Notes under the pieces: generated by a model | Seen by the model: only the letters and a program-made list of their open reading frames with translations | What the model was told of the DNA's origin: nothing | Database searches by the model: none | Assembly (NCBI RefSeq): GCF_017565425.1 | Contig: NZ_JAGEMK010000002.1 | Span: 496,001-560,000 of the forward strand | Direction: 5' to 3' | DNA length: 64,000 bases | DNA from: Actinotalea soli | Lineage (GTDB): Bacteria > Actinomycetota > Actinomycetes > Actinomycetales > Cellulomonadaceae | Made by a program: the position numbers and the translations under genes | Shown here: positions 1 to 64,000 of the stretch, one piece after another | Layout: the number at the start of each line of letters is the position of its first letter | Position numbering within the stretch: position 1 is the stretch's first letter

Positions 1-270
1 GTTCACCGCCACGCCGTTCTTGCACCGCACGACGTCGGCCTCGCGCACCGTCCTCCCGTTCGCCTCGTACTCGACCGCGAAGGTCGGCCCGCCGTCGGGC
101 CCGAGCGCCAGCCGGTACAGCTCCTCCCGCGAGGCCGGGACGACGACGCGGGGGCTCGCCTCGAGGGCGGCGCGGACCGCGGGGGGCAGGTCGAGGGCTG
201 CGAGTGCAGCGGTCGTGGTGGCGCTGGTGCCCGTGGGGCTGGTGGTGGGGCCGGTCAGGATCCCGCTCAT
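1..270 (-). CDS. N-terminal fragment of a possible DUF4914 family protein
   Basis: The first 90 codons of a gene that runs off the left edge of the window. The ATG at 268-270 has a GAGGAG ribosome site about 9 bases upstream. The fragment starts with a Thr/Ser/Pro/Ala-rich stretch, then a predicted soluble segment containing VVVPASREELYRLALG and VVRCKNGVAVN. From memory this resembles the N-terminus of DUF4914 proteins (about 620-660 residues, function unknown), but I could not search it. No signal peptide or membrane segment is seen. The family name is tentative; the reading frame itself is well supported by codon usage and the ribosome site. Confidence 0.5.
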   Translation of the reverse strand, partial: MSGILTGPTTSPTGTSATTTAALAALDLPPAVRAALEASPRVVVPASREELYRLALGPDGGPTFAVEYEANGRTVREADVVRCKNGVAVN

Positions 271-435
271 CGGTGGTGCTCCTCGCTCGACGACGTGACG
301 TGGCGCGCGGAGGCGGGTTCGCCGCCCTGCACGGCTCGTGGTGCGAGGGCCTCGCGGGGGTGCAGGCCCGGCACTGTCTTTGCCGAGAGATTAGGTACCG
401 ATGGGGAGTTCGACCCGGGACCTTTGGGACTCGCT

Positions 436-453
436 CCGCGGGACGGCCCGCGG
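436..453 (-). terminator. Short GC hairpin after the MFS gene
   Basis: A perfect 7-bp stem (CCGCGGG/CCCGCGG) with a 4-base loop lies 3 bases past the stop codon of the minus-strand MFS gene. There is no clear U-tract, as is common in actinobacteria, so its role as a terminator is inferred from position. Confidence 0.4.
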
Positions 454-456
454 GGC

Positions 457-1758
457 TCAGCCGGCCGGGGCGACCTCGGCGCGGCGCCACACGCGTGACA
501 CCGCGAGCAGGAGCACCGCGGCGATGACGATGACCGCGCACATCACCGCAGCCATCGACAGGGCGGACTGACCGAACAGCCCGGTCACGGGGGCGATGCC
601 CGCGCCGATGCCGAACTGGAACGCCCCGAGCAGAGCCGCAGCGCTCCCTGCGCGGTGGCCGTTGGCCTCGAGGGCGATCGCCGGGACCGAGGGCAGGACG
701 AAGCCGACCGTGCCGAGGGTCGGGACCAGCAGCGCCAGCATCATCCACAGCCCGCCGTCGGCCATGGCCACCACGACCAGCCCCGCCGAGAGCACCACCC
801 CCGACGGGACGGCGACCGCGAGGATCTGCTGCGGGGTGACCTTGCCGAGCATCGCGCCGTTGATCTGGCTGCCCGCGGTGACTGCGATCGCCCCTGCGCC
901 GAAGATCAGGCCGAACTCCTGGGCCGAGAGGCCGAAGCCCTCCTGGAAGACGAAGGTCGAGCTCGACACGTAGGTGAACATCGCCGCCATGTAGAAGCCC
1001 GAGAGCAGGGCCAGCCCGAGGAAGGCCCGGTCGCCGAGCAGCCCCTTGTAGGAGACCAGCGCAGCTCGCGTGCCCCCGGTGCGCCGCCGCTCGACGGGCA
1101 GCGACTCCTTGAGGACGGTCAGCACGAGGACCAGGAGCAGCACGCCGAAGGCGGCGAGGAAGCCGAACATCGTGCGCCAGGACCCGACCAGGAGCAGCTG
1201 CGCCCCGAGGGTCGGCGCGAGGATCGGCGCCACTCCGACGATGAGCATCAGCCGGGCGATGACCTTGCCCATGGCGACGCCCTCGTAGGAGTCCCGCACG
1301 ATGGCCATCGAGACGACCATGCCGGCCGCCGAGGACAACCCCTGCACGAACCGCAGGATGGTCAGGACCTCGACCGAGGGCGTCGCCATGATCGCCACGG
1401 ACACCAGGACGTACACGGCCAGCGCCGCGACGAGCGGCGGCTTGCGCCCGTAGGTGTCCGAGAGCGACCCGATGAGGAGCTGGCCCAGGGCCAGGCCGGC
1501 GAGGGTCGCGGTGATCGTCAGCTGGACCTGCGCCGACGTGGTCTGCAGCTCGGCGGTGATGTCGGGGAAGGCCGCCAGGTACAGGTCGATGGTCAGCGGC
1601 CCGATGGCGACCAGAGCCGAGACGAGCAGCACGAAGCCCGCCGCGATGCGCTGCCGCGGGGCTCCCGTCATCTGGCCCGGCGGGACGCTCGTGGTGGAGG
1701 CGCCCGTCGCGGGTGCTTCCGTCGTGCCCACCGGGGCGGGGCTCGCGGGCGGGGTCAC
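457..1758 (-). CDS. Bcr/CflA-type MFS drug efflux transporter
   Basis: A 433-residue major facilitator, about the usual length for the 12-helix Bcr/CflA family of drug:proton antiporters in the cytoplasmic membrane. Family marks are the first helix [13 protein letters not shown], the cytoplasmic loop [12 protein letters not shown] (the MFS signature between helices 2 and 3), and [13 protein letters not shown] in helix 4. The chosen GTG start (1756-1758) overlaps the stop of the upstream oxidoreductase gene as GTGA, implying translational coupling; a longer ORF extends 33 codons upstream in frame but lies inside that gene. The first 40 residues are a Pro/Ala/Thr-rich cytoplasmic tail. The substrate cannot be told from sequence. 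Confidence 0.85.
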
Positions 1759-2198
1759 GAGGGGTCGAACGGGGTCAGCACGAACACCGGGATGAGCCGG
1801 TCGGTGCTCTTCTGGTACTCGGCGTAGTCCGGCCACACGGCGACGGACCGCTCCCACCAGGTCTCGCGCTCGGCCCCGCTGAGCTCGCGTGCCATGTAGT
1901 CGCGCGTCACGGCGCCGTCCTGCAGCTCGACGTGCGGGTGGGCGACCAGGTTGTGGAACCAGACGGGGTGCTCGGGGGCGCCGCCCTTGGAGGCCACGAC
2001 CGCGTACTCGCCCTCGTGCTCGACGCGCATCAGCGGAGTCTTGCGGAGCTTGCCGCTCTTCGCGCCGACCGAGGTGAGCAGGATGATCGGGACCCCGCGC
2101 AGCGTGTTGGCCTCGGCGCCGCCGGAGGCCTCGAAGCGCTCGGCCTGCTCGCGGGCCCAGTCGGAGGGGCTAGGGGCGTACTCACCAGTCAGAGGCAT
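1755..2198 (-). CDS. Nitroreductase-fold deazaflavin (F420)-dependent oxidoreductase
   Basis: A 147-residue protein of the DDN-like family, which uses coenzyme F420 (or in some members FMN or heme) in redox reactions in the cytosol or at the membrane. The recognisable core is [46 protein letters not shown] split over residues 38-85, followed by the WP.YAEYQ..T.R.IPVF ending typical of the family. The ATG at 2196-2198 gives the usual length; the in-frame extension upstream consists of the repeat at 2237-2280 and is not coding-like. It is coupled (GTGA overlap) to the downstream MFS gene. The substrate is unknown. Confidence 0.85.
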
Positions 2199-2236
2199 GC
2201 CTCGGGCAACACGTCCGACGCCGAACCTGTTCCCGC

Positions 2237-2280
2237 GGCCGGACTGCGGCCGGACCGTGGCCGGACTGCGGCCGGACCGT
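2237..2280. repeat. Four tandem 11-bp direct repeats upstream of the oxidoreductase-MFS operon
   Basis: A perfect 22-bp unit occurs twice in tandem (2237-2258 and 2259-2280). Each unit is two 11-bp half-copies, GGCCGGACTGC and GGCCGGACCGT, so the array is four copies of GGCCGGACYGY with roughly one helical turn per copy. It lies 39-82 bases upstream of the oxidoreductase start, a normal place for an operator. Confidence 0.75.
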
Positions 2281-2349
2281 GGCGGTGCCATGGCGGAGGT
2301 CGGGCCGGGCGCCGGGTGATGACGTGAACACGATCACTCGGGTGGCCGG

Positions 2350-2376
2350 TCAATTTATCCCGGGACGTGCCGATGC
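2350..2376 (+). promoter_or_regulatory. Sigma-28 (FliA/WhiG)-like promoter
   Basis: TCAA (2350-2353), 15 bases, then GCCGATGC (2369-2376). This follows the TAAA-N15-GCCGATAA consensus of FliA/WhiG-type sigma factors with mismatches in both boxes. Transcription would start near 2383, exactly where the GTG start of the downstream EAL gene lies. Confidence 0.5.
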
Positions 2377-2382
2377 ATACCT

Positions 2383-4125
2383 GTGACCACCCCATGCGAC
2401 GTGCTCGACCTGCCGGCCGACGTCGAGGACCTCGTGGCCTCCCTGCTCCACCCGGGAGGTATCCGGACGGTCTTCCAGCCCGTGGTGCGCGTGGCCGACG
2501 GCGTGATCATCGGCTACGAGGCGCTCTCCCGGTCGACCACGATGCCCCACCTGTCGCCCGCTGCCTGGCTCGAGGCGGCCGACGCCGTCGGACGGCGCCT
2601 GGAGGTCGAGCTGGCCTGCATGGCTGCGGTGTCCGACGCGGGGGACCCGCCGGACCGTGCGCTGATCTTCCTCAACGCCAGCCCCGACGTCGCGGTGGAC
2701 CCGCGCTTCGCCGAGCTCTGCGGCGCCCTGCCCCGGCACGTCATCGAGGTCACCGAGCACGTCGCCGTCGAGGACTACGAGCCGCTCCTCGAGGGCCTGC
2801 GTGCGCTGCGGGCGGGCGGGTCCCTGGTCGCCGTCGACGACGTCGGTGCCGGCTACGCGTCGATGTCCCACGTGCTGCAGCTGAGCCCCTCCTTCATCAA
2901 GCTCGACCGCTCCCTGGTCAGCGGCCTCGACGGGGATCCCCGACGTCGGGCCCTGGTCGAGGCCCTGCAGGCCTTCGCCGCGGCGAGCGGCGCCCTCACC
3001 ATCGCCGAGGGCGTCGAGACCGAGGCCGAGCTGCGCGCCCTGAGCGCCGCGGGGATCGACCTCGTCCAGGGCTACCTCCTGGCCCGGCCGCAGGAGCCGT
3101 GGGTCGAGGTCAGCGCCCAGGCCCGCAACGTCCTCCTCCCCGAGCCGGGTGCGCCCGAGGCCCTCGAGCCCGAGCAGCTCGCGGCGGCCCTCGACGGCGC
3201 GCGGACGCCCACCGAGGCGTGCGAGCTGGTCAGCCGGTACCTCTCGCACCAGGGCGGTCTGCTGCCCAGCGTCTACCTCGAGCGCGGCGGCGTGCTGCGC
3301 TGCCAGTCGCGGCGTGGTCAGTGGCTCGTCATGGACGGGCTCCGTCCCGGCGCGGGCATCAGCGGCACGGCCTTCGCCGAGGGGTGCGAGATCCTGTCGA
3401 CCGACGTCGCGAGCGACCCGCGGTACCGCCTGGCCGTCCCCGGGGTGAGCAGCGAGATGGCCGTGCCGCTCACCGTGGCGGGCCGGGTGGTAGGGGTGCT
3501 GAACGTCGACGCCCTCGCGCCGATCCTGCCCCGGCACGTCGAGGTGGTGCGCCTGTGCGGCAGGTTGCTCGAGGCACGGCTCGAGGAGCTCGACGCCTCG
3601 GGCTCGCCCAGCGCGATCCTGCACGACCTGAGCCGCCTGATGCCGACCCTCGCCGTCGCCGGGTCCGCCGAGGCCCTGGTCGACGCGACCCTCGCGGCGG
3701 TGGCCGAGCTGACCGGCTTCGACGCCGGGTGCGTGTGGAGCTTCGACGACGACGGCGCCCTCGACGTGGCCGGGACGATCGGCGACGGGGCTGCCGGGCT
3801 CACCGGCCTGCCCGACGCGCAGGTGCTCGCCCTGCGGGACCTCGTGGCCGACCTGGCCTCCTGCTACAGCGGCGGGACCGACCTGAGCCTGGCCGTGCCG
3901 CCGACCCACGTGCTGCGCGAGCGCGGGGCGCGGGGCGTGGTGCTCGTGCCGATCAGGGACGGCTGGGACCTCACCGACATGCTGGTGCTGACCAGCGGAG
4001 CGCGGTCCTTCGTGGCCCCCGACGTCGTGGACGCGGTCGAGGCCCTGTGCCTGCAGGCGGGAAGCCGGCTCGCGGCGCTGCGCCGGGTGGCCGAGCTCGA
4101 GGACCTGCTGGCCGCTCAGCGCTAG
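2383..4125 (+). CDS. EAL domain c-di-GMP phosphodiesterase with two GAF domains
   Basis: A 580-residue cytosolic protein with no membrane segment. Residues about 15-250 form an EAL domain that hydrolyses cyclic di-GMP to pGpG. The catalytic set looks intact: EAL at residues 46-48, the NASP Asn, VIEVTE, the VDDVGAGY loop, KLDR, AEGVETEAE and QGYLLARP. Residues about 265-400 and 405-575 each look like a GAF sensor, the second more diverged. There is no GGDEF domain. The GTG start has no ribosome site, but a sigma-28-like promoter sits just upstream, suggesting a leaderless transcript and a link to motility. It converges with the YciO-type gene with only 7 bases between them. Ligands of the GAF domains are unknown. 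Confidence 0.9.
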   Translation: MTTPCDVLDLPADVEDLVASLLHPGGIRTVFQPVVRVADGVIIGYEALSRSTTMPHLSPAAWLEAADAVGRRLEVELACMAAVSDAGDPPDRALIFLNASPDVAVDPRFAELCGALPRHVIEVTEHVAVEDYEPLLEGLRALRAGGSLVAVDDVGAGYASMSHVLQLSPSFIKLDRSLVSGLDGDPRRRALVEALQAFAAASGALTIAEGVETEAELRALSAAGIDLVQGYLLARPQEPWVEVSAQARNVLLPEPGAPEALEPEQLAAALDGARTPTEACELVSRYLSHQGGLLPSVYLERGGVLRCQSRRGQWLVMDGLRPGAGISGTAFAEGCEILSTDVASDPRYRLAVPGVSSEMAVPLTVAGRVVGVLNVDALAPILPRHVEVVRLCGRLLEARLEELDASGSPSAILHDLSRLMPTLAVAGSAEALVDATLAAVAELTGFDAGCVWSFDDDGALDVAGTIGDGAAGLTGLPDAQVLALRDLVADLASCYSGGTDLSLAVPPTHVLRERGARGVVLVPIRDGWDLTDMLVLTSGARSFVAPDVVDAVEALCLQAGSRLAALRRVAELEDLLAAQR

Positions 4126-4132
4126 GGCGGGT

Positions 4133-4753
4133 CTACTCGAAGCGGCTCGGGTCGCCGGCGCCGACGCGGACGACCTCGGCGTACCCCTCGGACCAGTCGA
4201 CGACGGTCGTCGGGTCGGTGCCGCAGTCCCCGGCGTCGACGACTGCGTCGACGAGGTGGTCGAGCTCTTCCTTGATCTGCCAGCCCTCGGTCATGGGCTC
4301 GTCGTGGTCGGGCAGCAGCAGGGTGCTCGACAGGAGCGGTTCGCCGAGCTCGCGGACCAGGGCCTGCGTCACGGGGTGCTCGGGGATGCGGACCCCGACG
4401 GTGCGCTTCTTCTCGTGCGAGAGGCGCCGGGGTACCTCCTTGGTGGCCGGGAGGATGAAGGTGTACGCCCCCGGGGTCGCGGCCTTGATCGCGCGGAAGG
4501 CACTGTTGTCGAGGTGCACGAACTGCCCGAGCTGGGCGAAGTCGGCGCACACGAGCGTGAAGTGGTGCTTGCTGTCGAGGCGACGGATGCGCCGGATCCG
4601 CTCGACCGCCGTCGGGCTGTCCATGCTCGCTCCGAAGGCGTAGCAGGAGTCAGTCGGGTAGGCGATGAGTGCGTCGTCCTGCAGCATCGCCACCACCTGG
4701 CCGATGCTGCGCGGCTGCGGGTCCTGGGGGTGGACGTCGAAGTACCTGGCCAT
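4133..4753 (-). CDS. YciO/Sua5/YrdC family (threonylcarbamoyl-AMP synthase-like) protein
   Basis: A 206-residue single-domain protein of the YrdC/YciO fold. The core shows AYPTDSCYAFGA, RIRRLDSKHHFTLVC, PGAYTFILPAT and VGVRIPEHPV, with the Lys/Arg residues that bind the triphosphate in Sua5/YrdC. The length and the KHHFTLVC form fit the YciO branch better than TsaC, which makes the tRNA t6A precursor; YciO function is less certain. The start ATG is preceded by TAGGCT and a 6-base gap, so the mRNA is probably leaderless. Confidence 0.85.
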   Translation of the reverse strand: MARYFDVHPQDPQPRSIGQVVAMLQDDALIAYPTDSCYAFGASMDSPTAVERIRRIRRLDSKHHFTLVCADFAQLGQFVHLDNSAFRAIKAATPGAYTFILPATKEVPRRLSHEKKRTVGVRIPEHPVTQALVRELGEPLLSSTLLLPDHDEPMTEGWQIKEELDHLVDAVVDAGDCGTDPTTVVDWSEGYAEVVRVGAGDPSRFE

Positions 4754-4786
4754 GGTCCGAGCCTAGGCCTGTGTGCGCGTCGTCGC

Positions 4787-5545
4787 TCAGGTGACCTCGC
4801 AGCGGCCGAGCTCACGGTCGAGGGCCTCGTGCTCGGCCTGGGTGGCCCACAGGCCGTGGGCCGCCTTCACCTCGATGAGGATGACCGCGTAGGCGCAGCG
4901 GAACCCCCGGTTGGGGGGCTGCCACGTCGCGGCGTCCGAGGCGCCCTTCTGCTGGTTCAGGTCCCCGTCGACGGCGAGAAGGTTCGCGGGGTCGTTCGCG
5001 AACTCCTGACGCTCCTCGGCGGTCCACTGCTGGGCGCCCTTCTGCCACGCGTCGGACAACGGCACGACGTGGTCGATCTGGACCTCGGCGCTGCGTTCGC
5101 CCCGCTCGAAGGCGATGGTCTCGCCCGAGTACGGGTCCAGGAGCGTGCCTGTGAGGACGACGCACCCCTGGGTGCCGTCCTTGACGGTGATGTCGGTGAG
5201 GTCCCGCGCCAGGATGTCGTTGCGGGTGTCGCAGCCGTTGCGGTCGACGTCGGCCCACGCGGGCCCGAACTGCTCGCGCTCGTACCCCGTCCGTGGTGCG
5301 CGGCCCTTGATCTCGATGGTGCCGAGCGCAGCCTCGACAGAGGCGAGGCGCTCGGCGCTCACCGTGACCAGGTACCCCGGAGGACGCGCCCCCAGGACGT
5401 CGGGCAGGCCCAGCTCCTCGCCCGTCTGCGTCGCGCTCAGCAGTGCACCCGCGAGCAGGACGACGACCGCCGTCGCGATCGAGGAGAGGCGGGCGTGGAC
5501 GTGCCTGCGCCGGGGGCTACGACGACGGGAACGGGGGCGGCTCAC
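4787..5545 (-). CDS. Exported or membrane-anchored HNH (DUF1524-type) endonuclease
   Basis: A 252-residue protein starting with an Arg-rich stretch (VSRPRSRRRSPRRR) and one hydrophobic segment near residues 20-40, so the C-terminal nuclease-like domain probably lies outside the membrane. The domain shows VQIDHVVPLSDAW (His of the HNH core), EFANDPANLL, NQQKGASDAATW and an aromatic-rich RFRCAY-like stretch, matching small actinobacterial HNH/DUF1524 proteins related to the GmrSD C-terminus. The GTG at 5543-5545 was chosen because upstream sequence looks non-coding; no good ribosome site is visible. It may degrade environmental DNA or act in interbacterial antagonism; this is inference. Confidence 0.8.
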   Translation of the reverse strand: MSRPRSRRRSPRRRHVHARLSSIATAVVVLLAGALLSATQTGEELGLPDVLGARPPGYLVTVSAERLASVEAALGTIEIKGRAPRTGYEREQFGPAWADVDRNGCDTRNDILARDLTDITVKDGTQGCVVLTGTLLDPYSGETIAFERGERSAEVQIDHVVPLSDAWQKGAQQWTAEERQEFANDPANLLAVDGDLNQQKGASDAATWQPPNRGFRCAYAVILIEVKAAHGLWATQAEHEALDRELGRCEVT

Positions 5546-5677
5546 GCCCGTACGGTGCCACAGCGCGCCGACACCGTCGGACGGGTGTGCGGAGGGGGTG
5601 TGGGTGCGAGGGGGCTGTCCACAGGGGCTGGGCCAGGGCCACACGGCGCGGCTCGGCATTGCTAGGGTCCGGTGCCC

Positions 5678-6322
5678 ATGGAGCAGGGGGAGGTTTGGGG
5701 CGGTCTGTCGCCTTCGGGCGGGGGCCGGCCGGTGCGGGGTGGCCGCCGCGCGGCGTCGTGGCTCGCGGGTGCCGCGGTGCTGGGCGCGCTGCTGACCGGG
5801 TGCAGCGAGGCTGAGCCCGAGCCGAGCCCGCCTCCGGTCACCGCGACACCCGCGCCGACGCCGAGCGAGACCCCCGAGGAGCTCGCCGCTCCCGAGCGCC
5901 CCGCCGAGATGGAACGCACCGACGAGGTCGGCGCGATGGCCGCGGCGGAGTACTTCATGGAGCTCTTCGCCTACGTCATGGCGACGGGAGACCTCGAGGA
6001 GTGGGACCGGGTCAGCGGTCAGACGTGCTCGTTCTGCGCGAACGTTCGCGAGGATGTGGACGCGACCTACTCGGAGGGCGGACGAATCGTCGGCGGAGGG
6101 GTCGAGGTTTCGTCGATCGAGGTTCTCCTGTTCGAGGAGACATTGGTCGCCTTCGCGGTTGAGGCTCAGTACCGGGTTGCGGCAGGCGCCGAAGAGGATG
6201 CCGACGGGACAGTGGTTCGCGAGCTCCCTGAGGAGAGCGGCTGGATCGTCCTCGATCTTGCCGAAGGGGTGCGGGGCTGGCAGATCCTGGAGGGCAGCAC
6301 ACACGACGAGAGCCAAGCGTGA
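5678..6322 (+). CDS. DUF6318 family lipoprotein
   Basis: A 214-residue secreted lipoprotein. The signal peptide ends in a lipobox LLTGC at about residues 38-42, followed by a Pro/Glu/Thr linker and a domain with AAAEYFMELFAYVMATGDLEEW and the CSFC motif characteristic of DUF6318. The function is unknown; the fold likely resembles the NTF2-like group. A TAGGGT -10 box at 5663-5668 puts the transcript start within a few bases of the ATG; an in-frame GTG at 5672 is an alternative start. The gene overlaps the next by GTGA. From about 6050 the third codon positions become less GC-rich than in the neighbours. Confidence 0.8.
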   Translation: MEQGEVWGGLSPSGGGRPVRGGRRAASWLAGAAVLGALLTGCSEAEPEPSPPPVTATPAPTPSETPEELAAPERPAEMERTDEVGAMAAAEYFMELFAYVMATGDLEEWDRVSGQTCSFCANVREDVDATYSEGGRIVGGGVEVSSIEVLLFEETLVAFAVEAQYRVAAGAEEDADGTVVRELPEESGWIVLDLAEGVRGWQILEGSTHDESQA

Positions 6323-7245
6323 CTGGCTCGGTGGCAGTCGCCGCGTTCGCGGTGCTTGCGGTGGCGTTGGGCTTGGGCCCAGTCGGCTCGGTGGGACATG
6401 CCGGTTTCGACCGAGCAGCAGCGCAGGCCAAGCCTGCATCCTCCGATGACGGTTCGTGGCTCGATGCGAACTCCGGCGGCGGGTCCGTGCTTCTGCGAGG
6501 TGATCGCACGAGTCAGACCCCCGTCGCGGTTGCAGAGCCAGCTACTGCCTCGCGTCCCGCTTACGAGTATGCGCGTCGTCCGCTGCGCTTCTGCGGCACT
6601 GCCGACGCCTGGAGCAACGGGGCCCCGTGTGTCGATGGTGCACCGTCGGGGCAGTGGGTGCGGACCTGTGAGGACGGGTCGGTCGCTCTGGACCCTCTCT
6701 TCCGACGCGCGCTCGACGCGACAACGGGATCTCCCATCGGCGGGTGGGAGCGGGTGCCGGGTGACGAGGGGTGTCCGGAGGACCCGGAGGTGGCCGAGCC
6801 CGTGGTGCTGACGGTCGAGCAGTTCCGGGAGCTGCCGTTGGTGGCGTCGGCGATGGAGGTGCAGCCAGGGCATGGGCGGGCGTTGATCAACACCGACCTG
6901 ATCGTGTTCACGGCCGGTGAGGCGCAGGAGCTGAGCACGACGGTGCTGGGGGTCCCGGTCGCGGTGCGGGCCACGCCGGCGCAGTTCAGCTGGGACTTCG
7001 GGGACGGGACGGTCCTGCAGACGGCCGATCCGGGGGCCGCGTACCCGGACCACACGGTGGCCCACGCATACCCCTCGACAGGGAGCTTCGTGGTGCAGCT
7101 GACCACGGAGTGGTCGGGCCAGTTCCAGGTCGACGGGTCGGGCACATGGTTGCCCGTCGGGGGGACCGCCACGACGGTGTCGCCGGCCTTCGAGGTCACG
7201 GTGGAGTCGGCGCGGGCCAGGCTCGTCGACGAGCCGCTGCCCTGA
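6319..7245 (+). CDS. Secreted PKD-domain protein, partner of DUF6318
   Basis: A 308-residue exported protein. It starts with a hydrophobic signal-like segment (residues 5-25), followed by a low-complexity linker, a Cys-containing region (RFCGTADAW, PCVDGAPSG, RTCEDGS, DEGCPED) and a C-terminal PKD-like beta-sandwich with WDFGDGT, YPDHTVAHAYPSTGSF. It is translationally coupled (GTGA) to the DUF6318 lipoprotein gene, a pairing I believe recurs in Micrococcales. A structural or adhesive cell-surface role is inferred only. The first 80 codons are less GC-rich than the PKD part, so the two ends may have different histories. Confidence 0.75.
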   Translation: MTGSVAVAAFAVLAVALGLGPVGSVGHAGFDRAAAQAKPASSDDGSWLDANSGGGSVLLRGDRTSQTPVAVAEPATASRPAYEYARRPLRFCGTADAWSNGAPCVDGAPSGQWVRTCEDGSVALDPLFRRALDATTGSPIGGWERVPGDEGCPEDPEVAEPVVLTVEQFRELPLVASAMEVQPGHGRALINTDLIVFTAGEAQELSTTVLGVPVAVRATPAQFSWDFGDGTVLQTADPGAAYPDHTVAHAYPSTGSFVVQLTTEWSGQFQVDGSGTWLPVGGTATTVSPAFEVTVESARARLVDEPLP

Positions 7246-7286
7246 CCTGGGTACCATCGCGGTCTCTCGGAAGGAGCCCCCGCCTG

Positions 7287-7667
7287 ATGCCTGACGTCAC
7301 GACCAGCCGCCTCGGCCGGGCCTTCAGCGTGGTCGCCCTCCTCGAGGCCGCCACCTGGGCCGGCCTCCTCATCGGCATGGTCCTCAAGCACGTCACCCGG
7401 ACCACCGAGCTGGGCGTCCAGGTCTTCGGCCAGCTGCACGGGATCATGTTCTTGGTCTACGTCGTGGTCGCGCTGGTCGCTTCGTACCGGCTCCGCTGGG
7501 GTTGGTGGGTCACCGGCCTTGCCCTCGCAGCCGCCGTCCCACCGCTGACGACCATCCCGCTGGAGAGGTGGCTCCGGGCCCGCGGACTCGCTGGCCCGAC
7601 GGCCATCCCTGGCGGCCACCTGGGCCGACGCGACACGGACGAGCGGGAACCAGCCGCCGTCGGCTGA
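7287..7667 (+). CDS. DUF3817 family integral membrane protein
   Basis: A 126-residue protein with three predicted membrane helices (about residues 11-33, 45-65 and 70-90) and a charged C-terminal tail. The pattern LLEAATWAGLLIGM, FGQLHGIMFLVYV and RWGWWV..LA..VPPLTTIPLERWLR is that of DUF3817 proteins, widespread in actinobacteria with unknown function. The ATG at 7287 has a strong AAGGAG site; a longer in-frame ORF upstream overlaps the PKD gene and is not credible. Confidence 0.85.
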   Translation: MPDVTTSRLGRAFSVVALLEAATWAGLLIGMVLKHVTRTTELGVQVFGQLHGIMFLVYVVVALVASYRLRWGWWVTGLALAAAVPPLTTIPLERWLRARGLAGPTAIPGGHLGRRDTDEREPAAVG

Positions 7668-7695
7668 CCCCTGCCTCGCCCGACCGGCGTGCCGC

Positions 7696-7737
7696 CTGAC
7701 GCGCGCGCCTCAGGTGGGGCGCACTCCGAGGCGTCAG
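7696..7737. terminator. Possible bidirectional terminator between convergent genes
   Basis: CTGACGC at 7696-7702 pairs with GCGTCAG at 7731-7737, with an inner CCTC/GAGG pairing. It lies between the convergent DUF3817 and methyltransferase genes; the right arm includes the methyltransferase stop codon. Confidence 0.35.
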
Positions 7738-8342
7738 CTACGACCTCGCAGGACCGCCACCAGGAAGTCCGAGCGCGGCCCGAACGGGCGCAGGTCCCAG
7801 GTCGACAGGGCGACGTCGAGCACCAGGCCCGCGCGCTCCGCGTCGGCGAAGAAGGCATCGAAGGCGTAGCCGCGCCCCGCGCCGAAGCCCACGACCGCAC
7901 GGCCCTCCGGGGCCAGGTGCGCGGCGAACCGCCGCAGCACCTCCTCCTGCGAGCCGTCGGCCAGGAAGGTCATGACGTTGCCCGCGCACACGATCACGTC
8001 GAAGGGCTCCTCGACCCCTCGCGCCGGCAGGTCGAGCTCGGCGAGGTCTCCCACCAGCCAGCGCGGGCCCGGGTGGTCCGCCTCCGCAGCCTCGATCAGC
8101 ACCGGGTCGACGTCGACGCCCACCACCGTGTGGCCGCGGGCCGCGAGCTCAGCCCCCACGCGGCCAGGGCCGCACCCGGCGTCGAGCACCCGCGACGCCC
8201 GCGGCACCATCGCATCGATCAGCCGCGCCTCGCCGGCCAGGTCGGCGCCCTCGGCCCGCATGCGGCGGAACCGTTCGACGTACCAGTGCGAGTGCTCGGG
8301 GTCGGCAGCGACCTTGGCTTCCCAACGGCTCGGCGAACGCAT
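7734..8342 (-). CDS. Class I SAM-dependent methyltransferase
   Basis: A 202-residue Rossmann-fold methyltransferase. The SAM-binding motif I is VLDAGCGPGRVGAELAARG (about residues 53-71), followed by VVGVDVDP (motif II) and FDVIVCAGNVMTFL (motif IV). The N-terminal SRWEAKVAADPEHSHWYVERFRRM is common in small actinobacterial enzymes of this group, whose substrates are not known. The ATG at 8340-8342 is preferred; GTG at 8358-8360 is possible. It stands alone, downstream of a 12-bp inverted repeat. Confidence 0.85.
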   Translation of the reverse strand: MRSPSRWEAKVAADPEHSHWYVERFRRMRAEGADLAGEARLIDAMVPRASRVLDAGCGPGRVGAELAARGHTVVGVDVDPVLIEAAEADHPGPRWLVGDLAELDLPARGVEEPFDVIVCAGNVMTFLADGSQEEVLRRFAAHLAPEGRAVVGFGAGRGYAFDAFFADAERAGLVLDVALSTWDLRPFGPRSDFLVAVLRGRS

Positions 8343-8378
8343 GCCCTTAGTCTGCGCCACCAGCGCCCCTCCACCCGA

Positions 8379-8437
8379 CGAGTGGTCACTCCTCGTCGCT
8401 GCAGGCCCGTCGCGATGCGGCACCAAGTGACCACTCG
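8379..8437. repeat. 12-bp perfect inverted repeat with 35-base spacer
   Basis: CGAGTGGTCACT (8379-8390) and its exact reverse complement (8426-8437) flank a 35-base GC-rich spacer between the methyltransferase start and the end of the siderophore-interacting gene. Too widely spaced for a simple terminator; two half-sites of an operator or a looped terminator are both possible. Confidence 0.6.
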
Positions 8438-8497
8438 ACGCGCGGGGGGTGGCGGCGCGGGGAGAGGTGCGGGGAGGGTGCCCGGGGGCGCCCTCGG

Positions 8498-9325
8498 TCA
8501 GGCCTCGGGGGCCTTGTGGTCGAAGTTCGCGACGCCGTGGCGCCAGTAGCCGGTGAGGTTCATCGCGTCGCGGCTCATGCCGAGGGCCGTCATGTGCCCG
8601 CGGACGGCGCGGATGGTGGAGGCCTCGGCCCCGGCCCAGACCCAGCCGACGTCGCCCGTCTCGCCGACCTCGCCGGGCAGCCCCGCTGCGGCGATCGCGT
8701 CGGCGAGGGGTGAGCCCGTCCCACGCTCGAGGTCGCCCCGGTGCACCCAGGTGACCTCGACCCCCGGTCGGGTGGGCAGCGGGACCTCGTCCGCCGGTCC
8801 GTCGACCTCGACGAGCGCGTGGACCTGCCCGGGCCGCTCAGCGAGGCGTTCGAGCCAGTTGGTCAGGGCCGGCAGGCCGGCCTCGTCGGCGGCGAGGAGG
8901 TACCAGGGCCGGTCCATCGGCGGGATCTTCGAGGTCTTCGGGCCGTACACCCCCAGCTCGCGGCCGGGCTCCGCGGCGGCCGCCCATCGTCCGGCGGGCC
9001 CGTGCTGGTGGCTGGCCAGGTCGAGCACCATGGCGTCGTCCCCGGGGGTGTGGGTGCGGACCGTGTACTCGCGGCAGACGTAGCGAGGGTCGAAGCGGTC
9101 GGTGAAGCGGCCGTCGGCGAGGTCGGGCAGGGAGGGCGCGCCGTCGGGCTCCACGGGGAAGAAGACCTTGGCGTGGTCGGTCGGGCCGTGGCAGGCGAAG
9201 CCCTCGAGGTCCGGGCCGACCAGCTCGACGCGTCGCATGGTCGCGCTGAGGTCGACGACCCGCCGGACGGTGAGACGGCGCAGCCGCGCGTCCAGGGTGA
9301 TGCGGTGGATCGAGGAGGAAGGCAC
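8498..9325 (-). CDS. Siderophore-interacting protein (ViuB/SIP-type FAD ferric reductase), copy 1
   Basis: A 275-residue cytosolic flavoprotein that releases iron from imported ferric siderophores by reduction. The N-terminal FAD domain has MRRVELVGPDLEGF, a DHAKVFFP strand and REYTVRTHTPG (the R-x-Y-T flavin-binding motif); GPAGRWAAAAEPG follows. The C-terminal NAD(P)H-type domain has YLLAADEAGLPALTNWLE, WVWAGAEASTIRAVRGHM and the ending YWRHGVANFD, typical of the family. It lies 91 bases downstream of a paralogue in the same direction, next to a divergent siderophore ABC operon. Confidence 0.93.
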   Translation of the reverse strand: MPSSSIHRITLDARLRRLTVRRVVDLSATMRRVELVGPDLEGFACHGPTDHAKVFFPVEPDGAPSLPDLADGRFTDRFDPRYVCREYTVRTHTPGDDAMVLDLASHQHGPAGRWAAAAEPGRELGVYGPKTSKIPPMDRPWYLLAADEAGLPALTNWLERLAERPGQVHALVEVDGPADEVPLPTRPGVEVTWVHRGDLERGTGSPLADAIAAAGLPGEVGETGDVGWVWAGAEASTIRAVRGHMTALGMSRDAMNLTGYWRHGVANFDHKAPEA

Positions 9326-9416
9326 GCCCGGAAGGCTACGGGAGTGTCTTCACCCTCGCTCTCACCCCGCGTCAGGTCCCCGTCTCGCGCCGTCACGCCG
9401 GAGGGCCGGCTCGGGG

Positions 9417-10286
9417 TCAGGCGTCCTCGGAGTGGTGGTCGAAGTTCGCCACGCCCCGGCGCCAGTAGCCGGTCATCGCGAAGGACTCGCGCCCCAGGCC
9501 CCGAGCCGACAGGTCCCGACGGATCGCGCGCACGGCGGTGGTCTCGGCCCCCGCCCAGGCCCACACCCGGCCGGGCTCGAGGTCCTGCACGCGGGCGACG
9601 GCGTCCGGCAGCAGGGTGGTCGTGCCGGGCTCGGCGGCCGAGCGGTGCAGCCAGGTGACCCGCGTGCGCTGACGCTCCGGGAGGGCGACGTGGTCCGCGG
9701 GGCGGTCGACCTCGACGAAGGCCTCGACCTCCGCCGAGGCGGGAAGTACGTCGAGCCAGTTGAGCAGGGCGGGCAGCCCGGTCTCGTCCGCGGCGAGCAC
9801 GTAGCGTTCCCGGTCGGTCGGCGGGAGCATCGAGCCGCGGGGGCCCAGGACGCCGAGGGTCTGCCCCGGGCGCGCCTGCCCCGTCCACCGACCGGCCGGC
9901 CCGTGGGCGTGCACCACCATGTCGATCACCAGCCCGACGGCGGGGTCGAAGGTCCGCACCGTGTAGTCGCGGTGCAGCAGCCCGGGGGCGCCGTGGTTGA
10001 CCCAGCGCCCGTCCTCGACCACGGGCAGGGCCAGGCCCTCGAGGCCGTCCAGGGCGGGGAGCGGGCCGGGGAAGAAGACCTTGACGTGGTCGGCCGGGCC
10101 CAGGGCGACGAAGCCCGTGAGGTCGGGGCCGTCGAGGGTGATGCGGCGCATCGAGCGGCTGAGCTCCTCGACCCGGGTCACCTCGAGGCGGCGGGCGACG
10201 AGAGGGTGGCCGACCCGACGGACGGCGGGCTCGGCGGCCGCGTCGGCCGGGGCGGTGCTGGCGGCGGGAGCCGTGGGTGCGGTCAT
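9417..10286 (-). CDS. Siderophore-interacting protein (ViuB/SIP-type FAD ferric reductase), copy 2
   Basis: A 289-residue paralogue of the neighbouring gene with an extra Ala/Pro-rich N-terminal tail of about 25 residues. It keeps all family motifs: MRRITLDGPDLTGF, DHVKVFFPG, HRDYTVRTFDP, GPAGRWTGQARPG, YVLAADETGLPALLNWLD, WAWAGAETTAVRAIRRDL and the ending YWRRGVANFD. The ATG at 10284-10286 has a GAGGA site and lies just downstream of two IdeR-like boxes shared with the divergent transporter operon. The two copies differ throughout, so this is an old duplication or independent acquisition. Confidence 0.93.
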   Translation of the reverse strand: MTAPTAPAASTAPADAAAEPAVRRVGHPLVARRLEVTRVEELSRSMRRITLDGPDLTGFVALGPADHVKVFFPGPLPALDGLEGLALPVVEDGRWVNHGAPGLLHRDYTVRTFDPAVGLVIDMVVHAHGPAGRWTGQARPGQTLGVLGPRGSMLPPTDRERYVLAADETGLPALLNWLDVLPASAEVEAFVEVDRPADHVALPERQRTRVTWLHRSAAEPGTTTLLPDAVARVQDLEPGRVWAWAGAETTAVRAIRRDLSARGLGRESFAMTGYWRRGVANFDHHSEDA

Positions 10287-10325
10287 GGGTCCTCGCTGAG
10301 ACGGGCTTGCAGGGTCGGGGCGAAG

Positions 10326-10344
10326 TTAGGTTAACCTCACCTCG
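10326..10344. promoter_or_regulatory. IdeR/DtxR-like iron box 1
   Basis: The site begins TTAGGTTAACCTCACC. By eye it matches about 15 of 19 positions of the actinobacterial iron box (TTAGGTTAGSCTAACCTAA). It lies between the divergent siderophore-reductase and siderophore-transporter genes, where iron-bound IdeR would repress both. Confidence 0.7.
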
Positions 10345-10350
10345 CTGCAG

Positions 10351-10369
10351 CAAGGTAAGCCTAACCTCA
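10351..10369. promoter_or_regulatory. IdeR/DtxR-like iron box 2
   Basis: AAGGTAAGCCTAACCT dominates this site, again about 15 of 19 matches to the iron box. Its centre is 25 bp from that of box 1 and it lies 25 bases before the ATG of the binding-protein gene. Confidence 0.7.
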
Positions 10370-10393
10370 ACCCCTGTGCTCGAACGGAGTCTC

Positions 10394-11386
10394 ATGACCA
10401 CGACCCGGACCCGATCCACCTCGACGACCGGCCTCCTGCGCCCCGTCGCCCTCGCTGCAGCTGCCGCCCTCGCCCTCGCCGGGTGCGCGGGGGACGCGGA
10501 GGAGACCACCACCGAGGCCGCCGCCGCCGAGACCGACGTCGAACCCGCCGAGGTCACCGTGACCCACGCGCAGGGGGAGACGACGGTCCCGGTCGACCCC
10601 GAGACCGTCCTGGTCTTCGACTTCGCGACCATCGACACCCTCGCCGCGATCGGCGTCGAGGTCGACGGGCTGCCCAAGTCCAACCTCCCAGGTGACCTCG
10701 CCGCCTACGACACCGAGGACTACCTCGACATCGGGACGCTCTTCGAGCCCGACTACGAGGCCGTCAACGCCGCCGAGCCCGACCTGATCATCGTCGCGGG
10801 CCGCTCCTCCGAGGCCCTGCCCGAGCTCTCGGCGATCGCCCCGACCATCGACCTCTCCAACGACTGGGAGGACTTCCGCGGCAGCATCGAGGAGAACGCC
10901 CGCACCCTGGGCCAGATCTTCGCCGCCGAGGCCGAGATCGAGGAGCTCATCACGGCCCTCGACGCCGACATCGAGACCACCCGCGAGGCCGCGGCCGACG
11001 CCGGCGAGGGCCTCATCGTGCTGACCAGCGGCGGGGAGGTCACCGCCTACGGACCCGGTTCGCGCTTCGGGTTCGTGCACGACGAGCTCGGCGTGACCCC
11101 CGCCGTCGAGGACGTCGAGGAGGCCACCCACGGCGAGGCCATCAGCTTCGAGTTCATCGCCGAGGCCGACCCCGACTGGCTCTTCGTCGTCGACCGCGAC
11201 TCCGCGACGGGTGACGCCGGAGCCGCTGCCGCCGAGGTGCTCGACAACGAGCTCGTCGCCGAGACCACCGCGTGGCGCGAGGACAACGTCCTCTACGTCG
11301 ACTCGGTCGACTGGTACATCGTCAACGGCGGCCTGGGCACCCTCCAGCGCATCACCGACGAGGTCGCGTCCGCGCTCGCGGGCTGA
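10394..11386 (+). CDS. Siderophore ABC transporter substrate-binding lipoprotein
   Basis: A 330-residue class III (FecB/FepB fold) binding lipoprotein. The signal peptide ends in the lipobox ALAGC with Cys31, followed by an acidic Glu/Thr/Ala linker. The domain shows TVPVDPETVLVFDFATIDTLAAIGVEVDGLPKSNLP, EPDLIIVAGRSSEALPELSAIAPTIDLS and VDSVDWYIVNGGLGTLQRI, split here around the helix hinge. It resembles the YclQ/FatB/CeuA branch that binds catecholate siderophores such as petrobactin. The ATG at 10394 follows GGAG. It starts a four-gene operon probably repressed by IdeR. Confidence 0.9.
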   Translation: MTTTRTRSTSTTGLLRPVALAAAAALALAGCAGDAEETTTEAAAAETDVEPAEVTVTHAQGETTVPVDPETVLVFDFATIDTLAAIGVEVDGLPKSNLPGDLAAYDTEDYLDIGTLFEPDYEAVNAAEPDLIIVAGRSSEALPELSAIAPTIDLSNDWEDFRGSIEENARTLGQIFAAEAEIEELITALDADIETTREAAADAGEGLIVLTSGGEVTAYGPGSRFGFVHDELGVTPAVEDVEEATHGEAISFEFIAEADPDWLFVVDRDSATGDAGAAAAEVLDNELVAETTAWREDNVLYVDSVDWYIVNGGLGTLQRITDEVASALAG

Positions 11387-11398
11387 CCCCGCCACCCC

Positions 11399-12520
11399 AT
11401 GTCGCTCACCGCTCGATCAGCACCCCCCGCGTCCTCCCCGGTCGCGGGGGGTGCCGGTGCGTCCCAGCCCGACGACCCGCTCCGGCCCGACGACGGCGCC
11501 CGGTCCGCCCCGGCGCGCCCCCAGGCCTCCCTCGGCCCGGCCCGGCGGCGGTGGCTCGTGCTGGTCGCCGCGATGGTGCTGGCCCTGAGCGTGGTCAGCC
11601 TCTTCGTCGGGGTCTCCGAGGTCACCCCCCGCACCCTGTGGACGGCCCTGACCTCCTCGGACGACGACGGCCGCACCGCCATGGTGCTCGTCGTCTCGCG
11701 GGTGCCCCGCACCCTCGCGGTGCTCCTCGCCGGCGCGGCGATGGCCATCGCCGGGATGCTCATGCAGATGCTCGTGCGCAACCGCTTCGTCGAGCCCTCG
11801 ACCGCGGGGACCGTCGAGTCGGCGGCCCTGGGCATCCTGGTGGTCACGGTCCTCGCCCCGGGCATGCCGCTGATCGGCAAGATGGGCGTGAGCGCCCTGT
11901 TCGCCCTGGCCGGCACCGCGCTGTTCCTGCGCGTCCTGCGGGCGATCCCGCTGCGCTCGGTGCTCGTCGTCCCCCTGGTCGGCCTGATGCTCGGCGGCGT
12001 GATCGGCGCGGTCACGACCTTCGTCGCCTACCGGCTCGACCTGCTGCAGACCCTCGGCACCTGGATGACCGGGGACTTCTCCGGGGTGCTGCGTGGGCGC
12101 TACGAGCTCCTCTGGCTGACCTTCGTCCTGACCGTCGTCGCCTACGTCGCCGCCGACAGGTTCACCGTGGCGGGGCTCGGCGAGGCCTTCACCACGAACC
12201 TCGGCCTCTCCTACCGCGCGGTGATGAACCTCGGGCTGGTGATCGTCTCCCTGGTGAGCGCCGTCGTCGTCGTGACCGTCGGGGCGATCCCCTTCCTCGG
12301 GCTGATCGTGCCCAACGTGGTCTCCCTGGTGCTGGGGGACAACATGCGCCGCACCGCCCCGTGGGTCGCTGTGCTCGGCGCGGGGTTCGTGCTCGTCTGC
12401 GACCTGCTCGGCCGCGTGGTGCGCTACCCGTACGAGGTGCCCGTGGGCGTCGTCGTCGGCGTCGTCGGCAGCGTGATCTTCCTGGTCCTGCTGCTGCGCA
12501 AGGGGGCCCGCGTTGCGTGA
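11399..12520 (+). CDS. FecCD-type siderophore ABC permease, subunit 1
   Basis: A 373-residue polytopic permease with a 55-residue Pro/Ala-rich cytoplasmic N-terminus and about nine to ten helices. FecCD family marks are SRVPRTLAVLLAGAAMAIAGMLMQML (helix 2-3), TAGTVESAALGIL, and GAIPFLGLIVPNVVSLVLGDNMRRTAPW near the C-terminus, which contains the loop that contacts the ATPase. It resembles YclN/FatD/CeuB. The next gene starts with TTG inside its last codons. Confidence 0.92.
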   Translation: MSLTARSAPPASSPVAGGAGASQPDDPLRPDDGARSAPARPQASLGPARRRWLVLVAAMVLALSVVSLFVGVSEVTPRTLWTALTSSDDDGRTAMVLVVSRVPRTLAVLLAGAAMAIAGMLMQMLVRNRFVEPSTAGTVESAALGILVVTVLAPGMPLIGKMGVSALFALAGTALFLRVLRAIPLRSVLVVPLVGLMLGGVIGAVTTFVAYRLDLLQTLGTWMTGDFSGVLRGRYELLWLTFVLTVVAYVAADRFTVAGLGEAFTTNLGLSYRAVMNLGLVIVSLVSAVVVVTVGAIPFLGLIVPNVVSLVLGDNMRRTAPWVAVLGAGFVLVCDLLGRVVRYPYEVPVGVVVGVVGSVIFLVLLLRKGARVA

Positions 12521-13571
12521 CGTCGAGCTGGTCGAGACCCGCCCCGCCCCGGACCCGGCCCCCGGTCCCGCTCCAGACCCCGACCCCGGCCCGACGACGG
12601 CGCCCCGCGGCTGGCGGACCTGGCCGCGGCACCGGTGGGTCATGGCCGGGCTGGTGGTCGCCCTCGGGCTCGCGACCGTCGCGTTCATGACCCTCGAGGC
12701 GCGCGGGGCGTGGGGGTTCGTGCTGCCCTTCCGCGGCGTCCGCCTGCTCGCGCTGCTCCTGGTCGCGTACGCGATCGCCGTCTCGACGGTGCTCTTCCAG
12801 ACCGTGACGGACAACCGCATCCTGACCCCCTCGATCATGGGCTTCGACGCCCTCTACGTGCTGCTCCAGACGGCCCTCCTGTTCGCCCTGGGGTCGGCGC
12901 GGCTGGCGGGGGTGGACCCGAACCTGCGGTTCGTCCTCGAGGTCGTGCTCATGGTCGGGTTCGCGGGGCTGCTGTTCCGCTGGCTGTTCACCGGGCAGCG
13001 GCGCAGCCTGCACCTGCTGCTGCTCGTCGGGATCATCCTCGGGGTGCTGTTCCGCAGCCTGTCGAGCTTCATGCAGCGGCTCATCGACCCGAACGAGTTC
13101 GCCGTCCTGCAGGACTCCTTCTTCGCGAGCTTCAACGCCGTCGACCCCACGCTCCTGGGCGCCGCGACCGTGATGGTGGCGGGGGTCTCGGTGCTCGCCT
13201 GGCAGGACCGGGAACGGCTCGACGTCCTGCTCCTCGGGCGGGACACCGCGACCATGCTCGGCGTGGACCACCGGCGTGTGGTGACCCGGGTGCTCGTCGT
13301 CGTCGCCGTGCTCGTCTCGGTCTCGACCGCGCTGGTGGGTCCGGTGACCTTCTTCGGGCTGCTGGTCGCGAACCTCGCCTACCTGCTGGCCGGCACCCAC
13401 CGGCACCGCGCCGTCGTGCCCGTGGCCGTCCTGCTCGGCGCGCTGTGCCTGGTCGGTGGTCAGACCGTGCTCGAGCGGGTCTTCTCCCTGGACACCGCGC
13501 TCAGCGTCATCATCGACTTCCTCGGAGGGCTCGTGCTCATCGTCCTGCTGCTGCGAGGGGGGCGACGATGA
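12513..13571 (+). CDS. FecCD-type siderophore ABC permease, subunit 2
   Basis: A 352-residue permease that pairs with the previous subunit to form the membrane channel. The TTG start overlaps the upstream gene by 8 bases; no in-frame ATG/GTG exists nearby, so the unusual start is accepted. Marks include LLVAYAIAVSTVLFQTVTDNRILTPSIMGFDALYV and LVGPVTFFGLLVANLAYLLAGTHRHRAVVP, and INxxLxxFFxx-like SFNAVDPTLLGAATV. A Pro/Asp-rich N-terminal tail (residues 8-30) is unusual. It overlaps the ATPase gene by ATGA. Confidence 0.9.
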   Translation: MRDVELVETRPAPDPAPGPAPDPDPGPTTAPRGWRTWPRHRWVMAGLVVALGLATVAFMTLEARGAWGFVLPFRGVRLLALLLVAYAIAVSTVLFQTVTDNRILTPSIMGFDALYVLLQTALLFALGSARLAGVDPNLRFVLEVVLMVGFAGLLFRWLFTGQRRSLHLLLLVGIILGVLFRSLSSFMQRLIDPNEFAVLQDSFFASFNAVDPTLLGAATVMVAGVSVLAWQDRERLDVLLLGRDTATMLGVDHRRVVTRVLVVVAVLVSVSTALVGPVTFFGLLVANLAYLLAGTHRHRAVVPVAVLLGALCLVGGQTVLERVFSLDTALSVIIDFLGGLVLIVLLLRGGRR

Positions 13572-14326
13572 TCGAGGTCACCGGCGCCACCAAGGCCTAC
13601 GGCACGGTGCGCGTGGTCGACGAGGTCGACCTGCGGCTGCCGCGCGGGGGGATCACCTCGATCATCGGGCCCAACGGCGCGGGCAAGTCGACCCTGCTGT
13701 CGATGATGAGCCGGCTGCTGCCGATGGACGCCGGGTCGGCGACGGTCGACGGTCTCGACGTGACCCGCACCCCGGGGGACGTGCTGGCCCGACGCCTGGC
13801 GACCCTGCGGCAGGACAACCACCTCACCGCCCGGCTGACCGTGCGGGACCTGGTCACCTTCGGACGGTTCCCCTGGTCGAAGGGCCGGCCCACCCTCGAG
13901 GACGCCGAGCACGTGGCCCGCTCCCTGGACTTCCTCGAGCTCGCGCCCTTCGCGGACCGGTTCCTCGACGAGCTCTCGGGCGGGCAGCGGCAGCGGGCCT
14001 TCGTCGCGATGGTGCTGTGCCAGGACACCGACTACGTGCTGCTCGACGAGCCGCTCAACAACCTGGACCTGCGCCACGCGGTGGCCATGATGCGGTTGCT
14101 GCGCCGGGCCGCCGACGAGCTGGGGCGGACGATCGTCGTCGTGCTGCACGACATCAACTTCGCGGCCCGCTACTCCGACCACGTGGTGGCCATGCGGGAC
14201 GGGGTGGTCGCCTACCAGGGCACCCCCGACGAGATCATCCGCACCGAGGTGCTGCGCGCGGTCTACGAGGTCGAGGTCGTCGTGCACCAGCTCGGCGGCC
14301 GCCCCGTCGCCGTCTGCACCGGCTGA
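13568..14326 (+). CDS. Siderophore ABC transporter ATP-binding protein
   Basis: A 252-residue ATPase with complete motifs: Walker A GPNGAGKST, Q-loop TLRQDNHLTARLTV, signature LSGGQRQRAF, Walker B YVLLDEP followed by NNLDLRH, and the switch His in VVVLHDINFAARY. It energises import by the two FecCD-type permeases upstream. The ATG overlaps the preceding stop (ATGA). The gene ends about 10 bases before a run of 50-bp palindromic repeats that may end its transcript. Confidence 0.95.
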   Translation: MIEVTGATKAYGTVRVVDEVDLRLPRGGITSIIGPNGAGKSTLLSMMSRLLPMDAGSATVDGLDVTRTPGDVLARRLATLRQDNHLTARLTVRDLVTFGRFPWSKGRPTLEDAEHVARSLDFLELAPFADRFLDELSGGQRQRAFVAMVLCQDTDYVLLDEPLNNLDLRHAVAMMRLLRRAADELGRTIVVVLHDINFAARYSDHVVAMRDGVVAYQGTPDEIIRTEVLRAVYEVEVVVHQLGGRPVAVCTG

Positions 14327-14353
14327 CCCGCCCACCTCGTTGTCAGAAGCGCT

Positions 14354-14464
14354 CTCGTGTCAGAAGCTGGGGTACCCAGGGGTATCTGAGGTTCTGACAC
14401 GAGATGGGCCCGATCTCGTGTCAGAAGGTGGGGTACCTAGGGGTATGCCAGGTTCTGACACGAG
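14354..14464. repeat. Palindromic repeat pair A (two 50-bp units)
   Basis: Units at 14354-14403 and 14415-14464 separated by 11 bases. Each has outer arms CTCGTGTCAGAA and TTCTGACACGAG (12-bp stem) around a core with GGTACCCAGGGGTAT or GGTACCTAGGGGTAT, itself a small inverted repeat. A degenerate extra left arm lies at 14336-14350. The pair sits between the convergent siderophore ATPase and lipoprotein genes, 14 bases past the latter's stop. Confidence 0.95.
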
Positions 14465-14478
14465 GTTGTGGGGGTGGG

Positions 14479-14958
14479 TCAGTCGTCGTCCTGGCAGAGC
14501 TCGGCGGTGACCTGCCCGTCCTCGAGCTCGACCTCGAGGTCCAGCTCGACCCCCTCGCGACGGAACTCGACCTCGACGTCGTCCCCGTCCGCGTCGGTCA
14601 CCTCGTGCTCCCAGCCGGCAGCCGGGCTGATGCCGCCCACGATCAGGCGGTCGCCCTCGACGCCGATGGTCGCGGTCCCGGCGTCGGCCACGGTGTAGAT
14701 GCCGTCCTCCGGCACCTCGAGGGTGACGCACTCCCCCGGGGCGGGGCTGGGTCCAGCACCGGGCACGGCGCCCTGGCCCTCGTCGTCGGTGGCGCCCTCC
14801 TCACCCTCGACGGCATCACCCTCGGTCGGGTTCTCGGTGGAGGTGTCGGTGCCGTCGACCGTCGCGCCGTCGATCTCGACGTCGTCGGGGGCGTCGGCGC
14901 TGCAGGCCGTCAACGCCAGGGCGGCGGCGCAGGTCAGGGCGGCAAGGCGGCGGTGCAT
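14479..14958 (-). CDS. Small acidic lipoprotein of unknown function
   Basis: A 159-residue predicted lipoprotein: MHRRLAALTCAAALALTAC gives a short signal peptide with lipobox LTAC at Cys19. Then follows a long acidic linker rich in Asp, Glu, Thr and Gly (residues 20-75) and a small beta-rich domain (about 76-159) with a Cys near each end (GECVTLEVPEDG, AELCQDDD) that may form a disulfide. I do not recognise the domain. The gene is flanked on both sides by pairs of the 50-bp palindromic repeat. Confidence 0.75.
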   Translation of the reverse strand: MHRRLAALTCAAALALTACSADAPDDVEIDGATVDGTDTSTENPTEGDAVEGEEGATDDEGQGAVPGAGPSPAPGECVTLEVPEDGIYTVADAGTATIGVEGDRLIVGGISPAAGWEHEVTDADGDDVEVEFRREGVELDLEVELEDGQVTAELCQDDD

Positions 14959-15029
14959 GGGGACTCCGGGTGCTCGGGGGACGCGTCGCCCCGAGCACAC
15001 CACGCGCCCGCCCGATCGGCATCCGGAAC

Positions 15030-15140
15030 CTCGTGTCAGAACCTGGAGTACCCAGGGGTATCCGAGGTTCTGACACGAGGCCTGAGCGATCTCGCGTCAG
15101 AGGCTGGAGTACCTAGAGGTATCCAGGGTTCTGACACGAG
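15030..15140. repeat. Palindromic repeat pair B (two 50-bp units)
   Basis: Units at 15030-15079 and 15091-15140, again with an 11-base spacer. The first keeps perfect 11- to 12-bp arms; the second has one changed base in the left arm (CTCGCGTCAG) and ACCTAGAGGTA in the core. The pair ends 20 bases after the stop of the EF-G-like gene and precedes the lipoprotein gene start. Confidence 0.95.
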
Positions 15141-15160
15141 AGGGGTGTGGGGGGCCGGGG

Positions 15161-17215
15161 TCAGGGGGTCAGGGCGGGGGTCGGGGCGGGGGCGTAGTGG
15201 GCGGGGGTCGCGGTGAAGGCACCGCGGCCGCCGGTGAGGGACCGCAGGTCGAGCACGTAGCGCGCGAGCTCGGCCTCGGGGACCAGGGCCTGGATGCGGC
15301 AGCGGCCGTCGGGCAGCAGGTCCGAGCCGCTGATCCGTCCGCGCCGTCCCGACAGGTCGCCCAGCACCTCGCCCTGGAGGTCGTTCGGCACCGTGACCTC
15401 GACCTCGTGCACCGGCTCGAGCAGCACCGTGCCGGCCCGGGTCAGGGCCTCGCGCACCCCGTTCCCGGCGGCGGTCCGGAAGGCCATGTCCGAGGAGTCC
15501 ACCGCGTGGTGCTTGCCGTCGTAGCACTCGACGACCACGTCGACCACGGGGTAGCCGTGCGGTCCGCCGGCCGCCAGCGCCTCCATGACCCCGCGCTCGA
15601 CGGCCGGCAGGAAGTGCCGCGGTACGGCCCCGCCGACCACCGAGTCCACGAAAGCGTTGCCCGCCCCGGGCTCCGCGGGCCGCACCCGCAGCTGCACGAC
15701 GGCGAACTGCCCGTGCCCACCCGACTGCTTCTTGACCTTGCCCTCGGCCTGCGCCGCCCCCGCGATCGTCTCCCGGTAGGCCACCCGCACCGGCTCGGTC
15801 GTGACCTGCACCCCGAGCTTGCGCGCGAGCCGCTCGACCGCGACGGCGAGGTGCAGGTCGCCGAGCCCGCGCAGCACGGTCTGGACCGGTCGCACGTCCA
15901 CGACCCGGTCGACGACGAGGGTCGGGTCCTCGGCGCACAGCCGCTGCAGGGCACCGGCGAGCTTGTCGTCGTCGGACTGGGTGACCGGCACCAGGGACAG
16001 CGCGTACGAGGCCGGACGGCGCGGGGGAGCGGGCAGCCGGACGGGGCGTCCACGCACGGCGAGCAGCGACCCGCTCGGCGAGTCGGCGAGCTTGGCCACG
16101 GCGGCGACCTCCCCGGCGGGCACCACCTGGACCGGCAGGTGCTCGGTGCCGCGCAGCCGGAACAGGCCGTGCAGCCGCTCCTCGTGCCCCGTGGTGGTGT
16201 TGACCAGCCGGTCGTCGTGACGCACGGTGCCGCTCAGGACGCGGAACACGGACACCTGTCCGACGAAGGGGTCGGTCACGGTGCGGAACACGTGCACGAG
16301 CGGCTCGCCGTCGGGGTCGGGGACCACCTCGAGGGAGGTGCCGCCCATCTCGACCTCGACCGGGCGTGGCGCCGGCCCGAGCTCGCCGATGAGGTCCGCG
16401 AGCCGGTCGATCCCCACGCCGGTGGTCCCCGAGCCGACCAGCACGGGGAAGGCCACGCCGTCGAGCACCTCGTGGGCGAGGGTCCGCTCGAGGTCTGCCG
16501 CGCTGGGCACCTCCCCGGTCAGGTAGCGCTCGAGCTGCTCGTCGTCCCCCGAGACGATCTCCTCGGTGACCTGCTCGTGCAGGGCGCGCTCCTCGACCGC
16601 GACGTCCTCGGGCAGGGGCTCGACGTGGTGGCTGCCGTCGGCGTCGTAGGCGAAGCCCTGGTCCGAGAGCACGTCGGCCACCCCGCGGAAGGCCTCCTCC
16701 TCCCCCAGGGGCAGCTCGAGGCAGACCAGGCCAGGCCCGACGGCGGCCTCCAGCTGCGCGAGCACGCGGTGGAAGTCGGCCCGCGGCTTGTCCTCCTTGG
16801 TGATGAAGACCAGCCGCGGCACCCCGGCCTCGGCGCAGCGGCGCCACACCGCCTCGGTGCCCACCTCGACGCCGTCGACCGCGCTCACCACGACCACCGC
16901 GAGGTCTGCGACGGCCAGGGCTGCGTCGACCCCGCCGGCGAAGTCCGCGTAGCCCGGGGTGTCGATCAGGGTGATGGCGTAGGTCTGGCCGTCGGTGGCC
17001 GTCCAGTCGAAGGGGGCGACCGCGGGGGTCAGGGACATGGCCCGGCGGATCTCCTCGGGGTCGGTGTCGCACACCGTGGTGCCGTCCTCGACGCGCCCGG
17101 CCCGGGGGATCACGCCTGCCCGGTGCAGCAGCGCCTCGGCCACCGTGGTCTTGCCGGCCCCGCTGTGGCCGACCAGGGCCACGGTGCGGATCCTCGGCGT
17201 CGTCGCCTGGTCCAT
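15161..17215 (-). CDS. Elongation factor G-like GTPase (EF-G2 type)
   Basis: A 684-residue translational GTPase with the domain order of EF-G. G-motifs: P-loop GHSGAGKTT near residue 16, switch DGTTVCDTDPEE, G3 DTPGY, and G4 as TKED instead of the canonical NKxD. Later domains are recognisable by FVGQVSVFRVLSGT (domain II), YRETIAGAAQAEGKVKKQSGGHGQFA (domain IV) and EVTVPNDLQGEVLGDLSGRRGRI (domain V). This is the actinobacterial EF-G-like paralogue, whose role (possibly ribosome-related stress) is uncertain. The ATG at 17213-17215 follows GAGGGAG. No ribosomal genes are nearby. Confidence 0.88.
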   Translation of the reverse strand: MDQATTPRIRTVALVGHSGAGKTTVAEALLHRAGVIPRAGRVEDGTTVCDTDPEEIRRAMSLTPAVAPFDWTATDGQTYAITLIDTPGYADFAGGVDAALAVADLAVVVVSAVDGVEVGTEAVWRRCAEAGVPRLVFITKEDKPRADFHRVLAQLEAAVGPGLVCLELPLGEEEAFRGVADVLSDQGFAYDADGSHHVEPLPEDVAVEERALHEQVTEEIVSGDDEQLERYLTGEVPSAADLERTLAHEVLDGVAFPVLVGSGTTGVGIDRLADLIGELGPAPRPVEVEMGGTSLEVVPDPDGEPLVHVFRTVTDPFVGQVSVFRVLSGTVRHDDRLVNTTTGHEERLHGLFRLRGTEHLPVQVVPAGEVAAVAKLADSPSGSLLAVRGRPVRLPAPPRRPASYALSLVPVTQSDDDKLAGALQRLCAEDPTLVVDRVVDVRPVQTVLRGLGDLHLAVAVERLARKLGVQVTTEPVRVAYRETIAGAAQAEGKVKKQSGGHGQFAVVQLRVRPAEPGAGNAFVDSVVGGAVPRHFLPAVERGVMEALAAGGPHGYPVVDVVVECYDGKHHAVDSSDMAFRTAAGNGVREALTRAGTVLLEPVHEVEVTVPNDLQGEVLGDLSGRRGRISGSDLLPDGRCRIQALVPEAELARYVLDLRSLTGGRGAFTATPAHYAPAPTPALTP

Positions 17216-17307
17216 GACGGATCTCCCTCGTCGGAGTGGCCCTTGGACGAAGGCTAGCCACCCGGCGCCCGTCCCGACAGGACCAACGACCGTTCCCCCT
17301 CCCCACC

Positions 17308-17418
17308 CTCGTGTCAGACCCTCAGGTGCCCAGGGGTATCCGAGGTTCTGACACGAGGTGAGCGCCATCTCGTGTCAGAAGCCCAGGTACCCAGGGGTAT
17401 CCCAGGTTCTGACACGAG
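17308..17418. repeat. Palindromic repeat pair C (two 50-bp units)
   Basis: Units at 17308-17357 and 17369-17418 with an 11-base spacer. The first left arm ends in AC rather than AA; otherwise arms and the TACCCAGGGGTAT-like core are kept (TGCCCAGGGGTAT in the first). The pair lies 31 bases past the GH18 stop and before the EF-G-like gene. Confidence 0.95.
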
Positions 17419-17449
17419 AGGAGGGGGAGGGGGCGGGGGTGGGGTGGGG

Positions 17450-19015
17450 TCAGGCTCCGGGGTGGATGAGGACCCAGGGGGATCCGCCCTGGACGGGGGT
17501 GCCGGGCTCCTGGCCCTGGGACCACCACTTGGCCTCGTAGGGCACGCCGTCGAGCAGCACGCGGGTCCCTGCGGTGTACGGCTCCTCGGGGTCCCACGCG
17601 GGGTAGGTGCCCTCGGGCAGGGTGGGCAGCGGCGCGGGGGTGTCCCCGGGGAGCACGGGCCCGACCAGGGTCCACGGTGCGTCCCCGCCGGCCCCGGCCG
17701 CCCCTGGCGTCACGCCCGAGGTCCAGTACCGGGCCTGGTACACCTGCTTCTGCCAGACGATCTTGGTGCCGCCCGGGTAGGTGCCCAGCGGGTCCCAGAT
17801 GGGGAAGGGGCTGGTCTCCGGGTCGTCGACGACCTCCCCGGCCGGACCGGTCGACGGCGCCGGCACGACGGCGGGGCTCGCGCTCGGCGCGCTCTCGGGG
17901 GCGGGCACGGCGGGCCTCGAGGCGAGGTCCGCCGAGAGCACCTCGGCGAACCTCGAGGCCCCCTGGTCGATCCCGCTGCACGAGGTCTGCACCACCGTGA
18001 GGACCGTGGGCAGCGGGGCCGTGCAGGTCGAGTCGCGGTTGAGGGACCACATGGCCACCTGCCCGACGGCGACGTCCTGCGCGAACTGGTTGACCACCTC
18101 GGCGTCCTCGACCGTGAACACCTCGGTGGCGACGTCGCTCTGGCCGATCATCGGCGTGATGCCGACCTTGGCCCACGCGTCGTTCTCGCTGAGGCTCTGC
18201 CCGGCGTCGGCGAACGCGGCCCGCACCTGGCCGTGCAGGGCCTTCGACGCCTCGACCACGACGTCGGACAACGGGGCGGACTCGCTGGTCACGACGCCGA
18301 AGTCCATCGTCATGCCGTTGACCCCGGCGACGTCGACCCCTGCCGCGAGCATGGTGGTCACGGCTGCGAGGCCCTCCGCCGTCAGACCCGTGGGCGCGAC
18401 GGGCAGGGTGAGCCACACCGCGAGGGACTCGTCGGCCGCTGCGGCCTCCTCCTGGATCTGCCGGATGGCCTCGGCGCGGCGCTCGGACCCCTCGACGTCC
18501 TGCAGGGTCGCTCCCTCGAGGTCGAGGTCGATGCTGGTGAGCTCGTAGCGGTCGATGACCTCCTGGTAGGCGTCGACCAGGTCCTCGGTGTCGGTGCAGG
18601 CCGTGCCCAGCTCCGTGCCGAGCTGCCCACCGAAGGAGACCCGGGCCTGGCCCCCGGTCAGCCGCAGCTGGGAGACGCGACGGTCGAGCTCGATCTCCGA
18701 GGCGGCCTCGTCGAGGGAGTAGTACCCGCCCCAGCTCGGGGCGCACCCGCGCTCGGGGTCGGCGACCACGAAGGACAGGACGACGTTGGCCTCCTCGGGC
18801 CCGCTCGGCGTCTCGAAGGGGTAGGGCGGCCAGGCGGTGACGTCCACGTAGGCCGCGAAGACGGCGGGGTCGGGCTCGTCGAGCTGGGTGACCGCGGCCG
18901 AGACCGTGCGGTACCCGCCCCAGCTCACCGCGACGGTGCAGACCAGGACGACGAGCACGCGCAGCCAGGAGATGCGGGTGCGGGGGCGCTGGGGGGCGAG
19001 GGCGGGAGTGCTCAT
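17450..19015 (-). CDS. Membrane-anchored GH18-type glycosidase with two chitin-binding modules
   Basis: A 521-residue protein with a single N-terminal membrane segment (about residues 15-40) and the rest outside the cell. Residues about 50-370 form a GH18 chitinase-like barrel; the catalytic strand reads SIDLDLEG with Asp163, Asp165 and Glu167 in the DxDxE arrangement. After a Pro/Ala-rich linker come two CBM5/12-like modules, about 415-460 (WDPLGTYPGGTKIVWQKQVYQARYW) and 480-521 (WDPEEPYTAGTRVLLDGVPYEAKWW). Such domains act on or bind GlcNAc-containing glycans. The gene lies 52 bases downstream of a processive GT2 synthase gene, suggesting it trims or releases that enzyme's product. Confidence 0.85.
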   Translation of the reverse strand: MSTPALAPQRPRTRISWLRVLVVLVCTVAVSWGGYRTVSAAVTQLDEPDPAVFAAYVDVTAWPPYPFETPSGPEEANVVLSFVVADPERGCAPSWGGYYSLDEAASEIELDRRVSQLRLTGGQARVSFGGQLGTELGTACTDTEDLVDAYQEVIDRYELTSIDLDLEGATLQDVEGSERRAEAIRQIQEEAAAADESLAVWLTLPVAPTGLTAEGLAAVTTMLAAGVDVAGVNGMTMDFGVVTSESAPLSDVVVEASKALHGQVRAAFADAGQSLSENDAWAKVGITPMIGQSDVATEVFTVEDAEVVNQFAQDVAVGQVAMWSLNRDSTCTAPLPTVLTVVQTSCSGIDQGASRFAEVLSADLASRPAVPAPESAPSASPAVVPAPSTGPAGEVVDDPETSPFPIWDPLGTYPGGTKIVWQKQVYQARYWTSGVTPGAAGAGGDAPWTLVGPVLPGDTPAPLPTLPEGTYPAWDPEEPYTAGTRVLLDGVPYEAKWWSQGQEPGTPVQGGSPWVLIHPGA

Positions 19016-19067
19016 CGGGGGTGCCGGTCCTGTCAGGGGGAGGTCAGGGGGACGAGGAGGGGCGGCC

Positions 19068-21491
19068 TCAGGTGCGCTGGCGGGCGCGGGTGTCCCCGCG
19101 TCGGGGCAGCGGGGCCGAGGTGATCGCGACCTTGGGGCGCGCGTCGGGGGCGGTCTCGTGGTCGGGACCGAAGTACAGCACCGCCTCCCAGTCCACCGGC
19201 GGCGGGCCCTCCGGGGCGGCGTCCTCGGCCTTGTTGCGGCGCGGGCGCTCCGTGGCGGGCACGCGCACCCAGTGCGCCATCCCGAGCACGACGTCGACGA
19301 TCGAGTTGCGCACCCCGATGAACGCGACGATCGCGTAGGTCGTGAGCACGCCGTTGACCAGGGCGAAGGTGCCGTTGGTCCAGTTCCGGTCGATCACGTC
19401 GTTCGCGAGGGTCCAGAAGGAGAACAGGGCGATGAGGTAGGCCGCGAGCACGTACAGCGCGGGGGCGGCCGTGCGGTTGCTGACCTTGGGGGTCCGCGCG
19501 AAGGCGATCTTGGACTTGGCCGCGGCCTGCTGCAGGGACTTGAGGGTCCCGGCCAGGTTGACCGGCAGCAGCACCAGGTTGAAGGCGTAGACGCGGAAGA
19601 CGTCGGTCCGCTTGTAGCCCAGGCGCTTGAAGTCCGAGCTCATCGCGACGAAGTACGGCGCCGCCGCCGCGACGATCAGCGGGCTGAGCAGCTGGTCGTC
19701 GAAGGGGAACACGAGCAGGAACACCAGGCCGATGCTCGCCCAGCAGATCGAGGCCATGTAGTTGAAGCGCAGGGCGACCGCGGCGCGGGGCACGCGGTGC
19801 CCGGCCTTGCGCTCGCGGCGCGCGTACCGGAAGAACTTGGGGGCGATCAGCAACCCGCCGTTCGCCCACCGGGCACGCTGCACGACCAGGGAGCCGAAGT
19901 CCGGCGGGGTCGCGCTGTAGCTCAGGCGCTCGGGGTAGTTGAACAGGGTCCAGCCGTGGGCGATGAGGTCGATGCTCGACTCGGTGTCCTCGATGACGGT
20001 GCGGTCCTGGACGTAGCGCCGCACCTCCTGGCCACCCACGTAGGAGACCTCGACGATGTCGTCCAGGGCCACCTTGCGGATCACCGCGTTGGCGCCCACC
20101 CAGAAGGTCGCCCCGAAGTAGGTGAGCCCCTGGTGGAGGATGTGCTGGATGTCGGTCGTGGCCCCGGCGATCCGCTCGAGGCGGGTGGTGGCGCCGCGGA
20201 AGGCGGCGTACGGGGTCTGGGTCACGGCGATGCGCTCGTTGCCGGGCAGCTCGAGGTGGTGCACCAGGCGCAGGCAGTACTCGCGCAGCAGCACGCTGTC
20301 GGCGTCGAGGGTCAGCAGGTAGTCGCTGTCGGGGATCTCCCAGCCGTCCTCGTCGGTGGTGTCGCGCAGCACCAGGCCCATGCGGGTCTCGATCTGACGG
20401 ACCCGGCGGCCCATGAGCCCGATGTAGGCGTTGAGGTTCATCGCCTTGTTGGCGTCGTGCGGCAGGTGGGCGTAGGTCTTGCGCTCGAAGGAGCTCACCT
20501 CGGCCTCGAAGGTCCACACCAGACGGCGGCACAGCTGGCTGAGGCGCTCGGCCGGCACCATGGCGCCGTTGTCCAGGGCGCCGAACAGGGCCTTGGCGGT
20601 GATCTCGAAGTCCAGCGCGAGGCCGCCGAGCACCTCGTCGGCGAGGAAGTCGTCGGCGTGGGAGGCACGCGGGTAGGCGGTGGCCTGGTCGCGCAGCCAC
20701 TGGGCGGCCCAGACGAAGTCCTTGGCGAGGGCGCGCAGGTCGTCGGTCGAGCTGGCGCCTCCCTCGGCCGCGGCGGCCTCGTGGACGCGCAACGAGGCCG
20801 AGAACCGTGCGTGGGGCTCGCTCAGCAGGGCCATGATCTCGCCCGGCAGGGCGCGGCAGCCCGCGAGGCTCTCGGCGGCGGCGGCGTCCCCGGGGTTCGG
20901 CGGGTCGTCCAGCAGCAGCACGACGCGCAGGCCCGGGTACTCCTGGAGCACCGCCGAGAGCAGGGTCGAGCGGACGACGGCGGGGTCCTCGCAGTAGGAG
21001 GGGACGAGCACCGTCATGCTCGGCCGGGTCTCGGCCATGAAGGCGTCGATCTCGGCCCGGGGGACGCGCACGTGCCCGCGGGACCGGTACAGGGCGCCCT
21101 GACGGGCGAGCAGGTAGTTGAAGGCCGAGAACGTCAGCAGGCTCATGACCAGCACGTACGCGATGGTCTGGCCGAGGAACCGGCTGTCGTGGACGCCGTT
21201 GTCGATGAGGTGACCGACGACGGTCTGCGCGATGTAGACCGCCCAGGCCGTGACGGTGAGCACCAGGGCCAGGCCGCCGAGCCAGGTCGAGGAGGGCCGG
21301 GCGGGCCGGTCGATCACGGGCAGCGGCGGCCGGGGCTTCTCGGCCCCCCACTGCCGGCGCGGGCGCTGGGGCGGGGTGGCCGGGGCCGGGCCGCCCAGGG
21401 TCGCGGGGTCGACCTCACCGCGCGGGGTCGGGATGATCCCGTGCGTGCCCTCGGGGTGCTCGGTCCGTCGCACATCGTCTGTCGTGGTCAT
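19068..21491 (-). CDS. Processive family 2 glycosyltransferase (cellulose/chitin-synthase-like)
   Basis: An 807-residue integral membrane synthase. Two helices near residues 68-127 precede a large cytosolic GT2 domain, followed by about five C-terminal helices (570-730). Catalytic marks: VLVPSYCED start of the fold at about 157-165, LLLDDPP (Asp195/196), LDADS (395-399), IEDTES (about 500-505) and QRARW (538-542), the Q-x-x-R-W motif of processive beta-glycan synthases. An insert of about 150 residues between the first two Asp motifs is notable. No PilZ c-di-GMP domain is evident. Paired with a GH18/CBM protein; the polymer could be a beta-linked amino sugar or glucan. Confidence 0.88.
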
Positions 21492-21549
21492 CCCATGCCT
21501 TATCGGGACGTGACGGACGGCCCTTGACCCGGCAGCGGGTGAAAGATGC

Positions 21550-21578
21550 TTGGTCCCGCCTGCCTGCTCGGGTATGGT
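21550..21578 (+). promoter_or_regulatory. Promoter of the cellobiose phosphorylase gene
   Basis: TTGGTC (21550-21555), a 17-base spacer and TATGGT (21573-21578) make a good housekeeping promoter. The predicted start of transcription, about 21585, is immediately before the operator at 21589. Confidence 0.65.
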
Positions 21579-21588
21579 TGAGCGGCCG

Positions 21589-21602
21589 TGGGAGCGCTCC
21601 CG
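21589..21602. promoter_or_regulatory. CelR/CebR-type operator at cellobiose phosphorylase
   Basis: TGGGAGCGCTCCCG matches the published 14-bp CelR/CebR operator (TGGGAGCGCTCCCA) in 13 of 14 positions. It lies just downstream of the -10 box, where a LacI-type repressor would block transcription. The identical 14-mer occurs at 56561-56574. Confidence 0.85.
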
Positions 21603-21631
21603 CCCCGCGGGGTTCCACGAGAGGCAGCACC

Positions 21632-24115
21632 ATGCGTTACGGGCACTTCGACGACGAGACCCGCGAGTACGTCATCACGACGCCGCACACCCCCTACCCG
21701 TGGATCAACTACCTGGGCTCGGAGCAGTTCTTCTCGCTGATCTCCCACCAGGCCGGGGGCTACTCGTTCTACCGCGACGCGAAGATGCGCCGGCTGACCC
21801 GCTACCGCTACAACAACGTGCCCACCGACGAGGGCGGTCGCTACCTCTACGTCAACGACGGCGGGGACCTGTGGACCCCGTCCTGGACCCCGGTCAAGGC
21901 CGAGCTCGACCACTTCGAGACCCGCCACGGCCTGGGCTACACCCGCATCACGGGCGAGCGGCGCGGGGTCCGCGTCGAGTCGCTGTTCTTCGTGCCGATG
22001 GGCGAGGACGCCGAGGTGCAGAAGGTCACGGTCACCAACACCTCCGACGGGCCCAAGTCCCTCGACCTGTTCAGCTACGTCGAGTTCTGCCTGTGGAACG
22101 CCCAGGACGACCAGACCAACTACCAGCGCAACCTGTCGATCGGCGAGGTCGAGGTCGAGCCCGAGGGCCCGCACGGCACCGCGATCTACCACCGCACCGA
22201 GTACCGCGAGCGCCGCGACCACTACGCCGTCTACGGGGTCAACACCCGGGCCGCGGGCTTCGACACCGACCGCGAGACCTTCCTCGGCGGGGTGTACCGC
22301 GGGCTGGCCGACCCTGAGGTGCCGCTGCGGGGGAAGGCCGCCAACTCGGTCGCGAGCGGCTGGTACCCGATCGGCTCGCACCACCTGCACGTGGACCTCG
22401 CGCCGGGGGAGTCCCGCACGGTGACCTTCGTGCTCGGCTACCTCGAGAACCCGCAGGACCAGAAGTGGGCCGACGACGAGCACCAGGTCGTCAACAAGGA
22501 GCGCGCCCACGCGCTGCTGGGCCGGTTCGCGACCACCGAGCAGGTCGACGCGGCCTTCGCACGGCTGGGCGAGCACTGGGCCGGGCTGCTGTCGACGTAC
22601 TCGGTCTCCTCGAGCGACGAGAAGCTCGACCGCATGGTCAACGTGTGGAACCAGTACCAGTGCATGGTGACCTTCAACATGTCCCGCTCGGCCTCGTACT
22701 TCGAGACGGGCATCGGCCGGGGCATGGGCTTCCGCGACTCCAACCAGGACCTGCTGGGCTTCGTGCACCTGGTTCCTGAGCGCGCCCGGGAGCGCATCCT
22801 GGACATCGCGGCCACCCAGTTCCCCGACGGCAGCGCGTACCACCAGTACCAGCCGCTGACCAAGCGCGGGAACAACGACGTCGGCTCGGGGTTCAACGAC
22901 GACCCGCTGTGGCTGATCGCCGGGGTCGCGGGCTACGTCAAGGAGACCGGCGACTGGGGGATCCTCGACGAGCAGGTCCCCTTCGACAACGACCCGGCCC
23001 TGGCCGACTCGCTGTTCGAGCACCTGACGCGTTCCTTCCGCTACACGGTCGACCACCGCGGACCGCACGGCCTGCCCCTCATCGGGCGCGCGGACTGGAA
23101 CGACTGCCTCAACCTCAACTGCTTCTCGAGCGAGCCGGGCGAGTCCTTCCAGACCACCGAGAACAAGGGCGGCGGCGCGGCCGAGTCGGTGTTCATCGCG
23201 GCGCAGTTCGTCCTCTACGGGGCCGAGTACGCCGAGCTGGCCGAGCGTCGCGGACTGACCGAGGTCGCCGCCGAGGCGCGGGCCGCGGTCGAGGAGATGC
23301 GCGCCGCGGTCCTCGAGCACGCCTGGGACGGTCGCTGGTTCCTGCGGGCCTACGACTACTTCGGCAACAAGATCGGCACCGACGAGCACGACGAGGGCAA
23401 GATCTGGATCGAGCCCCAGGGCTTCGCGGTGATGGCCGGCATCGGCGTCGAGCGCCCCGAGGGCCAGGCCGACGGCGTGGCCTCAGGCCCGGCGGTGCAG
23501 GCCCTGGACGCGGTCAACGAGCTCCTCGCGACCGACCACGGCATGGTGCTGCAGTACCCGGCGTACACCACGTACCGGATCGAGCTGGGCGAGGTCTCGA
23601 CCTACCCGCCGGGGTACAAGGAGAACGGCGGGATCTTCTGCCACAACAACCCGTGGGTCATCATCGGCGAGACGGTGCTGGGCCGCGGGGGGCGGGCCTT
23701 CGACTACTACAAGCGGATCACCCCGGCCTACCGCGAGGAGATCAGCGACGTCCACCGCCTCGAGCCGTACGTGTACGCCCAGATGATCGCGGGCAAGCAG
23801 GCCGTGCGGCACGGGGAGGCCAAGAACTCCTGGCTCACCGGCACCGCGGCGTGGAACTTCGTCACCGTGAGCCAGCACCTGCTGGGGGTGCGGCCCGGGT
23901 ACGAGGGGCTCGTGGTCGACCCGCAGATCGGCCCCGAGGTCCCGGAGTTCACCGTGCGGCGCGTGGCCCGGGGCGCGACCTACGAGATCACGGTCGTGAA
24001 CTCGGGGGCCGACGGCGCCCGGGCCCGCCTGACGGTCGACGGCACCGAGATCGAGGGCAACGAGGTCCCCTACGCCGCACCTGGGGCCACGGTCCGTGTG
24101 ACCGCGCGGCTCTGA
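21632..24115 (+). CDS. Cellobiose phosphorylase (GH94)
   Basis: An 827-residue cytosolic enzyme that splits cellobiose with phosphate into glucose 1-phosphate and glucose. From its start ([20 protein letters not shown]) to its end it follows the Cellulomonas enzymes as I recall them. The general acid lies in RADWNDCLN (Asp491), and other GH94 marks are [44 protein letters not shown] and [16 protein letters not shown]. No signal peptide is present, so cellobiose must be imported first. The ATG at 21632 follows GAGAGG. A CelR-type operator sits upstream and an aldose epimerase gene follows 13 bases later. Confidence 0.97.
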
Positions 24116-24128
24116 GGGGGAGGACGCC

Positions 24129-25061
24129 GTGGCGCCGGCCCGCCCCGAGGTCCTGACCGTCGGCAACGACCACTGGCGGCTCGGGGTGCTGCCCGGGACG
24201 GGGGCCTCGCTGGCCTTCGGGCAGGTGCGGCTCGGGGACCGGTGGGTGGACCTGCTGCGCCCGACCCGTCCTGAGGGGCTGCGCCGGTACCCGCGCTGCG
24301 CGAGCTACGTGCTGGTGCCCTTCTCGAACCGGGTGCGCGACGGCCTGCTGCGGGACGGGGACCGTTCCTGGCAGCTGCGGCCCAACTCCCCGGACGGGAC
24401 GGCGATCCACGGCGCGGCGCACGAGTGGCCCTGGCAGGTCGCCGACAAGAGCGCCGAGTCCGTCACGCTGACCTTCGACGCCACGGCCGTGGTGGGGGTC
24501 AACTTCCCCTGGGCCTTCCGCGCGGAGGTGACCTACGCCGTCGTCGGCCCGCGGGTCGTGGTGCGCACCGTGGTGACCAACGCCGACGGCGAGACCTTCC
24601 CGGCGGGGTTCGGGCACCACCCCTTCTTCCGGCGCGGGCTCCTGGACCCCGAGGTCAGCGAGATCGAGCTCGAGCTGCCCTTCGACAGCGCCTACCCCCT
24701 CGAGCGGGGCATGGCCACAGGGCCGGCCGGGCCGCTGCCGGCGGCCCTGGACCACCGCAGCCTGCGCCCCCTCGGCGAGGTGCCCCTCGACGACTGCCTG
24801 ACCGGGCGTCGCGGGGCGGACCCGGTGCGGATGGCGTGGCCGCGGTCCGGGGTGGAGGTGCAGATGCACGCCGACGACGTGTTCTCCCACCTGGTGGTCT
24901 ACGCCCCGCGCGGCAGGCCCTTCGTCGCCGTCGAGCCGGTCAGCAACGCCAACGACGCGTTCACCCTCCGGGCCGACGGCGTGCCCGGCCACGGTCTGGT
25001 CGAGCTGGCGCCGGGGGAGAGCCGCTCGGGCGAGATCAGCCTGGCCCTCGCCACCGGCTGA
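24129..25061 (+). CDS. Aldose 1-epimerase (mutarotase) family protein
   Basis: A 310-residue GalM-like beta-sandwich protein that interconverts alpha and beta anomers of sugars in the cytosol. Visible marks are PFSNRVRDGLL, AIHGAAHEWPW (active-site His), FGHHPFFRR (second His), and FVAVEPVSNANDAF with the catalytic Glu near the C-terminus. The GTG start lies 13 bases after the cellobiose phosphorylase stop with a GAGGGGGAGG site, so the two are one operon. It probably supplies the correct anomer of glucose or cellobiose to metabolism; no other nearby gene points to galactose. Confidence 0.88.
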   Translation: MAPARPEVLTVGNDHWRLGVLPGTGASLAFGQVRLGDRWVDLLRPTRPEGLRRYPRCASYVLVPFSNRVRDGLLRDGDRSWQLRPNSPDGTAIHGAAHEWPWQVADKSAESVTLTFDATAVVGVNFPWAFRAEVTYAVVGPRVVVRTVVTNADGETFPAGFGHHPFFRRGLLDPEVSEIELELPFDSAYPLERGMATGPAGPLPAALDHRSLRPLGEVPLDDCLTGRRGADPVRMAWPRSGVEVQMHADDVFSHLVVYAPRGRPFVAVEPVSNANDAFTLRADGVPGHGLVELAPGESRSGEISLALATG

Positions 25062-25105
25062 GACCGAGCGTGGCGCCCGGGTGACGGACCTGGGACAGTG
25101 CACCC

Positions 25106-25663
25106 GTGACGACCGTGAGGACCGCCCTGAGATCGCGCCGCGGTGCCCTGGTCGCTGTCGCCCTCGGCGTGGCCTTCCTCCTCGGGGTGGCGGCGTGGGC
25201 GGTGGCGGCACCCCGGCTCGAGGCCGAGGGCGCCGGCGAGCGCCAGGTGCTCGGAGGGATCACCGTGAGTGCCGACGAGGAGATCGTCGATACCGACGAG
25301 GTCGCCGGGACCAACATGACCGGCGTGCACGTCACGAACCGTGGCCGGACGAGGATCGAGCTGAGCGGGCCTCGGGTGGTCGAGGTCGACGACGGGCTCG
25401 ACGTGAGTGTCGAGCTGCGTCCGGCCTCCTCGGAGCGCGCCGTCGAGAGCGTCGTCCTCGGGCCGGGGGAGCACGCGCAGATCTGGTTCGGGCTGAGCCA
25501 GCGCCAGTGCGGATGGGGCGGCACGACGGTCGAGCGTGCCGTCCGGGGGGTCGAGGTCGACGTGACCTCCTGGGCCGGCACGACGACCCGGACGCTGGAC
25601 GTCGAGCTCGCCTCGTGGTTCGCCGTCGAGCCCCCCGGCGAGCTGCCCGTCTGCGAGGGCTGA
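25106..25663 (+). CDS. Membrane-anchored protein of unknown function
   Basis: A 185-residue protein with a basic N-terminus and one hydrophobic segment (about residues 14-35), then an exported beta-rich domain of about 140 residues containing two Cys (RQCGWGG and a C-terminal PVCEG). I do not recognise the domain. The GTG start follows GACAGT plus a 6-base gap, which suggests a leaderless transcript separate from the upstream sugar operon. Confidence 0.65.
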   Translation: MTTVRTALRSRRGALVAVALGVAFLLGVAAWAVAAPRLEAEGAGERQVLGGITVSADEEIVDTDEVAGTNMTGVHVTNRGRTRIELSGPRVVEVDDGLDVSVELRPASSERAVESVVLGPGEHAQIWFGLSQRQCGWGGTTVERAVRGVEVDVTSWAGTTTRTLDVELASWFAVEPPGELPVCEG

Positions 25664-25690
25664 GACCTCAGGGGCGCGGGCCGGCCGGGC

Positions 25691-26212
25691 TCAGGACCCC
25701 AGGTAGGGCCTGACCGCCGAGCCGTCCCCCATCGCCGAGGCGGGGATGACGGCGAAGGTCCCGTCGGCCTGCAGGATCACCACCGCGACGTCCTCGAGGG
25801 AGCCCAGGCCGTTCTCCCGCGCCGCGGAGTGCAGGTCGGACTCGGTGAACCGGTGCCGACGCATGGCCTTCTCGACCGGCTGGCCGTCGTGGAACAGCAG
25901 GGTGGGGCCGGGGTCGACCAGCGTGGTGAAGCCGCGCGAGCTGCGCCGCAGGTAGGCCAGCAGCCACTGCAGTGCGATGAGCAGCGTGAAGGCCATGACG
26001 GCCTCGCTGACCGTGACCTCACGGGCGGTCAGCACCCGCCCGAAGGCCGAGCCCAGGGTGACCGTCAGCACGAAGTCGAACGGCGTCATCTTGGCCATGT
26101 TGCGCGGGCCGGTGGTCCGCAGCAGCAGCACGAGCCAGATGTAGCCGAGCGTGCCGATCACACCGATCCGGATGATCGGGTCCCAGCCGTCCCACCAGAG
26201 CGTCAGGTCCAT
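25691..26212 (-). CDS. DUF421 (YetF-like) membrane protein
   Basis: A 173-residue protein with about three membrane helices (residues 15-33, 43-63, 68-86) and a cytosolic YetF-type C-terminal domain. Family marks include RTTGPRNMAKMTPFDFVLTVTLGSAFG, HDGQPVEKAMRRHRFTESDLHSAARENG and DVAVVILQADGTFAVI. DUF421 proteins occur across bacteria, and some have links to sporulation and stress; the molecular role is unknown. The gene is only 9 bases downstream of the FKBP lipoprotein gene's stop in the opposite order on the same strand, so the two may share a transcript. Confidence 0.85.
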   Translation of the reverse strand: MDLTLWWDGWDPIIRIGVIGTLGYIWLVLLLRTTGPRNMAKMTPFDFVLTVTLGSAFGRVLTAREVTVSEAVMAFTLLIALQWLLAYLRRSSRGFTTLVDPGPTLLFHDGQPVEKAMRRHRFTESDLHSAARENGLGSLEDVAVVILQADGTFAVIPASAMGDGSAVRPYLGS

Positions 26213-26221
26213 GCGCCCGCC

Positions 26222-27190
26222 TCAGCTGATCGCGAGGATGTCGACCACGAAGACGAGGGTCTCGCCGGCGAGGGCGTGGGCCGTCTCCGCGGCCTCCTCG
26301 TCCTCGGGGGCCGGGCCGTAGGCCTGCTCGGGCGGGATGACCAGCAGCACCTGGCTGCCGACGGTCTGGCCGACCAGGCCCTCGTCCCAGCCGGCGATGA
26401 CCGCACCGGTGCCGATCGTCGTCGTGAAGGGCGAGCCGTTGGCCCACGAGGAGTCGAAGACCTCGCCGTCGCTGGTCGTGACGCCGTGGTACTGGAAGGT
26501 CACGGTCTGCCCGGCCTCGACCGCGTCCCCGGAGCCCTCGATCAGGGGCTGGACGACGAGCTCGGTGGGGTCCTCGTAGCCCTCGGGGATCTCGATGGTG
26601 GGGGTGCCGTCCTCGGCGAGGGTCACGCCCGGCAGGCCCTCGGGGGGCTCGACGGCCTCGCCCTCGGCGCGGGTCGGCACGACGCCGACGACCTCGATGG
26701 CCATGACCAGGGCGGGCTGGGTGCCCTGCTCGGACTCGATCGCCGGGGAGGCGAAGAGCACCCGCGAGCCGACCGACTGACCGGCCATCACGTCGATGAT
26801 CGCCGGGAAGATCTGCGGGTCGCCGAGGGGCAGCGAGTCGGTCGCGCCGTTCTCCCAGGTGGAGTTCACGACCGTGCCGTCCTCCCCCGAGTAGGTGACG
26901 GCGTCGACCGCGAGCTGCGCGTCGGCAGGGAACTCCTCGCCGGTGCCCTCGGTCTCGACCCGGGCGACCGGGTTGGTGATCTCGAAGGGCTGCTCGAAGG
27001 TCAGCGTCGGCTCCTCGCCGACCTCGCCCTCGACCGTGACGGCCTCGAGGGCGGCGACGTCCTCGGCGGTGGCCTCGGTGGTCTCCTCAGGAGCCTCCTC
27101 GGAGGTCTCGGTGGACTCCTCGGGCTCGTCGGAGGAGCAGGCTGCGAGGAGCAGGCTGCTGGCGATCAGGGCGGCGGCCAGTCGGCGCAC
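26222..27190 (-). CDS. FKBP-type peptidyl-prolyl isomerase lipoprotein with two FKBP-like domains
   Basis: A 322-residue predicted lipoprotein, lipobox LLAAC near residue 18, then an acidic Glu/Ser/Thr linker. The C-terminal domain (about 205-320) is a clear FKBP: TVTFQYHGVTTSDGEVFDSSWANGSP, VIAGWDEGLVGQTVGSQVLLVIPPEQAYG and a final FVVDILAI strand. The middle region (about 75-175) looks like a second, diverged copy lacking the full Y-x-G core (DGTVVNSTWENG, IFPAIIDVMAGQSVGSRVLFA). It likely speeds folding of exported proteins outside the membrane. The GTG at 27188-27190 follows GAAGGAAG. Confidence 0.88.
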   Translation of the reverse strand: MRRLAAALIASSLLLAACSSDEPEESTETSEEAPEETTEATAEDVAALEAVTVEGEVGEEPTLTFEQPFEITNPVARVETEGTGEEFPADAQLAVDAVTYSGEDGTVVNSTWENGATDSLPLGDPQIFPAIIDVMAGQSVGSRVLFASPAIESEQGTQPALVMAIEVVGVVPTRAEGEAVEPPEGLPGVTLAEDGTPTIEIPEGYEDPTELVVQPLIEGSGDAVEAGQTVTFQYHGVTTSDGEVFDSSWANGSPFTTTIGTGAVIAGWDEGLVGQTVGSQVLLVIPPEQAYGPAPEDEEAAETAHALAGETLVFVVDILAIS

Positions 27191-27323
27191 GGCACTTCCT
27201 TCGTCGTCGGACGCGGGTGGCCCCGCGGTGATGGTCCGCTCGCGCGGACGCGACGACTCTACGTCGAGATCCTGGGAGCCCGCTGGGCGGGCCCCGAGCC
27301 GTGGACCGGGCGAGGATGGTGCC

Positions 27324-28487
27324 ATGAGCGACGACGCCACCCCCGACGCCACCTCCGAGCGGGCGGCAGCCCTCGGCCTGACCAGCCCCGCCGCCGAGGA
27401 GGGCGCCGCGGGGCCGGTGCGCTTCGCGGTGGTGGGCAGCGGGTGGCGGGCCGAGTTCTTCCTGCGGATGGCCGTGCTGATGCCCGAGAGGTTCGCCGTG
27501 GTGGGGGTGGTGTCCAGGACCGCGGAGCGGGGCGCCGAGGTGACCGCCCGGTGGGGGACCCCGACCTTCCGCACCGTGGGCGAGCTGCTCGCCGCGACCG
27601 ACCCCGAGCTCGTCGTGGTCTCCGTGCCGTGGGACGTGACCCCCGTGGTGACCCGCGAGCTCGTCGAGGCAGGCACGCCCGTGCTGGCCGAGACCCCACC
27701 GGCTCCGGACGCGGCGGGCCTGCGCACCCTGTGGGAGCAGGTCGGCGCCTCGGGCCTGGTGCAGGTCGCCGAGCACAGCCCCGTCATGCCCGCCCACGCC
27801 GCTCGCCACCGGCTGCTCCAGGACGGGGCGATCGGTCAGGTGACCTCGGTGCAGATCTCCTCGACGCACATGTACCACGCGGTCGCGGTGATCCGGCGGC
27901 TGCTGGGGGCCGGGTTCGAGCCTGTGCGCATCACGGCCCAGCGCTTCGCGGCCCCCCTGATGAACCCGCGCACCCGCGCCGGATGGACGGGGGACAGGGA
28001 CCCCGTCGAGGCCTCCACGATCCTCGCGCTGCTCGACCTCGGCGAGGGGCGCAGCGCGGTCTACGACTTCACCGACAACCAGTGGCACAACCCGCTGCGG
28101 GCCGACCGGCTGCTGGTGCGCGGCAGCCACGGCGAGCTCCTCGACGACCGCGTCACCCGCTGGCTCGACGGCGAGACGACGATCGACTCGCCGCTGGTGC
28201 GGAGCCAGAGCGGCATCGGCCAGGACCTCGACGGCTACGACCTGCAGCACCTGTCCTTCGAGGGCCAGGTCGTCTACCGCAACCCCTTCGTCGGGGCCCG
28301 GCTCAGCGACGACGACATCGCCGTCGCGACCCTGCTCGACCGGACCGGGGCCTGGGTGCGGGGGCAGGGGGAGCCGCCGTACCCGCTCGCCGAGGGCAGC
28401 CAGGACCACCTGATCTCCCTCGCGGTCGAGGAGGCCGCGGGGACCGGACAGCCGATCACCACCGAGCGCGAGGCCTGGGCCGGTTGA
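27324..28487 (+). CDS. Gfo/Idh/MocA-type oxidoreductase
   Basis: A 387-residue NAD(P)-dependent dehydrogenase-like protein. After a 30-residue acidic tail, the Rossmann domain begins FAVVGSGWRAEFFLRMA, followed by VVGVVSRTAERG, LLAATDPELVVVSVPWDV and VLAETPPAP. The last replaces the usual catalytic-lysine EKP segment with ETP, so the Lys is missing. The C-terminal half has QVAEHSPVMPAH and a sheet domain with LVRGSHGELLDDR. The reaction and substrate are unknown. A GAGGAT box 6 bases before the ATG suggests a leaderless transcript. Confidence 0.8.
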   Translation: MSDDATPDATSERAAALGLTSPAAEEGAAGPVRFAVVGSGWRAEFFLRMAVLMPERFAVVGVVSRTAERGAEVTARWGTPTFRTVGELLAATDPELVVVSVPWDVTPVVTRELVEAGTPVLAETPPAPDAAGLRTLWEQVGASGLVQVAEHSPVMPAHAARHRLLQDGAIGQVTSVQISSTHMYHAVAVIRRLLGAGFEPVRITAQRFAAPLMNPRTRAGWTGDRDPVEASTILALLDLGEGRSAVYDFTDNQWHNPLRADRLLVRGSHGELLDDRVTRWLDGETTIDSPLVRSQSGIGQDLDGYDLQHLSFEGQVVYRNPFVGARLSDDDIAVATLLDRTGAWVRGQGEPPYPLAEGSQDHLISLAVEEAAGTGQPITTEREAWAG

Positions 28488-28572
28488 CCGTCTGTGCCGT
28501 CGGCGGCCGGGAGCCAGCGGGTCGGCCTGCGGGCGGATGACACCGCGGTCGGGCTGTTCCAGGGTGGGACCC

Positions 28573-29298
28573 ATGAGAGCGACGCGAGCCGTGACCGCCC
28601 TGGCCGTCCTCACGGTGGTGCTCGCGGGGTGCACCGCCCAGGACGGCCCCGAGGGGACGCCCGCCGCGACGACCCCCGAGACCGACACCCCGGGCCCTGA
28701 GCCCACCACGGAGGCCCCGGACCCCGAGCCGACCGAGGACGCCGCCGCGACCCCGACCGACCTGCCCGCCGACGTGCTGCCGACGACCAGCGGGCTCGCC
28801 GTCGAGGCCGAGCCCCGCGAGGAGGACGACGAGGTCACCGCTTGGCGCCTGGGGTGCAGCGAGCAGGTCCCCGCGGACGCGACGGCGATGCGCACCGTGT
28901 CCTGGGGGACGGGGGAGCTCGAGGCCCCCGTCGCGGTGCACCAGGTCGCGGTCTTCGCCGACGCCGAGCAGGCCACAGCCGCAGCCGACGACCTGGCCGC
29001 CGCGATGCAGGAGTGCGCCGACGCTCCCGCCGAGGCCAACACCACCTACCTCCTCGAGCCCGTCGACGTCGGTGCTCAGGGGTACGGGCTGGCGACGGAC
29101 TACTACGGCACGGCCGAGGGCGGTGACCTCGACGGGGTGATCGGCACCTACCTGGTCGCCTTCCGTCGCGGGAACGCCGTCGCGCTCGTCGCCTCCGAGG
29201 GGGGCGAGGGGAATGTGGCCGAGGTGCGCGAGTCCGTCGTCGCTGAGTCGATGGCCGCGTGGGAGGGGCTCTGCCGCTACGACTCGGCAGGGTGCTGA
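28573..29298 (+). CDS. Lipoprotein, possibly PknH-sensor-like
   Basis: A 241-residue predicted lipoprotein (lipobox VLAGC, Cys20) with a Pro/Thr/Glu-rich linker up to about residue 75 and a globular domain with four Cys (LGCSEQ, QECADA, LCRYDSAGC). The arrangement and AVFADAEQATAAADDLAAAMQECA resemble PknH-like extracellular sensor domains of actinobacteria, a weak resemblance by eye. No kinase gene is adjacent. The ATG at 28573 gives a proper signal peptide. Confidence 0.6.
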   Translation: MRATRAVTALAVLTVVLAGCTAQDGPEGTPAATTPETDTPGPEPTTEAPDPEPTEDAAATPTDLPADVLPTTSGLAVEAEPREEDDEVTAWRLGCSEQVPADATAMRTVSWGTGELEAPVAVHQVAVFADAEQATAAADDLAAAMQECADAPAEANTTYLLEPVDVGAQGYGLATDYYGTAEGGDLDGVIGTYLVAFRRGNAVALVASEGGEGNVAEVRESVVAESMAAWEGLCRYDSAGC

Positions 29299-29373
29299 GC
29301 GGCCGACACGGGCCCGCGCCGCACGGCGCCCGCTCGAGATGCGCCCCGTCCACCCTGGGGTGAGGCTCGGAGC

Positions 29374-30363
29374 ATGACCCGATTCGGCTACACCCTCATG
29401 ACCGAGCAGAGCGGCCCGCGCGAGCTGGTCCGCTACGCGACCGGCGCCGAGCGCAGCGGCTTCGACTTCGCCGTCTCGAGCGACCACTACTTCCCGTGGC
29501 TCGACAGCCAGGGCCACGCCCCGAACGCCTGGGCGATGCTCGGCGCCGCGGCGCAGGCCACGAGCAGCATCGAGCTGATGACCTACGTGACCGCCCCGAT
29601 CATGCGCTACCACCCGGCCCTCGTGGCGCAGCAGGCCGCGACCCTGGGGGTGCTCAGCGAGGGCCGCTTCCTGCTGAACGTCGGCGCGGGGGAGAACCTC
29701 AACGAGCACGTCATCGGTGAGCGCTGGCCCGCCGTGGGCGAGCGGCACGACATGCTCGAGGAGGCCATCGAGATCATCCGGGCGCTGCTCGCCGGGGAGC
29801 GCCTCACCTTCCAGGGGGCGCACTTCCGGGTCGACTCGGCGAAGCTGTGGGACCTGCCCGACGAGCGCATCGAGGTCGGCGCCGCGGTCTCGGGCCCGCA
29901 GTCGATCGAGCGGTTCGCCGCGGCCGTGGACCACCTCGTGACCACCGAGCCCGACGCCGCGATCATCGAGCGCTGGGACGCGGTGCGCTCCGAGGCGGGC
30001 CTGGGGGCCTCACGCAAGATCGCGCAGATGCCCATCAGCTGGGACCCGGACCGTGATGCCGCGGTCGCGCGGGCCCATGACCAGTTCCGCTGGTTCGGCC
30101 TGGGCTGGAAGGTCAACGCCGACCTGCCCACCACCGAGGCCTTCGAGTCCGCCGCGCAGTTCGTCACCCCCGAGGACGTCGCCGGCTCCATCCCCTGCGG
30201 GCCGGACCTCGACGCGGTGGCCGAGTCGGCCCAGGCCTACGTCGACGCGGGCTTCACGGACCTCGCCGTCGTCCAGATCGGCGACGAGAAGCAGCAGCAG
30301 TTCCTCGACGAGGCGGCCGGCCCTCTGCTGGAGAAGCTCCGAGGGCTGACGCCGAGCGCCTGA
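29374..30363 (+). CDS. LLM-class F420-dependent oxidoreductase
   Basis: A 329-residue luciferase-like TIM-barrel enzyme of the F420-dependent branch (FGYTLMTEQSGPRELVRYATGAERSGFDF at the start, SDHYFPWLDSQGHAP, IELMTYVTAPIMRYHPALVAQQAATL, GRFLLNVGAGENLNEHV, KLWDLPDERI, VGAAVSGPQSIE). It resembles glucose-6-phosphate dehydrogenase (Fgd)-like TIGR03557 proteins, but the substrate cannot be named with confidence. The ATG lies 75 bases after the upstream gene and no partner is adjacent. With the DDN-like gene at 1755 it points to F420 use by the organism. Confidence 0.85.
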   Translation: MTRFGYTLMTEQSGPRELVRYATGAERSGFDFAVSSDHYFPWLDSQGHAPNAWAMLGAAAQATSSIELMTYVTAPIMRYHPALVAQQAATLGVLSEGRFLLNVGAGENLNEHVIGERWPAVGERHDMLEEAIEIIRALLAGERLTFQGAHFRVDSAKLWDLPDERIEVGAAVSGPQSIERFAAAVDHLVTTEPDAAIIERWDAVRSEAGLGASRKIAQMPISWDPDRDAAVARAHDQFRWFGLGWKVNADLPTTEAFESAAQFVTPEDVAGSIPCGPDLDAVAESAQAYVDAGFTDLAVVQIGDEKQQQFLDEAAGPLLEKLRGLTPSA

Positions 30364-30407
30364 CACGAGCACGTCACCACCACCCCGAGCGACGAAGGAG
30401 GATCGCC

Positions 30408-30776
30408 ATGGCTGTCACCGCGTTTCAGGACCTGCCCCTGGCCGACCGGGACCGCGAGTGGGACGGCGGCGCCGCGGAGAGTCGCGTGCGGTCGTGGGCC
30501 GGTGCTGAGGAGGGGCCGAACGAGAAGTACCGCGACGCGCACGTCTGGTACGACGTCGACGCCAAGGAGAACTTCGGCTCGTACAAGATGCTGATCGCCG
30601 ACGTGATCGACGGTGAGCTCCACGCCGTGCCGCGAGGCGTCATGGCAGCCGGAGCCGTCATGCAGGGCTCGCGCGGCGGGATCGACCTACCGACCCGGGA
30701 CATCGATCGCGTGCGCAGCCACCTTGCGAAGTACTACGACGCGATGGGCGACGAACCGCCCTGGGAGCGTGACTGA
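30408..30776 (+). CDS. Small protein resembling the C-terminal part of phage prohead proteases
   Basis: A 122-residue soluble protein of clear coding quality with a strong GAAGGAGGA site. The segment ENFGSYKMLIADVIDGELHAVPRGV and the ending AGAVMQGSRGGIDLP plus DIDRVRSHLAKYYDAMGDEPPW resemble the region that follows the catalytic domain in some phage head-maturation proteases (SYK..I..V.DG..., GARGG..IP..D...V..HLA.HY). There is no protease domain and there are no phage genes nearby. Function unknown; it may be a domesticated phage fragment or a small family of its own. Confidence 0.65.
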   Translation: MAVTAFQDLPLADRDREWDGGAAESRVRSWAGAEEGPNEKYRDAHVWYDVDAKENFGSYKMLIADVIDGELHAVPRGVMAAGAVMQGSRGGIDLPTRDIDRVRSHLAKYYDAMGDEPPWERD

Positions 30777-30834
30777 TACCGGCGTGGCGGGTTCGGGGTC
30801 GCTCAGCGCCGGGGGCGGCCCCGGAAGGGCGCGC

Positions 30835-30881
30835 GATCGGGGTCGATCAGGGTCGCCATGTGACCCGAACCGACCCCGATC
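30835..30881. repeat. Second-family palindromic repeat, unit 1
   Basis: GATCGGGGTCG (30835-30845) and its exact complement (30871-30881) form an 11-bp outer stem around an inner GGGTC/GACCC stem. It lies 60 bases past the stop of the 122-residue gene. The nested-stem layout echoes the 50-bp repeats at 14-17 kb though the sequence differs. Confidence 0.85.
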
Positions 30882-30894
30882 AGGGGGGCGCCGC

Positions 30895-30940
30895 GATCGG
30901 GGTCGATCGGGGGCGTTACCTGGCCCCTGTCGACCCCGAC
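30895..30940. repeat. Second-family palindromic repeat, unit 2, overlapping the GH2 gene end
   Basis: TCGGGGTCGA near 30897-30906 pairs with TCGACCCCGA at 30930-30939, with an inner GGGGC/GCCCC stem. The right half encodes the last residues (about GSTGAR) and the TAA stop of the minus-strand GH2 gene. Confidence 0.8.
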
Positions 30941-32823
30941 TCGCCTGTCACCAGCCGGCGCAGCACCTCGACCGGGAGCTTGGGGGTGCGGTCGGCCCGC
31001 AGCAGGCCGTTGGTCTCCTGGCCGGTGTCGGTCAGCTGGGTCCAGCAGAACCCTGCGACGGGTCGGCACGCGCGGATCGCGGCGAGCAGGTCCCCGACCC
31101 GCTCGGCGAAGTCGTCGTCGTCGGTCGCCGTCGAGTAGCCCCAGGCGTCGTCGCGCCCTCCGGCGTAGCTGACGCCACCGAACTCGGTGAGCATGAGCGG
31201 CTGGCCACGGTCGTGGACGGGCGCAGCGTCGGTCAGGCGGATGCGACGCCCGGCCGGACCGATCCCGGCCAGCAGGCCCGTGACGGCCTCGGGGGTGCCG
31301 TAGCGCTCGCGGAGCTCGTCTCCGCGCTCGGCGTAGTCGTGGACGGTCCAGATGTCGGAGTCGGTGTGCTCCCAGCCGTCGTTCGAGACCACCGGGCGGG
31401 AGGGATCGACGGCCCGGGTCAGGTGCGCCAGGCCCAACCCGTAGTGCTGCTGGGCGACGTCGTGCGCACCGTGCTGCACCCCCCAGCTCTCGTTGAGCGG
31501 CACCCAGGTGATGATCGAGGGGTGCGAGCGGTCCCGACGGACCAGCTCGAGCCACTCCCGGGTGAGGAGCTCGACCGAGCGCGGGGAGTAGGCGTAGGCG
31601 TTGGCGGTCTCGGCCCACAGGGCCAGTCCGAGCCGGTCGGCCCAGAAGAGCAGCCGCGGGTCCTCGGCCTTCTGGTGGATGCGGGCCGCGTTGAACCCGA
31701 GGTCCTTGATCAGCTGGACCTCGGTGCGCAGGGCCTCGGCGCTCGGCGCGGCGAGGTGGCTCTCGGGCCAGAACCCCTGCTCGAGCACCGAGCGCAGGTA
31801 GTACGGACGGTCGTTGAGCAGGAACCAGCCGTGCGCGACCCCCACGCTGCGCAGGCCCAGGTAGGAGGCGACGACGTCGGCAGACTCCTCCCCAGGCGCC
31901 TCGAGGCTGAGGACAGCGTCGACCAGGGTCGGCCTCTCGGGGGACCACAGCAGCTCCTCGTACTGCTGGCCGTTGGCCTGGCGCGGCAGGTCGATGCGCA
32001 CGCGCAGGTCTCGGGTCAGGGCGGCGACCTGCTGCTCGGCGAGGAGCTCGCCGTCGTGCTCGAGCCTGACCGTGAGGGCGGTGCCTGAGGGCGGTGGGGA
32101 GCTCAGCCGGGCCGTCAGCGTGACGGAGCCGTCGGGCAGGTCCGCCTCCCAGGTGATCTCGGCCAGGTGGAGCGCCGGGACGGCCTCGAGCCACACGGGC
32201 TGCCAGATGCCCGTGGTGCGGTCGTACCAGATGGAGTGCGGCTCGTGGCGCCAGTCCTGCTTGCCGCGGGGCTGGGCGACGTCGAGGGGGTCGTCCTCGG
32301 CGCGCACCACGAGCTCGAGGCCTGCGGCGTCGACGTCGAGCCGGGCCACGTGGGTGGTGACGTCGAAGGAGAAGGGCGTCTGACCGCCCTCGTGGCTGCC
32401 GAGGTGCTGCCCGTCGAGCCAGACGTCGGCCCGGTGGTCGACCGCTCCGAGGTGCAGCAGCACGCGCTCGCCCTGGGAGCCGCGGCCGGCCTCGGCCAGC
32501 TCGGCGGCGGACAGGGTGCGTCGGTACCAGACCACGCGCTGGTGAGCCGTCTCGCTGATGCCCGACGCGGCCGACTCGGGAGGGAAGGGCACCTGGATGG
32601 TGCGGGTGAACGGGGCATGCGCCGCGGCCTCCCACCAGCGCGCGTCCAGGCCGAGGTCCTCGGGGTCGGTCGCGTACCGCCAGGGCCCGCCCAGGTCGGC
32701 CCACCGGGGTCGCAGCAGCTGCGGGCGCGGATAGGTGCCGTCCTGCGTGCTGGCCCGGGGAGCCGCGTGGGTGGCGGCGGTCCCCGGGGTCGTGGTGGTC
32801 GCCTGAGCGGTGGTGGTGGTCAC
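30916..32823 (-). CDS. Glycoside hydrolase family 2 protein
   Basis: A 635-residue cytosolic glycosidase (no signal peptide). The N-terminal jelly-roll domain (about 40-215) has VWYRRTLSA, RVLLHLGAVDHRADVWLDGQHLGSHEGGQTPFSFDVT and IWYDRTTGIWQPVWLE; a beta-sandwich follows, then the catalytic barrel from about 330. The acid/base Glu is in WVPLNESWG and the nucleophile Glu in LMLTEFGGV. Family 2 includes beta-galactosidases, glucuronidases, mannosidases and arabinosidases; the neighbouring GH43 and ABC transporter suggest a plant side-chain sugar. The GTG start overlaps the LacI regulator stop (GTGA). Its last codons lie in a palindromic repeat. Confidence 0.88.
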   Translation of the reverse strand: MTTTTAQATTTTPGTAATHAAPRASTQDGTYPRPQLLRPRWADLGGPWRYATDPEDLGLDARWWEAAAHAPFTRTIQVPFPPESAASGISETAHQRVVWYRRTLSAAELAEAGRGSQGERVLLHLGAVDHRADVWLDGQHLGSHEGGQTPFSFDVTTHVARLDVDAAGLELVVRAEDDPLDVAQPRGKQDWRHEPHSIWYDRTTGIWQPVWLEAVPALHLAEITWEADLPDGSVTLTARLSSPPPSGTALTVRLEHDGELLAEQQVAALTRDLRVRIDLPRQANGQQYEELLWSPERPTLVDAVLSLEAPGEESADVVASYLGLRSVGVAHGWFLLNDRPYYLRSVLEQGFWPESHLAAPSAEALRTEVQLIKDLGFNAARIHQKAEDPRLLFWADRLGLALWAETANAYAYSPRSVELLTREWLELVRRDRSHPSIITWVPLNESWGVQHGAHDVAQQHYGLGLAHLTRAVDPSRPVVSNDGWEHTDSDIWTVHDYAERGDELRERYGTPEAVTGLLAGIGPAGRRIRLTDAAPVHDRGQPLMLTEFGGVSYAGGRDDAWGYSTATDDDDFAERVGDLLAAIRACRPVAGFCWTQLTDTGQETNGLLRADRTPKLPVEVLRRLVTGESGSTGAR

Positions 32824-33872
32824 GGGGGTCCTCCGGGGCCGAGCGTGCTCTCGCGCGCGATGAGCTGGTGGGCGGCGATCGCGGTGCGCGGCGCATCGCG
32901 GGGGCTGTCGTGGGGTGCGTGCCCGGTGCCCAGCAGCAGGTCGATGGCCGTCTCGGCGATCCCGCGCTTGTCGGGCGCGACCGTGCTCAGGCTCGGGGTG
33001 GCGAAGCGGCCCTCCTCGACGTCGTCGATGCCGATCACCGCGACGTCGTCGGGGGCGGTCAGGCCGCGGTCGCGCAGGGCGCGCAGGGCGCCGAGCGCGA
33101 GCAGGTCGTTGAAGCAGAACACCGCGTCGGGCGGGTCGGGCAGGTCGAGGAGCCGGTGCATGGCCGCGGCGCCGTCGGACCGGTGGAAGTCGCCGACCTC
33201 GGCGACCAGCTCGTGCCGCCAGGGCTGGCCGGCGGCCTCGAGGGCCTCGCGGTACCCCGCCAGCCGCAGCTCGGCGGTCTCGGCCGGGGTGGCGTCCGTC
33301 GCGCCCGCACGCTTGGCGCCGATCGCGGCGACGCGGTCCCGGCCGAGCCCGAGGAGGTGCTCGGTCGCGGCCCGGGCTGCCGCGCGGTTGTCGATCGCGA
33401 CGTGCGGGAAGGGGGAGTCGTCCCCGACGTGCTCACCGAGCAGCACGATGGGTGCGCTGTCCACGCGGTGCCGCAGGTCCTCGGCGGTCAGGGCCAGCGG
33501 GCTCATGATGAGGCCGTCCATGAGGGGCATGTCGATGCCGTCGCTGATGGCCCGCTCGGAGCCGGCCGCGCCGTCGGTCTGGTTGAGCAGGACGGTCAGC
33601 TGGCGGGCCTTGGCCGCGCGCACGAGCTCGCTGGCGATCTCGGCGAAGTAGGGCTGGTTCAGCTCGGGCAGGGCGACGGCGATCATCCCGCTGCGGCCCT
33701 GGCGCAGGTGCCGGGCGGCGACGTTGGGGCGGTACTGCAGCGCGGCGAGGGCCTCCTCGACGCGGAGCCTGGTCGCCTCGGTGATGACGCCCTTGCCGTT
33801 GACGACGTTGGACACGGTCTTGATCGACACCCCGGCGCGCTCGGCGACGTCCTGCAACCGGATCCGCGTCAT
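32820..33872 (-). CDS. LacI family regulator of the arabinoside-type sugar locus
   Basis: A 350-residue regulator with the LacI helix-turn-helix and hinge at the start (IRLQDVAERAGVSIKTVSNVVNGKG, then VEEALAALQYRPNVAARHLRQGRS) and a periplasmic-binding-protein-like effector domain (GMIAVALPELNQPYFAEIASELVRAA; VAVIGIDDVEEGRFATPSLSTV). It is co-transcribed with the GH2 gene and diverges from the sugar transporter operon. The intergenic region holds three copies of GTACAAGGTTTACC, likely its operators. The effector is unknown, probably the imported sugar or a breakdown product. Confidence 0.93.
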   Translation of the reverse strand: MTRIRLQDVAERAGVSIKTVSNVVNGKGVITEATRLRVEEALAALQYRPNVAARHLRQGRSGMIAVALPELNQPYFAEIASELVRAAKARQLTVLLNQTDGAAGSERAISDGIDMPLMDGLIMSPLALTAEDLRHRVDSAPIVLLGEHVGDDSPFPHVAIDNRAAARAATEHLLGLGRDRVAAIGAKRAGATDATPAETAELRLAGYREALEAAGQPWRHELVAEVGDFHRSDGAAAMHRLLDLPDPPDAVFCFNDLLALGALRALRDRGLTAPDDVAVIGIDDVEEGRFATPSLSTVAPDKRGIAETAIDLLLGTGHAPHDSPRDAPRTAIAAHQLIARESTLGPGGPP

Positions 33873-33951
33873 CGTCGCCTCCTCGTGCCGATGGGGGTGC
33901 CCGGCTGGCTGACCGACCCGGCGGGTTCACGCTAGCCAGTCCCGGCCAGCG

Positions 33952-34022
33952 GTACAAGGTTTACCACGAGGTCTGTACAAGGTTTACCCGGATGGGGTAA
34001 GAACATCGGTACAAGGTTTACC
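33952..34022. promoter_or_regulatory. Three direct copies of a LacI-type operator
   Basis: GTACAAGGTTTACC occurs at 33952-33965, 33975-33988 and 34009-34022, spaced 23 and 34 bases start to start. Each copy has GTA...TAC ends, an imperfect palindrome. They lie between the divergent LacI/GH2 and ABC transporter operons and stand out as AT-richer than the surroundings. Confidence 0.85.
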
Positions 34023-34080
34023 CAGCCGGCACCGACGTCCGCTGGGGGCAGTGCCCGGTCGACCTCTGACGAGGAGCTCA

Positions 34081-35433
34081 ATGATGAGAACCACAGCGCC
34101 ACGGCGTGACCGCACCCGGCGGGGACTGGCCGCGGGAGCAGCCACCCTGACCGCCGTCCTGGCCCTCGCGGCCTGCGGTGGCGGGACCACCCCCGAGGAG
34201 GCCGCCCAGGGCGGCGGCGCCCCCGAGGGGGCCGGGGAGTTCACCGGGGAGTACGACGGTCCGGCCGTCGAGCTCTCCTACTGGAACGGCTTCACCGGGG
34301 GTGACGGGCCCTTCATGCAGAGCCTCGTCGACGAGTTCAACGCCGAGCACGAAAACATCACCATCACGCCCAACACGATCCAGTGGGCCGACTTCTACCA
34401 GCGCGTGCCGGCCGCCGTGAACGCGGGGGAGGGCCCGGACGTCGGTGTCATGCACGTCGACCAGCTCTCGACCAACGCGGCCCGCAACGTCATCGTCCCG
34501 CTCGACGAGGTCGCCGAGGCCCTCGAGCTGACCGAGGACGACTTCACCGCGGAGGTCTGGGAGGCCGGCACCTACGACGACCAGCGCTACGGCATCCCCC
34601 TCGACGTCCACTCCCTGGCGATGTACTACAACGTCGAGCACTTCGAGGCGGCCGGGATCACCGAGCCGCCGACGGACGAGGCCTCCTTCATGGCCGCCCT
34701 CGACGCGCTCCAGGAGGCGGGCTACGAGGACCCGTTCTGGATGCCCTCCCTGTGGCCCAGCCACCTCATGTTCCTGACCCTCCTGTGGCAGAACGGCGGG
34801 GCGCCCTACGGGGCCGACGGCAGCGAGGCGACCCTCAGCTCCCCCGAGGCCGTCGAGGCCCTCGAGTGGCAGCGCATGATCGTCGACGAGGGCTACAGCC
34901 CCTCCGACGTCGCGATCGACTCGCAGTACGTCGCCTTCAAGAACGGCGAGACCTCGATCACCTGGGACGGCATCTGGCAGATCAACGACCTCGAGGGGTC
35001 GGGCATGGAGTGGGGCATCGCCCCCGTGCCGACGATCTTCGACGAGGCGGCCGTCTGGGCCAGCTCGCACCAGTTCTTCATGACCCGCCAGGCGAGCGAG
35101 GACGAGAACAAGTACGCCGCGGCCCAGGTCTTCATCGCCTGGATGAGCGAGCACTCGGCCGAGTGGGCCGGCGCCGCGATGATCCCGGCCCGCCAGTCGG
35201 TGCGCGACGAGGGTGGCCTCGAGGGCACCTTCCAGGAGCCCATCGCCGAGCTCATCGAGGACATGCGGTTCCTGCCCTCGGTCCCCGGCCTGGGCACCGT
35301 GACCGCAGACGCCCTCGAGCCGGCGATCGCCGAGGCGGTGCTCGGCTCCCTCGAGCCCGGAGCTGCCCTCGAGCGGGCCCAGACCCAGGGCGCCGAGCTC
35401 ATCGAGCAGAACCGCGAGAGCTTCGGAGGCTGA
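34081..35433 (+). CDS. Sugar ABC transporter substrate-binding lipoprotein (arabinoside-type locus)
   Basis: A 450-residue family 1 solute-binding lipoprotein. The signal has a twin-Arg-containing basic start (RRDRTRRGLAAG) and lipobox LAAC near residue 34. The mature domain shows VELSYWNGFTGGDGPFMQSLVDEFNAEHENI, GPDVGVMHVDQL, YGIPLDVHSLAMYYNVEHFEAAG and ITWDGIWQINDL, typical of sugar binders. ATG at 34081 (next ATG one codon later) follows GACGAGGAG. The first gene of a tight four-gene operon. Confidence 0.93.
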   Translation: MMRTTAPRRDRTRRGLAAGAATLTAVLALAACGGGTTPEEAAQGGGAPEGAGEFTGEYDGPAVELSYWNGFTGGDGPFMQSLVDEFNAEHENITITPNTIQWADFYQRVPAAVNAGEGPDVGVMHVDQLSTNAARNVIVPLDEVAEALELTEDDFTAEVWEAGTYDDQRYGIPLDVHSLAMYYNVEHFEAAGITEPPTDEASFMAALDALQEAGYEDPFWMPSLWPSHLMFLTLLWQNGGAPYGADGSEATLSSPEAVEALEWQRMIVDEGYSPSDVAIDSQYVAFKNGETSITWDGIWQINDLEGSGMEWGIAPVPTIFDEAAVWASSHQFFMTRQASEDENKYAAAQVFIAWMSEHSAEWAGAAMIPARQSVRDEGGLEGTFQEPIAELIEDMRFLPSVPGLGTVTADALEPAIAEAVLGSLEPGAALERAQTQGAELIEQNRESFGG

Positions 35434-35434
35434 G

Positions 35435-36406
35435 ATGAGGACGACGCCTGTCGTGGCGCCCGGGGACGCCGTCAGCACCGCTGACGCCGTCGACCGGGGG
35501 CCTCGGACGCCACGACGTGGCGTCGCCAAGCACGGGAAGGCCACGCCGTGGCTGTTCCTGAGCCCCTACCTCCTGCTCTTCGGGGCCTTCGTCATCCTGC
35601 CGATCGTCCTCGGCGGCTGGATCAGCCTGCACCGGTGGGACTACACCCTGCCCGGGCGCCCCTTCGTCGGGCTGGACAACTACCAGGCGCTGTTCGACCC
35701 GGGCTCCACGATCTACCAGACCTTCTGGAGCTCGATGCGGGCCACCGGCATCTTCACGGTGGCGAGCGTGCCGCTGCTGCTGGTGCTCCCCCTGCTGGTG
35801 GCGCTGGTGATGAACCAGCGCTTCCCCGGGCGCAACCTGTTCCGGGCCGTCTACTTCGCCCCGTACGTGCTCGGGGTCGCCGTCGTCGCCGTCGTCTGGC
35901 GCTACCTGCTCGACGCGAACATCGGTCTGATCAACTACTACGCCGGGCTCCTGGGCCTGCCGGACGGCACGGCCTGGACCACGTCCACCCCGGCCGCCTG
36001 GGTGGCCCTGGTCGGCGTCACGGTCTGGTGGACCCTGGGCTACAACTCGGTCATCTACCTCGCCGCCCTGCAGGACATCCCGCGCGAGCTCTACGAGGCC
36101 GCCCGGGTCGACGGGGCGAGCGCGTGGCAGCAGTTCGTCAACGTGACCCTGCCGGGGCTGCGGCCCGTGCTGGCCTTCGTCACGATGATCACGATCATCG
36201 CCTCGGCCAACATGTTCGGGCAGTCCTACCTCATCACCCAGGGCGGGCCGGGCCGCGAGACCCGCACCGCGATCTACCAGATCGCCGAGACCGGGCTGCG
36301 CAACTTCCAGATGGGCAGCGCCGCCGCCATGAGCTACGTCCTGACCCTGGCCCTCATGGTGCTCAGCGTCGGGATCTTCTGGCTGTTCCGCGAGAGGAAG
36401 GGCTGA
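35435..36406 (+). CDS. Sugar ABC transporter permease (MalF-type)
   Basis: A 323-residue permease with six main helices after a 40-residue cytosolic tail. PWLFLSPYLLLFGAFVILPIV is the usual first helix, and the EAA loop reads ELYEAARVDGASAWQQFVNVTLPGLRP, the contact to the shared ATPase. The ATG comes one base after the binding-protein stop. No ATPase gene is in the operon, so a shared MsiK-type ATPase elsewhere is probably used, as is common in actinobacteria. Confidence 0.93.
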   Translation: MRTTPVVAPGDAVSTADAVDRGPRTPRRGVAKHGKATPWLFLSPYLLLFGAFVILPIVLGGWISLHRWDYTLPGRPFVGLDNYQALFDPGSTIYQTFWSSMRATGIFTVASVPLLLVLPLLVALVMNQRFPGRNLFRAVYFAPYVLGVAVVAVVWRYLLDANIGLINYYAGLLGLPDGTAWTTSTPAAWVALVGVTVWWTLGYNSVIYLAALQDIPRELYEAARVDGASAWQQFVNVTLPGLRPVLAFVTMITIIASANMFGQSYLITQGGPGRETRTAIYQIAETGLRNFQMGSAAAMSYVLTLALMVLSVGIFWLFRERKG

Positions 36407-36407
36407 G

Positions 36408-37232
36408 ATGAGGACCTCACGCACCGCGGTGCGCTACACCCTGCTGGTCGTGCTCGGGCTGGTGTTCATCAGCCCGCTCGTGTTCATGCTCATCACCTCG
36501 TTGAAGACCCGCGGGGACGCCACGGGGTTCCCGCCCTCGTGGATCCCGAACCCGTTCTCGACCCAGGCCTACGAGTCGATCCTCAGCGCCCCGGGCACCC
36601 CGGTGCTGCGCTGGTTCGCCAACAGCCTCGTGGCCGCGCTGGCCAACGCGGCGCTGGTGGTGGTGACCGCGGCCCTCGCCGCCTACGCCCTGGCCCGGAT
36701 GGAGTTCCGCGGGCGCAACCTCGTCTTCGGCCTGATCATCGCGACCCTCTTCGTGCCCCCGGTCATCCTGGTGATCCCGAACTACCTGATCGTCGGGGAG
36801 CTCGGCTGGCTCAACACCCTCGCCGCGGTGATCATCCCGACGGCGGCCTCGGCCTTCGGCGTCTTCTTCCTGCGGCAGTTCTTCCTCGCCATCCCCGAGG
36901 AGCTCGAGGAGGCTGCCCGGCTCGACGGCGCGAGCCCGTTGCAGATCTTCGTCCGGGTGGTGCTGCCGCTGTCCCGGCCGGCCCTGGCCACGCTGGCCCT
37001 GCTCGCGCTGCTGGCCAACTGGAACGACTTCCTGTGGCCGGTCTACGTGCTGTTCAGCCCCGAGATGCAGACCCTGCCCGCCGGGCTGTCGACCCTCCAG
37101 TCGGCCAACGCCGTGCGGTACGACCTGCTCATGGCCGGTGCGGTCATCGCCTCGGTCCCGGTGCTCGTCCTGTTCGTCTTCCTGCAGCGGTTCATCATCG
37201 AGGGTGTCTCGCGCTCGGGGCTCAAGGGATGA
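36408..37232 (+). CDS. Sugar ABC transporter permease (MalG-type)
   Basis: A 274-residue permease, the partner of the preceding subunit. Features are the first helix TLLVVLGLVFISPLVFMLITSLK, LATLFVPPVILVIPNYLIVGELGWLNT and the EAA loop ELEEAARLDGASPLQIFVRVVLPLSRPAL. The start lies one base after the upstream stop, and the gene overlaps the GH43 lipoprotein gene by ATGA. Confidence 0.93.
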   Translation: MRTSRTAVRYTLLVVLGLVFISPLVFMLITSLKTRGDATGFPPSWIPNPFSTQAYESILSAPGTPVLRWFANSLVAALANAALVVVTAALAAYALARMEFRGRNLVFGLIIATLFVPPVILVIPNYLIVGELGWLNTLAAVIIPTAASAFGVFFLRQFFLAIPEELEEAARLDGASPLQIFVRVVLPLSRPALATLALLALLANWNDFLWPVYVLFSPEMQTLPAGLSTLQSANAVRYDLLMAGAVIASVPVLVLFVFLQRFIIEGVSRSGLKG

Positions 37233-38248
37233 GGGCCCGCGCGGCGCTCGTCACCGCGGCCCTCGGCGCCACCCTGCTCCTGGCCGGCTGCGACGGCGGA
37301 GGACCGGGGCAGGGCGGCGACCCAGCCCCGGCTCCCACGGACGCTGCACCAGCGACCGGGACCCCCGACGACCCCCACGAGCCCAATCCGGTGATCGCCG
37401 ACGACTTCCCCGACCCCGACATGCTCGAGGTCGACGGCGTCTACTACGCCTACGCGACCAACGGGAACAACCAGAACGTCCGCCTCGCCAGCTCGACCGA
37501 CCTGGTCACCTGGGAGCCCTTGCCGGACGCCCTGCCCGAGCTCCCCTCGTGGGTGATCCCGGGCAAGACCTGGGCCCCCGAGGTCACCGAGCTCGAGCCG
37601 GGGAGGTACGTCATGTACTTCACGGCGACGAGCTTCCGGGAGTCCCTGCAGTGCATCGGTGTGGCGACCGCAGACTCCCCCGAGGGCCCGTTCACGGTGG
37701 TCGGCGACGAGATGCTGCTCTGCCCGCCCGACGAGGGCGGGGCCATCGACGCCGCGACCTTCCGGGCCGAGGACGACACCCTGCACCTGCTGTGGAAGAA
37801 CGACGGCAACTGCTGCGGGCACGACACCTGGATCTACCGCGCGGCCCTGGACGAGGACGGCACGGCCCTGGCCGAGGAGCCCGTCCGGCTGATCAAGCAG
37901 GACCTGCCCTGGGAGGGGGACCTCGTCGAGGCCCCGACCCTCCTGGAGCACGAGGGCACGTTCACGCTCCTGTACTCGGCCAACGGCTACGGCGGTCCCG
38001 AGTACACGATCGGCATCGCCACGGCCCCGTCCCTCGAGGGCCCGTGGACCAAGGACCCCGACCCCTTCTTCAGCTCGGCGGACCTCGACGGGAGGTACGT
38101 CGGCCCCGGCGGGCAGGACGTCATCCTGGGGCCCGACGGCGAGCCCCACCTCCTTTTCCACTCCTGGTACGGCGAGCAGACCTACCGGGGGATGAACCTC
38201 CTGCCCCTCACCTGGGAGGCCGGCCGACCGGCCCTCGCGGTCGGCTGA
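37229..38248 (+). CDS. GH43-family glycosidase lipoprotein
   Basis: A 339-residue exported lipoprotein (lipobox LLAGC at Cys21, then a Pro/Ala/Asp linker). The remainder is a five-bladed propeller of the GH43/GH62 clan: NPVIADDFPDPDMLEVDGVYYAYAT contains the catalytic-base Asp, GKTWAPEVTEL and a GAIDAATFR Asp follow, and WEGDLVEAPTLLE supplies the general-acid Glu. Family 43 covers arabinofuranosidases, arabinanases and xylosidases. Being lipid-anchored beside the transporter, it probably releases arabinose or short oligosaccharides at the cell surface for import. Translationally coupled (ATGA) to the permease gene. Confidence 0.88.
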   Translation: MRARAALVTAALGATLLLAGCDGGGPGQGGDPAPAPTDAAPATGTPDDPHEPNPVIADDFPDPDMLEVDGVYYAYATNGNNQNVRLASSTDLVTWEPLPDALPELPSWVIPGKTWAPEVTELEPGRYVMYFTATSFRESLQCIGVATADSPEGPFTVVGDEMLLCPPDEGGAIDAATFRAEDDTLHLLWKNDGNCCGHDTWIYRAALDEDGTALAEEPVRLIKQDLPWEGDLVEAPTLLEHEGTFTLLYSANGYGGPEYTIGIATAPSLEGPWTKDPDPFFSSADLDGRYVGPGGQDVILGPDGEPHLLFHSWYGEQTYRGMNLLPLTWEAGRPALAVG

Positions 38249-38255
38249 CCGGGGC

Positions 38256-38274
38256 CGGCCCGCAGGACGGGCCG
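38256..38274 (+). terminator. Possible terminator after the GH43 operon
   Basis: CGGCCCG and CGGGCCG form a perfect 7-bp stem with a 5-base loop, 7 bases past the GH43 stop. There is no U-tract. Confidence 0.45.
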
Positions 38275-38302
38275 CGCGACGGCCCGTGGGAGGATCCTCC
38301 GC

Positions 38303-39382
38303 GTGAGCGCACCTACCTCCGACGAGCTGCGTCGCTGGCGACGGCACCTGGCCGACGAGCGTGCCGAGGCCGCCGTCTACCGGGACCTCGCCTCGCGCCG
38401 GACGGGGGAGGAACGCGAGATCCTGCTCGCCCTCGCCGAGGCCGAGGGGCGGCACGCCTCGCACTGGGAGGAGCTCCTCGGCGAGCACGTCGGTGAGCCG
38501 CGCCGCGGGGACGTGCGCTTCCGGGTCCTCGCGTGGCTCGCGCGTCACTTCGGCTCGGTCTTCGTGCTGGCCCTGGCCCAGCGGGCCGAGGCCCGCGCCA
38601 CCTACGAGGCCGACGTCGACGCGACCCCGACGATGGCCGCGGACGAGCGGATCCACGAGGAGGTCGTCCGGGCGCTGGCCACCCGGGGACGCAACCGCCT
38701 CGCGGGGAGCTTCCGGGCCGCCGTCTTCGGGGCGAACGACGGGCTGGTCTCGAACCTCGCCCTGGTGATCGGCGTCGCCGCGGCCGGGACCTCGACCTCG
38801 GTGGTCCTCCTCACCGGCTTGGCGGGCCTGCTCGCCGGGGCCCTGTCGATGGGGGCCGGGGAGTACATCTCGGTGCGGTCCCAGCGCGAGCTGCTCGCCG
38901 CCTCGACACCCTCTCCTGACGCGGCCGAGGCGCTGCCCCACCTCGACGTCGACGCCAACGAGCTGACCCTCGTGTACCGGGCGCGCGGCATGTCCGCCGA
39001 GGACGCGCAGCAGCGGGCCGACGAGGTGCTCGCCGACATCGCCCTGCTCGGCCCGGCGAGCCGTGAGTTCCACGCCGACACCAGGGTCGAGGAGCACGAG
39101 GCCGTGGGGACCGACGTGGGGGCGGCGCTCTCGAGCTTCTGCTTCTTCGCCTCGGGGGCGGTCATCCCGGTGCTGCCGTTCCTGCTCGGCCTCGAGGGTG
39201 GGGTCGCCCTGCTGGTCGCGATGGTGGCCGTCGGCGTCGCGCTCCTCGCGACAGGTGCCGTGGTCGGGCTCATCTCGGGCGGACCGCCCGTGCAGCGGGC
39301 GCTGCGTCAGCTCGCGATCGGGGCCGGTGCCGCGGGGGTGACCCACGTGCTGGGGACCATCTTCGGCACGACCCTCGGCTGA
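38303..39382 (+). CDS. VIT1/CCC1-type metal transporter with N-terminal rubrerythrin-like domain
   Basis: A 359-residue protein. Residues about 5-130 form a rubrerythrin-like helical bundle (RRHLADERAEAAVYRDLASRR, EAEGRHASHWEELL) with Glu and His spaced for a di-metal site. Residues about 135-359 are the VIT1 transporter: FRAAVFGANDGLVSNLALVIGVAAAG, GALSMGAGEYISVRSQREL, and three further helices (SSFCFFASGAVIPVLPFLL, LLVAMVAVGVALLATGAVVGLISG and a last one). It probably moves iron or manganese across the membrane with the cytosolic domain capturing the metal (MbfA-like). The GTG follows GAGGAT plus 7 bases. Confidence 0.88.
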   Translation: MSAPTSDELRRWRRHLADERAEAAVYRDLASRRTGEEREILLALAEAEGRHASHWEELLGEHVGEPRRGDVRFRVLAWLARHFGSVFVLALAQRAEARATYEADVDATPTMAADERIHEEVVRALATRGRNRLAGSFRAAVFGANDGLVSNLALVIGVAAAGTSTSVVLLTGLAGLLAGALSMGAGEYISVRSQRELLAASTPSPDAAEALPHLDVDANELTLVYRARGMSAEDAQQRADEVLADIALLGPASREFHADTRVEEHEAVGTDVGAALSSFCFFASGAVIPVLPFLLGLEGGVALLVAMVAVGVALLATGAVVGLISGGPPVQRALRQLAIGAGAAGVTHVLGTIFGTTLG

Positions 39383-39385
39383 GCC

Positions 39386-39417
39386 CCGCGCCCGCGCCAG
39401 GAGCGCGCGGGACGCGG
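39386..39417. terminator. Bidirectional terminator between convergent genes
   Basis: A 12-bp stem with one bulged A (CCGCG-CCCGCGC against GCGCGGG-CGCGG) and a 7-base loop, between the convergent VIT1-type and roadblock genes. Confidence 0.55.
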
Positions 39418-39427
39418 CCCCTCCGGC

Positions 39428-39817
39428 TCAGGCGCGGTGGGTCGGTGCGGCGCTCGCCACGCCGGGGGCGACGACGAGCAGCTCGCGACGCACCACGCGG
39501 TCGAGCAGGACGAGGTTGACCGTCGGCTCGGTGACCACGCCGAGCACGTGCAGGCCGTCGACCTCGTAGGCCACCAGGCAGCCCTCGGGACCGCGCAGGG
39601 TCGTGGCGACCGGCCCACCCAGGCCGTAGGCGCGGCCGGCCACCCGGCCGAGGTCCAGGACGGCCGCCGCGAGGTCCGCCGCGTTCTCGCGGTCCTCCTC
39701 GGGGCCGTCGTCGTGGAAGGCCACGCCGTCGGTCCGTGCCACGACCACGCGGGTGACGCCGTCGATGGCATGACGGATCGCCGCGGAGAGGTGCATCGCG
39801 TGCTGCCGGACGAGCAT
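39428..39817 (-). CDS. Roadblock/LC7-like protein 1
   Basis: A 129-residue small protein predicted to have the alternating helix-strand fold of roadblock/LC7 domains: HLSAAIRHAIDGVTRVVVARTDGVAFHDDGPEEDRENAADLAAAVLDLG here split around the helix, then EGCLVAYEVDGLHVLGVVTEPTVNLVLLDRVVR. Such proteins regulate small GTPases (for example MglB), but no GTPase gene is present. It lies 58 bases downstream of a second roadblock-like gene and likely shares its transcript; the two may form a heterodimer. Confidence 0.7.
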   Translation of the reverse strand: MLVRQHAMHLSAAIRHAIDGVTRVVVARTDGVAFHDDGPEEDRENAADLAAAVLDLGRVAGRAYGLGGPVATTLRGPEGCLVAYEVDGLHVLGVVTEPTVNLVLLDRVVRRELLVVAPGVASAAPTHRA

Positions 39818-39875
39818 CAGGGTCCTCGGGGTCCGTGGGTCGATGGGTGGCGGGTGGTGCTCGGTACGGGGCCGG

Positions 39876-40241
39876 TCAGATCTCGAGGCGCCGCTCGATG
39901 TTGGCGAGCTGGCGACGGGCGAGGGCGAGGTTCGCCTGGCCCTTGGTGAGCACCACGTAGAGGAACAGGCCGAGCCCGCCCTGCGACTGGATCAGCCGGA
40001 TCAGGTGGTACTGCTTGCCGAGGGTGATGAGGATGTCCTCGATGGTGTCGTCCAGCCCCAGGTGCTCCATGGTGCGGAGCTTGGCGCGGATCACGTCGGT
40101 GTTGCCCGCGGCGGCGATGTCGAGGTCCACCCCGTGGCCCACCTGGCCCAGGCTCATCCCGGACTCGTAGTCGACGAGGGCGGCGGCGACCGCGCCCTCG
40201 ATCGTCAGGGTCTCGCTGAGGACGACGTCGACGTTGGTCAT
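39876..40241 (-). CDS. Roadblock/LC7-like protein 2
   Basis: A 121-residue protein with a roadblock-like pattern: VDYESGMSLGQVGHGVDLDIAAAGNTDVIRAK, then LGLDDTIEDILITLGKQYHLIRLIQSQGGLGLFLYVVLTKGQANLALARRQL here split by a turn. The ATG has a GGAGGT site 8 bases upstream. It is the first gene of a two-gene unit; what it binds is unknown. Confidence 0.8.
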   Translation of the reverse strand: MTNVDVVLSETLTIEGAVAAALVDYESGMSLGQVGHGVDLDIAAAGNTDVIRAKLRTMEHLGLDDTIEDILITLGKQYHLIRLIQSQGGLGLFLYVVLTKGQANLALARRQLANIERRLEI

Positions 40242-40404
40242 GGTGATACCTCCGGTCTGGGGCGGGGCGACGGCGGCCCCGGGGACACCCCCTTAACGAC
40301 GCGGACGACCCGAACATGAGGTGTCCACCGGCTTATCACCCCCTGCGCAGGACGGTCCCACGCTCAGGACGTGACGGGAGTCACCCGGTCGGGCGCAGGT
40401 GGGG

Positions 40405-40992
40405 TCAGGCCTCGCGCGCGTCGTCCGCGGCCAGCTCGCGCAGCACCGCCTCGGCGACGTCCTCGGGCCCCGCCTCGACCGTGACGCTCACCCCGTCCTC
40501 CTCGGGCCCGAGGGGCTGGAGGGCGGCGACCTGGGACTCCATGAGGGAGGTCGGCATGAAGTGGTCGGTACGCGCGGCCTGACGGTCGGCCACCAGCTCG
40601 GCCTCGCCCACCAGGTGCACGAAGCGCACCCGTCCGGGGGCCTGGCGCAGCACGTCCCGGTAGGCCACCCGCAGCGCCGAGCAGGCCATGACGGTGCTGG
40701 TCCCCGCCGCCGTCCGCTCGGCGAGCCAGTCGCGCAGGATCACGAGCCAGGGGGCCCGGTGGTCGTCGGTCAGCGGGGTCCCGGCCTCCATCGCTGCGAT
40801 GTTCTCGGCCGGGTGGTGGTCGTCCCCCTCGGCGAAGGGCCGGTCGAGCCGCTCGGCGAGGAGGCGGGCGACCGTCGACTTCCCCGAGCCCGAGACCCCC
40901 ATGACGACGAGGTGCTCGACCGGTCCGTCCGCGGGCGTCCCCTCCCCGGCCCCTCGGGGAGGGCGGCTGGTCGCGTCGTCGGCGCTGGTCAT
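40405..40992 (-). CDS. gntK: Gluconokinase
   Basis: A 195-residue kinase that phosphorylates gluconate to 6-phosphogluconate for the pentose phosphate pathway. It has the P-loop VVMGVSGSGKST, the family motif FAEGDDHHPAENIAAMEAGTPLTDDHRAPWL (split by helix turns) and CSALRVAYRDVLR. A Gly/Pro-rich tail of about 25 residues precedes the kinase. Its ATG overlaps the upstream MFS gene's stop (ATGA), so both are made from one mRNA; whether that transporter carries gluconate is not shown. Confidence 0.93.
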   Translation of the reverse strand: MTSADDATSRPPRGAGEGTPADGPVEHLVVMGVSGSGKSTVARLLAERLDRPFAEGDDHHPAENIAAMEAGTPLTDDHRAPWLVILRDWLAERTAAGTSTVMACSALRVAYRDVLRQAPGRVRFVHLVGEAELVADRQAARTDHFMPTSLMESQVAALQPLGPEEDGVSVTVEAGPEDVAEAVLRELAADDAREA

Positions 40993-42230
40993 GGGTGGGC
41001 CTCCGGTCCGGGCTCGAGGGTGGTGGGGGCGGGGTCCTGGACCGCCGTCCCGCTGCGCAGGGTGCTCAGGGCGGCGAGGGTGGCGACCACGGCGGCGCCG
41101 CCCGCACCGACGACGACGAGGAACCCGCCGTGGGCCCCCTGACGGTCGATCAGGGCCCCGGCCGTCGAGGCCCCGGCGGACAGGCCCAGGCCCAGCGAGG
41201 TGCCGAGCCACGCCAGCCCCTCGGTGAGCTGGCGCCGCGGGACGAAGTGCTGCACCAGGCCGTTGCCGTTGATGATGGTCGGGGCGATCGCGAACCCCGT
41301 CACGAACATCACCGCGGCGAGCACCGGCAGGCTCGTGACGAGGAGGAAGAGCGAGACGCCGGCGGCCAGGGCTACCACCCCGATCGCGAAGCGCAGCCAC
41401 AGCGGGCTCAACCAGTGCCGGGCCCCGTACCCCAGCCCCGAGATCATCGAGCCCAGGGCGAAGGTGCCGAGGATGGCCCCGGCGGCGGACCTGGCCCCCT
41501 GCTCCTCGGCGAAGGCGACGGTCGCGACGTCGGTCGCGCCGAGCATCGCCCCGACCGCGACGAAGACCACGGCCACCAGCACCATGCCGCCCGAGCGCAT
41601 GACGAACCGGTGCGGCTGAGCGGGGTCCCGCTCGACCAGGGGTGGCTCGGTGCCGCGCTGGGCGAGCAGCAGCATGCCGCCCACCAGCAGGCCGACGAGC
41701 GGCACCAGCAGGCCCGCGCTGGGCACGACGGTGGTCGCCAGGTATGTCGCCAGGACCGGTCCGATGACGAAGAGCATCTCGTCGAGGGCCGACTCGAGGG
41801 AGTAGGCGGTGTGCAGGCCGCGCGGGTCGGAGAGGAGGTTCGACCAGCGCGCGCGGACCAGGGCGCCGATCGAGCCCGTCGTGGCCCCGGCCAGCACGGC
41901 CCAGGCGTAGAGCGCGAGGGTCGGGCCCTCGGCCGAGGCGGTGAGGACCAGCCCGGTCAGGCCGACCGAGGCGACCACCAGGGCGGGGCGCATCACCCGG
42001 GCCTGCCCCCGCCGGTCCACGAGCCGGGCGAGCTGCGGGGCGCACACGGCGTGCGCGACGACGTAGGCCGCCGAGACCCGGCCGGCCAGCCCGTAGGAGC
42101 CGTAGACCTCCGAGACCATGAGGATGATCCCGATCCCGACCATCGAGATGGGCAGCCGCGCCAGCACCCCGGCCGACGAGAAGGCCCGCGCACCGGGGTG
42201 CGCGAGGATCTCGCGATAGGGCTGGAGCAC
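40989..42230 (-). CDS. MFS transporter of unknown substrate
   Basis: A 413-residue major facilitator with about 12 helices. The start LQPYREILAHPGARAFSSAGVLARLPISMVGIGIILMV and the loop QLARLVDRRGQARVMRP (helix 2-3 MFS motif) resemble a group of actinobacterial MFS proteins without an assigned substrate. The GTG at 42228-42230 was chosen as the usual N-terminus of this group; an upstream in-frame ATG at 42317 would overlap the GGDEF-EAL promoter region. Coupled to gluconokinase by ATGA. Confidence 0.8.
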   Translation of the reverse strand: MLQPYREILAHPGARAFSSAGVLARLPISMVGIGIILMVSEVYGSYGLAGRVSAAYVVAHAVCAPQLARLVDRRGQARVMRPALVVASVGLTGLVLTASAEGPTLALYAWAVLAGATTGSIGALVRARWSNLLSDPRGLHTAYSLESALDEMLFVIGPVLATYLATTVVPSAGLLVPLVGLLVGGMLLLAQRGTEPPLVERDPAQPHRFVMRSGGMVLVAVVFVAVGAMLGATDVATVAFAEEQGARSAAGAILGTFALGSMISGLGYGARHWLSPLWLRFAIGVVALAAGVSLFLLVTSLPVLAAVMFVTGFAIAPTIINGNGLVQHFVPRRQLTEGLAWLGTSLGLGLSAGASTAGALIDRQGAHGGFLVVVGAGGAAVVATLAALSTLRSGTAVQDPAPTTLEPGPEAHP

Positions 42231-42358
42231 GGGGCCATTCTCGCAGCGTGGCCGGCGGGCGGGCGCAGGTTCACCCGGGGCGGGGGCTGGTGCCGCGTGG
42301 AAGGATGCCACCAGCATGTCTCCCGCGGGGGACGGCCGAGGGAGGGAGGGCCCGAACG

Positions 42359-45070
42359 ATGGCGATCGGGCGCAGGCAGGGTCGCCTCGTCGCGCCCGCC
42401 CCTCGGGCCGCTCCGGTGGTCGAGACCGTCGAGACCTCCCACGGTTCGCGCCTGACCCGGTGGGTGCTGGGCTTCGGTCCCGTCGTGATGGTGCTCCTCG
42501 GGGCGGCGGTCTTCCTGCTCGCCTACGTCGCGGTGAGCCTCGCCCCGGTGGACAACCGGGTGGCCGCGTGGTGGCCGGCCGCGGGGCTGTCGGTGCTCGC
42601 GGTGGCGTGGGCCCCTCGTCGGCGACGGCTCGGTGTCGTGCTGACGGTCGCCGTCGCGAGCGGCGTCGCCAACGCCGTGGCCGGGCGCGAGTGGCCGGTC
42701 GCCCTGGGCTTCGGCCTGTCGAACGCGCTCGAGGCCTGGGTGGTCGCGGCATGGCTGCTGCGCGGTCGCGCGCGACCTCGACTGATGACCCTCGAGGACG
42801 TCTTCCGGCTGATGACGGGCACCCTGCTGGGCGGCCTCGTCATGGGTCTCGGTGCAGCGGCCACCGTCGCGATCCTGGCCGACGGCGATCCCTGGATCAC
42901 GGCCCGCACGGTCATGGCGAGCCATGGCGCGGCGATCCTGGTGACCGTTCCCCTCGGGCTGCGGGTGCTGACCCCGCGGGCGGCGGGCAGCCGGGCCGAG
43001 GGACTGGTGCAGTGGGTGGCCCTGCTCGGGGTCTCCGCGCTGATCTTCCGTCCCGACCAGGCCCTGCCCGTCACGTTCCTGACGATGCCCTTCCTCGTGT
43101 GGGGCGCCCTGCGGCTGGGTACCCGCACGGTGACCATCCAACTCGTGGTCCTCGCCGTGCTCGTCAGCGTCCTCAACCGCTTCGGCGGGGGGCCGTTCGC
43201 GTGGAACCTGGGGGGCGGGGCGACCGTGACCGCCTCGTTGGTCCAGGCGTACCTGGTGGTCTCGGCCCTCGTGGTGCTGCCCCTCGCGGTGTCGGTGGCC
43301 CAGCGGCGCGCCGTGCTGCAGCGGGTCGAGGCCAGCGAACGGCTGTTCCGCGAGGGGTTCTCCGAGGCGCTGCTCGGCATGCTGCTGCTGCGCCGGACGA
43401 GCGAGGACCTGCACCTCCCGGCGCCCCGGACGGCGGGACGGCCGCACGCGACCGACGGCCTCGAGGTGGTCGAGCTCAACGCCGTCTCCGCGCGGATCCT
43501 CGGGGGGACCGAGCCGGAGCTGGTGGGGGAGTCGTGGACCGCGCGGCTCGAGGCCGGGGACCGGACCGTGGTGGCCGACGCCGTCCGGGAGATGCACGCG
43601 GGCAACCTCCCCGGGTGGCACGGCGAGGTCGCGCTCGGCGTCGAGACCAGCACCCGCTGGGTCGAGGTCGCCCTGTCCCCGCTCACGGATGCCAACGGCG
43701 AGGGCATGTTCGTCGGCCAGATGGTCGACGTCACGGCACGGCGGGCCGCCGAGGAGCGGCTGACGGCCCAGGCCCTGCAGGACGGCCTCACCGGGCTGGG
43801 CAACCGCACCCTGCTGCGTGACCGGATCGACCTCGCCCTGCGGACCCTCCCCGCGGACGGCTCGGGGGCCGTGCTGCTCTACTGCGACCTCGACGACTTC
43901 AAGCACGTCAACGACTCCACGGGGCATCCCGGCGGGGACTCGGTGCTCGTCGAGGTCGCGGAGCGGCTCACCTCCCTGCTGCGGCCCGAGGACGTCGCGG
44001 CGCGGCTCGGCGGGGACGAGTTCGTCGTCCTGCGGCCGCAGGTCGGGACCCCGGCCGAGGCCGAGGAGCTCGCGACGGCCGTGCTCGACGCCCTGATGGC
44101 CCCCGTGCACGTCGGCGGCCACTCCTTCAGCCTCGGTGTGAGCATCGGCATCGCCTGGGGCGTGACGGGGACCTCCCCCGACGACCTGCTCCGTGACGCC
44201 GACTCGGCGATGTACGCGGCCAAGGCCGAGGGCAAGCGACGGGTGGTGGTGTTCTCCGACGAGCACCGGGCCCGGGTGCTCCGGGCCGTCCGGGTCGAGA
44301 AGGAGCTGCGGGCCGCCCTCGAGCGGGAGGAGCTCGAGGTCTACCTGCAGCCCGTGATCGAGCTCGACAACGGTCTCCCGGTCGCCGCCGAGGCCCTCGT
44401 GCGGTGGAACCACCCCGAGCGCGGCCTGCTCGCCCCGGGGGAGTGGCTCGACGTCGCCGAGAGCTCGGGACTGATGCCGCGCATCGGGGCGTGGGTCCTC
44501 GAGCGGTCCTGCACCGAGGCCGCGACCTGGCCCACGCTGTGCGACGGCGCGGCCCCTGCGGTGCACGTCAACGTCTCGGCCCGGCAGCTCGACGAGCCGG
44601 GGTTCGTCGACGAGGTGCGTCGCGTGCTGACCGAGACGGGGCTGGCCCCCGAGCGTCTGGTGCTCGAGTTCACCGAGACCTACCTCGACGAGGTCAGCGA
44701 CACCCTGCTGGCCGACCTCGCCGGCCTGCGCCGAGCGGGTATCGGCCTCGCGGCGGACGACTACGGCACCGGGTACAGCCCGTTGACCCGGGTGATCGAG
44801 CTGCCCCTGTCGATGGTCAAGATCGACCGCGGCTTCGTCAGCACCATGCTCGAGGACGTCCGCAGCCGCGCGATCGTCACGACCCTGCTGCGGCTCAGCG
44901 AGGCGCTGGGCCTGGACCTGGTGGCCGAGGGCGTCGAGACCCAGGCCCAGGCGGACGAGCTCAAGCGGCTGGGGTGCCAGGCCGGCCAGGGGTACCTGTG
45001 GTCGCGGCCGGTCCCGGCCGAGCAGTTCCGCGCCGAGCTGTCCGCGTCGATCAGCCCAGGGTCTCGGTGA
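42359..45070 (+). CDS. MASE1-PAS-GGDEF-EAL cyclic di-GMP enzyme
   Basis: A 903-residue membrane protein. About eight helices (residues 35-325) with [14 protein letters not shown] form a MASE1 sensor; a PAS-like domain follows (about 330-465). The GGDEF domain keeps RLGGDEF (551-555) and can make c-di-GMP; the EAL domain keeps AEALVRW (EAL 678-680), [17 protein letters not shown] and AEGVETQAQ and can degrade it. Both halves appear intact, so the sensor presumably decides the balance. The ATG at 42359 follows GAGGGAGGG. The 3' end overlaps the convergent phosphoglucomutase gene by 20 bases. Confidence 0.95.
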
Positions 45071-46736
45071 CGAGCTGCTGGGCCGCGGCCTGGACCTCGC
45101 CGAGGTGCTCGGCCGAGACGAAGGACTCGGCGTAGACCTTGTAGACGTCCTCGGTGCCCGAGGGGCGGGCCGCGAACCAGGCGTTCGGCGTGGTGACCTT
45201 GAGGCCGCCGACGGCCGCCCCGTTGCCCGGGGCCTCGGTGAGCCGGGCGGTGATCTCCTCGCCGGCGAGGGTCGAGGCGGTGACCTGCTCGGGGCGCAGC
45301 GAGGCCAGGGCCTTCTTCTGCTCCCTGGTCGCGGGGGCGTCGACCCGGGCGTACCAGGACTCGCCGTGCTTCTCGACCAGCCCTGCGTGCAGCTGGGAGG
45401 GCGAGTGGCCGGTGCGGGCGGTGATCTCGGCCCCCAGCAGGGCCAGCAGGATGCCGTCCTTGTCGGTGGTCCACACGCTGCCGTCGTGCCGGAGGAACGA
45501 GGCCCCCGCCGACTCCTCGCCGCCGAAGCCCACCGACCCGTCGAGCAGCCCGGGGACGAACCACTTGAAGCCCACCGGGACCTCGAGCAGGGTCCGGCCG
45601 AGGTCCGCCGCGACCTTGTCGATCAGGGCGGAGGAGACGAGGGTCTTGCCGATCGCGGCGCTCGTGGGCCAGCCCGGGCGGCCGCCGCCGTACAGGTAGC
45701 TGATCGCGACCGCGAGGTAGTGGTTGGGGTTCATCAGGCCCGCGTCGGGGGTCACGATGCCGTGCCGGTCCGCGTCGGCGTCGTTGCCGGTCGCGATGTC
45801 GAAGGGGGCGCCGGCGCCGGCCGTCCCGGCCATCGTCTGGACGAGGGAGGCCATCGCCGAGGGGGAGGAGCAGTCCATCCGGATCTTGCCGTCCCAGTCC
45901 AGGGTCATGAAGGACCAGCGCGGGTCGACGTCGGGGTTCACGACCGTGAGGTCCAGCCCGTGACGCTCGGCGATCTCGCCCCAGTAGGCGACCGCCGCGC
46001 CGCCGAGCGGGTCGGCGCCGATCCGCACCCCGCTGGCCCGCACCAGGTCGAGGTCCAGCACGTTGGGCAGGTCCGCGATGTAGGCGCTGGTGTAGTCGTG
46101 GCGCAGGGTGGTCGAGGCGGCGAGGGCGGTCTCGACGCTGACCCGGCGCACCGAGCCGATGCCCTGGCGCAGCAGCTCGTTGGCCCGGTCCGCGATCCAC
46201 CCGGTGGCCTCCGAGCCCGCGGGCCCGCCGTGCGGCGGGTTGTACTTGAAGCCGCCGTCGCGCGGCGGGTTGTGCGAGGGGGTGACGACGATGCCGTCGG
46301 CCAGCCCCGCCCCGCCCGAGGTCCGCACCCCTTCCGAGGTCGCGGCGCCGTTGTGCAGCAGGATCGCGTGCGAGACCGCGGGGGTCGGGGTGTAGCCGTC
46401 ACGGGCGTCGACGTGGACCTGCACCTCGGCCGCGGCGAGCACCTCGAGGGCCGTCCGCCAGGCTGGCTCGGACAGGGCGTGGGTGTCGCGACCGATGAAC
46501 AGCGGGCCGTCGGTGCCCTGCGCGCGCCGGTACTCCACGATGGCCGCGGTGATCGCGACGATGTGGTCCTCGTTGAAGGCGCTGTCGAGGCTCGCGCCCC
46601 GGTGGCCCGAGGTGCCGAAGGCGACCTGCTGGGCCGGGTCGTCGACGTCGGGGTGCCGGTCGTAGTACGCGCCGACGACGGCGTCGACGTCGATGAGGTC
46701 CTCGGGCAGGGCAGGTGTTCCGGCGCGCGGGTGCAT
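45051..46736 (-). CDS. pgm: Phosphoglucomutase (alpha-D-glucose phosphate-specific)
   Basis: A 561-residue enzyme interconverting glucose 1-phosphate and glucose 6-phosphate. The start [20 protein letters not shown], the phosphoserine loop [12 protein letters not shown] (Ser154), the metal loop [10 protein letters not shown] and the sugar-phosphate motif [10 protein letters not shown], with a C-terminal [13 protein letters not shown], are all intact. It would take the glucose 1-phosphate made by cellobiose phosphorylase (21632-24115) into glycolysis. Single gene; the 3' end overlaps the convergent GGDEF-EAL gene. Confidence 0.95.
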
Positions 46737-46803
46737 GGCTCGATCCTCGCACCAGAGGGGCGCCCCGCGCACGGGGTCGGGCCCTGCGGGTAACCTCGCG
46801 GCC

Positions 46804-47643
46804 ATGGCCAAGAGAGCGACCGTCGACTTCGTCCTGCGCCCCTTCGAGGGGCTTCCCGGTGAGCCCGACTGGGTGGCGATGCGCGAGGTGGTGCCGGCAG
46901 CGACCGGGACCGCCCGCACCACCGCGGAGCACGGCGCGCGCGAGGTGGTCGTGGCGACGGTGCTGCCCATGGCGTGGCCCGCCCTGCACCGCGCGGACGG
47001 CACGATCATGATCGCCCTGCAGCAGCACGCCGGCTCGGGCGACGCCTCGCGGGACCTCGCCGACCTGCTGCTGCGGGCCCTCGAGCTCCCCGCCGGCACC
47101 CCGATCACCTCGGCCCCCCTGCCCGAGCCCGGACCCCGGCTGCAGGACGTGCTGGACCTCGACGTGCCCTTCGAGGTCACCGTGCACCAGGGCTTCGACT
47201 TCTGGACCGAGGGCGGCACGGACCTGGGGCCCGACGTCGGCCCCGCCCTCGAGCAGATGAACGAGACCATCATCCCCACGCACCGCCTCACGTCGGTGGA
47301 CGCCGCCTACTGGGCGCGCATGGGGGAGCGTGAGTACCTGCGCTGGGCCGTGCCCCACGACGAGCAGGACTTCCTCGACGCCCTCGCCCGGCTGCACGTG
47401 CGGCGCGAGTCGGGCCTGGGGGACCAGGGCTCGGTCGGCAAGTTCATCGGCGCCTTCCGCTCCTGCGGGGTGCTGGTCCCCGTGTGGGACCTCGCCCCCG
47501 GCACCGAGGCGGCCGAGCTCGAGGAGCCGGTGCAGGCCCTCGGCGGGCGTCTGGCCGAGGCCCTCGCGGTCGAGGGGCCGCTCGACGCCAACGAGCGGCG
47601 TGCCCGGGCCGGGCTCGTCGCGAGGCAGCTCACCCTGCGGTGA
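46804..47643 (+). CDS. DUF5926 family protein
   Basis: A 279-residue cytosolic protein. [27 protein letters not shown] near the start and [40 protein letters not shown] in the middle are marks of DUF5926, found in Micrococcales and relatives without known function. The N-terminus lacks the basic GKASR-type extension I recall in some relatives. A TAACCT box ends 7 bases before the ATG (leaderless). No partner genes are evident. Confidence 0.8.
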
Positions 47644-47655
47644 TGCCCTCCGGGT

Positions 47656-47696
47656 GACTCCTCGTTGACCATCACGTGGCGTGATGATGACGAGTC
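47656..47696. promoter_or_regulatory. Nested palindrome upstream of the GT2 gene
   Basis: ATCACG-TGG-CGTGAT (47671-47685) sits inside outer GACTC/GAGTC arms (47656-47660 and 47692-47696). It ends 13 bases before the TAGGGT -10 box of the next gene, so it could be an operator, or the terminator of the DUF5926 gene. Confidence 0.5.
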
Positions 47697-47721
47697 CGCG
47701 GAGCATCGTTAGGGTGGGGTC

Positions 47722-48516
47722 GTGGCCACCTCAGCACGCGGACGACGCACCAGCGGCAGCGGTTCCGTCGCCCCCAAGCAGCGGGTGGCCGTCGTCATCC
47801 CCGCCAAGGACGAGTCCCGCCGGATCGCCCCGACCGTCCGCGCGGCGCGCGCCATCCCCAACGTCGACCTGGTGCTCGTGGTCGACGACGGCAGCGAGGA
47901 CGCGACCCAGCACGTGGCCCGCGAGGCGGGGGCCGTGGTGGTCCGCCACTCGCACAACCGGGGCAAGGCCTCGGCCATGGAGACCGGGGCCGCCGTCGTC
48001 GCGATGCGGGACACGGCCGACCGCCCGGCGCGTCTGCTGCTGTTCATCGACGGCGACCTGGGGGAGTCCGCGGTCAACGCGACCCCGCTCGTGCAGCCCG
48101 TGCTCGAGGGGACGGCCGACGTGTCCATCGCGGTGCTGCCGCCCCAGCCCGGAGCCGGCGGCCGAGGGATCGTGGTGGGCCTGGCCCGCCGCTCGATCCA
48201 GGCGATGACCGGGTGGACGCCGACCCAGCCCCTCTCGGGCATGCGGTGCCTGACCCGGGAGGCCTTCGAGGCAGCCACCCCGCTCGCCCGTGGCTGGGGC
48301 GTCGAGACCGGCATGACCATCGACCTGCTGACCAAGGGTTTCGTCGCGGTCGAGGTGCCCTGCGACCTGCGCCACCGGCCCTCCGGGACGGACTTCCGCG
48401 GCCAGATGCACCGTGCCGCCCAGTACCGCGACGTCTTCATGGCCGTGAACGCCCGGCGGATGCGCGGCGTGGCCCGGGGCGCCGGTCGCGCCCTCACGGT
48501 CCGCAAGAAGGGCTAG
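47722..48516 (+). CDS. Family 2 glycosyltransferase
   Basis: A 264-residue GT-A fold transferase without membrane segments. VAVVIPAKDESRRIAPTVRAAR starts the nucleotide-sugar domain, VVDDGSEDAT carries the first Asp pair and LLFIDGDLGES the metal-binding Asp motif; later SGMRCLTREAF and GVETGMTIDLL. It resembles dolichyl/polyprenyl-phosphate sugar transferases and glucosyl-3-phosphoglycerate synthase-like enzymes, but donor and acceptor are not clear. TAGGGT with a 6-base gap before the GTG indicates a leaderless mRNA. It converges with, and overlaps by 4 bases, a large membrane-protein gene. Confidence 0.85.
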   Translation: MATSARGRRTSGSGSVAPKQRVAVVIPAKDESRRIAPTVRAARAIPNVDLVLVVDDGSEDATQHVAREAGAVVVRHSHNRGKASAMETGAAVVAMRDTADRPARLLLFIDGDLGESAVNATPLVQPVLEGTADVSIAVLPPQPGAGGRGIVVGLARRSIQAMTGWTPTQPLSGMRCLTREAFEAATPLARGWGVETGMTIDLLTKGFVAVEVPCDLRHRPSGTDFRGQMHRAAQYRDVFMAVNARRMRGVARGAGRALTVRKKG

Positions 48517-50960
48517 GCCGGGTCCGCAGCCCCGACCGGCTCGGTGCGCCTGGCGCGCATCTCGAGCAACCAGCTCGCGCAGATCGTGACCAGCAGCGGG
48601 ACCGCGATCGAGACCCCCAGCGCGGGGATGACGATCCCCGAGTCGTTGACCGCGAAGCCGATGCCGAGGGCGATCGCCAGCGCGATGACCCCGGGGCGCA
48701 GCATCGGTGCCTCGGTGCCCAAGGAGGTCAGCGGAGCCCCCGAGGACAACCATCCGAAGGGTCCGCCGTCGGGGGCGCTCGCCGCGAAGCGCAGCGGTCG
48801 CACCAGCACGAGCACCACCAGGGCGATCCCCGCGATGGCGAGCAGGGTCAGCCAGGTGCCACCCAGGTTCGCCAGGTTCTGGGCGAGCTTGCGGCTCACC
48901 ACCCCCCACACGCCGCCGTCGAGCACGGTCTCGACGAAGCGTCCGAGGTGCGTGCGTTCGGCGGCCGGTCGGAGCCAGTCGATCACCGCGAAGGAGATGA
49001 CCACGACGGCAGCGCCGCCCAGCACCCCGACCACGCGCCACCAGGACAACCGCACCCCCGCGGCCATGAGGGCGAGGATCGCGAAGGCGGGCACCAGGGC
49101 CGGGGGGCCACCGAAGTCGCTGCCCAGCCCGGGCATGCCGTTGACCACGGTGGCCACGGCACCGATCACCCCGACCAGCACCCCCGCGAGGCGGCGTCGG
49201 CCGGCACGCACCAAGGGGTCGGCCACGGCGACCGCCGAGATCAGCACCGAGGCCGCGAACAGGGCGAAGGCGGTGTTGTTGAAGCCGTAGAACCGACCAG
49301 CCACCACGGGCTGGACGCCCAGCGGGGCCGAGATCTGCAGCGGCGCACCCAGCATCACGTCGATCAGCAGCACCAGCGCGGTCGCGCTCGCGACCACGGC
49401 GGCGGGGGCCAGCAGGGGCGACCGCCAGCGGGGCAGCAGGGCCACGGCCGAGACCGCGACCATCCACCCCGCCACCAGGCCCGTGAGGGCCCACCCGGGG
49501 GAGGGCGCGCGCCACCAGGGCGAGAGGTTCGCGAGCATGGTGGCCACGGGGAAGGAGCCGACCACGACCCCGGCCGTGCGCAGCCCGTGCAGGACGGCGC
49601 GGGGGTGCCTGATGAGGCCTTCGGTCCGCGCGGGTCGCCCCGGGCGCAGCCGCGCGACCAGGCGCCGTGTCGCACCCATCACGCGGGCGTTGAGCCCGAG
49701 GGTGACGACGGCGTAGAAGACCAGGTTCACGACGATGAGCAGGGTGTACGAGGTCGGGGTGAGGGGCCGCACCGCGAGGGAGTGCTGGTCGATGTCGAGC
49801 ACGGCCGTGAAGCGTGCGTTGGCGCTCTCGGCGGCCGGGACCGGCCGCACGGGCGCACCGACGAGCGCCCCCAGGGGCACCTCGTCGCTGAGGTCCAGCA
49901 GGTGCAGCAGGGTCGGCGTCACGTCGGTGGTCTGGAGCATGCCGTCCTGGCGGGTCGAGCTCGAGGCGAGCAGGGACTCGCGGTACTCGCCGCCCCCCGG
50001 GGCCGGGCCGAGGGCCGCCGCGAGCTGCATGCGCGCGACCGTGCCCGAGTCGGCGAGGGAGACCACGAGGACGACGACCTCCTGGTCGGCCCGGTGGGCG
50101 GCCTCCAGCACCGCCCCGACGCGTGCGTCCACGGGCTGCACCTGCTCGGCGCGGGTGGGCTCGCTGATGACGTCGGGGCCGGCGGGCTCCTCCCCGGTGG
50201 GCGCGGGCTCGAGGGGTTCCTCGTCCGCCGAGGCCTCGTCCTGCGCAGGGTCGTCCTCGGTCTCGATGCCCAGGAGGCTGTCGCGCCGGGCGATGGTCGC
50301 GCGGCCGGTGTCCCGCACGGTCCCGGCGTCGACCACCACGAGGCGGGAGGTCTCGAGGGCGGTGCCGACCGCGTCGGTCAGCCCGGCGGCGTCGGCCGGC
50401 ACGGGCAGGTGATCGCCGACGACCTGGCCCTGCTGGTCGGCGAGCGCGATGGCAGCCCCGGGGCCGAAGCCCGTCGCGGGGACGCCGGCGTCGTCGAGGG
50501 TCTGGCCGAGCAGCCCGAGCACAGGGTCGTAGCTCTCCTCGGCGGCCGAGGCCTCGTAGGAGTCCCACCCGGGGACGGCGCCACCGGCGAGGGGGGTGAC
50601 CAGGGTGCGGCACTCGCCGTAGCCCTCGCCGGGCAGGTCACCGGCCCGGGACCCGGCCGAGACCGCCAGCCAGCCGTCCGCGGGGCAGGCGGAGGAGCGG
50701 ATGCTGCGCGCGGCCACGGTGCCGATCGAGGCGTCCCGCGAGAGGTCCCACAGCGCCGGTGTCGACAGGGTGTGCACGTCGTCCCAGCGCAGCCCCGCGG
50801 TGCCTACGAGCACGACGGCGGGGCCCTCCTGCTGGCCCTGGGTCTCGGCGGGGTCGACGGCCAGCGGGGTGGCTGCCGGGGCGGCCGTCGCGCCCGATGC
50901 GGGCAGCAGGATGCCCATCAGCAGCACGAGAACGCCGAGCAGCGCGGGTGGACGGGGCAT
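48513..50960 (-). CDS. Large exported/membrane protein with alkaline-phosphatase-like domain
   Basis: An 815-residue protein with a signal-like N-terminus, an external domain of about 360 residues and about eleven C-terminal helices (from about 410). The external part (VVLVGTAGLRWDDVHTLSTPALWDLS, VVVDAGTVRDTG, VVVLVVSLAD, TTDVTPTLLHLLDL) follows the order of alkaline phosphatase/sulfatase-superfamily folds, but I see no Ser/Thr/Cys nucleophile in a clear metal site. Similar proteins occur singly in actinobacteria with no assigned function. A transfer of lipid-linked phosphoryl groups to surface glycans is possible, given the GT2 neighbour. TAGGCT precedes the ATG by 5 bases. Confidence 0.75.
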   Translation of the reverse strand: MPRPPALLGVLVLLMGILLPASGATAAPAATPLAVDPAETQGQQEGPAVVLVGTAGLRWDDVHTLSTPALWDLSRDASIGTVAARSIRSSACPADGWLAVSAGSRAGDLPGEGYGECRTLVTPLAGGAVPGWDSYEASAAEESYDPVLGLLGQTLDDAGVPATGFGPGAAIALADQQGQVVGDHLPVPADAAGLTDAVGTALETSRLVVVDAGTVRDTGRATIARRDSLLGIETEDDPAQDEASADEEPLEPAPTGEEPAGPDVISEPTRAEQVQPVDARVGAVLEAAHRADQEVVVLVVSLADSGTVARMQLAAALGPAPGGGEYRESLLASSSTRQDGMLQTTDVTPTLLHLLDLSDEVPLGALVGAPVRPVPAAESANARFTAVLDIDQHSLAVRPLTPTSYTLLIVVNLVFYAVVTLGLNARVMGATRRLVARLRPGRPARTEGLIRHPRAVLHGLRTAGVVVGSFPVATMLANLSPWWRAPSPGWALTGLVAGWMVAVSAVALLPRWRSPLLAPAAVVASATALVLLIDVMLGAPLQISAPLGVQPVVAGRFYGFNNTAFALFAASVLISAVAVADPLVRAGRRRLAGVLVGVIGAVATVVNGMPGLGSDFGGPPALVPAFAILALMAAGVRLSWWRVVGVLGGAAVVVISFAVIDWLRPAAERTHLGRFVETVLDGGVWGVVSRKLAQNLANLGGTWLTLLAIAGIALVVLVLVRPLRFAASAPDGGPFGWLSSGAPLTSLGTEAPMLRPGVIALAIALGIGFAVNDSGIVIPALGVSIAVPLLVTICASWLLEMRARRTEPVGAADPA

Positions 50961-51056
50961 CGGGCAAGCCTACGGGCGCACTAGTCTCGGGCGCGGCGAC
51001 GCCCTGCCCACCTCGATCGGCCGAGGCCGCGCACGGGGGCTCGCGGAGGAGGCACG

Positions 51057-52016
51057 ATGACCGGCCAGCAGGCCCCCGGGCGCCCGCGCTACGCCTACCT
51101 CGGTCCCGCGGGGACCTTCACCGAGGCCGCCCTGCGCCAGGTCGCCTCCCCCGAGGAGGCCGAGTACCTGCCCCAGGTCGACGTCGTCTCGGCCATCGAG
51201 GCGGTCCGGTCCGGCATCGCGGACTTCGCGGTCGTCGCGATCGAGAGCTCGATCGAGGGCGGGGTCAACGCGGTCCTCGACACCCTCGCGAGCGGTGAGC
51301 GGCTGGTCCTGCTGGGCGAGGTCCTCGTGCCGGTGACCTTCAGCCTCGCGGCCCGGGCCGGTACCGCGCTGAGCGACGTCCGCCGGATCTCGGCCCACCC
51401 GCACGCCTGGGCCCAGTGCCGTCGCTGGCTCGCCGCGCACCTGCCCGAGGTCGTGCACGTGCCGGCCACCTCCAACACGGCCCCGGCGGCGCTGCTGAGC
51501 GGCTCCGCGGAGGCCCTGCCCTTCGAGGCGGCCCTCGTGCCGCCGTCGGCCCTCGACCACTACGGGCTCGCGACCCTCGCGACCCACGTGGCGGACAACG
51601 AGAGGGCCGTGACCCGCTTCGTCGTGGTCGGGCGCCCGGGGGACATGCCGGCGCGCACCGGGGCGGACAAGACCACCTTCGTGGTGCACCTGCCGAGCAA
51701 CCAGGCCGGCGCCCTGCTCGAGATGCTCGAGCAGCTCGCGACCCGGGGGGTCAACCTCTCGCGGATCGAGTCCCGGCCCATCGGGGACTCCCTGGGCAGG
51801 TACTCCTTCTCGGTCGACGCCGAGGGGCACGTCGAGGACGAGCGGGTCGCCGAGGCGCTCATGGGCCTGCACCGGATGTGCCCGCACGTGCGCTTCCTGG
51901 GCTCCTACCCGCGGGTCGACGCCCCGCACGGGGACCTGCGGCCGGGCACGTCCGACGCCGACTTCACCGCGGCGCGGGCCTGGCTCGAGGGGCTGCGGGC
52001 CGGTACCACCGGCTGA
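51057..52016 (+). CDS. pheA: Prephenate dehydratase
   Basis: A 319-residue single-function enzyme converting prephenate to phenylpyruvate in phenylalanine synthesis. The start YAYLGPAGTFTEAALRQV is typical; FAVVAIESSIEGGVNAVLD and ERAVTRFVVVGRP (the TRF active-site motif) belong to the catalytic domain, and residues about 205-285 form the regulatory ACT domain with GALLEMLEQLATRGVNLSRIESRP (split by a turn) containing the ESRP phenylalanine-binding motif. The ATG follows GGAGGA. It has no other aromatic-pathway neighbour here. Confidence 0.96.
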   Translation: MTGQQAPGRPRYAYLGPAGTFTEAALRQVASPEEAEYLPQVDVVSAIEAVRSGIADFAVVAIESSIEGGVNAVLDTLASGERLVLLGEVLVPVTFSLAARAGTALSDVRRISAHPHAWAQCRRWLAAHLPEVVHVPATSNTAPAALLSGSAEALPFEAALVPPSALDHYGLATLATHVADNERAVTRFVVVGRPGDMPARTGADKTTFVVHLPSNQAGALLEMLEQLATRGVNLSRIESRPIGDSLGRYSFSVDAEGHVEDERVAEALMGLHRMCPHVRFLGSYPRVDAPHGDLRPGTSDADFTAARAWLEGLRAGTTG

Positions 52017-52025
52017 GCCCACCGA

Positions 52026-53198
52026 TCAGGGGACGCGGACCTGCAGCGCCCTCTGGTCCACCCGCGCGGAGACCTCGAGGGCCGAGCCGATCGTGTCGCC
52101 GTCGACCTGGAGCTGCTGCGGCTCGCGTGACCGCACGCGGACCTCACGGGCCTGCAGGTGGTCGATCTTGCCGATCTTGTTGGGCAGGTCGTTGCTGATG
52201 CCGAAGCGCTGGAACACCACCTCGCCGAGCAGCTGGGCCCAGCCGGCGATCCCACCGCGGGTGTCGATCGCACCGATGTCGAGGATCCCGTCGTCGATCA
52301 CGGCCTGGGGGAGCAGGGTGATGCCGCCGGGCAGCCGCCCCACGTTGCCGAACAGCAGGCTGCGCAGCCGGAACGGCCGCCAGGGGCCGTCGTCGAGCCG
52401 CATCTCGAGGCGCATCCGTCGACCGCTCAGGTGCTTGATCCCCGCGACGAAGTACGCGATCCAGCCGACCCTGGCCTTGAGGTCCTCGTCGGTGTCGGCG
52501 ACCATCGCGGCGTCGAAGCCCAGCCCGGCGATCACCAGGAAGATGTGGTCCCGCGAGGGCTCGGCGGCGTCGGGCGGGGTCTCCTCGGGGACGACGGCGG
52601 CGGGGTCGGCCTCGGCGATGTCGTCGGCGACCTCGGTCTCGTCACGCACGACGCGGATCCATCCGACGTCGATGGCCCGGGTGTGCCCCGTGAGCGCGAT
52701 CCGCAGCAGCGCGTCGACGTCGTTGAGCGGCAGGTCGAGGTTGCGGGCGAGGAGGTTGCCCGTTCCCTGGGGGACCAGACCCATCGCGGCGTCCGTCCCC
52801 GTGAGCCCCTCGGCGACCGCACGCACGGTCCCGTCGCCACCGACGGCGATGACCACCTGGGCCCCGGCGGCCACCGCGTCCCGCGCCTGGCCGATGCCCG
52901 GGTCGTCGACCGTGGTGTCGAACCACATCGGCTCGGGCAGGTAGCGCGCTGCGCAGGCCTGGACGGCGGCATCGCGCAAGGCAGGGACGCCCGGCTTGGT
53001 CGGGTTGGCGACGAAGGCGACCTGGGTGTGGGCGGCGTCGTCCTTGCCCCCGGCCGATCCCGGGGCGCCCGGTCCCGCGGCGGAGGGCTTGACCGGCACC
53101 CCGTGCCCCACCAGGGCCCGACGGTTGAGGATCGCGAGAGTGATAGCGACGACAGCGAGCAGTGCGGCGATGACGCTCACCCAGGCGACCCATTCCAT
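52026..53198 (-). CDS. Diacylglycerol/sphingosine kinase-family lipid kinase
   Basis: A 390-residue protein of the DAGK catalytic superfamily. One N-terminal membrane helix (residues 3-25) and a Gly/Ala-rich linker precede the kinase: [29 protein letters not shown] (ATP-binding GGDGT), [18 protein letters not shown] and a C-terminal [25 protein letters not shown]. It presumably phosphorylates a membrane lipid such as diacylglycerol or a polyprenol-like acceptor. An acidic insert of about 30 residues ([19 protein letters not shown]) is unusual. It converges with pheA 9 bases away. Confidence 0.9.
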
Positions 53199-53279
53199 GG
53201 CGACACCGTACGGCCCGCGCCCCGGCCTCACCTGGTGAATCGGCTCGGCAGGCGTGGACGCGGTCGATACGCTCGGGGG

Positions 53280-54569
53280 GTGATCGACCTGCGCCTCCTG
53301 AGGGACACCCCCGACGTCGTCCGTGCGAGCCAGCGGCTGCGGGGTGACGACCCCTCCCTGGTGGACCAGGCCCTCGACCTCGACCAGCGTCGGCGTGCCT
53401 CGCTGACGGACTTCGAGCAGCTGCGCGCCGAGCAGAAGGGCCTGGGCAAGCAGGTCGCCAAGGCCCAGGGCGAGGAGAAGGCCGAGCTGCTGGCCCGCGG
53501 CAAGGCGCTCGCCGAGCAGGTCAAGGCCGCCCAGGCCGAGTCGGAGGCCGCCGCGGCCGAGCTCGACCAGGTGCTGCTGCGCATCGGCAACGTGGTGATC
53601 GACGGCGTGCCGGGGGGCGGCGAGGAGGACTACGCCGTGCTCCGCCACGTGGGCACCCCGCGAGACTTCGCCGCCGAGATGGGCCCGGAGTTCACCGTCC
53701 GCGACCACCTCGACCTGGGTGAGCGGCTCGGGGCGATCGACACCGAGCGCGGGGCCAAGGTCTCGGGGGCGCGGTTCTACTTCCTGACCGGGGTCGGCGC
53801 CCGGCTCGAGCTGGCGCTGCTCACCGCGGCCATGGACCGCGCCCTGGCGCACGGCTTCACACCGATGATCACCCCGACCCTGGTCAAGCCCGAGGTGATG
53901 CAGGGCACCGGGTTCCTGGGCTCGCACGCCGACGAGGTGTACCGGCTCGAGGCCGACGACCTCTACCTCGTGGGCACCTCGGAGGTCGCGCTCGCGGGCT
54001 ACCACCAGGGCGAGATCCTCGACCTGGGCGCCGGGCCCCAGCGCTACGCGGGGTGGTCGGCCTGCTACCGGCGCGAGGCGGGCTCGTACGGCAAGGACAC
54101 CCGCGGCATCATCCGGGTGCACCAGTTCCACAAGGTCGAGATGTTCAGCTGGACCACGGTCGAGGACGCCGAGGACGAGCACGCCCGACTGCTGGCCCTC
54201 GAGGAGGAGATGCTCGGCCTGGTCGAGCTGCCCTACCGGGTGATCGACACCGCGGCGGGGGACCTGGGCTCGAGCGCGGCCCGCAAGATCGACTGCGAGG
54301 CCTGGTTGCCGAGCCAGCAGCGGTGGCTCGAGCTCACCTCGACCTCGAACTGCACGACGTACCAGGCCCGGCGCCTCGGGGTGCGCGAGCGGACGGCCGA
54401 GGGGGAGACCCGGACGGTCGCGACCCTCAACGGGACCCTGGGCACCACGCGCTGGATCGTGGCGATCCTCGAGAACCACCAGCAGGCCGACGGCTCGGTG
54501 CGGGTGCCCGAGGGGCTGCGGCCCTACCTGGGCGGCCTCGAGGTCCTCACCCCGGGACCTGCCGCGTGA
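53280..54569 (+). CDS. serS: Seryl-tRNA synthetase
   Basis: A 429-residue class II synthetase charging tRNA-Ser. An N-terminal coiled-coil arm (about 25-100, [20 protein letters not shown] region) binds tRNA; motif 2 [17 protein letters not shown] and motif 3 in the C-terminal [19 protein letters not shown] are intact, as is [10 protein letters not shown]. The GTG at 53280 is preceded by a TACGCT box ending 6 bases upstream, so the mRNA is likely leaderless and there is no room for a T-box leader. It overlaps the next gene by GTGA. Confidence 0.97.
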
Positions 54570-55360
54570 GCGGCCCGCTGCTCGTCGCCCTCGACATCGA
54601 CGGGACCCTCCTCACCTACGAGGGGGATCTCGCGGACGGGGTCCGGGAGGCCGTCGCCGCGGTGCGTGCGGCCGGGCACCACGTGGTGCTGGCCACGGGG
54701 CGCTCGGTGCACGCGACGGTCCCCGTCGCCACCGAGCTCGGCATCGAGCACGGCTGGGCGGTGTGCTCGAACGGGTCGGTCACGGTGCGCCTGGACCCGG
54801 CACTGCCCGAGGGCTACGTGGTGCACGAGGTGATCACCTTCGACCCCGGCCCGGCCCTGCGCCTCATGGCCCGCGAGATGCCCGAGGCGCACTTCGCGGT
54901 CGAGGAGGTGGGGGTCGGCTTCCGGATGAACAAGCCCTTCCCCGACGGTGAGCTCTCCGGGGTGCAGGAGGTCGTGGATCTCGAGGACCTCGCGGGCCGT
55001 CACGTGACCCGCCTCGTGGTGCGCAGCCCCGGCCACACCCCCGAGGAGTTCCACGAGCTGGTCGCCCGGACGGGCCTCTCGGAGGTCACCTACGCGATCG
55101 GCTGGACGGCGTGGATGGACGTCGCCCCGGCCGGGGTGACCAAGGCCAGCGCGCTGGAGATCGTGCGCAGCGCCCTCGACGTCGACCCGGCCGGCACGGT
55201 GGCCGTCGGGGACGGCAGCAACGACCTCGACATGCTCCGCTGGGCCACCCGGGGGGTGGCGATGGGCCACGCGGGCGAGGCCGTCCAGGCCGCCGCGGAC
55301 GAGGTCACGGGCTCGATCGAGGAGGACGGCGCCGCGACGGTGCTGCGCTCGCTGCTCTGA
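54566..55360 (+). CDS. Cof-type HAD-family phosphatase
   Basis: A 264-residue HAD phosphatase of the Cof/sugar-phosphatase subclass. Motif [16 protein letters not shown] holds the nucleophile Asp, motif II VLATGRS, then a cap domain, the Lys in TKASALEIV and motif [18 protein letters not shown]. Substrate unknown, typically sugar phosphates or flavin intermediates. The GTG start overlaps the serS stop, so the two are co-expressed. Confidence 0.93.
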
Positions 55361-55452
55361 GCAGGCGGGGGCGCCTCCACCGGTCCGTCCCCGAGCGTCG
55401 CCCCCACGGGCTCGGTGGACGAACCCCCCGCCCAGGAGCAGAATCAGCCGCC

Positions 55453-56511
55453 ATGGCCTCCGGCATCGACGACGTTGCCCGCGCCGCTGGCGTGTCCACC
55501 GCGACCGTCTCGCGCGCCCTGCGAGGTCTGCCCAACGTCAACCACGACACCCGTGAGCGGGTGCGGCGGGTCGCGGCCCAGCTCGGCTACGTCGCCTCGC
55601 CGTCGGCCGCGAGCCTGGCCTCCGGGCGCACCCGGACGATCGGTCTGATCAGCCCCATGGTCAACCGCTGGTACTTCTCGAACGTCATCGAGGGGGCCGA
55701 GCGTGCGCTGCGGTCCCAGGGGTTCGACGTCCTGCTCTACACCTTCGAGCTGCGCGGGGCCGAGGGTCGGGTGCGGGTCGACGCCGACGTGCTGCGCCGC
55801 CGTGTGGACGGCGTGCTGGTGGTCGGCCTGCCCCTCGAGGAGGACGAGGTCGAGGCCCTGCTGGCCCTGGGCCACCCGTTGGTCTGCATCGGCTGGGGCG
55901 GCTTCGGTCAGGTCACGGTGCGCCTGGACGACCACACGACCGCGGTCGAGGCCACGCAGCACCTCATCGACCTGGGGCACCGGACCATCGGTCACATCAC
56001 GGGCTCCCCCGACGACGTCGCCCCGTGGTCCCCGCCGATCTGGCGCGAGGCCGGGTGGCGTGCCGCCCTGGAGGGCGCCGGGCTCGAGGTGAGCGAGGAC
56101 CTCATGGTGCACGGCGGCTTCGACGTGCAGGGCGGGCGGGCCTCGATGCGCCGGCTGGTCGAGGCCCGGCCCGACGTCACCGCCGTCTTCGTCGCCTCGG
56201 ACGAGATGGCGATGGGCGCGGTGCTCGCCCTCCGTGACCTGGGGCTGCGCGTCCCCGACGACGTCTCGGTGGTCGGGATCGACGGGCACGACCTGGGTGA
56301 GCTGGTCGGGCTGACGACGATGGTGCAGCCCGCCCCCGAGCAGGGGGCCATGGCGGCCCAGCTGGTCCTGGACATGATCGCCGGGGTGGTCCCGCCGCGC
56401 GAGCTGGTGGTGCCGACCGAGCTGCTCGTCCGGAGCTCGACGGCTCCGCCGCGGAGGGCCGGCATCCCGTCGCCCCGGGGTGCACCCGTCCCGCCGCAGC
56501 CCGACGTCTGA
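55453..56511 (+). CDS. LacI family regulator, likely CelR/CebR-like
   Basis: A 352-residue regulator with a LacI DNA-binding domain (MASGIDDVARAAGVSTATVSRALRG and VRRVAAQLGYVASPSAASLASGRT) and effector domain (TIGLISPMVNRWYFSNVIEGAERAL, VAVFVASDEMAMGAVLALRDLGL, VVGIDGHDLGELVGLTTMV). Its Pro/Arg-rich C-terminal tail of about 20 residues is unusual. It lies 253 bases upstream of an ABC sugar-transporter operon carrying the CelR-type operator, and the same operator precedes the distant cellobiose phosphorylase; this gene is the obvious candidate to bind both. Confidence 0.9.
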   Translation: MASGIDDVARAAGVSTATVSRALRGLPNVNHDTRERVRRVAAQLGYVASPSAASLASGRTRTIGLISPMVNRWYFSNVIEGAERALRSQGFDVLLYTFELRGAEGRVRVDADVLRRRVDGVLVVGLPLEEDEVEALLALGHPLVCIGWGGFGQVTVRLDDHTTAVEATQHLIDLGHRTIGHITGSPDDVAPWSPPIWREAGWRAALEGAGLEVSEDLMVHGGFDVQGGRASMRRLVEARPDVTAVFVASDEMAMGAVLALRDLGLRVPDDVSVVGIDGHDLGELVGLTTMVQPAPEQGAMAAQLVLDMIAGVVPPRELVVPTELLVRSSTAPPRRAGIPSPRGAPVPPQPDV

Positions 56512-56560
56512 CATCCGAGCGGGCCAGGGCGTTCCCCGGAGGCTCGCGGAAGCGCTAGGG

Positions 56561-56574
56561 TGGGAGCGCTCCCG
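56561..56574. promoter_or_regulatory. CelR/CebR-type operator at the AglEFG-like transporter
   Basis: TGGGAGCGCTCCCG, identical to the site at 21589-21602. It overlaps the last base of a TAGGGT -10-like box (56556-56561), so a bound repressor would block initiation. Confidence 0.85.
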
Positions 56575-56659
56575 CAGAGCGCAGGCGCCCCGGGCTCGTG
56601 ACCGAATTGTTACGACCTCGTGCCTGGTACGTAGCCGGAACCACTTGCCTCGAGGTCGC

Positions 56660-56673
56660 TGTAAGCGCTTGCA
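56660..56673. promoter_or_regulatory. Second LacI-type operator, TGTAAGCGCTTGCA
   Basis: A near-perfect palindrome with the central GCGC typical of LacI-family operators, different from the CelR-type site 99 bases upstream. It lies 91 bases before the binding-protein ATG. TTGCCT (56645-56650) could be a -35 box just before it. A second regulator, perhaps catabolite control, is implied. Confidence 0.7.
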
Positions 56674-56764
56674 TAGCGGGAGTGCCCGACGCCGCGTGCT
56701 GTTCGACGCCGGTGTGGGGACAGCCCGCGGGCGCAGGACGCCCACAACGACGTGGAGGACCACC

Positions 56765-58156
56765 ATGATCAGCAGAAGGAGCCGCGGGGCATCCGTGGCC
56801 GCGGTCGGGGGCTTCGCCGCCCTCGCCCTCACCCTCGCGGCGTGCACCCCGCCGCCGTCGGACGAGGACAACAACGCCGGCGACGACGGTGACCGCGAGA
56901 TCGCCGAGGGCTGCGAGGCCTTCGAGCAGTACGGCGACCTCTCCGGCACGACCGTGACGGTCTACACCTCGATCACGGCCCCCGAGGACCAGCCGCACAT
57001 CGACTCCTACGTGCCCTTCGAGGACTGCACCGGCGCGACCATCGAGTACGACGGCTCGCGCGAGTTCGAGGCTCAGCTCCCGGTCAGGCTCCAGTCGGGG
57101 AACGCCCCCGACATCGCCTACATCCCCCAGCCGGGCCTGATGGCGAGCCTGGTCCGTGACTTCCCCGACGCCGCGGTCGAGGTGGGCGAGCTCGCCCAGT
57201 CCAACGTCGCGGAGTACTACGACCCGTCCTGGCGGGAGTACGGCAGCGTCGACGGGACGTTCTACGGGACGCCCCTGGGCGCCAACGTCAAGTCCTTCGT
57301 CTGGTACTCGCCGTCCATGTTCCGTGACGCGGGCTACGAGATCCCCCAGACCTGGGACGAGCTCATCGCTCTCTCCGACCAGATCGTCGCCGACGGCGGG
57401 ACGCCCTGGTGCGCAGGCATCGAGTCCGGTGACGCGACGGGGTGGCCGGCCACCGACTGGCTCGAGGACGTCCTGCTCCGCACCGCTGGTCCCGAGGTCT
57501 ACGACCAGTGGCTGAGCCACGAGATCCCCTTCAACGACCCGCAGGTCGCCGAGGCCCTCGAGGCGGTCGGCTCGATCCTCAAGAACCCGGACTACGTCAA
57601 CGCCGGGTACGGCGACGTCCAGTCCATCGCCTCGACCCCGTTCGCCGACGCGGGCTTCCCGATCCTCGACGGTGAGTGCTGGATGCACCGTCAGGCCTCG
57701 TTCTACGCGGCCAACTGGGAGTCCGCCCAGCCGGGCACGACCGTGGCCGAGGACGGCGACGTCTTCGCGTTCTACTTCCCCGCGATGAGCACCGACGAGC
57801 GCCCCGTGCTCGGTGGCGGCGAGTTCACCGTGGCCTTCGCGGACCGTCCTGAGGTTGCTGCCTTCCAGGCCTACCTGACGAGCCCGGAGTGGGTGAACAC
57901 CAAGATCCCGCTGCACACCACGGGTGGGTGGGTCTCGGCCAACTCCGACCAGGACACGACGCTGTACGCCTCGCCCATCGACCGGCTCTCGGCTGAGCAG
58001 CTGGCCGACGAGAGCGCGACCTTCCGCTTCGACGCCTCCGACCTCATGCCTGGTGAGATCGGCACCTCGGCCTTCTGGACCGAGATGGTCAACTGGATCG
58101 CGAGCGACAAGGACAACGCCGCCGTTCTCGACGACATCGAGGCCGCCTGGCCGTGA
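56765..58156 (+). CDS. AglE-like sugar ABC transporter substrate-binding lipoprotein
   Basis: A 463-residue family 1 solute-binding lipoprotein (lipobox LAAC at about Cys27, then an acidic Asp/Asn/Glu linker). The mature domain has GTTVTVYTSITAPEDQPHIDSYVPFEDCTGATIEYDGSREFEAQLPVRLQSGNAPDIAYIPQPGLM, quoted here only as the region about 60-125; its pattern is that of AglE-type alpha-glucoside binders. The shared CelR-type operator suggests that the real cargo may instead be cellobiose or another beta-glucoside. A 16-bp hairpin follows the gene. Confidence 0.9.
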   Translation: MISRRSRGASVAAVGGFAALALTLAACTPPPSDEDNNAGDDGDREIAEGCEAFEQYGDLSGTTVTVYTSITAPEDQPHIDSYVPFEDCTGATIEYDGSREFEAQLPVRLQSGNAPDIAYIPQPGLMASLVRDFPDAAVEVGELAQSNVAEYYDPSWREYGSVDGTFYGTPLGANVKSFVWYSPSMFRDAGYEIPQTWDELIALSDQIVADGGTPWCAGIESGDATGWPATDWLEDVLLRTAGPEVYDQWLSHEIPFNDPQVAEALEAVGSILKNPDYVNAGYGDVQSIASTPFADAGFPILDGECWMHRQASFYAANWESAQPGTTVAEDGDVFAFYFPAMSTDERPVLGGGEFTVAFADRPEVAAFQAYLTSPEWVNTKIPLHTTGGWVSANSDQDTTLYASPIDRLSAEQLADESATFRFDASDLMPGEIGTSAFWTEMVNWIASDKDNAAVLDDIEAAWP

Positions 58157-58164
58157 TGAGCTGT

Positions 58165-58205
58165 CCGCGGCAGGGGCTGCTCCCACCGGGCAGCCCCTGC
58201 CGCGG
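58165..58205 (+). promoter_or_regulatory. Intercistronic hairpin between binding-protein and permease genes
   Basis: CCGCGGCAGGGGCTGC (58165-58180) and its exact complement (58190-58205) form a 16-bp stem with a 9-base loop, 8 bases past the binding-protein stop. It may stabilise the upstream mRNA or stop part of the transcription, giving more binding protein than permease. Confidence 0.75.
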
Positions 58206-58292
58206 TCTCACACCCCGACCTGGGGCGGCTCCGCCGCTCCGCCTGCTTCGATCCCGACCGGCGCGTGCGCGCCCGGGCCAACGGAGGACTGA

Positions 58293-59333
58293 GTGGACGA
58301 GATCCTGAACAACGCCGGGCTGTGGATCGAGTACTACACGCGGCCGGTCCGCGAGTGGCTCCTCGACGCTGACGGTGCCGGGCACAAGCTCGCCTTGATG
58401 GTGGTGGCGATCCTGCTCTTCGTCGGCGTGATGGGCGGCATCCTCGCCCTGGTCGACCGCAGCCGGCGCGCACCCGGTTGGCTCGTCACCGTGGCGTTCG
58501 TCGGCCCTGCGCTCGCCGCGATCACCTTCGGTCTCATCTACCCCGCGCTCCGCACGATCTACTCGTCGTTCTTCAACCGGAACGGCAGCGAGTTCATCGG
58601 GATGGACAACTACATCCAGGCGTTCACGCAGAGCCAGTTCCAGCTGGTGCTGCGCAACACCGCGCTGTGGGTGCTGCTCGTCCCCGTGCTCGCCACACTC
58701 ATCGGGTTGATCTACGCCGTCGTCGTCGACCGGACCCGGTTCGAGAAGTTCGCGAAGACGCTGATGTTCCTGCCGATGTCCATCTCGATGGTCGGCGCGG
58801 GCATCATCTGGCGGTTCATGTACGACTACAAGCAGACGAGCGCCGAGCAGACCGGTCTGCTCAACCAGCTGCTCGTCATGGTCGGGCTGGACACCAAGCA
58901 GTTCCTCCTCGACAGCCCGGAGAACAACTTCTTCCTCATCATCGTCATGGTCTGGATCCAGGCCGGCTTCGCGATGACGATCCTGGCGGCGGCCATCCGC
59001 GCCATCCCCGACGACATCGTCGAGGCCGCCCGCCTCGACGGGCTGACCGGGATCAAGATGTTCCGGTACATCACGATCCCGAGCATCCGCCCCGCACTGG
59101 TGGTCGTGCTCACCACGATCGCGATGGCGACCCTCAAGGTGTTCGACATCGTCCGCACCATGACCAACGGCAACTTCGGCACCTCCGTCGTGGCCAACGA
59201 GTTCTACGAGCAGAGCTTCCGCCAGCTCAACGCCGGGCTCGGGGCCGCTCTCGCGGTGATCCTGTTCGTCCTCGTGATCCCGATCGTGATCTACAACGTC
59301 CGGCAGATGCGCATCTCGGAGGAGATCCGATGA
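58293..59333 (+). CDS. AglF-like sugar ABC transporter permease
   Basis: A 346-residue permease, longer than MalF-type relatives owing to an extra N-terminal helix (LALMVVAILLFVGVMGGILALV, residues 30-51), as in AglF. The EAA loop is DIVEAARLDGLTGIKMFRYITIPSIRP. The GTG start follows ACGGAGGA. It is coupled (ATGA) to the next permease gene. Confidence 0.9.
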   Translation: MDEILNNAGLWIEYYTRPVREWLLDADGAGHKLALMVVAILLFVGVMGGILALVDRSRRAPGWLVTVAFVGPALAAITFGLIYPALRTIYSSFFNRNGSEFIGMDNYIQAFTQSQFQLVLRNTALWVLLVPVLATLIGLIYAVVVDRTRFEKFAKTLMFLPMSISMVGAGIIWRFMYDYKQTSAEQTGLLNQLLVMVGLDTKQFLLDSPENNFFLIIVMVWIQAGFAMTILAAAIRAIPDDIVEAARLDGLTGIKMFRYITIPSIRPALVVVLTTIAMATLKVFDIVRTMTNGNFGTSVVANEFYEQSFRQLNAGLGAALAVILFVLVIPIVIYNVRQMRISEEIR

Positions 59334-60295
59334 CCACGACCCCACCTCCCCCTCAGACCATCGCCACGCGGGTCCCCGGCGAGACGGACCCCGGCGCGTC
59401 CCTCGGGCCGGGCGGGAACGGGCGCGGCAAGGTGTCGCGCCCCCGCCGCGGCGCGATCGCCAAGGAGCGCCTGAGCAGCCCGTGGGCCTCGGGCATCGCG
59501 ATCGTGATCGCGATCATGTGGACCGTCCCGACCTTCGGCCTCCTGGTCACCTCGTTCCGCCCGTCCGCGGACATCCGGCAGGACGGCTGGTGGAACGTCG
59601 TCACGAGCCCGTCCTTCACCTTGCAGAACTACCAGGACGCCATGACCGGGTCCACGCGGATGGTCGACTACTTCATCAACTCGTTGGTGATCACCTTGCC
59701 GGCCGTGTTCATCCCGATCAGCCTCGCTCTGCTCGCGGCCTACGCCTTCGCGTGGATCGACTTCAAGGGGCGCGAGCTGCTCTTCGTCGCGGTCTTCGCC
59801 CTGCAGATCGTGCCGATCCAGATCACCCTCATCCCGCTGCTCAGCACCTACAACGACTGGGGCCTGGCCGGGTCGTTCTGGACGGTCTGGCTCTCGCACT
59901 CGATCTTCGCGCTGCCGTTGGCGATCTTCCTGCTGCACAACTTCATGAAGGACATCCCGAAGTCGCTGGTCGAGGCGGCGCGCGTCGACGGAGCGGGCCA
60001 CGTGAAGATCTTCTTCCAGGTGCTGCTTCCTCTGCTGATGCCGGCCATCGCGGCCTTCGCCATCTTCCAGTTCCTCTGGGTGTGGAACGACCTGCTCGTG
60101 GCTCTGGTCTTCGGCTCCTCGCAGGACATCCGGCCGCTCACGGTGCACATCGCCGAGCTCGCAGGCACCCGTGGGCAGACGTGGCACCTGCTCTCGGCCG
60201 GCGCCTTCATCTCGATGATCGTCCCGGTCATCGTCTTCCTGTCGCTGCAGCGCTACTTCGTGCGCGGGCTGCTCGCGGGGTCCGTCAAGGGCTGA
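59330..60295 (+). CDS. AglG-like sugar ABC transporter permease
   Basis: A 321-residue permease with a 50-residue Pro/Gly-rich cytosolic tail, then the first helix IAIVIAIMWTVPTFGLLVTSFRPS and EAA loop SLVEAARVDGAGHVKIFFQVLLPLLMP, and the ending VRGLLAGSVKG typical of MalG-type subunits. No ATPase gene follows, so a shared ATPase elsewhere in the genome is likely. A strong terminator follows. Confidence 0.92.
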   Translation: MTTTPPPPQTIATRVPGETDPGASLGPGGNGRGKVSRPRRGAIAKERLSSPWASGIAIVIAIMWTVPTFGLLVTSFRPSADIRQDGWWNVVTSPSFTLQNYQDAMTGSTRMVDYFINSLVITLPAVFIPISLALLAAYAFAWIDFKGRELLFVAVFALQIVPIQITLIPLLSTYNDWGLAGSFWTVWLSHSIFALPLAIFLLHNFMKDIPKSLVEAARVDGAGHVKIFFQVLLPLLMPAIAAFAIFQFLWVWNDLLVALVFGSSQDIRPLTVHIAELAGTRGQTWHLLSAGAFISMIVPVIVFLSLQRYFVRGLLAGSVKG

Positions 60296-60315
60296 CGCGC
60301 ACACCCCAGACGGCA

Positions 60316-60356
60316 CGACGACGCCCCACCCCGGCACCAGGGGTGGGGCGTCGTCG
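60316..60356 (+). terminator. Strong terminator hairpin after the sugar transporter operon
   Basis: A perfect 17-bp stem (60316-60332 with 60340-60356) and a 7-base loop, 20 bases past the permease stop. The most convincing terminator in the window. Confidence 0.85.
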
Positions 60357-60412
60357 CGTGCGGGCCGGCGCCGGGTGCCCTCGGCGGTGAGGCGGTCGGG
60401 CATAGTGCTCGG

Positions 60413-61300
60413 GTGCGCACCTCAGGGGCAGGGGCCGTCGGCCGGGTCCCCGCCCCGGCCCTCTTCGTCGTCTCGGGTCTGACCCAGTACGGCGGGGCTG
60501 CGGTCGCCGTCGGGCTCTTCGCGCAGATGGCTGCCGCCGGGGTCGCCTGGTCCCGGCTCGTGGTGGCGGCCCTCGTGCTGCTGCTCTGGCGCCGCCCCTG
60601 GCGCATGACCTGGACCAGGCGCGACCTGCTCGCGGTCGCGCTCTTCGGGGTGGTGCTGGCCGCGATGAACATCTCGTTCTACGTCGCGATCGAGCACCTG
60701 CCCCTGGGCACCGCGGTGGCCATCGAGTTCATCGGGCCGGTGGCGGTCGCCGCGATCACGGGCAGCGGGTGGCGCGAGCGGGTCGGTATCGGCCTCGCCG
60801 CCGTGGGCGTGGTGCTCCTGGCCGGGGTGACCCTGACCCTCGGCGGGGACGGCGTGGTGATCGGGCTCGTGGCGATCGGGATCGCGGCGGCCTGCTGGGC
60901 CGGCTACATCCTGCTGGGACGCCGGGTGGCCGTGCGGGGGGACGGGGTGACGATGCTCGCGGTCGCGATGGCCATCGGTTCCCTCGCCTTCGCCCCCTTC
61001 CTCGCCGCGACCGCCGCCCCGGCCCTGGCCTCGTGGCGGTTGGCCCTCGCCCTCGTGGTGGTCGCGGTGCTCTCCTCGGTGGTGCCCTACGGCCTCGAGC
61101 AGCTGGTGCTCCGCACGGTGAGCCCGGCGACCTTCGCGGTGCTCCTCGCCCTGCTCCCCGCGACGGCGGCCGTGGTCGGCGCGGTCGTGCTCGGCCAGTG
61201 GCCGCACGGGGTCGAGCTCGTCGGGCTCGTCCTCGTCTCGGCAGCGATCGCGCTCACCTCGGTGCGGCGCCGCCCACGGCTCGCCGAACCTCCCGCCTGA
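60413..61300 (+). CDS. EamA/RhtA-type DMT exporter
   Basis: A 295-residue membrane protein with ten helices formed by two EamA repeats. The first half has NISFYVAIEHLPLGTAVAIEFIGPVAVA, the second SVVPYGLEQLVLRTVSPATFAVLLALLPATAAVVGAVVLGQWP (split by a turn), matching RhtA-like exporters of amino acids such as threonine and homoserine, or nucleosides. CATAGT with a 6-base gap before the GTG indicates a leaderless mRNA. Single gene. Confidence 0.9.
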   Translation: MRTSGAGAVGRVPAPALFVVSGLTQYGGAAVAVGLFAQMAAAGVAWSRLVVAALVLLLWRRPWRMTWTRRDLLAVALFGVVLAAMNISFYVAIEHLPLGTAVAIEFIGPVAVAAITGSGWRERVGIGLAAVGVVLLAGVTLTLGGDGVVIGLVAIGIAAACWAGYILLGRRVAVRGDGVTMLAVAMAIGSLAFAPFLAATAAPALASWRLALALVVVAVLSSVVPYGLEQLVLRTVSPATFAVLLALLPATAAVVGAVVLGQWPHGVELVGLVLVSAAIALTSVRRRPRLAEPPA

Positions 61301-61364
61301 GCCACGGCCCGACCAGCGGTGCCGAGCCGTGGCGCAGGGGCCCGGGTGGTGGGCAGGAGCGCCG

Positions 61365-61934
61365 TCAGAGGTACTGCCCGGGGTGGCGCTCCTCCCGGCC
61401 TGCGCCGTCGGCCCGGTGCGACGGCCCCGCCTGGCCCGGACCGGCGCCCGCGCCGTGCCCGTCGAGGCCCCCCGGCATCGACCCCGGTGGCAGTGCCCGA
61501 CGCCTCTGACCGACCTGTGCCTGGGACGCCATCTGCTGGGCCACGAGCGCGGCCTGCAGGCCGTGGAACAGGCCCTCGAGCCAGCCGACGAGCTGGGCCT
61601 GGGCGATGCGCAGCTCGGCCTCCGAGGGGCTCGAGTCCTCGGGGAAGGGCAGGCTGATGCGTCGCAGCTCGTCGACCAGGTCGGGGGAGAGGCCGTCCTC
61701 GAGCTCGCGCAGGGACCGTGCGTGGACCTCGGCCAGGCGCCCCCGGGCGGCCTCGTCGAGCGGGGCGCTGCGCACCTCCTCGAGGAGCTGCTTGATCATG
61801 GTCCCGATCCGCATCACCTTCGCGGGCTGCCCGACGACGGTGGGGTCCGCGGCCGCCGCAACCGCCTCGGCCGACCCGGCGGGTGCGGGCGGGGTGTCGG
61901 CGGGATCGCTCGGGGGCACGGGCTGGTCGCTCAT
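61365..61934 (-). CDS. bpa: Bacterial proteasome activator Bpa
   Basis: A 189-residue protein of the Bpa (PafE) family. A Pro/Ala-rich tail is followed by helices forming the ring subunit: KVMRIGTMIKQLLEEVRSAPLDEAARGRLAEVHARSLRELEDGLSPDL (split by a turn) and SSPSEAELRIAQAQLVGWLEGLFHGLQAALVAQQMASQAQ. It ends in GQYL (186-189), the C-terminal motif by which Bpa docks on the 20S proteasome and opens its gate without ATP, to degrade unfolded or certain regulatory proteins. A GACAAT box sits 6 bases before the ATG. Confidence 0.95.
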   Translation of the reverse strand: MSDQPVPPSDPADTPPAPAGSAEAVAAAADPTVVGQPAKVMRIGTMIKQLLEEVRSAPLDEAARGRLAEVHARSLRELEDGLSPDLVDELRRISLPFPEDSSPSEAELRIAQAQLVGWLEGLFHGLQAALVAQQMASQAQVGQRRRALPPGSMPGGLDGHGAGAGPGQAGPSHRADGAGREERHPGQYL

Positions 61935-62006
61935 GGCCCCATTGTCCCCGCCCCGCCCACAGGCGCCCGCTAGGTTGAGACGGCCGCCCGCCCCGAAGGA
62001 GATGCG

Positions 62007-63236
62007 ATGTCCTGGCTGACCTCCCCCGCGCACCACCGTTGGCTCGAGGGGGAGACCGACCGCCTCCTCGACTTCGGCAGGGCCGCGCGCACCCCGCAGG
62101 GCTTCGGCTGGCTCGACCAGCGCGGGCGGCTCGAGACGGACCGGGACACCGCGCTGTGGATCACCTGCCGGATGACCTACGTCAACTCCCTCGCGGCCCT
62201 GCTCGGGCGACCAGGGGCCGGGGCGCTGACCGACCACGGGCTCGCGGCCCTGGACGGTCCGTTCCGCGACACCCAGCACGGGGGCTGGTTCGCCGCCGTC
62301 GGGCCGGAGGGGCCCACCGAGACGGACAAGGGGGCCTACCCGCACGCCTTCGTGGTCCTCGCGACGGCGAGCGCCGCGGCCGCCGGCCGGACCGGGGCCC
62401 GAGGGCTGCTCGACGAGGCACTCGCCGTCTCGCTCGCGCACTTCTGGGACGAGGAGGCCGGGATGGTGGTCGAGTCCTGGGACCGCACCTTCACCACCTG
62501 CGAGGACTACCGCGGGGTCAACGCCGGCATGCACACGGTCGAGGCGTACCTCGCGGCCGCTGACGTCACGGGGGACCGGGCCTGGCTGGACCGCGCGGCG
62601 CGGATCACCGAGCGGGTGGTCCACGGGTTCGCGCGGGGGAACCAGTGGCGCCTGCCCGAGCACTTCGACACCGCGTGGCAGCCGCTGCTCGACTACAACG
62701 TCGACTCCCCGGCTCACCCCTTCCGGCCGTACGGGGCGACCGTCGGGCACTGGCTCGAGTGGGCGCGTCTCGCCCTGCACGTGCGCGCCGCCCTCGAGGC
62801 CCGGGGGGACACCCCGCCCACCTGGATGCTCGAGGACGCCGTCGGCCTGGTCGACGCCGCCGTCCGCGAGGGCTGGCAGGTCGACGGGGCTCCGGGGTTC
62901 GTCTACACGGTGGACTGGTCGGGGAGCCCGGTCGTGCGCGAGCGGATGCACTGGGTGCTGTGCGAGGCCCTGGGCGCCGCCGCGGCGCTGTTCGCCGCCA
63001 CCGGGGACGCGCGCTACGACGACTGGTACCAGCAGTGGTGGGACTACGCGGCCGAGCACCTCCTCGACCTGGAGGGTGGCTCGTGGTGGCACGAGCTCGC
63101 CCCCGACCACCAGGTGTCCACCACGACGTGGGCCGGCAAGGCCGACCTCTACCACGCGGTCCAGGCGACCCTCATCCCACGGCTGCCGCTCACCCCGACC
63201 CTGGCCCCGGCCCTCGCGCGGGGCCTGCTGGGCTGA
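62007..63236 (+). CDS. AGE-family sugar epimerase/isomerase (mannose isomerase-like)
   Basis: A 409-residue alpha/alpha-barrel protein of the N-acylglucosamine 2-epimerase superfamily. Marks: RDTALWITCRMTYVNSLAAL, GGWFAAVGPEGPTETDKGAYPHAFVVLA, RGVNAGMHTVEAYLAAAD, HFDTAWQPLLDYN and ERMHWVLCEALGAAAALF, with the conserved His and Glu residues expected for ring opening and proton transfer. It resembles D-mannose isomerases (YihS-type), which interconvert mannose and fructose. The ATG at 62007 follows GAAGGAGA. It fits the saccharolytic lifestyle but no partner gene is adjacent. Confidence 0.85.
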   Translation: MSWLTSPAHHRWLEGETDRLLDFGRAARTPQGFGWLDQRGRLETDRDTALWITCRMTYVNSLAALLGRPGAGALTDHGLAALDGPFRDTQHGGWFAAVGPEGPTETDKGAYPHAFVVLATASAAAAGRTGARGLLDEALAVSLAHFWDEEAGMVVESWDRTFTTCEDYRGVNAGMHTVEAYLAAADVTGDRAWLDRAARITERVVHGFARGNQWRLPEHFDTAWQPLLDYNVDSPAHPFRPYGATVGHWLEWARLALHVRAALEARGDTPPTWMLEDAVGLVDAAVREGWQVDGAPGFVYTVDWSGSPVVRERMHWVLCEALGAAAALFAATGDARYDDWYQQWWDYAAEHLLDLEGGSWWHELAPDHQVSTTTWAGKADLYHAVQATLIPRLPLTPTLAPALARGLLG

Positions 63237-63284
63237 CGGCCTGCCGGGCCGAGGCGGGTCAGCGGTCTGCTGGGCCGACCGAGG

Positions 63285-64000
63285 TCAGGGGACCAGCAGG
63301 AGCTTGCCGAAGACCTCGCCGGCGGCCATGAGCTCGTGGGCGCGCGCGGCGTCCTCGAGCGGGAGACGCTCGTGGACCACGGGCCGCACGGCGCCGCTGA
63401 GCACGTGCGGCCACACGTGCTCGAGCACCTCCGCGACGATCGCGGCCTTCTCGGCGGGAGGGCGCGAGCGCAGGGTCGTGCCCAGCACGGTGGCACGGCG
63501 GGCCAGGAGGGCACCCAGGTCGAGCTCGGCCCGTCGCCCCTTCTGCAGGCCGATCACCGCGAGACGCCCGCCGGTCGCCAGCACCTCGAGGTTGCGTCCC
63601 AGGTAGGCGGCCCCGACGACGTCGAGCACGACGTCGACGCCGCGGTCGCCGGTCAGCTCCCGGCAGCGGTCCACGAAGTCCTCGCTGCGGTGGTCGACCG
63701 CGGCGACCGCACCGAGCCCGAGGCAGCGGGCCGCTCGTTCGGGCCCGCCTGCCGTCGTGACGACGTGAGCACCCAGGGCCGTGCCGAGCTGGACGGCCAA
63801 GGAGCCGACCCCGCCCGAGCCCCCGTGCACCAGCAGCCACTCCTCGGGGGCCAGCCGCGCGGCCCGCAGGGTCGACCACGCGGTGCACGCGGCCTCGGGC
63901 AGGGCGGCACCGTCGACCAGGTCGACCCCGTCCGGCAGCGGCAGCACCTGCGCGGCGGGCACCACGACGCGGCTCGCATAGCCGCCGCCGTCCAGCAGGG
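63285..64000 (-). CDS. NAD(P)H-quinone oxidoreductase / zinc-free medium-chain dehydrogenase (partial)
   Basis: The C-terminal about 238 residues of a medium-chain dehydrogenase-reductase running off the right edge. Visible are GGYASRVVVPAAQVLPLPDG, CTAWSTL, the NADP-binding WLLVHGGSGGVGSLAVQLGTALGAHV, and the C-terminal pattern HVWPHVLSGAVRPVVHERLPLEDAARAHELM with FGKLLLVP at the end. This matches PIG3/QOR-type quinone reductases in the cytosol. The 5' end and start codon are outside the window. It converges with the epimerase gene. Confidence 0.9.
   Translation of the reverse strand, partial: LLDGGGYASRVVVPAAQVLPLPDGVDLVDGAALPEAACTAWSTLRAARLAPEEWLLVHGGSGGVGSLAVQLGTALGAHVVTTAGGPERAARCLGLGAVAAVDHRSEDFVDRCRELTGDRGVDVVLDVVGAAYLGRNLEVLATGGRLAVIGLQKGRRAELDLGALLARRATVLGTTLRSRPPAEKAAIVAEVLEHVWPHVLSGAVRPVVHERLPLEDAARAHELMAAGEVFGKLLLVP

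Follow-up and report, generated by a model that had tools for sequence, protein, structure and literature searches.

A predicted sigma-28-type promoter at the start codon of a putative c-di-GMP phosphodiesterase gene in Actinotalea soli, with similar sites at flagellar and other c-di-GMP genes

Introduction

Is the gene for a putative cyclic di-GMP (c-di-GMP) phosphodiesterase in Actinotalea soli read from a promoter of the flagellar type, and does its mRNA begin at the start codon itself? The question is raised by a stretch of 64,000 nucleotides (positions 496,001 to 560,000 of contig NZ_JAGEMK010000002.1, C22 in our numbering), hereafter called the window, in which a sequence-only reading had proposed that a FliA/WhiG-like promoter feeds a leaderless EAL-GAF-GAF gene. 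Positions given without a contig are those of the window. The features concerned are the following.

2350..2353, + strand: -35 element TCAA, as read from the sequence; TCA is also found in fliC sites of relatives and in the flagellar promoters of this genome
2354..2368, + strand: spacer of 15 nt (16 nt in more distant orthologues, by eye)
2369..2376, + strand: -10 element GCCGATGC, as read from the sequence
2383..2385, + strand: start codon GTG, at which transcription is predicted to begin; the mRNA would be leaderless
2383..4125, + strand: predicted EAL-GAF-GAF c-di-GMP phosphodiesterase gene, 580 aa (Pfam)
2446..3090, + strand: EAL domain, residues 22-236 (Pfam)
3217..3579, + strand: first GAF domain, residues 279-399 (Pfam)

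The phosphodiesterase gene and the site before it

The 580-aa protein matches the Pfam families EAL (2.8e-42) and, in two stretches, GAF (2.7e-11), and its EAL domain resembles EAL enzymes of known structure, MucR among them (5m1t, E 4e-19). Residues E46, N98, E125, D152, D153, K173, E209, E212 and Q229, which we take to be the catalytic and metal positions, are all present and invariant in five aligned sequences, the window included. Domain and residues together mark the protein as an EAL-type enzyme, predicted to hydrolyse c-di-GMP.

From 2348 to 2385 the window reads GGTCAATTTATCCCGGGACGTGCCGATGCATACCTGTG, with six bases separating GCCGATGC from the GTG. The sigma-28 consensus quoted in a passage of PMC8325347 consists of a -35 element TAAA and a -10 element GCCGATAA. 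TCAA is one base off TAAA, the spacing is 15 nt, and GCCGAT is exact, with GC instead of AA as the final two bases, so that the likeness of TCAA-N15-GCCGATGC to FliA/WhiG promoters claimed in the sequence-only reading is confirmed at 2350-2376. Exact matches to TMAA-N15-GCCGAT number one in the window and 12 in the genome, where the reversed control gives none. With at most one mismatch, eight matches occur in the window vs 1.64 expected from shuffles, an excess that may be due in part to codon usage.

For scoring, a matrix was trained on the best consensus matches in 27 fliC upstream regions of relatives; the 27 were drawn from 30 loci, leaving out the fliC of this genome, that of the 95% relative and a locus in which no start was recognised. 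Of these fliC sites, 24 of 27 carry TCA, 19 carry NCCGAT and 26 have the 15-nt spacing. The FliA motif of Actinoplanes missouriensis is reportedly CTCA-N15-17-GCCGAA. The site in the window scores 13.97, low in the range spanned by the training sites (12.8-22.0), and GG stands before TCAA where the matrix expects CC. Eight of 128,000 window positions, the site included, score at least as high, which makes it the eighth best and means that the motif by itself is no proof of a promoter. More than chance is indicated by its position, since the start codon that follows lacks a Shine-Dalgarno sequence, by its conservation in orthologues and by the recurrence of the motif at flagellar genes and at further c-di-GMP genes of the genome. 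Since the fliC matrix does not single the site out, conservation and genome-wide enrichment were used in its stead to reject chance as the sole explanation.

Conservation upstream of orthologues

Orthologues share 95, 70, 70, 68 and 67% identity with the protein, two more (L030 and L031) share 51-53%, and a copy from a metagenome-assembled genome (MAG) shares 73% over its C-terminal part; the loci that could be named belong to Actinotalea sp. C106, Actinotalea sp. K2, A. subterranea and an Actinomycetes MAG. MAFFT was used to align seven upstream regions (window, G005, G006, G002, G003, G030 and L084), and CGT..CGATG and the GTG are invariant in all of them. By eye, the orthologue upstreams follow TCA[AT]-N15/16-[GA][CA]CGATG, with the GTG 6-7 nt beyond the octamer. 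Conservation as codons was considered and rejected: counted from an upstream GTG the distance to the start GTG is 16 or 17, and counted from an ATG it is 10 or 11, and a block whose distance to the start varies by one base is not conserved as codons. The alignment paired an ATCA upstream in the window, not TCAA, with TCA[AT] of the orthologues, so the homology of the -35 element depends on spacing.

Upstream of the five distant orthologues the best matrix sites reach scores of just 4-9, and for G006 and L084 a different site was picked; the fliC matrix is a poor fit for 16-nt spacers and for -10 elements like GACGAT or ACCGAT. No motif was found by regular expression upstream of the most distant relatives, L030 and L031, in a search that also missed three accepted sites. 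The CGT directly before the -10 element (2366-2376 in the window) is invariant in the orthologue promoters and missing from most flagellar promoters. Two orthologues, L027 (G003:C31:291583-292014) and L026 (G030:C2:1880951-1881400), carry an extra C-terminal GGDEF domain in open frames of 739 and 746 aa; this domain, missing from the 580-aa window gene, was either gained or lost.

Similar sites at flagellar and c-di-GMP genes

A flagellar/chemotaxis cluster occupies C22:251.7-307 kb, on the same contig and 190-245 kb from the target gene. Its gene names come mostly from reading translations, the flagellin-type genes, the sigma factors, an HDOD protein and a few others having been checked with profiles; the flagellin-family matches are 3.1e-46 and 9.7e-22. 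TCA[TC]-N15-GCCGAT stands upstream of fliC, flgB, fliM and several receptor genes, and a search for the motif at flagellar genes, proposed earlier as a check, was thus positive.

Across the genome, TCAH-N15-GCCGAT has 74 matches (39 forward, 35 reverse) vs 2 for the reversed pattern. According to a crude GC3-based gene caller, 41 of the 74 lie inside genes and 33 outside, two having been swapped by hand (C22:261825 in, C26:312080 out). Among these 33 upstream sites, 13 precede c-di-GMP-type genes spread across the contigs, including one for an HDOD protein that matches EAL weakly; 11 precede genes read as flagellar or chemotaxis genes, and nine precede other genes or nothing clear.

The genome holds 27 GGDEF and 20 EAL matches, giving 33 c-di-GMP genes, one of which (C22:252403) is counted for an HDOD protein whose EAL match is below the cut-off. 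A score of at least 14 within about 300 bp upstream was found for 17 of the 33 vs 1 of 145 controls (Fisher p 8e-14), where 22 of the c-di-GMP genes were scored by scanning -300 to +40 of the called start and 11 at a strict-pattern match. The target, at 13.97, counts through rounding only, and the comparison gives 16 of 32 (p 4e-13) without it. Support for the earlier claim that this phosphodiesterase is tied to the motility regulon comes from the motif being shared by flagellar genes and further c-di-GMP genes.

The other 16 c-di-GMP genes score below 14. One GGDEF-EAL gene lies within the window itself (about 42416-45010; on C22, GGDEF at 539772 and EAL at 540300), and its best upstream score is 3.0, indicating that the set excludes some c-di-GMP genes. 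Two EAL genes that do have sigma-28-type sites, C11:215598 and C30:56922 (L192 and L193), show, on inspection by eye, altered catalytic motifs, C30:56922 having KGIE in place of EGVE for instance, and may therefore encode inactive sensors.

Similar enrichment was seen in other genomes. G033, of another genus in the same family, has sites at 8 of 20 sampled GGDEF genes vs 1 of 36 neighbours, and G003 at 9 of 20 vs 1 of 38; each sample covers 20 of 38 GGDEF matches, and some regions overlap, so that neighbours may be counted twice or be c-di-GMP genes themselves.

Start codon and leaderless transcription

The best match to GGAGG before the GTG at 2383 is three of five bases, in agreement with the proposal that this start has no ribosome site, and a Shine-Dalgarno match was absent from all seven upstream regions examined (window and six related). 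After GCCGAT, the first in-frame start follows at 8 nt in the target gene and at 9 nt in six of the 33 upstream sites (one EAL gene, three GGDEF genes, a fliM-type gene and one unassigned gene). The remaining sites have it at 4-7 nt (six), at 28-57 nt (14) or nowhere within 60 nt (six). Some of the close starts are probably not used, since fliC has a start at 7 nt but the homologous start farther on, and at C32:160787 another start, preceded by GGAGG, lies at 39 nt. The clustering at 8-9 nt is suggestive, as a fixed transcription start at that place could produce it. The orthologues, and certain other genes with like spacing, are consistent with a leaderless start. Leaderless genes are reported to be extensive in Mycobacterium tuberculosis (PMC3898074).

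Candidate sigma factors and alternative readings

It is probable that a sigma-28-type promoter precedes the window gene, that transcription starts at or beside the GTG and that a leaderless phosphodiesterase mRNA would be made when the flagellar sigma factor is active, within a genome-wide regulon. An absence of FliA and WhiG homologues, named earlier as one of two cases that would tell against such a promoter, is not what the genome presents, as it holds both a WhiG equivalog and a divergent FliA-like factor. The FliA-like gene, C22:256741-257610, adjoins fliC; its best match is TIGR02479 (FliA_WhiG) at 167 bits, below the cut-off of 189.6, and the product is a predicted divergent FliA. The WhiG equivalog, C26:20163-21035, matches NF004935 with 362.5 bits (cut-off 343), and its neighbours are read as xerC and dprA. 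A search for RsiG with the strict published motif gave 6 DNA matches vs 12 in the control, no two of them close together, and the one match that was followed lies inside a gene read as secA.

A second reading, which we regard as rather unlikely, accepts the promoter as real and has it read mainly by WhiG, so that the c-di-GMP genes would be part of a WhiG programme like the one proposed for Rubrobacter. The equivalog above its cut-off speaks for it, as do the promoter specificity common to WhiG and flagellar sigma factors and the CGT before the -10 element, which the target promoters keep and most flagellar promoters lack. Predicted WhiG promoters with mapped starts before five diguanylate cyclase or phosphodiesterase genes of Rubrobacter, described in a passage of PMC8325347, point in the same direction. 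Genomes that have only one of the two factors argue against it. Among 59 genomes, that of A. soli included, five flagellates have no WhiG-class match over the cut-off (G021, G032, G035, G048 and G052), and three genomes (G019, G022 and G051) have WhiG with neither flagellin nor a second comparably strong FliA-class match. Without WhiG, G021 and G035 together still keep sites at 6 of 12 GGDEF genes vs 3 of 36 neighbours (p 0.004), one of the six (L245) being a matrix-scored site without TCA. A regular expression for TCA-N15/16/17-GCCGAT-type sites also found 6 of 12 in these two genomes, a different six from the matrix set. In two of the three WhiG-only genomes, G019 and G022, none of the three scorable GGDEF genes has a site, which is a very small sample. 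Sites in flagellates without WhiG make FliA the likelier factor; judged by these site counts, FliA seems to suffice for the promoter pattern, to which WhiG could add.

GGDEF counts in 13 genomes are 27, 38, 38 and 47 where both factors are present, but 10 in G017, which has both and no flagellin match; they are 0-8 with FliA only, 1-3 with WhiG only and 0-1 with neither. G017 belongs to the same genus, and its two sigma-28-class factors are encoded at C6:368231 and C3:299446; its flagellin is either lost or missed. Raw motif counts in 12 genomes range from 18 to 88 each and reach 63-70 in three genomes without either sigma-28 factor, so raw counts cannot separate the classes.

A chance match of the motif, with the gene read from an undetected housekeeping promoter, is very improbable. 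Its score is indeed not unique in the window, but the spacing to the start codon is conserved in orthologues, c-di-GMP genes are enriched for such sites throughout the genome, and a simple consensus scan of 2150-2500 found no sigma-70-type promoter. It is likewise very improbable that the conserved CGT..CGATG serves chiefly as a regulator site or as an ECF-type -10 element instead of a sigma-28 one. Its CGT is invariant in the seven upstreams and missing from most flagellar promoters, and GGAAATCA is common to three of the seven; against this, the window, G005, G002 and G003 lack GGAAATCA, and the window site matches the sigma-28 spacing exactly.

The proposed regulon and known systems

Under the preferred reading of a sigma-28-type promoter, such promoters would precede the flagellar operons, the chemoreceptors and about half of the genes that make or break c-di-GMP, and activity of the sigma factor during flagellar assembly would lead to production of the EAL-GAF-GAF enzyme. 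FliA rather than WhiG would be the main factor. The enzyme may be active, lowering c-di-GMP globally or locally in cells that build flagella and thereby favouring swimming, and its GAF domains may sense a signal. Because cyclase genes share the promoter type, one may guess that the regulon sets up local or signal-tuned c-di-GMP pools and not a plain lowering.

Several known systems resemble parts of this scheme. YhjH (PdeH) of Escherichia coli is described, in the passages on it in PMC3634460, as a sigma-F-dependent phosphodiesterase that holds c-di-GMP down and thereby prevents YcgR from inhibiting the motor. Like YhjH, the protein studied here is predicted to be a c-di-GMP phosphodiesterase under a flagellar sigma factor; unlike it, it has the EAL-GAF-GAF arrangement, a predicted leaderless transcript and an actinobacterial host in which cyclase genes have the same promoter type. 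BifA of Pseudomonas putida is a phosphodiesterase that favours swimming and is partly controlled by FliA, as supported by 5' RACE and promoter mutation (PMC5300878). It shares with the window gene, as predicted here, a FliA-type promoter feeding a phosphodiesterase, yet BifA is a single gene that also has a sigma-70 promoter, whereas about half of the c-di-GMP genes are concerned here and the scan at the target showed no sigma-70-type site. In the actinobacterium Rubrobacter, sigma-28-class promoters, of the WhiG type, also stand before c-di-GMP genes, five of them encoding diguanylate cyclases or phosphodiesterases, with a possible feedback loop (PMC8325347, in the passages on these genes). 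That system, as those passages present it, comprises type IV pili, WhiG and RsiG, in contrast to the flagellar genes and separate FliA found here, where no strict-motif RsiG was found.

Flagellated Actinobacteria carry more GGDEF genes and c-di-GMP enzymes, as stated in PMC10746217. The present genomes likewise show flagella going with large c-di-GMP networks; that survey gives counts, in a main text without the word "promoter", whereas a regulatory link is suggested by the present data. In PMC13232838, which deals with Streptomyces RmdB and WhiG, nothing about WhiG targets was found, and no report of a sigma-28 regulon that takes in about half of the c-di-GMP genes of a flagellated actinobacterium was found in the open-licence literature. 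FliA-driven phosphodiesterases and WhiG-type promoters at c-di-GMP genes are known; what seems new is the scale in a flagellated actinobacterium.

More broadly, we lean slightly toward the view that about half of the c-di-GMP network in the flagellates of this order has come under the flagellar sigma factor, cyclases and phosphodiesterases alike and some of them leaderless, and that the network grows and shrinks with that sigma factor. If this is true, a network tracking the flagellar sigma factor would explain the GGDEF excess in flagellated Actinobacteria. The shared sigma-28 promoter type would provide a testable regulatory reason, as swimming cells would make their own c-di-GMP makers and breakers, and the window gene would serve as a simple reporter for the regulon. 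TCAAG-type sites also stand before genes for a VanY-like carboxypeptidase and a beta-propeller-repeat protein (C31:40877, L016, and C22:378233, L011), which are possible non-motility members of the regulon.

Follow-up and report, generated by a model that had tools for sequence, protein, structure and literature searches.

Palindrome pairs in the window

The window, a 64,000-bp stretch (C22:496001-560000) of the 3.63 Mb Actinotalea soli genome (G000), contains three pairs of palindromic units, each pair shortly beyond the stop of a minus-strand gene. The features of the region are listed below, together with their state in the sister species G005 (Actinotalea sp. C106).

14326: end of a plus-strand ABC-transporter ORF
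14336-14350: degenerate solo arm CTCGTTGTCAGAAGC, remnant of a unit; missing in G005
14354-14403: unit 1a, 50-bp palindrome; 42-bp core TGTCAGA..TCTGACA at 14358-14399; fold z -8.35
14404-14414: spacer of pair 1, 11 bp
14415-14464: unit 1b, 50-bp palindrome; ends 14 bp beyond the stop of the minus-strand ORF 14479-15003
15030-15079: unit 2a, 50-bp palindrome; intact in G005
15091-15140: unit 2b, 50-bp palindrome with one arm mismatch; ends 20 bp beyond the stop of the minus-strand EF-G-like ORF
17308-17357: unit 3a, 50-bp palindrome; G005 has a single unit at this site
17369-17418: unit 3b, 50-bp palindrome; ends 31 bp beyond the stop of the minus-strand ORF 17450-19015

An earlier sequence-only reading had described six 50-bp palindromes in three pairs with 11-base spacers, lying 14-31 bases past three stops, and a degenerate extra arm. 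All were recovered: each unit is exactly 50 bp, the spacer is 11 bp in all three pairs, the measured distances are 14, 20 and 31 bp, and the extra arm is present, although absent from G005. Module 1 (units 1a and 1b) lies between convergent genes, since the ABC-transporter ORF ends at 14326. Chance is excluded as the origin of the units: the window has 13 occurrences of CTCGTGTCAGA with at most one mismatch, compared with 1.7 in shuffled sequence, and every unit folds far better than its shuffles (z -5.4 to -8.4), forming a strong hairpin.

Distribution of the units in the genome

One observation that would have told against the sequence-only reading, a unit absent from the rest of the genome, is contradicted by the copy number. 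Defined as exactly 50 bp with at most three mismatches in 22 arm bases, 72 units were counted in G000 and none of the reversed control pattern; the total is about 75. Unit analyses cover the stretches fetched around hits, comprising 68 units, or 72 with the nuclease locus described below. Nearly all arms of the fetched units have 0 or 1 mismatch, and no tail of decayed copies reaches chance level in these stretches. Of the arms and shared core read from the six units, the 11-bp arms proved essentially invariant genome-wide; the interior is variable, and the TACCCAGGGGTA core is one of several. The spacing inside pairs is 11, sometimes 12, bp. At the level of sequence, the units thus constitute a dispersed palindrome family of fixed geometry. 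Units were absent from the viral contigs searched, and an Rfam search of the units returned only two miRNA matches, far below the gathering score. At L086, two unit pairs (3509-3619 and 5298-5408) are near-identical even in the spacer (cctggcgtggt), which suggests recent copying of the whole pair.

With gene calls from a simple script, the intergenic clusters of G000 comprise 15 in convergent, 23 in tandem and 2 in divergent gaps (for comparison, 8 of the 22 gaps in the window are divergent), at a median distance of 17 bp from the stop. Eight clusters lie inside called ORFs, one of which (L072) is probably spurious. The proximity to stops, the scarcity in divergent gaps and the strong hairpins are as expected of host-selected 3'-end elements, either terminators or mRNA-stabilising hairpins, that spread genome-wide and follow the nuclease gene by coincidence. 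A scan for intrinsic terminators (hairpin plus T-run) yielded 0 sites in 13800-17800, the units lack a T-tract and intact units occur within reading frames, and the paired terminators suggested from the sequence are accordingly not supported. The broader explanation by host elements is also unlikely: the unit is missing from 17 of the 18 other congeners searched, and the two-sided matched palindromes with lineage-following ends (see below) would be left unexplained.

Units inside protein genes

Clear in-gene units of G000 are found in the genes of an HrpA-type helicase (two), Mfd, an Fe-S/CCG protein and a 2-oxoacid dehydrogenase E2 (three), and all are read in the frame L-(V/A)-S-(E/D)...S-D-T. 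In G023, which belongs to another genus, the HrpA, Mfd and E2 genes also carry that genome's own units in the same frame. One of the three frames of the unit holds a stop (TGA) and two are open; a single open frame is used by 22 of the 22 clearly internal units outside G005, a count that includes tandem copies, which are not independent. The usual spacing of in-gene neighbours is 60, 63 or 72 bp, all multiples of 3, as against 61-62 bp for intergenic pairs.

The Mfd unit (L087 2453-2502) can be compared with the sister species (L158), where the linker is nearly equal in length and different in sequence; the difference is probably one of replacement and not of simple insertion. In the HrpA orthologue of G017 (L103), a different tandem repeat of ~27-30 bp occupies the linker that holds the unit in G000.

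A wider palindrome family across the class

The 42-bp frame TGTCAGA-N28-TCTGACA occurs patchily elsewhere in the class, in further genera and families, with a palindromic interior that is genome-specific. Copies number 34 in G023, 24 in G125, 22 in G265 and 16 in G194, with 0 in controls, and the copy number among genomes ranges from 1 to ~75. Neighbouring copies in other genomes show a 61-62-bp period, so that a spacing of ~61 bp recurs across genera. The invariant ends were narrowed to TGTCAG and CTGACA (core TGTCAG-N30-CTGACA), because the palindromes bracketing three newly found nuclease genes, described below, have the ends TGTCAGG or TGTCAGT.

A predicted nuclease gene bracketed by the palindromes

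RAYTs are the enzymes recognised as partners of dispersed palindromes in bacteria. The sequence-only reading had proposed looking for a RAYT-type transposase gene; none was found, as a Y1/RAYT (PF01797) search gave no match in G000 and positive results in control genomes. The units begin with CTCGTGTCAGA and end with its complement, and carry no GTAG/CGTC tag. Classical REP/BIME elements moved by a missed or lost RAYT would share the layout seen here (dispersed palindromes, pairs, 3'-end location, in-gene copies), yet the lack of a Y1 domain and of the tag, and the occupation of the RAYT's place by a different gene family in many genomes, make this origin very improbable.

That gene family was identified by comparing the proteins encoded near units across genomes, in which it alone stood out. 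In G000, G194 and G265 the gene is single-copy, with units immediately on either side, and the G125 member adjoins one unit at a contig end; the four genomes belong to different families. In G000, the gene of the first repeat family (C32:155429-156361) lies outside the window and has pairs of its own palindrome on both sides; the gene-bearing form was found in this genome in one copy per repeat type.

The protein has ~310 residues, with an AbiEi-like N-terminus, a DUF559-like nuclease part and conserved E..D..ExD residues. Alignment of the G000, G194, G265 and G125 proteins shows an invariant E, D and E-x-D-G, and among 63 members the acidic catalytic-type residues E210, D242, E256 and D258 are conserved at 94-100%. 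The Pfam signal is faint: PF04480 is matched by 6 and AbiEi_4 by 10 of 26 members, the G000 member matching neither, and an NCBIfam search of family members gave no match. A 26-member profile matched a solved DUF559-type relative, the endonuclease-like 3hrl, with its C-terminal part (E 5e-4), and PvuRts1I weakly. The partner is a predicted DUF559-like nuclease, unrelated to RAYT. A profile match at E<=1e-30 is found in 128 of the 395 sampled genomes of the class.

A distant second homologue in G000 (C22:271080-271961, L289) is flanked by CGGGGTCGA palindromes. A second repeat family was predicted from these flanks and was found in the window as a pair with a 60-bp period (control 0):

30838-30878: second-family unit, 41 bp, CGGGGTCGA..CCGACCCCG; fold z -4.89
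30898-30938: second unit of this pair

At L078 (5719-6041), four second-family copies lie near a first-family unit, and the last three of these repeat every 82 bp.

Association of gene and palindrome

When 59 relatives were searched with the protein profile alone, scores above 340 bits were obtained only in G000, G023, G027 and G021, all of which bear units, and each of the three new genes (G023, G027, G021) is the centre of a palindrome bracket with the ends given above. Presence of the gene and presence of units are correlated among relatives (p 6e-4). Across the 395 genomes, strong protein matches are over-represented in genomes that bear units (p 1e-8), and most are bracketed. Units can also exist without a detected nuclease gene: G005 carries 31 and G020 carries 8 without a strong match.

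Distant members are flanked by palindromes with other ends, the left matching the right (TGGATGGG, CTTGGAAG, CGTCATACG, GGAAGGGTT and more). Counting only loci with both flanks available and processing control genes identically, matched palindromes were detected on both sides at 64 of 88 family loci and 4 of 197 control genes (Fisher 3e-38); no matched pair was detected at the other 24 family loci, and a null of mispaired loci gave 41/600. Palindrome-end similarity rises with protein similarity (Mantel p 0.001). Bracketing and lineage-following ends are thus, like the nuclease-type residues, features that the sequences themselves display.

A prediction from the flanks of one clade also held. 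GTCATRCG-N24-CGYATGAC is dispersed in ten genomes (25, 25, 21, 13, 8, 7 and fewer copies), with a single copy in one further genome; the reversed control was 0 everywhere and the motif was absent from five added genomes of other families. Some copies form pairs 61-63 bp apart.

Gain, loss and probable replacement in the sister species

The flanks of the units are 94% identical in G005 and G000. For 21 aligned units, differences between the species amount to 1.3% in the arms (6 of 462 positions, a figure that tends to be too low, as most of the G005 loci had been picked out by exact arm sequence), 16.3% in the interior and 5.9% in the flanks. Among G005 loci located by flanks alone, many are empty and some decayed. 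From these differences and the empty and decayed loci it follows that units have been gained and lost between the two species, and have probably been replaced by other copies. One fairly clean empty site (L081 vs L150) shows no adjacent duplication; the other empty sites are messy, with an insertion boundary that cannot be fixed.

At two loci, genes lie between two units where the other species has just the 11-12-bp spacer: a PadR-like regulator and a membrane protein (L072 2920-3030 vs L048 835-2521), and MarR-like and NADPH-reductase-like genes (L093 2415-3751 vs L051 3953-4064), all assigned by eye. Units may flag positions where genes are gained or lost. A reading of these genes as integron cassettes was rejected, as the junctions fit ordinary indels at gene ends.

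The constancy of the arms, read with the bias just stated, and the recurrence of the ~61 bp pair spacing across genera might instead indicate that nuclease and palindromes form a host-beneficial system of binding sites, serving for instance to mark own against foreign DNA or to organise the chromosome, and maintained by selection and not by selfish spreading. Little weight is given to this proposal, in view of the patchy presence and wide range of copy number, the units that G005 keeps without the gene, the location of in-gene copies in linkers, and an interior that diverges faster than the flanks, which fits replacement by other copies.

Proposed explanation

The units are probably the non-autonomous, dispersed part of a two-part selfish system that is REP/RAYT-like and built on an unrelated nuclease. 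With somewhat less assurance, the widespread actinobacterial family with an AbiEi-like N-terminus and a DUF559-like nuclease is judged to be a non-HUH counterpart of the RAYTs, each member recognising and spreading a short palindrome of its own and thereby giving rise to many unrelated repeat families, including in-frame protein inserts.

We infer that the nuclease moves the repeats. Each repeat family would have one nuclease gene, bracketed by pairs of its own palindrome. The ends of the cognate palindrome may be a symmetric recognition site for the nuclease, which would nick or cut there; repair or replication could then copy the palindrome to new places or replace existing copies. Copies would persist where they are harmless, directly after stops and in protein linkers, the latter in the single frame x-S-(E/D)...S-D-(T/S/K).

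Compensatory pairing of the unit halves is at or below that of shuffles in G000, G005, G125 and G174, and covariation is positive only in G194, G265 and G023, where mixing of subfamilies may account for it. In the first four genomes, covariation as proof of a hairpin is unsupported. As the unit is symmetric and, in G000, shows no covariation between its halves, recognition of a duplex inverted repeat by a dimer is at least as plausible as recognition of a hairpin.

If the proposal is true, a second, unrelated nuclease family has its own repeats, and such a lifestyle arose independently; a common protein family of unknown function would gain a role, and in actinobacteria many species-specific repeats, and many in-frame inserts in proteins, would be accounted for. 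As each gene would name its own target, the spread of short palindromes could then be tested in laboratory strains. A literature search, with subscription papers and preprints outside its scope, found no such repeat-nuclease system, and no mention of repeats in the titles and listed abstracts of papers that name DUF559; a REP-like spreading-repeat system of this kind is apparently undescribed so far.

Comparison with known systems

REP/BIME (REPIN) repeats and their RAYT (TnpA_REP) transposases form 'REPtrons' (PMC6006769, PMC3733652), and the definition of a REP includes a GTAG or CGTC tetranucleotide tag at one palindrome end (PMC3733652). The suggestion of REP/BIME elements in the sequence-only reading survives as an analogy and fails as a statement of membership. 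Like REPs, the units are many, short, dispersed, mainly extragenic, located at 3' ends and often paired, with some copies in genes, and as a rule a single dedicated gene has these palindromes on its flanks, each gene lineage with a repeat of its own. The dedicated gene is of a different family, however: its product is a DUF559-like nuclease with an AbiEi-like N-terminus, not an HUH-Y1 enzyme. Here, in addition, the tag is absent, the hosts are Actinobacteria, the pair period is ~61 bp, and the palindrome is symmetric and near-fixed in length (core 42 bp, ~50 bp extended), with invariant ends and a free interior.

In-gene copies are known for both REPs and Rickettsia palindromic elements (RPEs). 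The units share with RPEs the trait of palindromes in frame inside protein-coding genes, and no sequence relation is claimed; sequence and host are unrelated, the copies here lie mostly between genes, and there is a known nuclease gene that they bracket. As with MITEs and insertion sequences, short non-autonomous copies stand beside a complete element with the same ends, but here the whole unit is palindrome, with no central region and no clear target duplication. To the Vsr-like (EDxHD) homing endonucleases, presumably, and to the DUF559 nucleases a distant relation in fold is suggested by the conserved residues and the 3hrl match; what sets the present family apart is that it has no intron or intein host and is tied to its own palindrome family.
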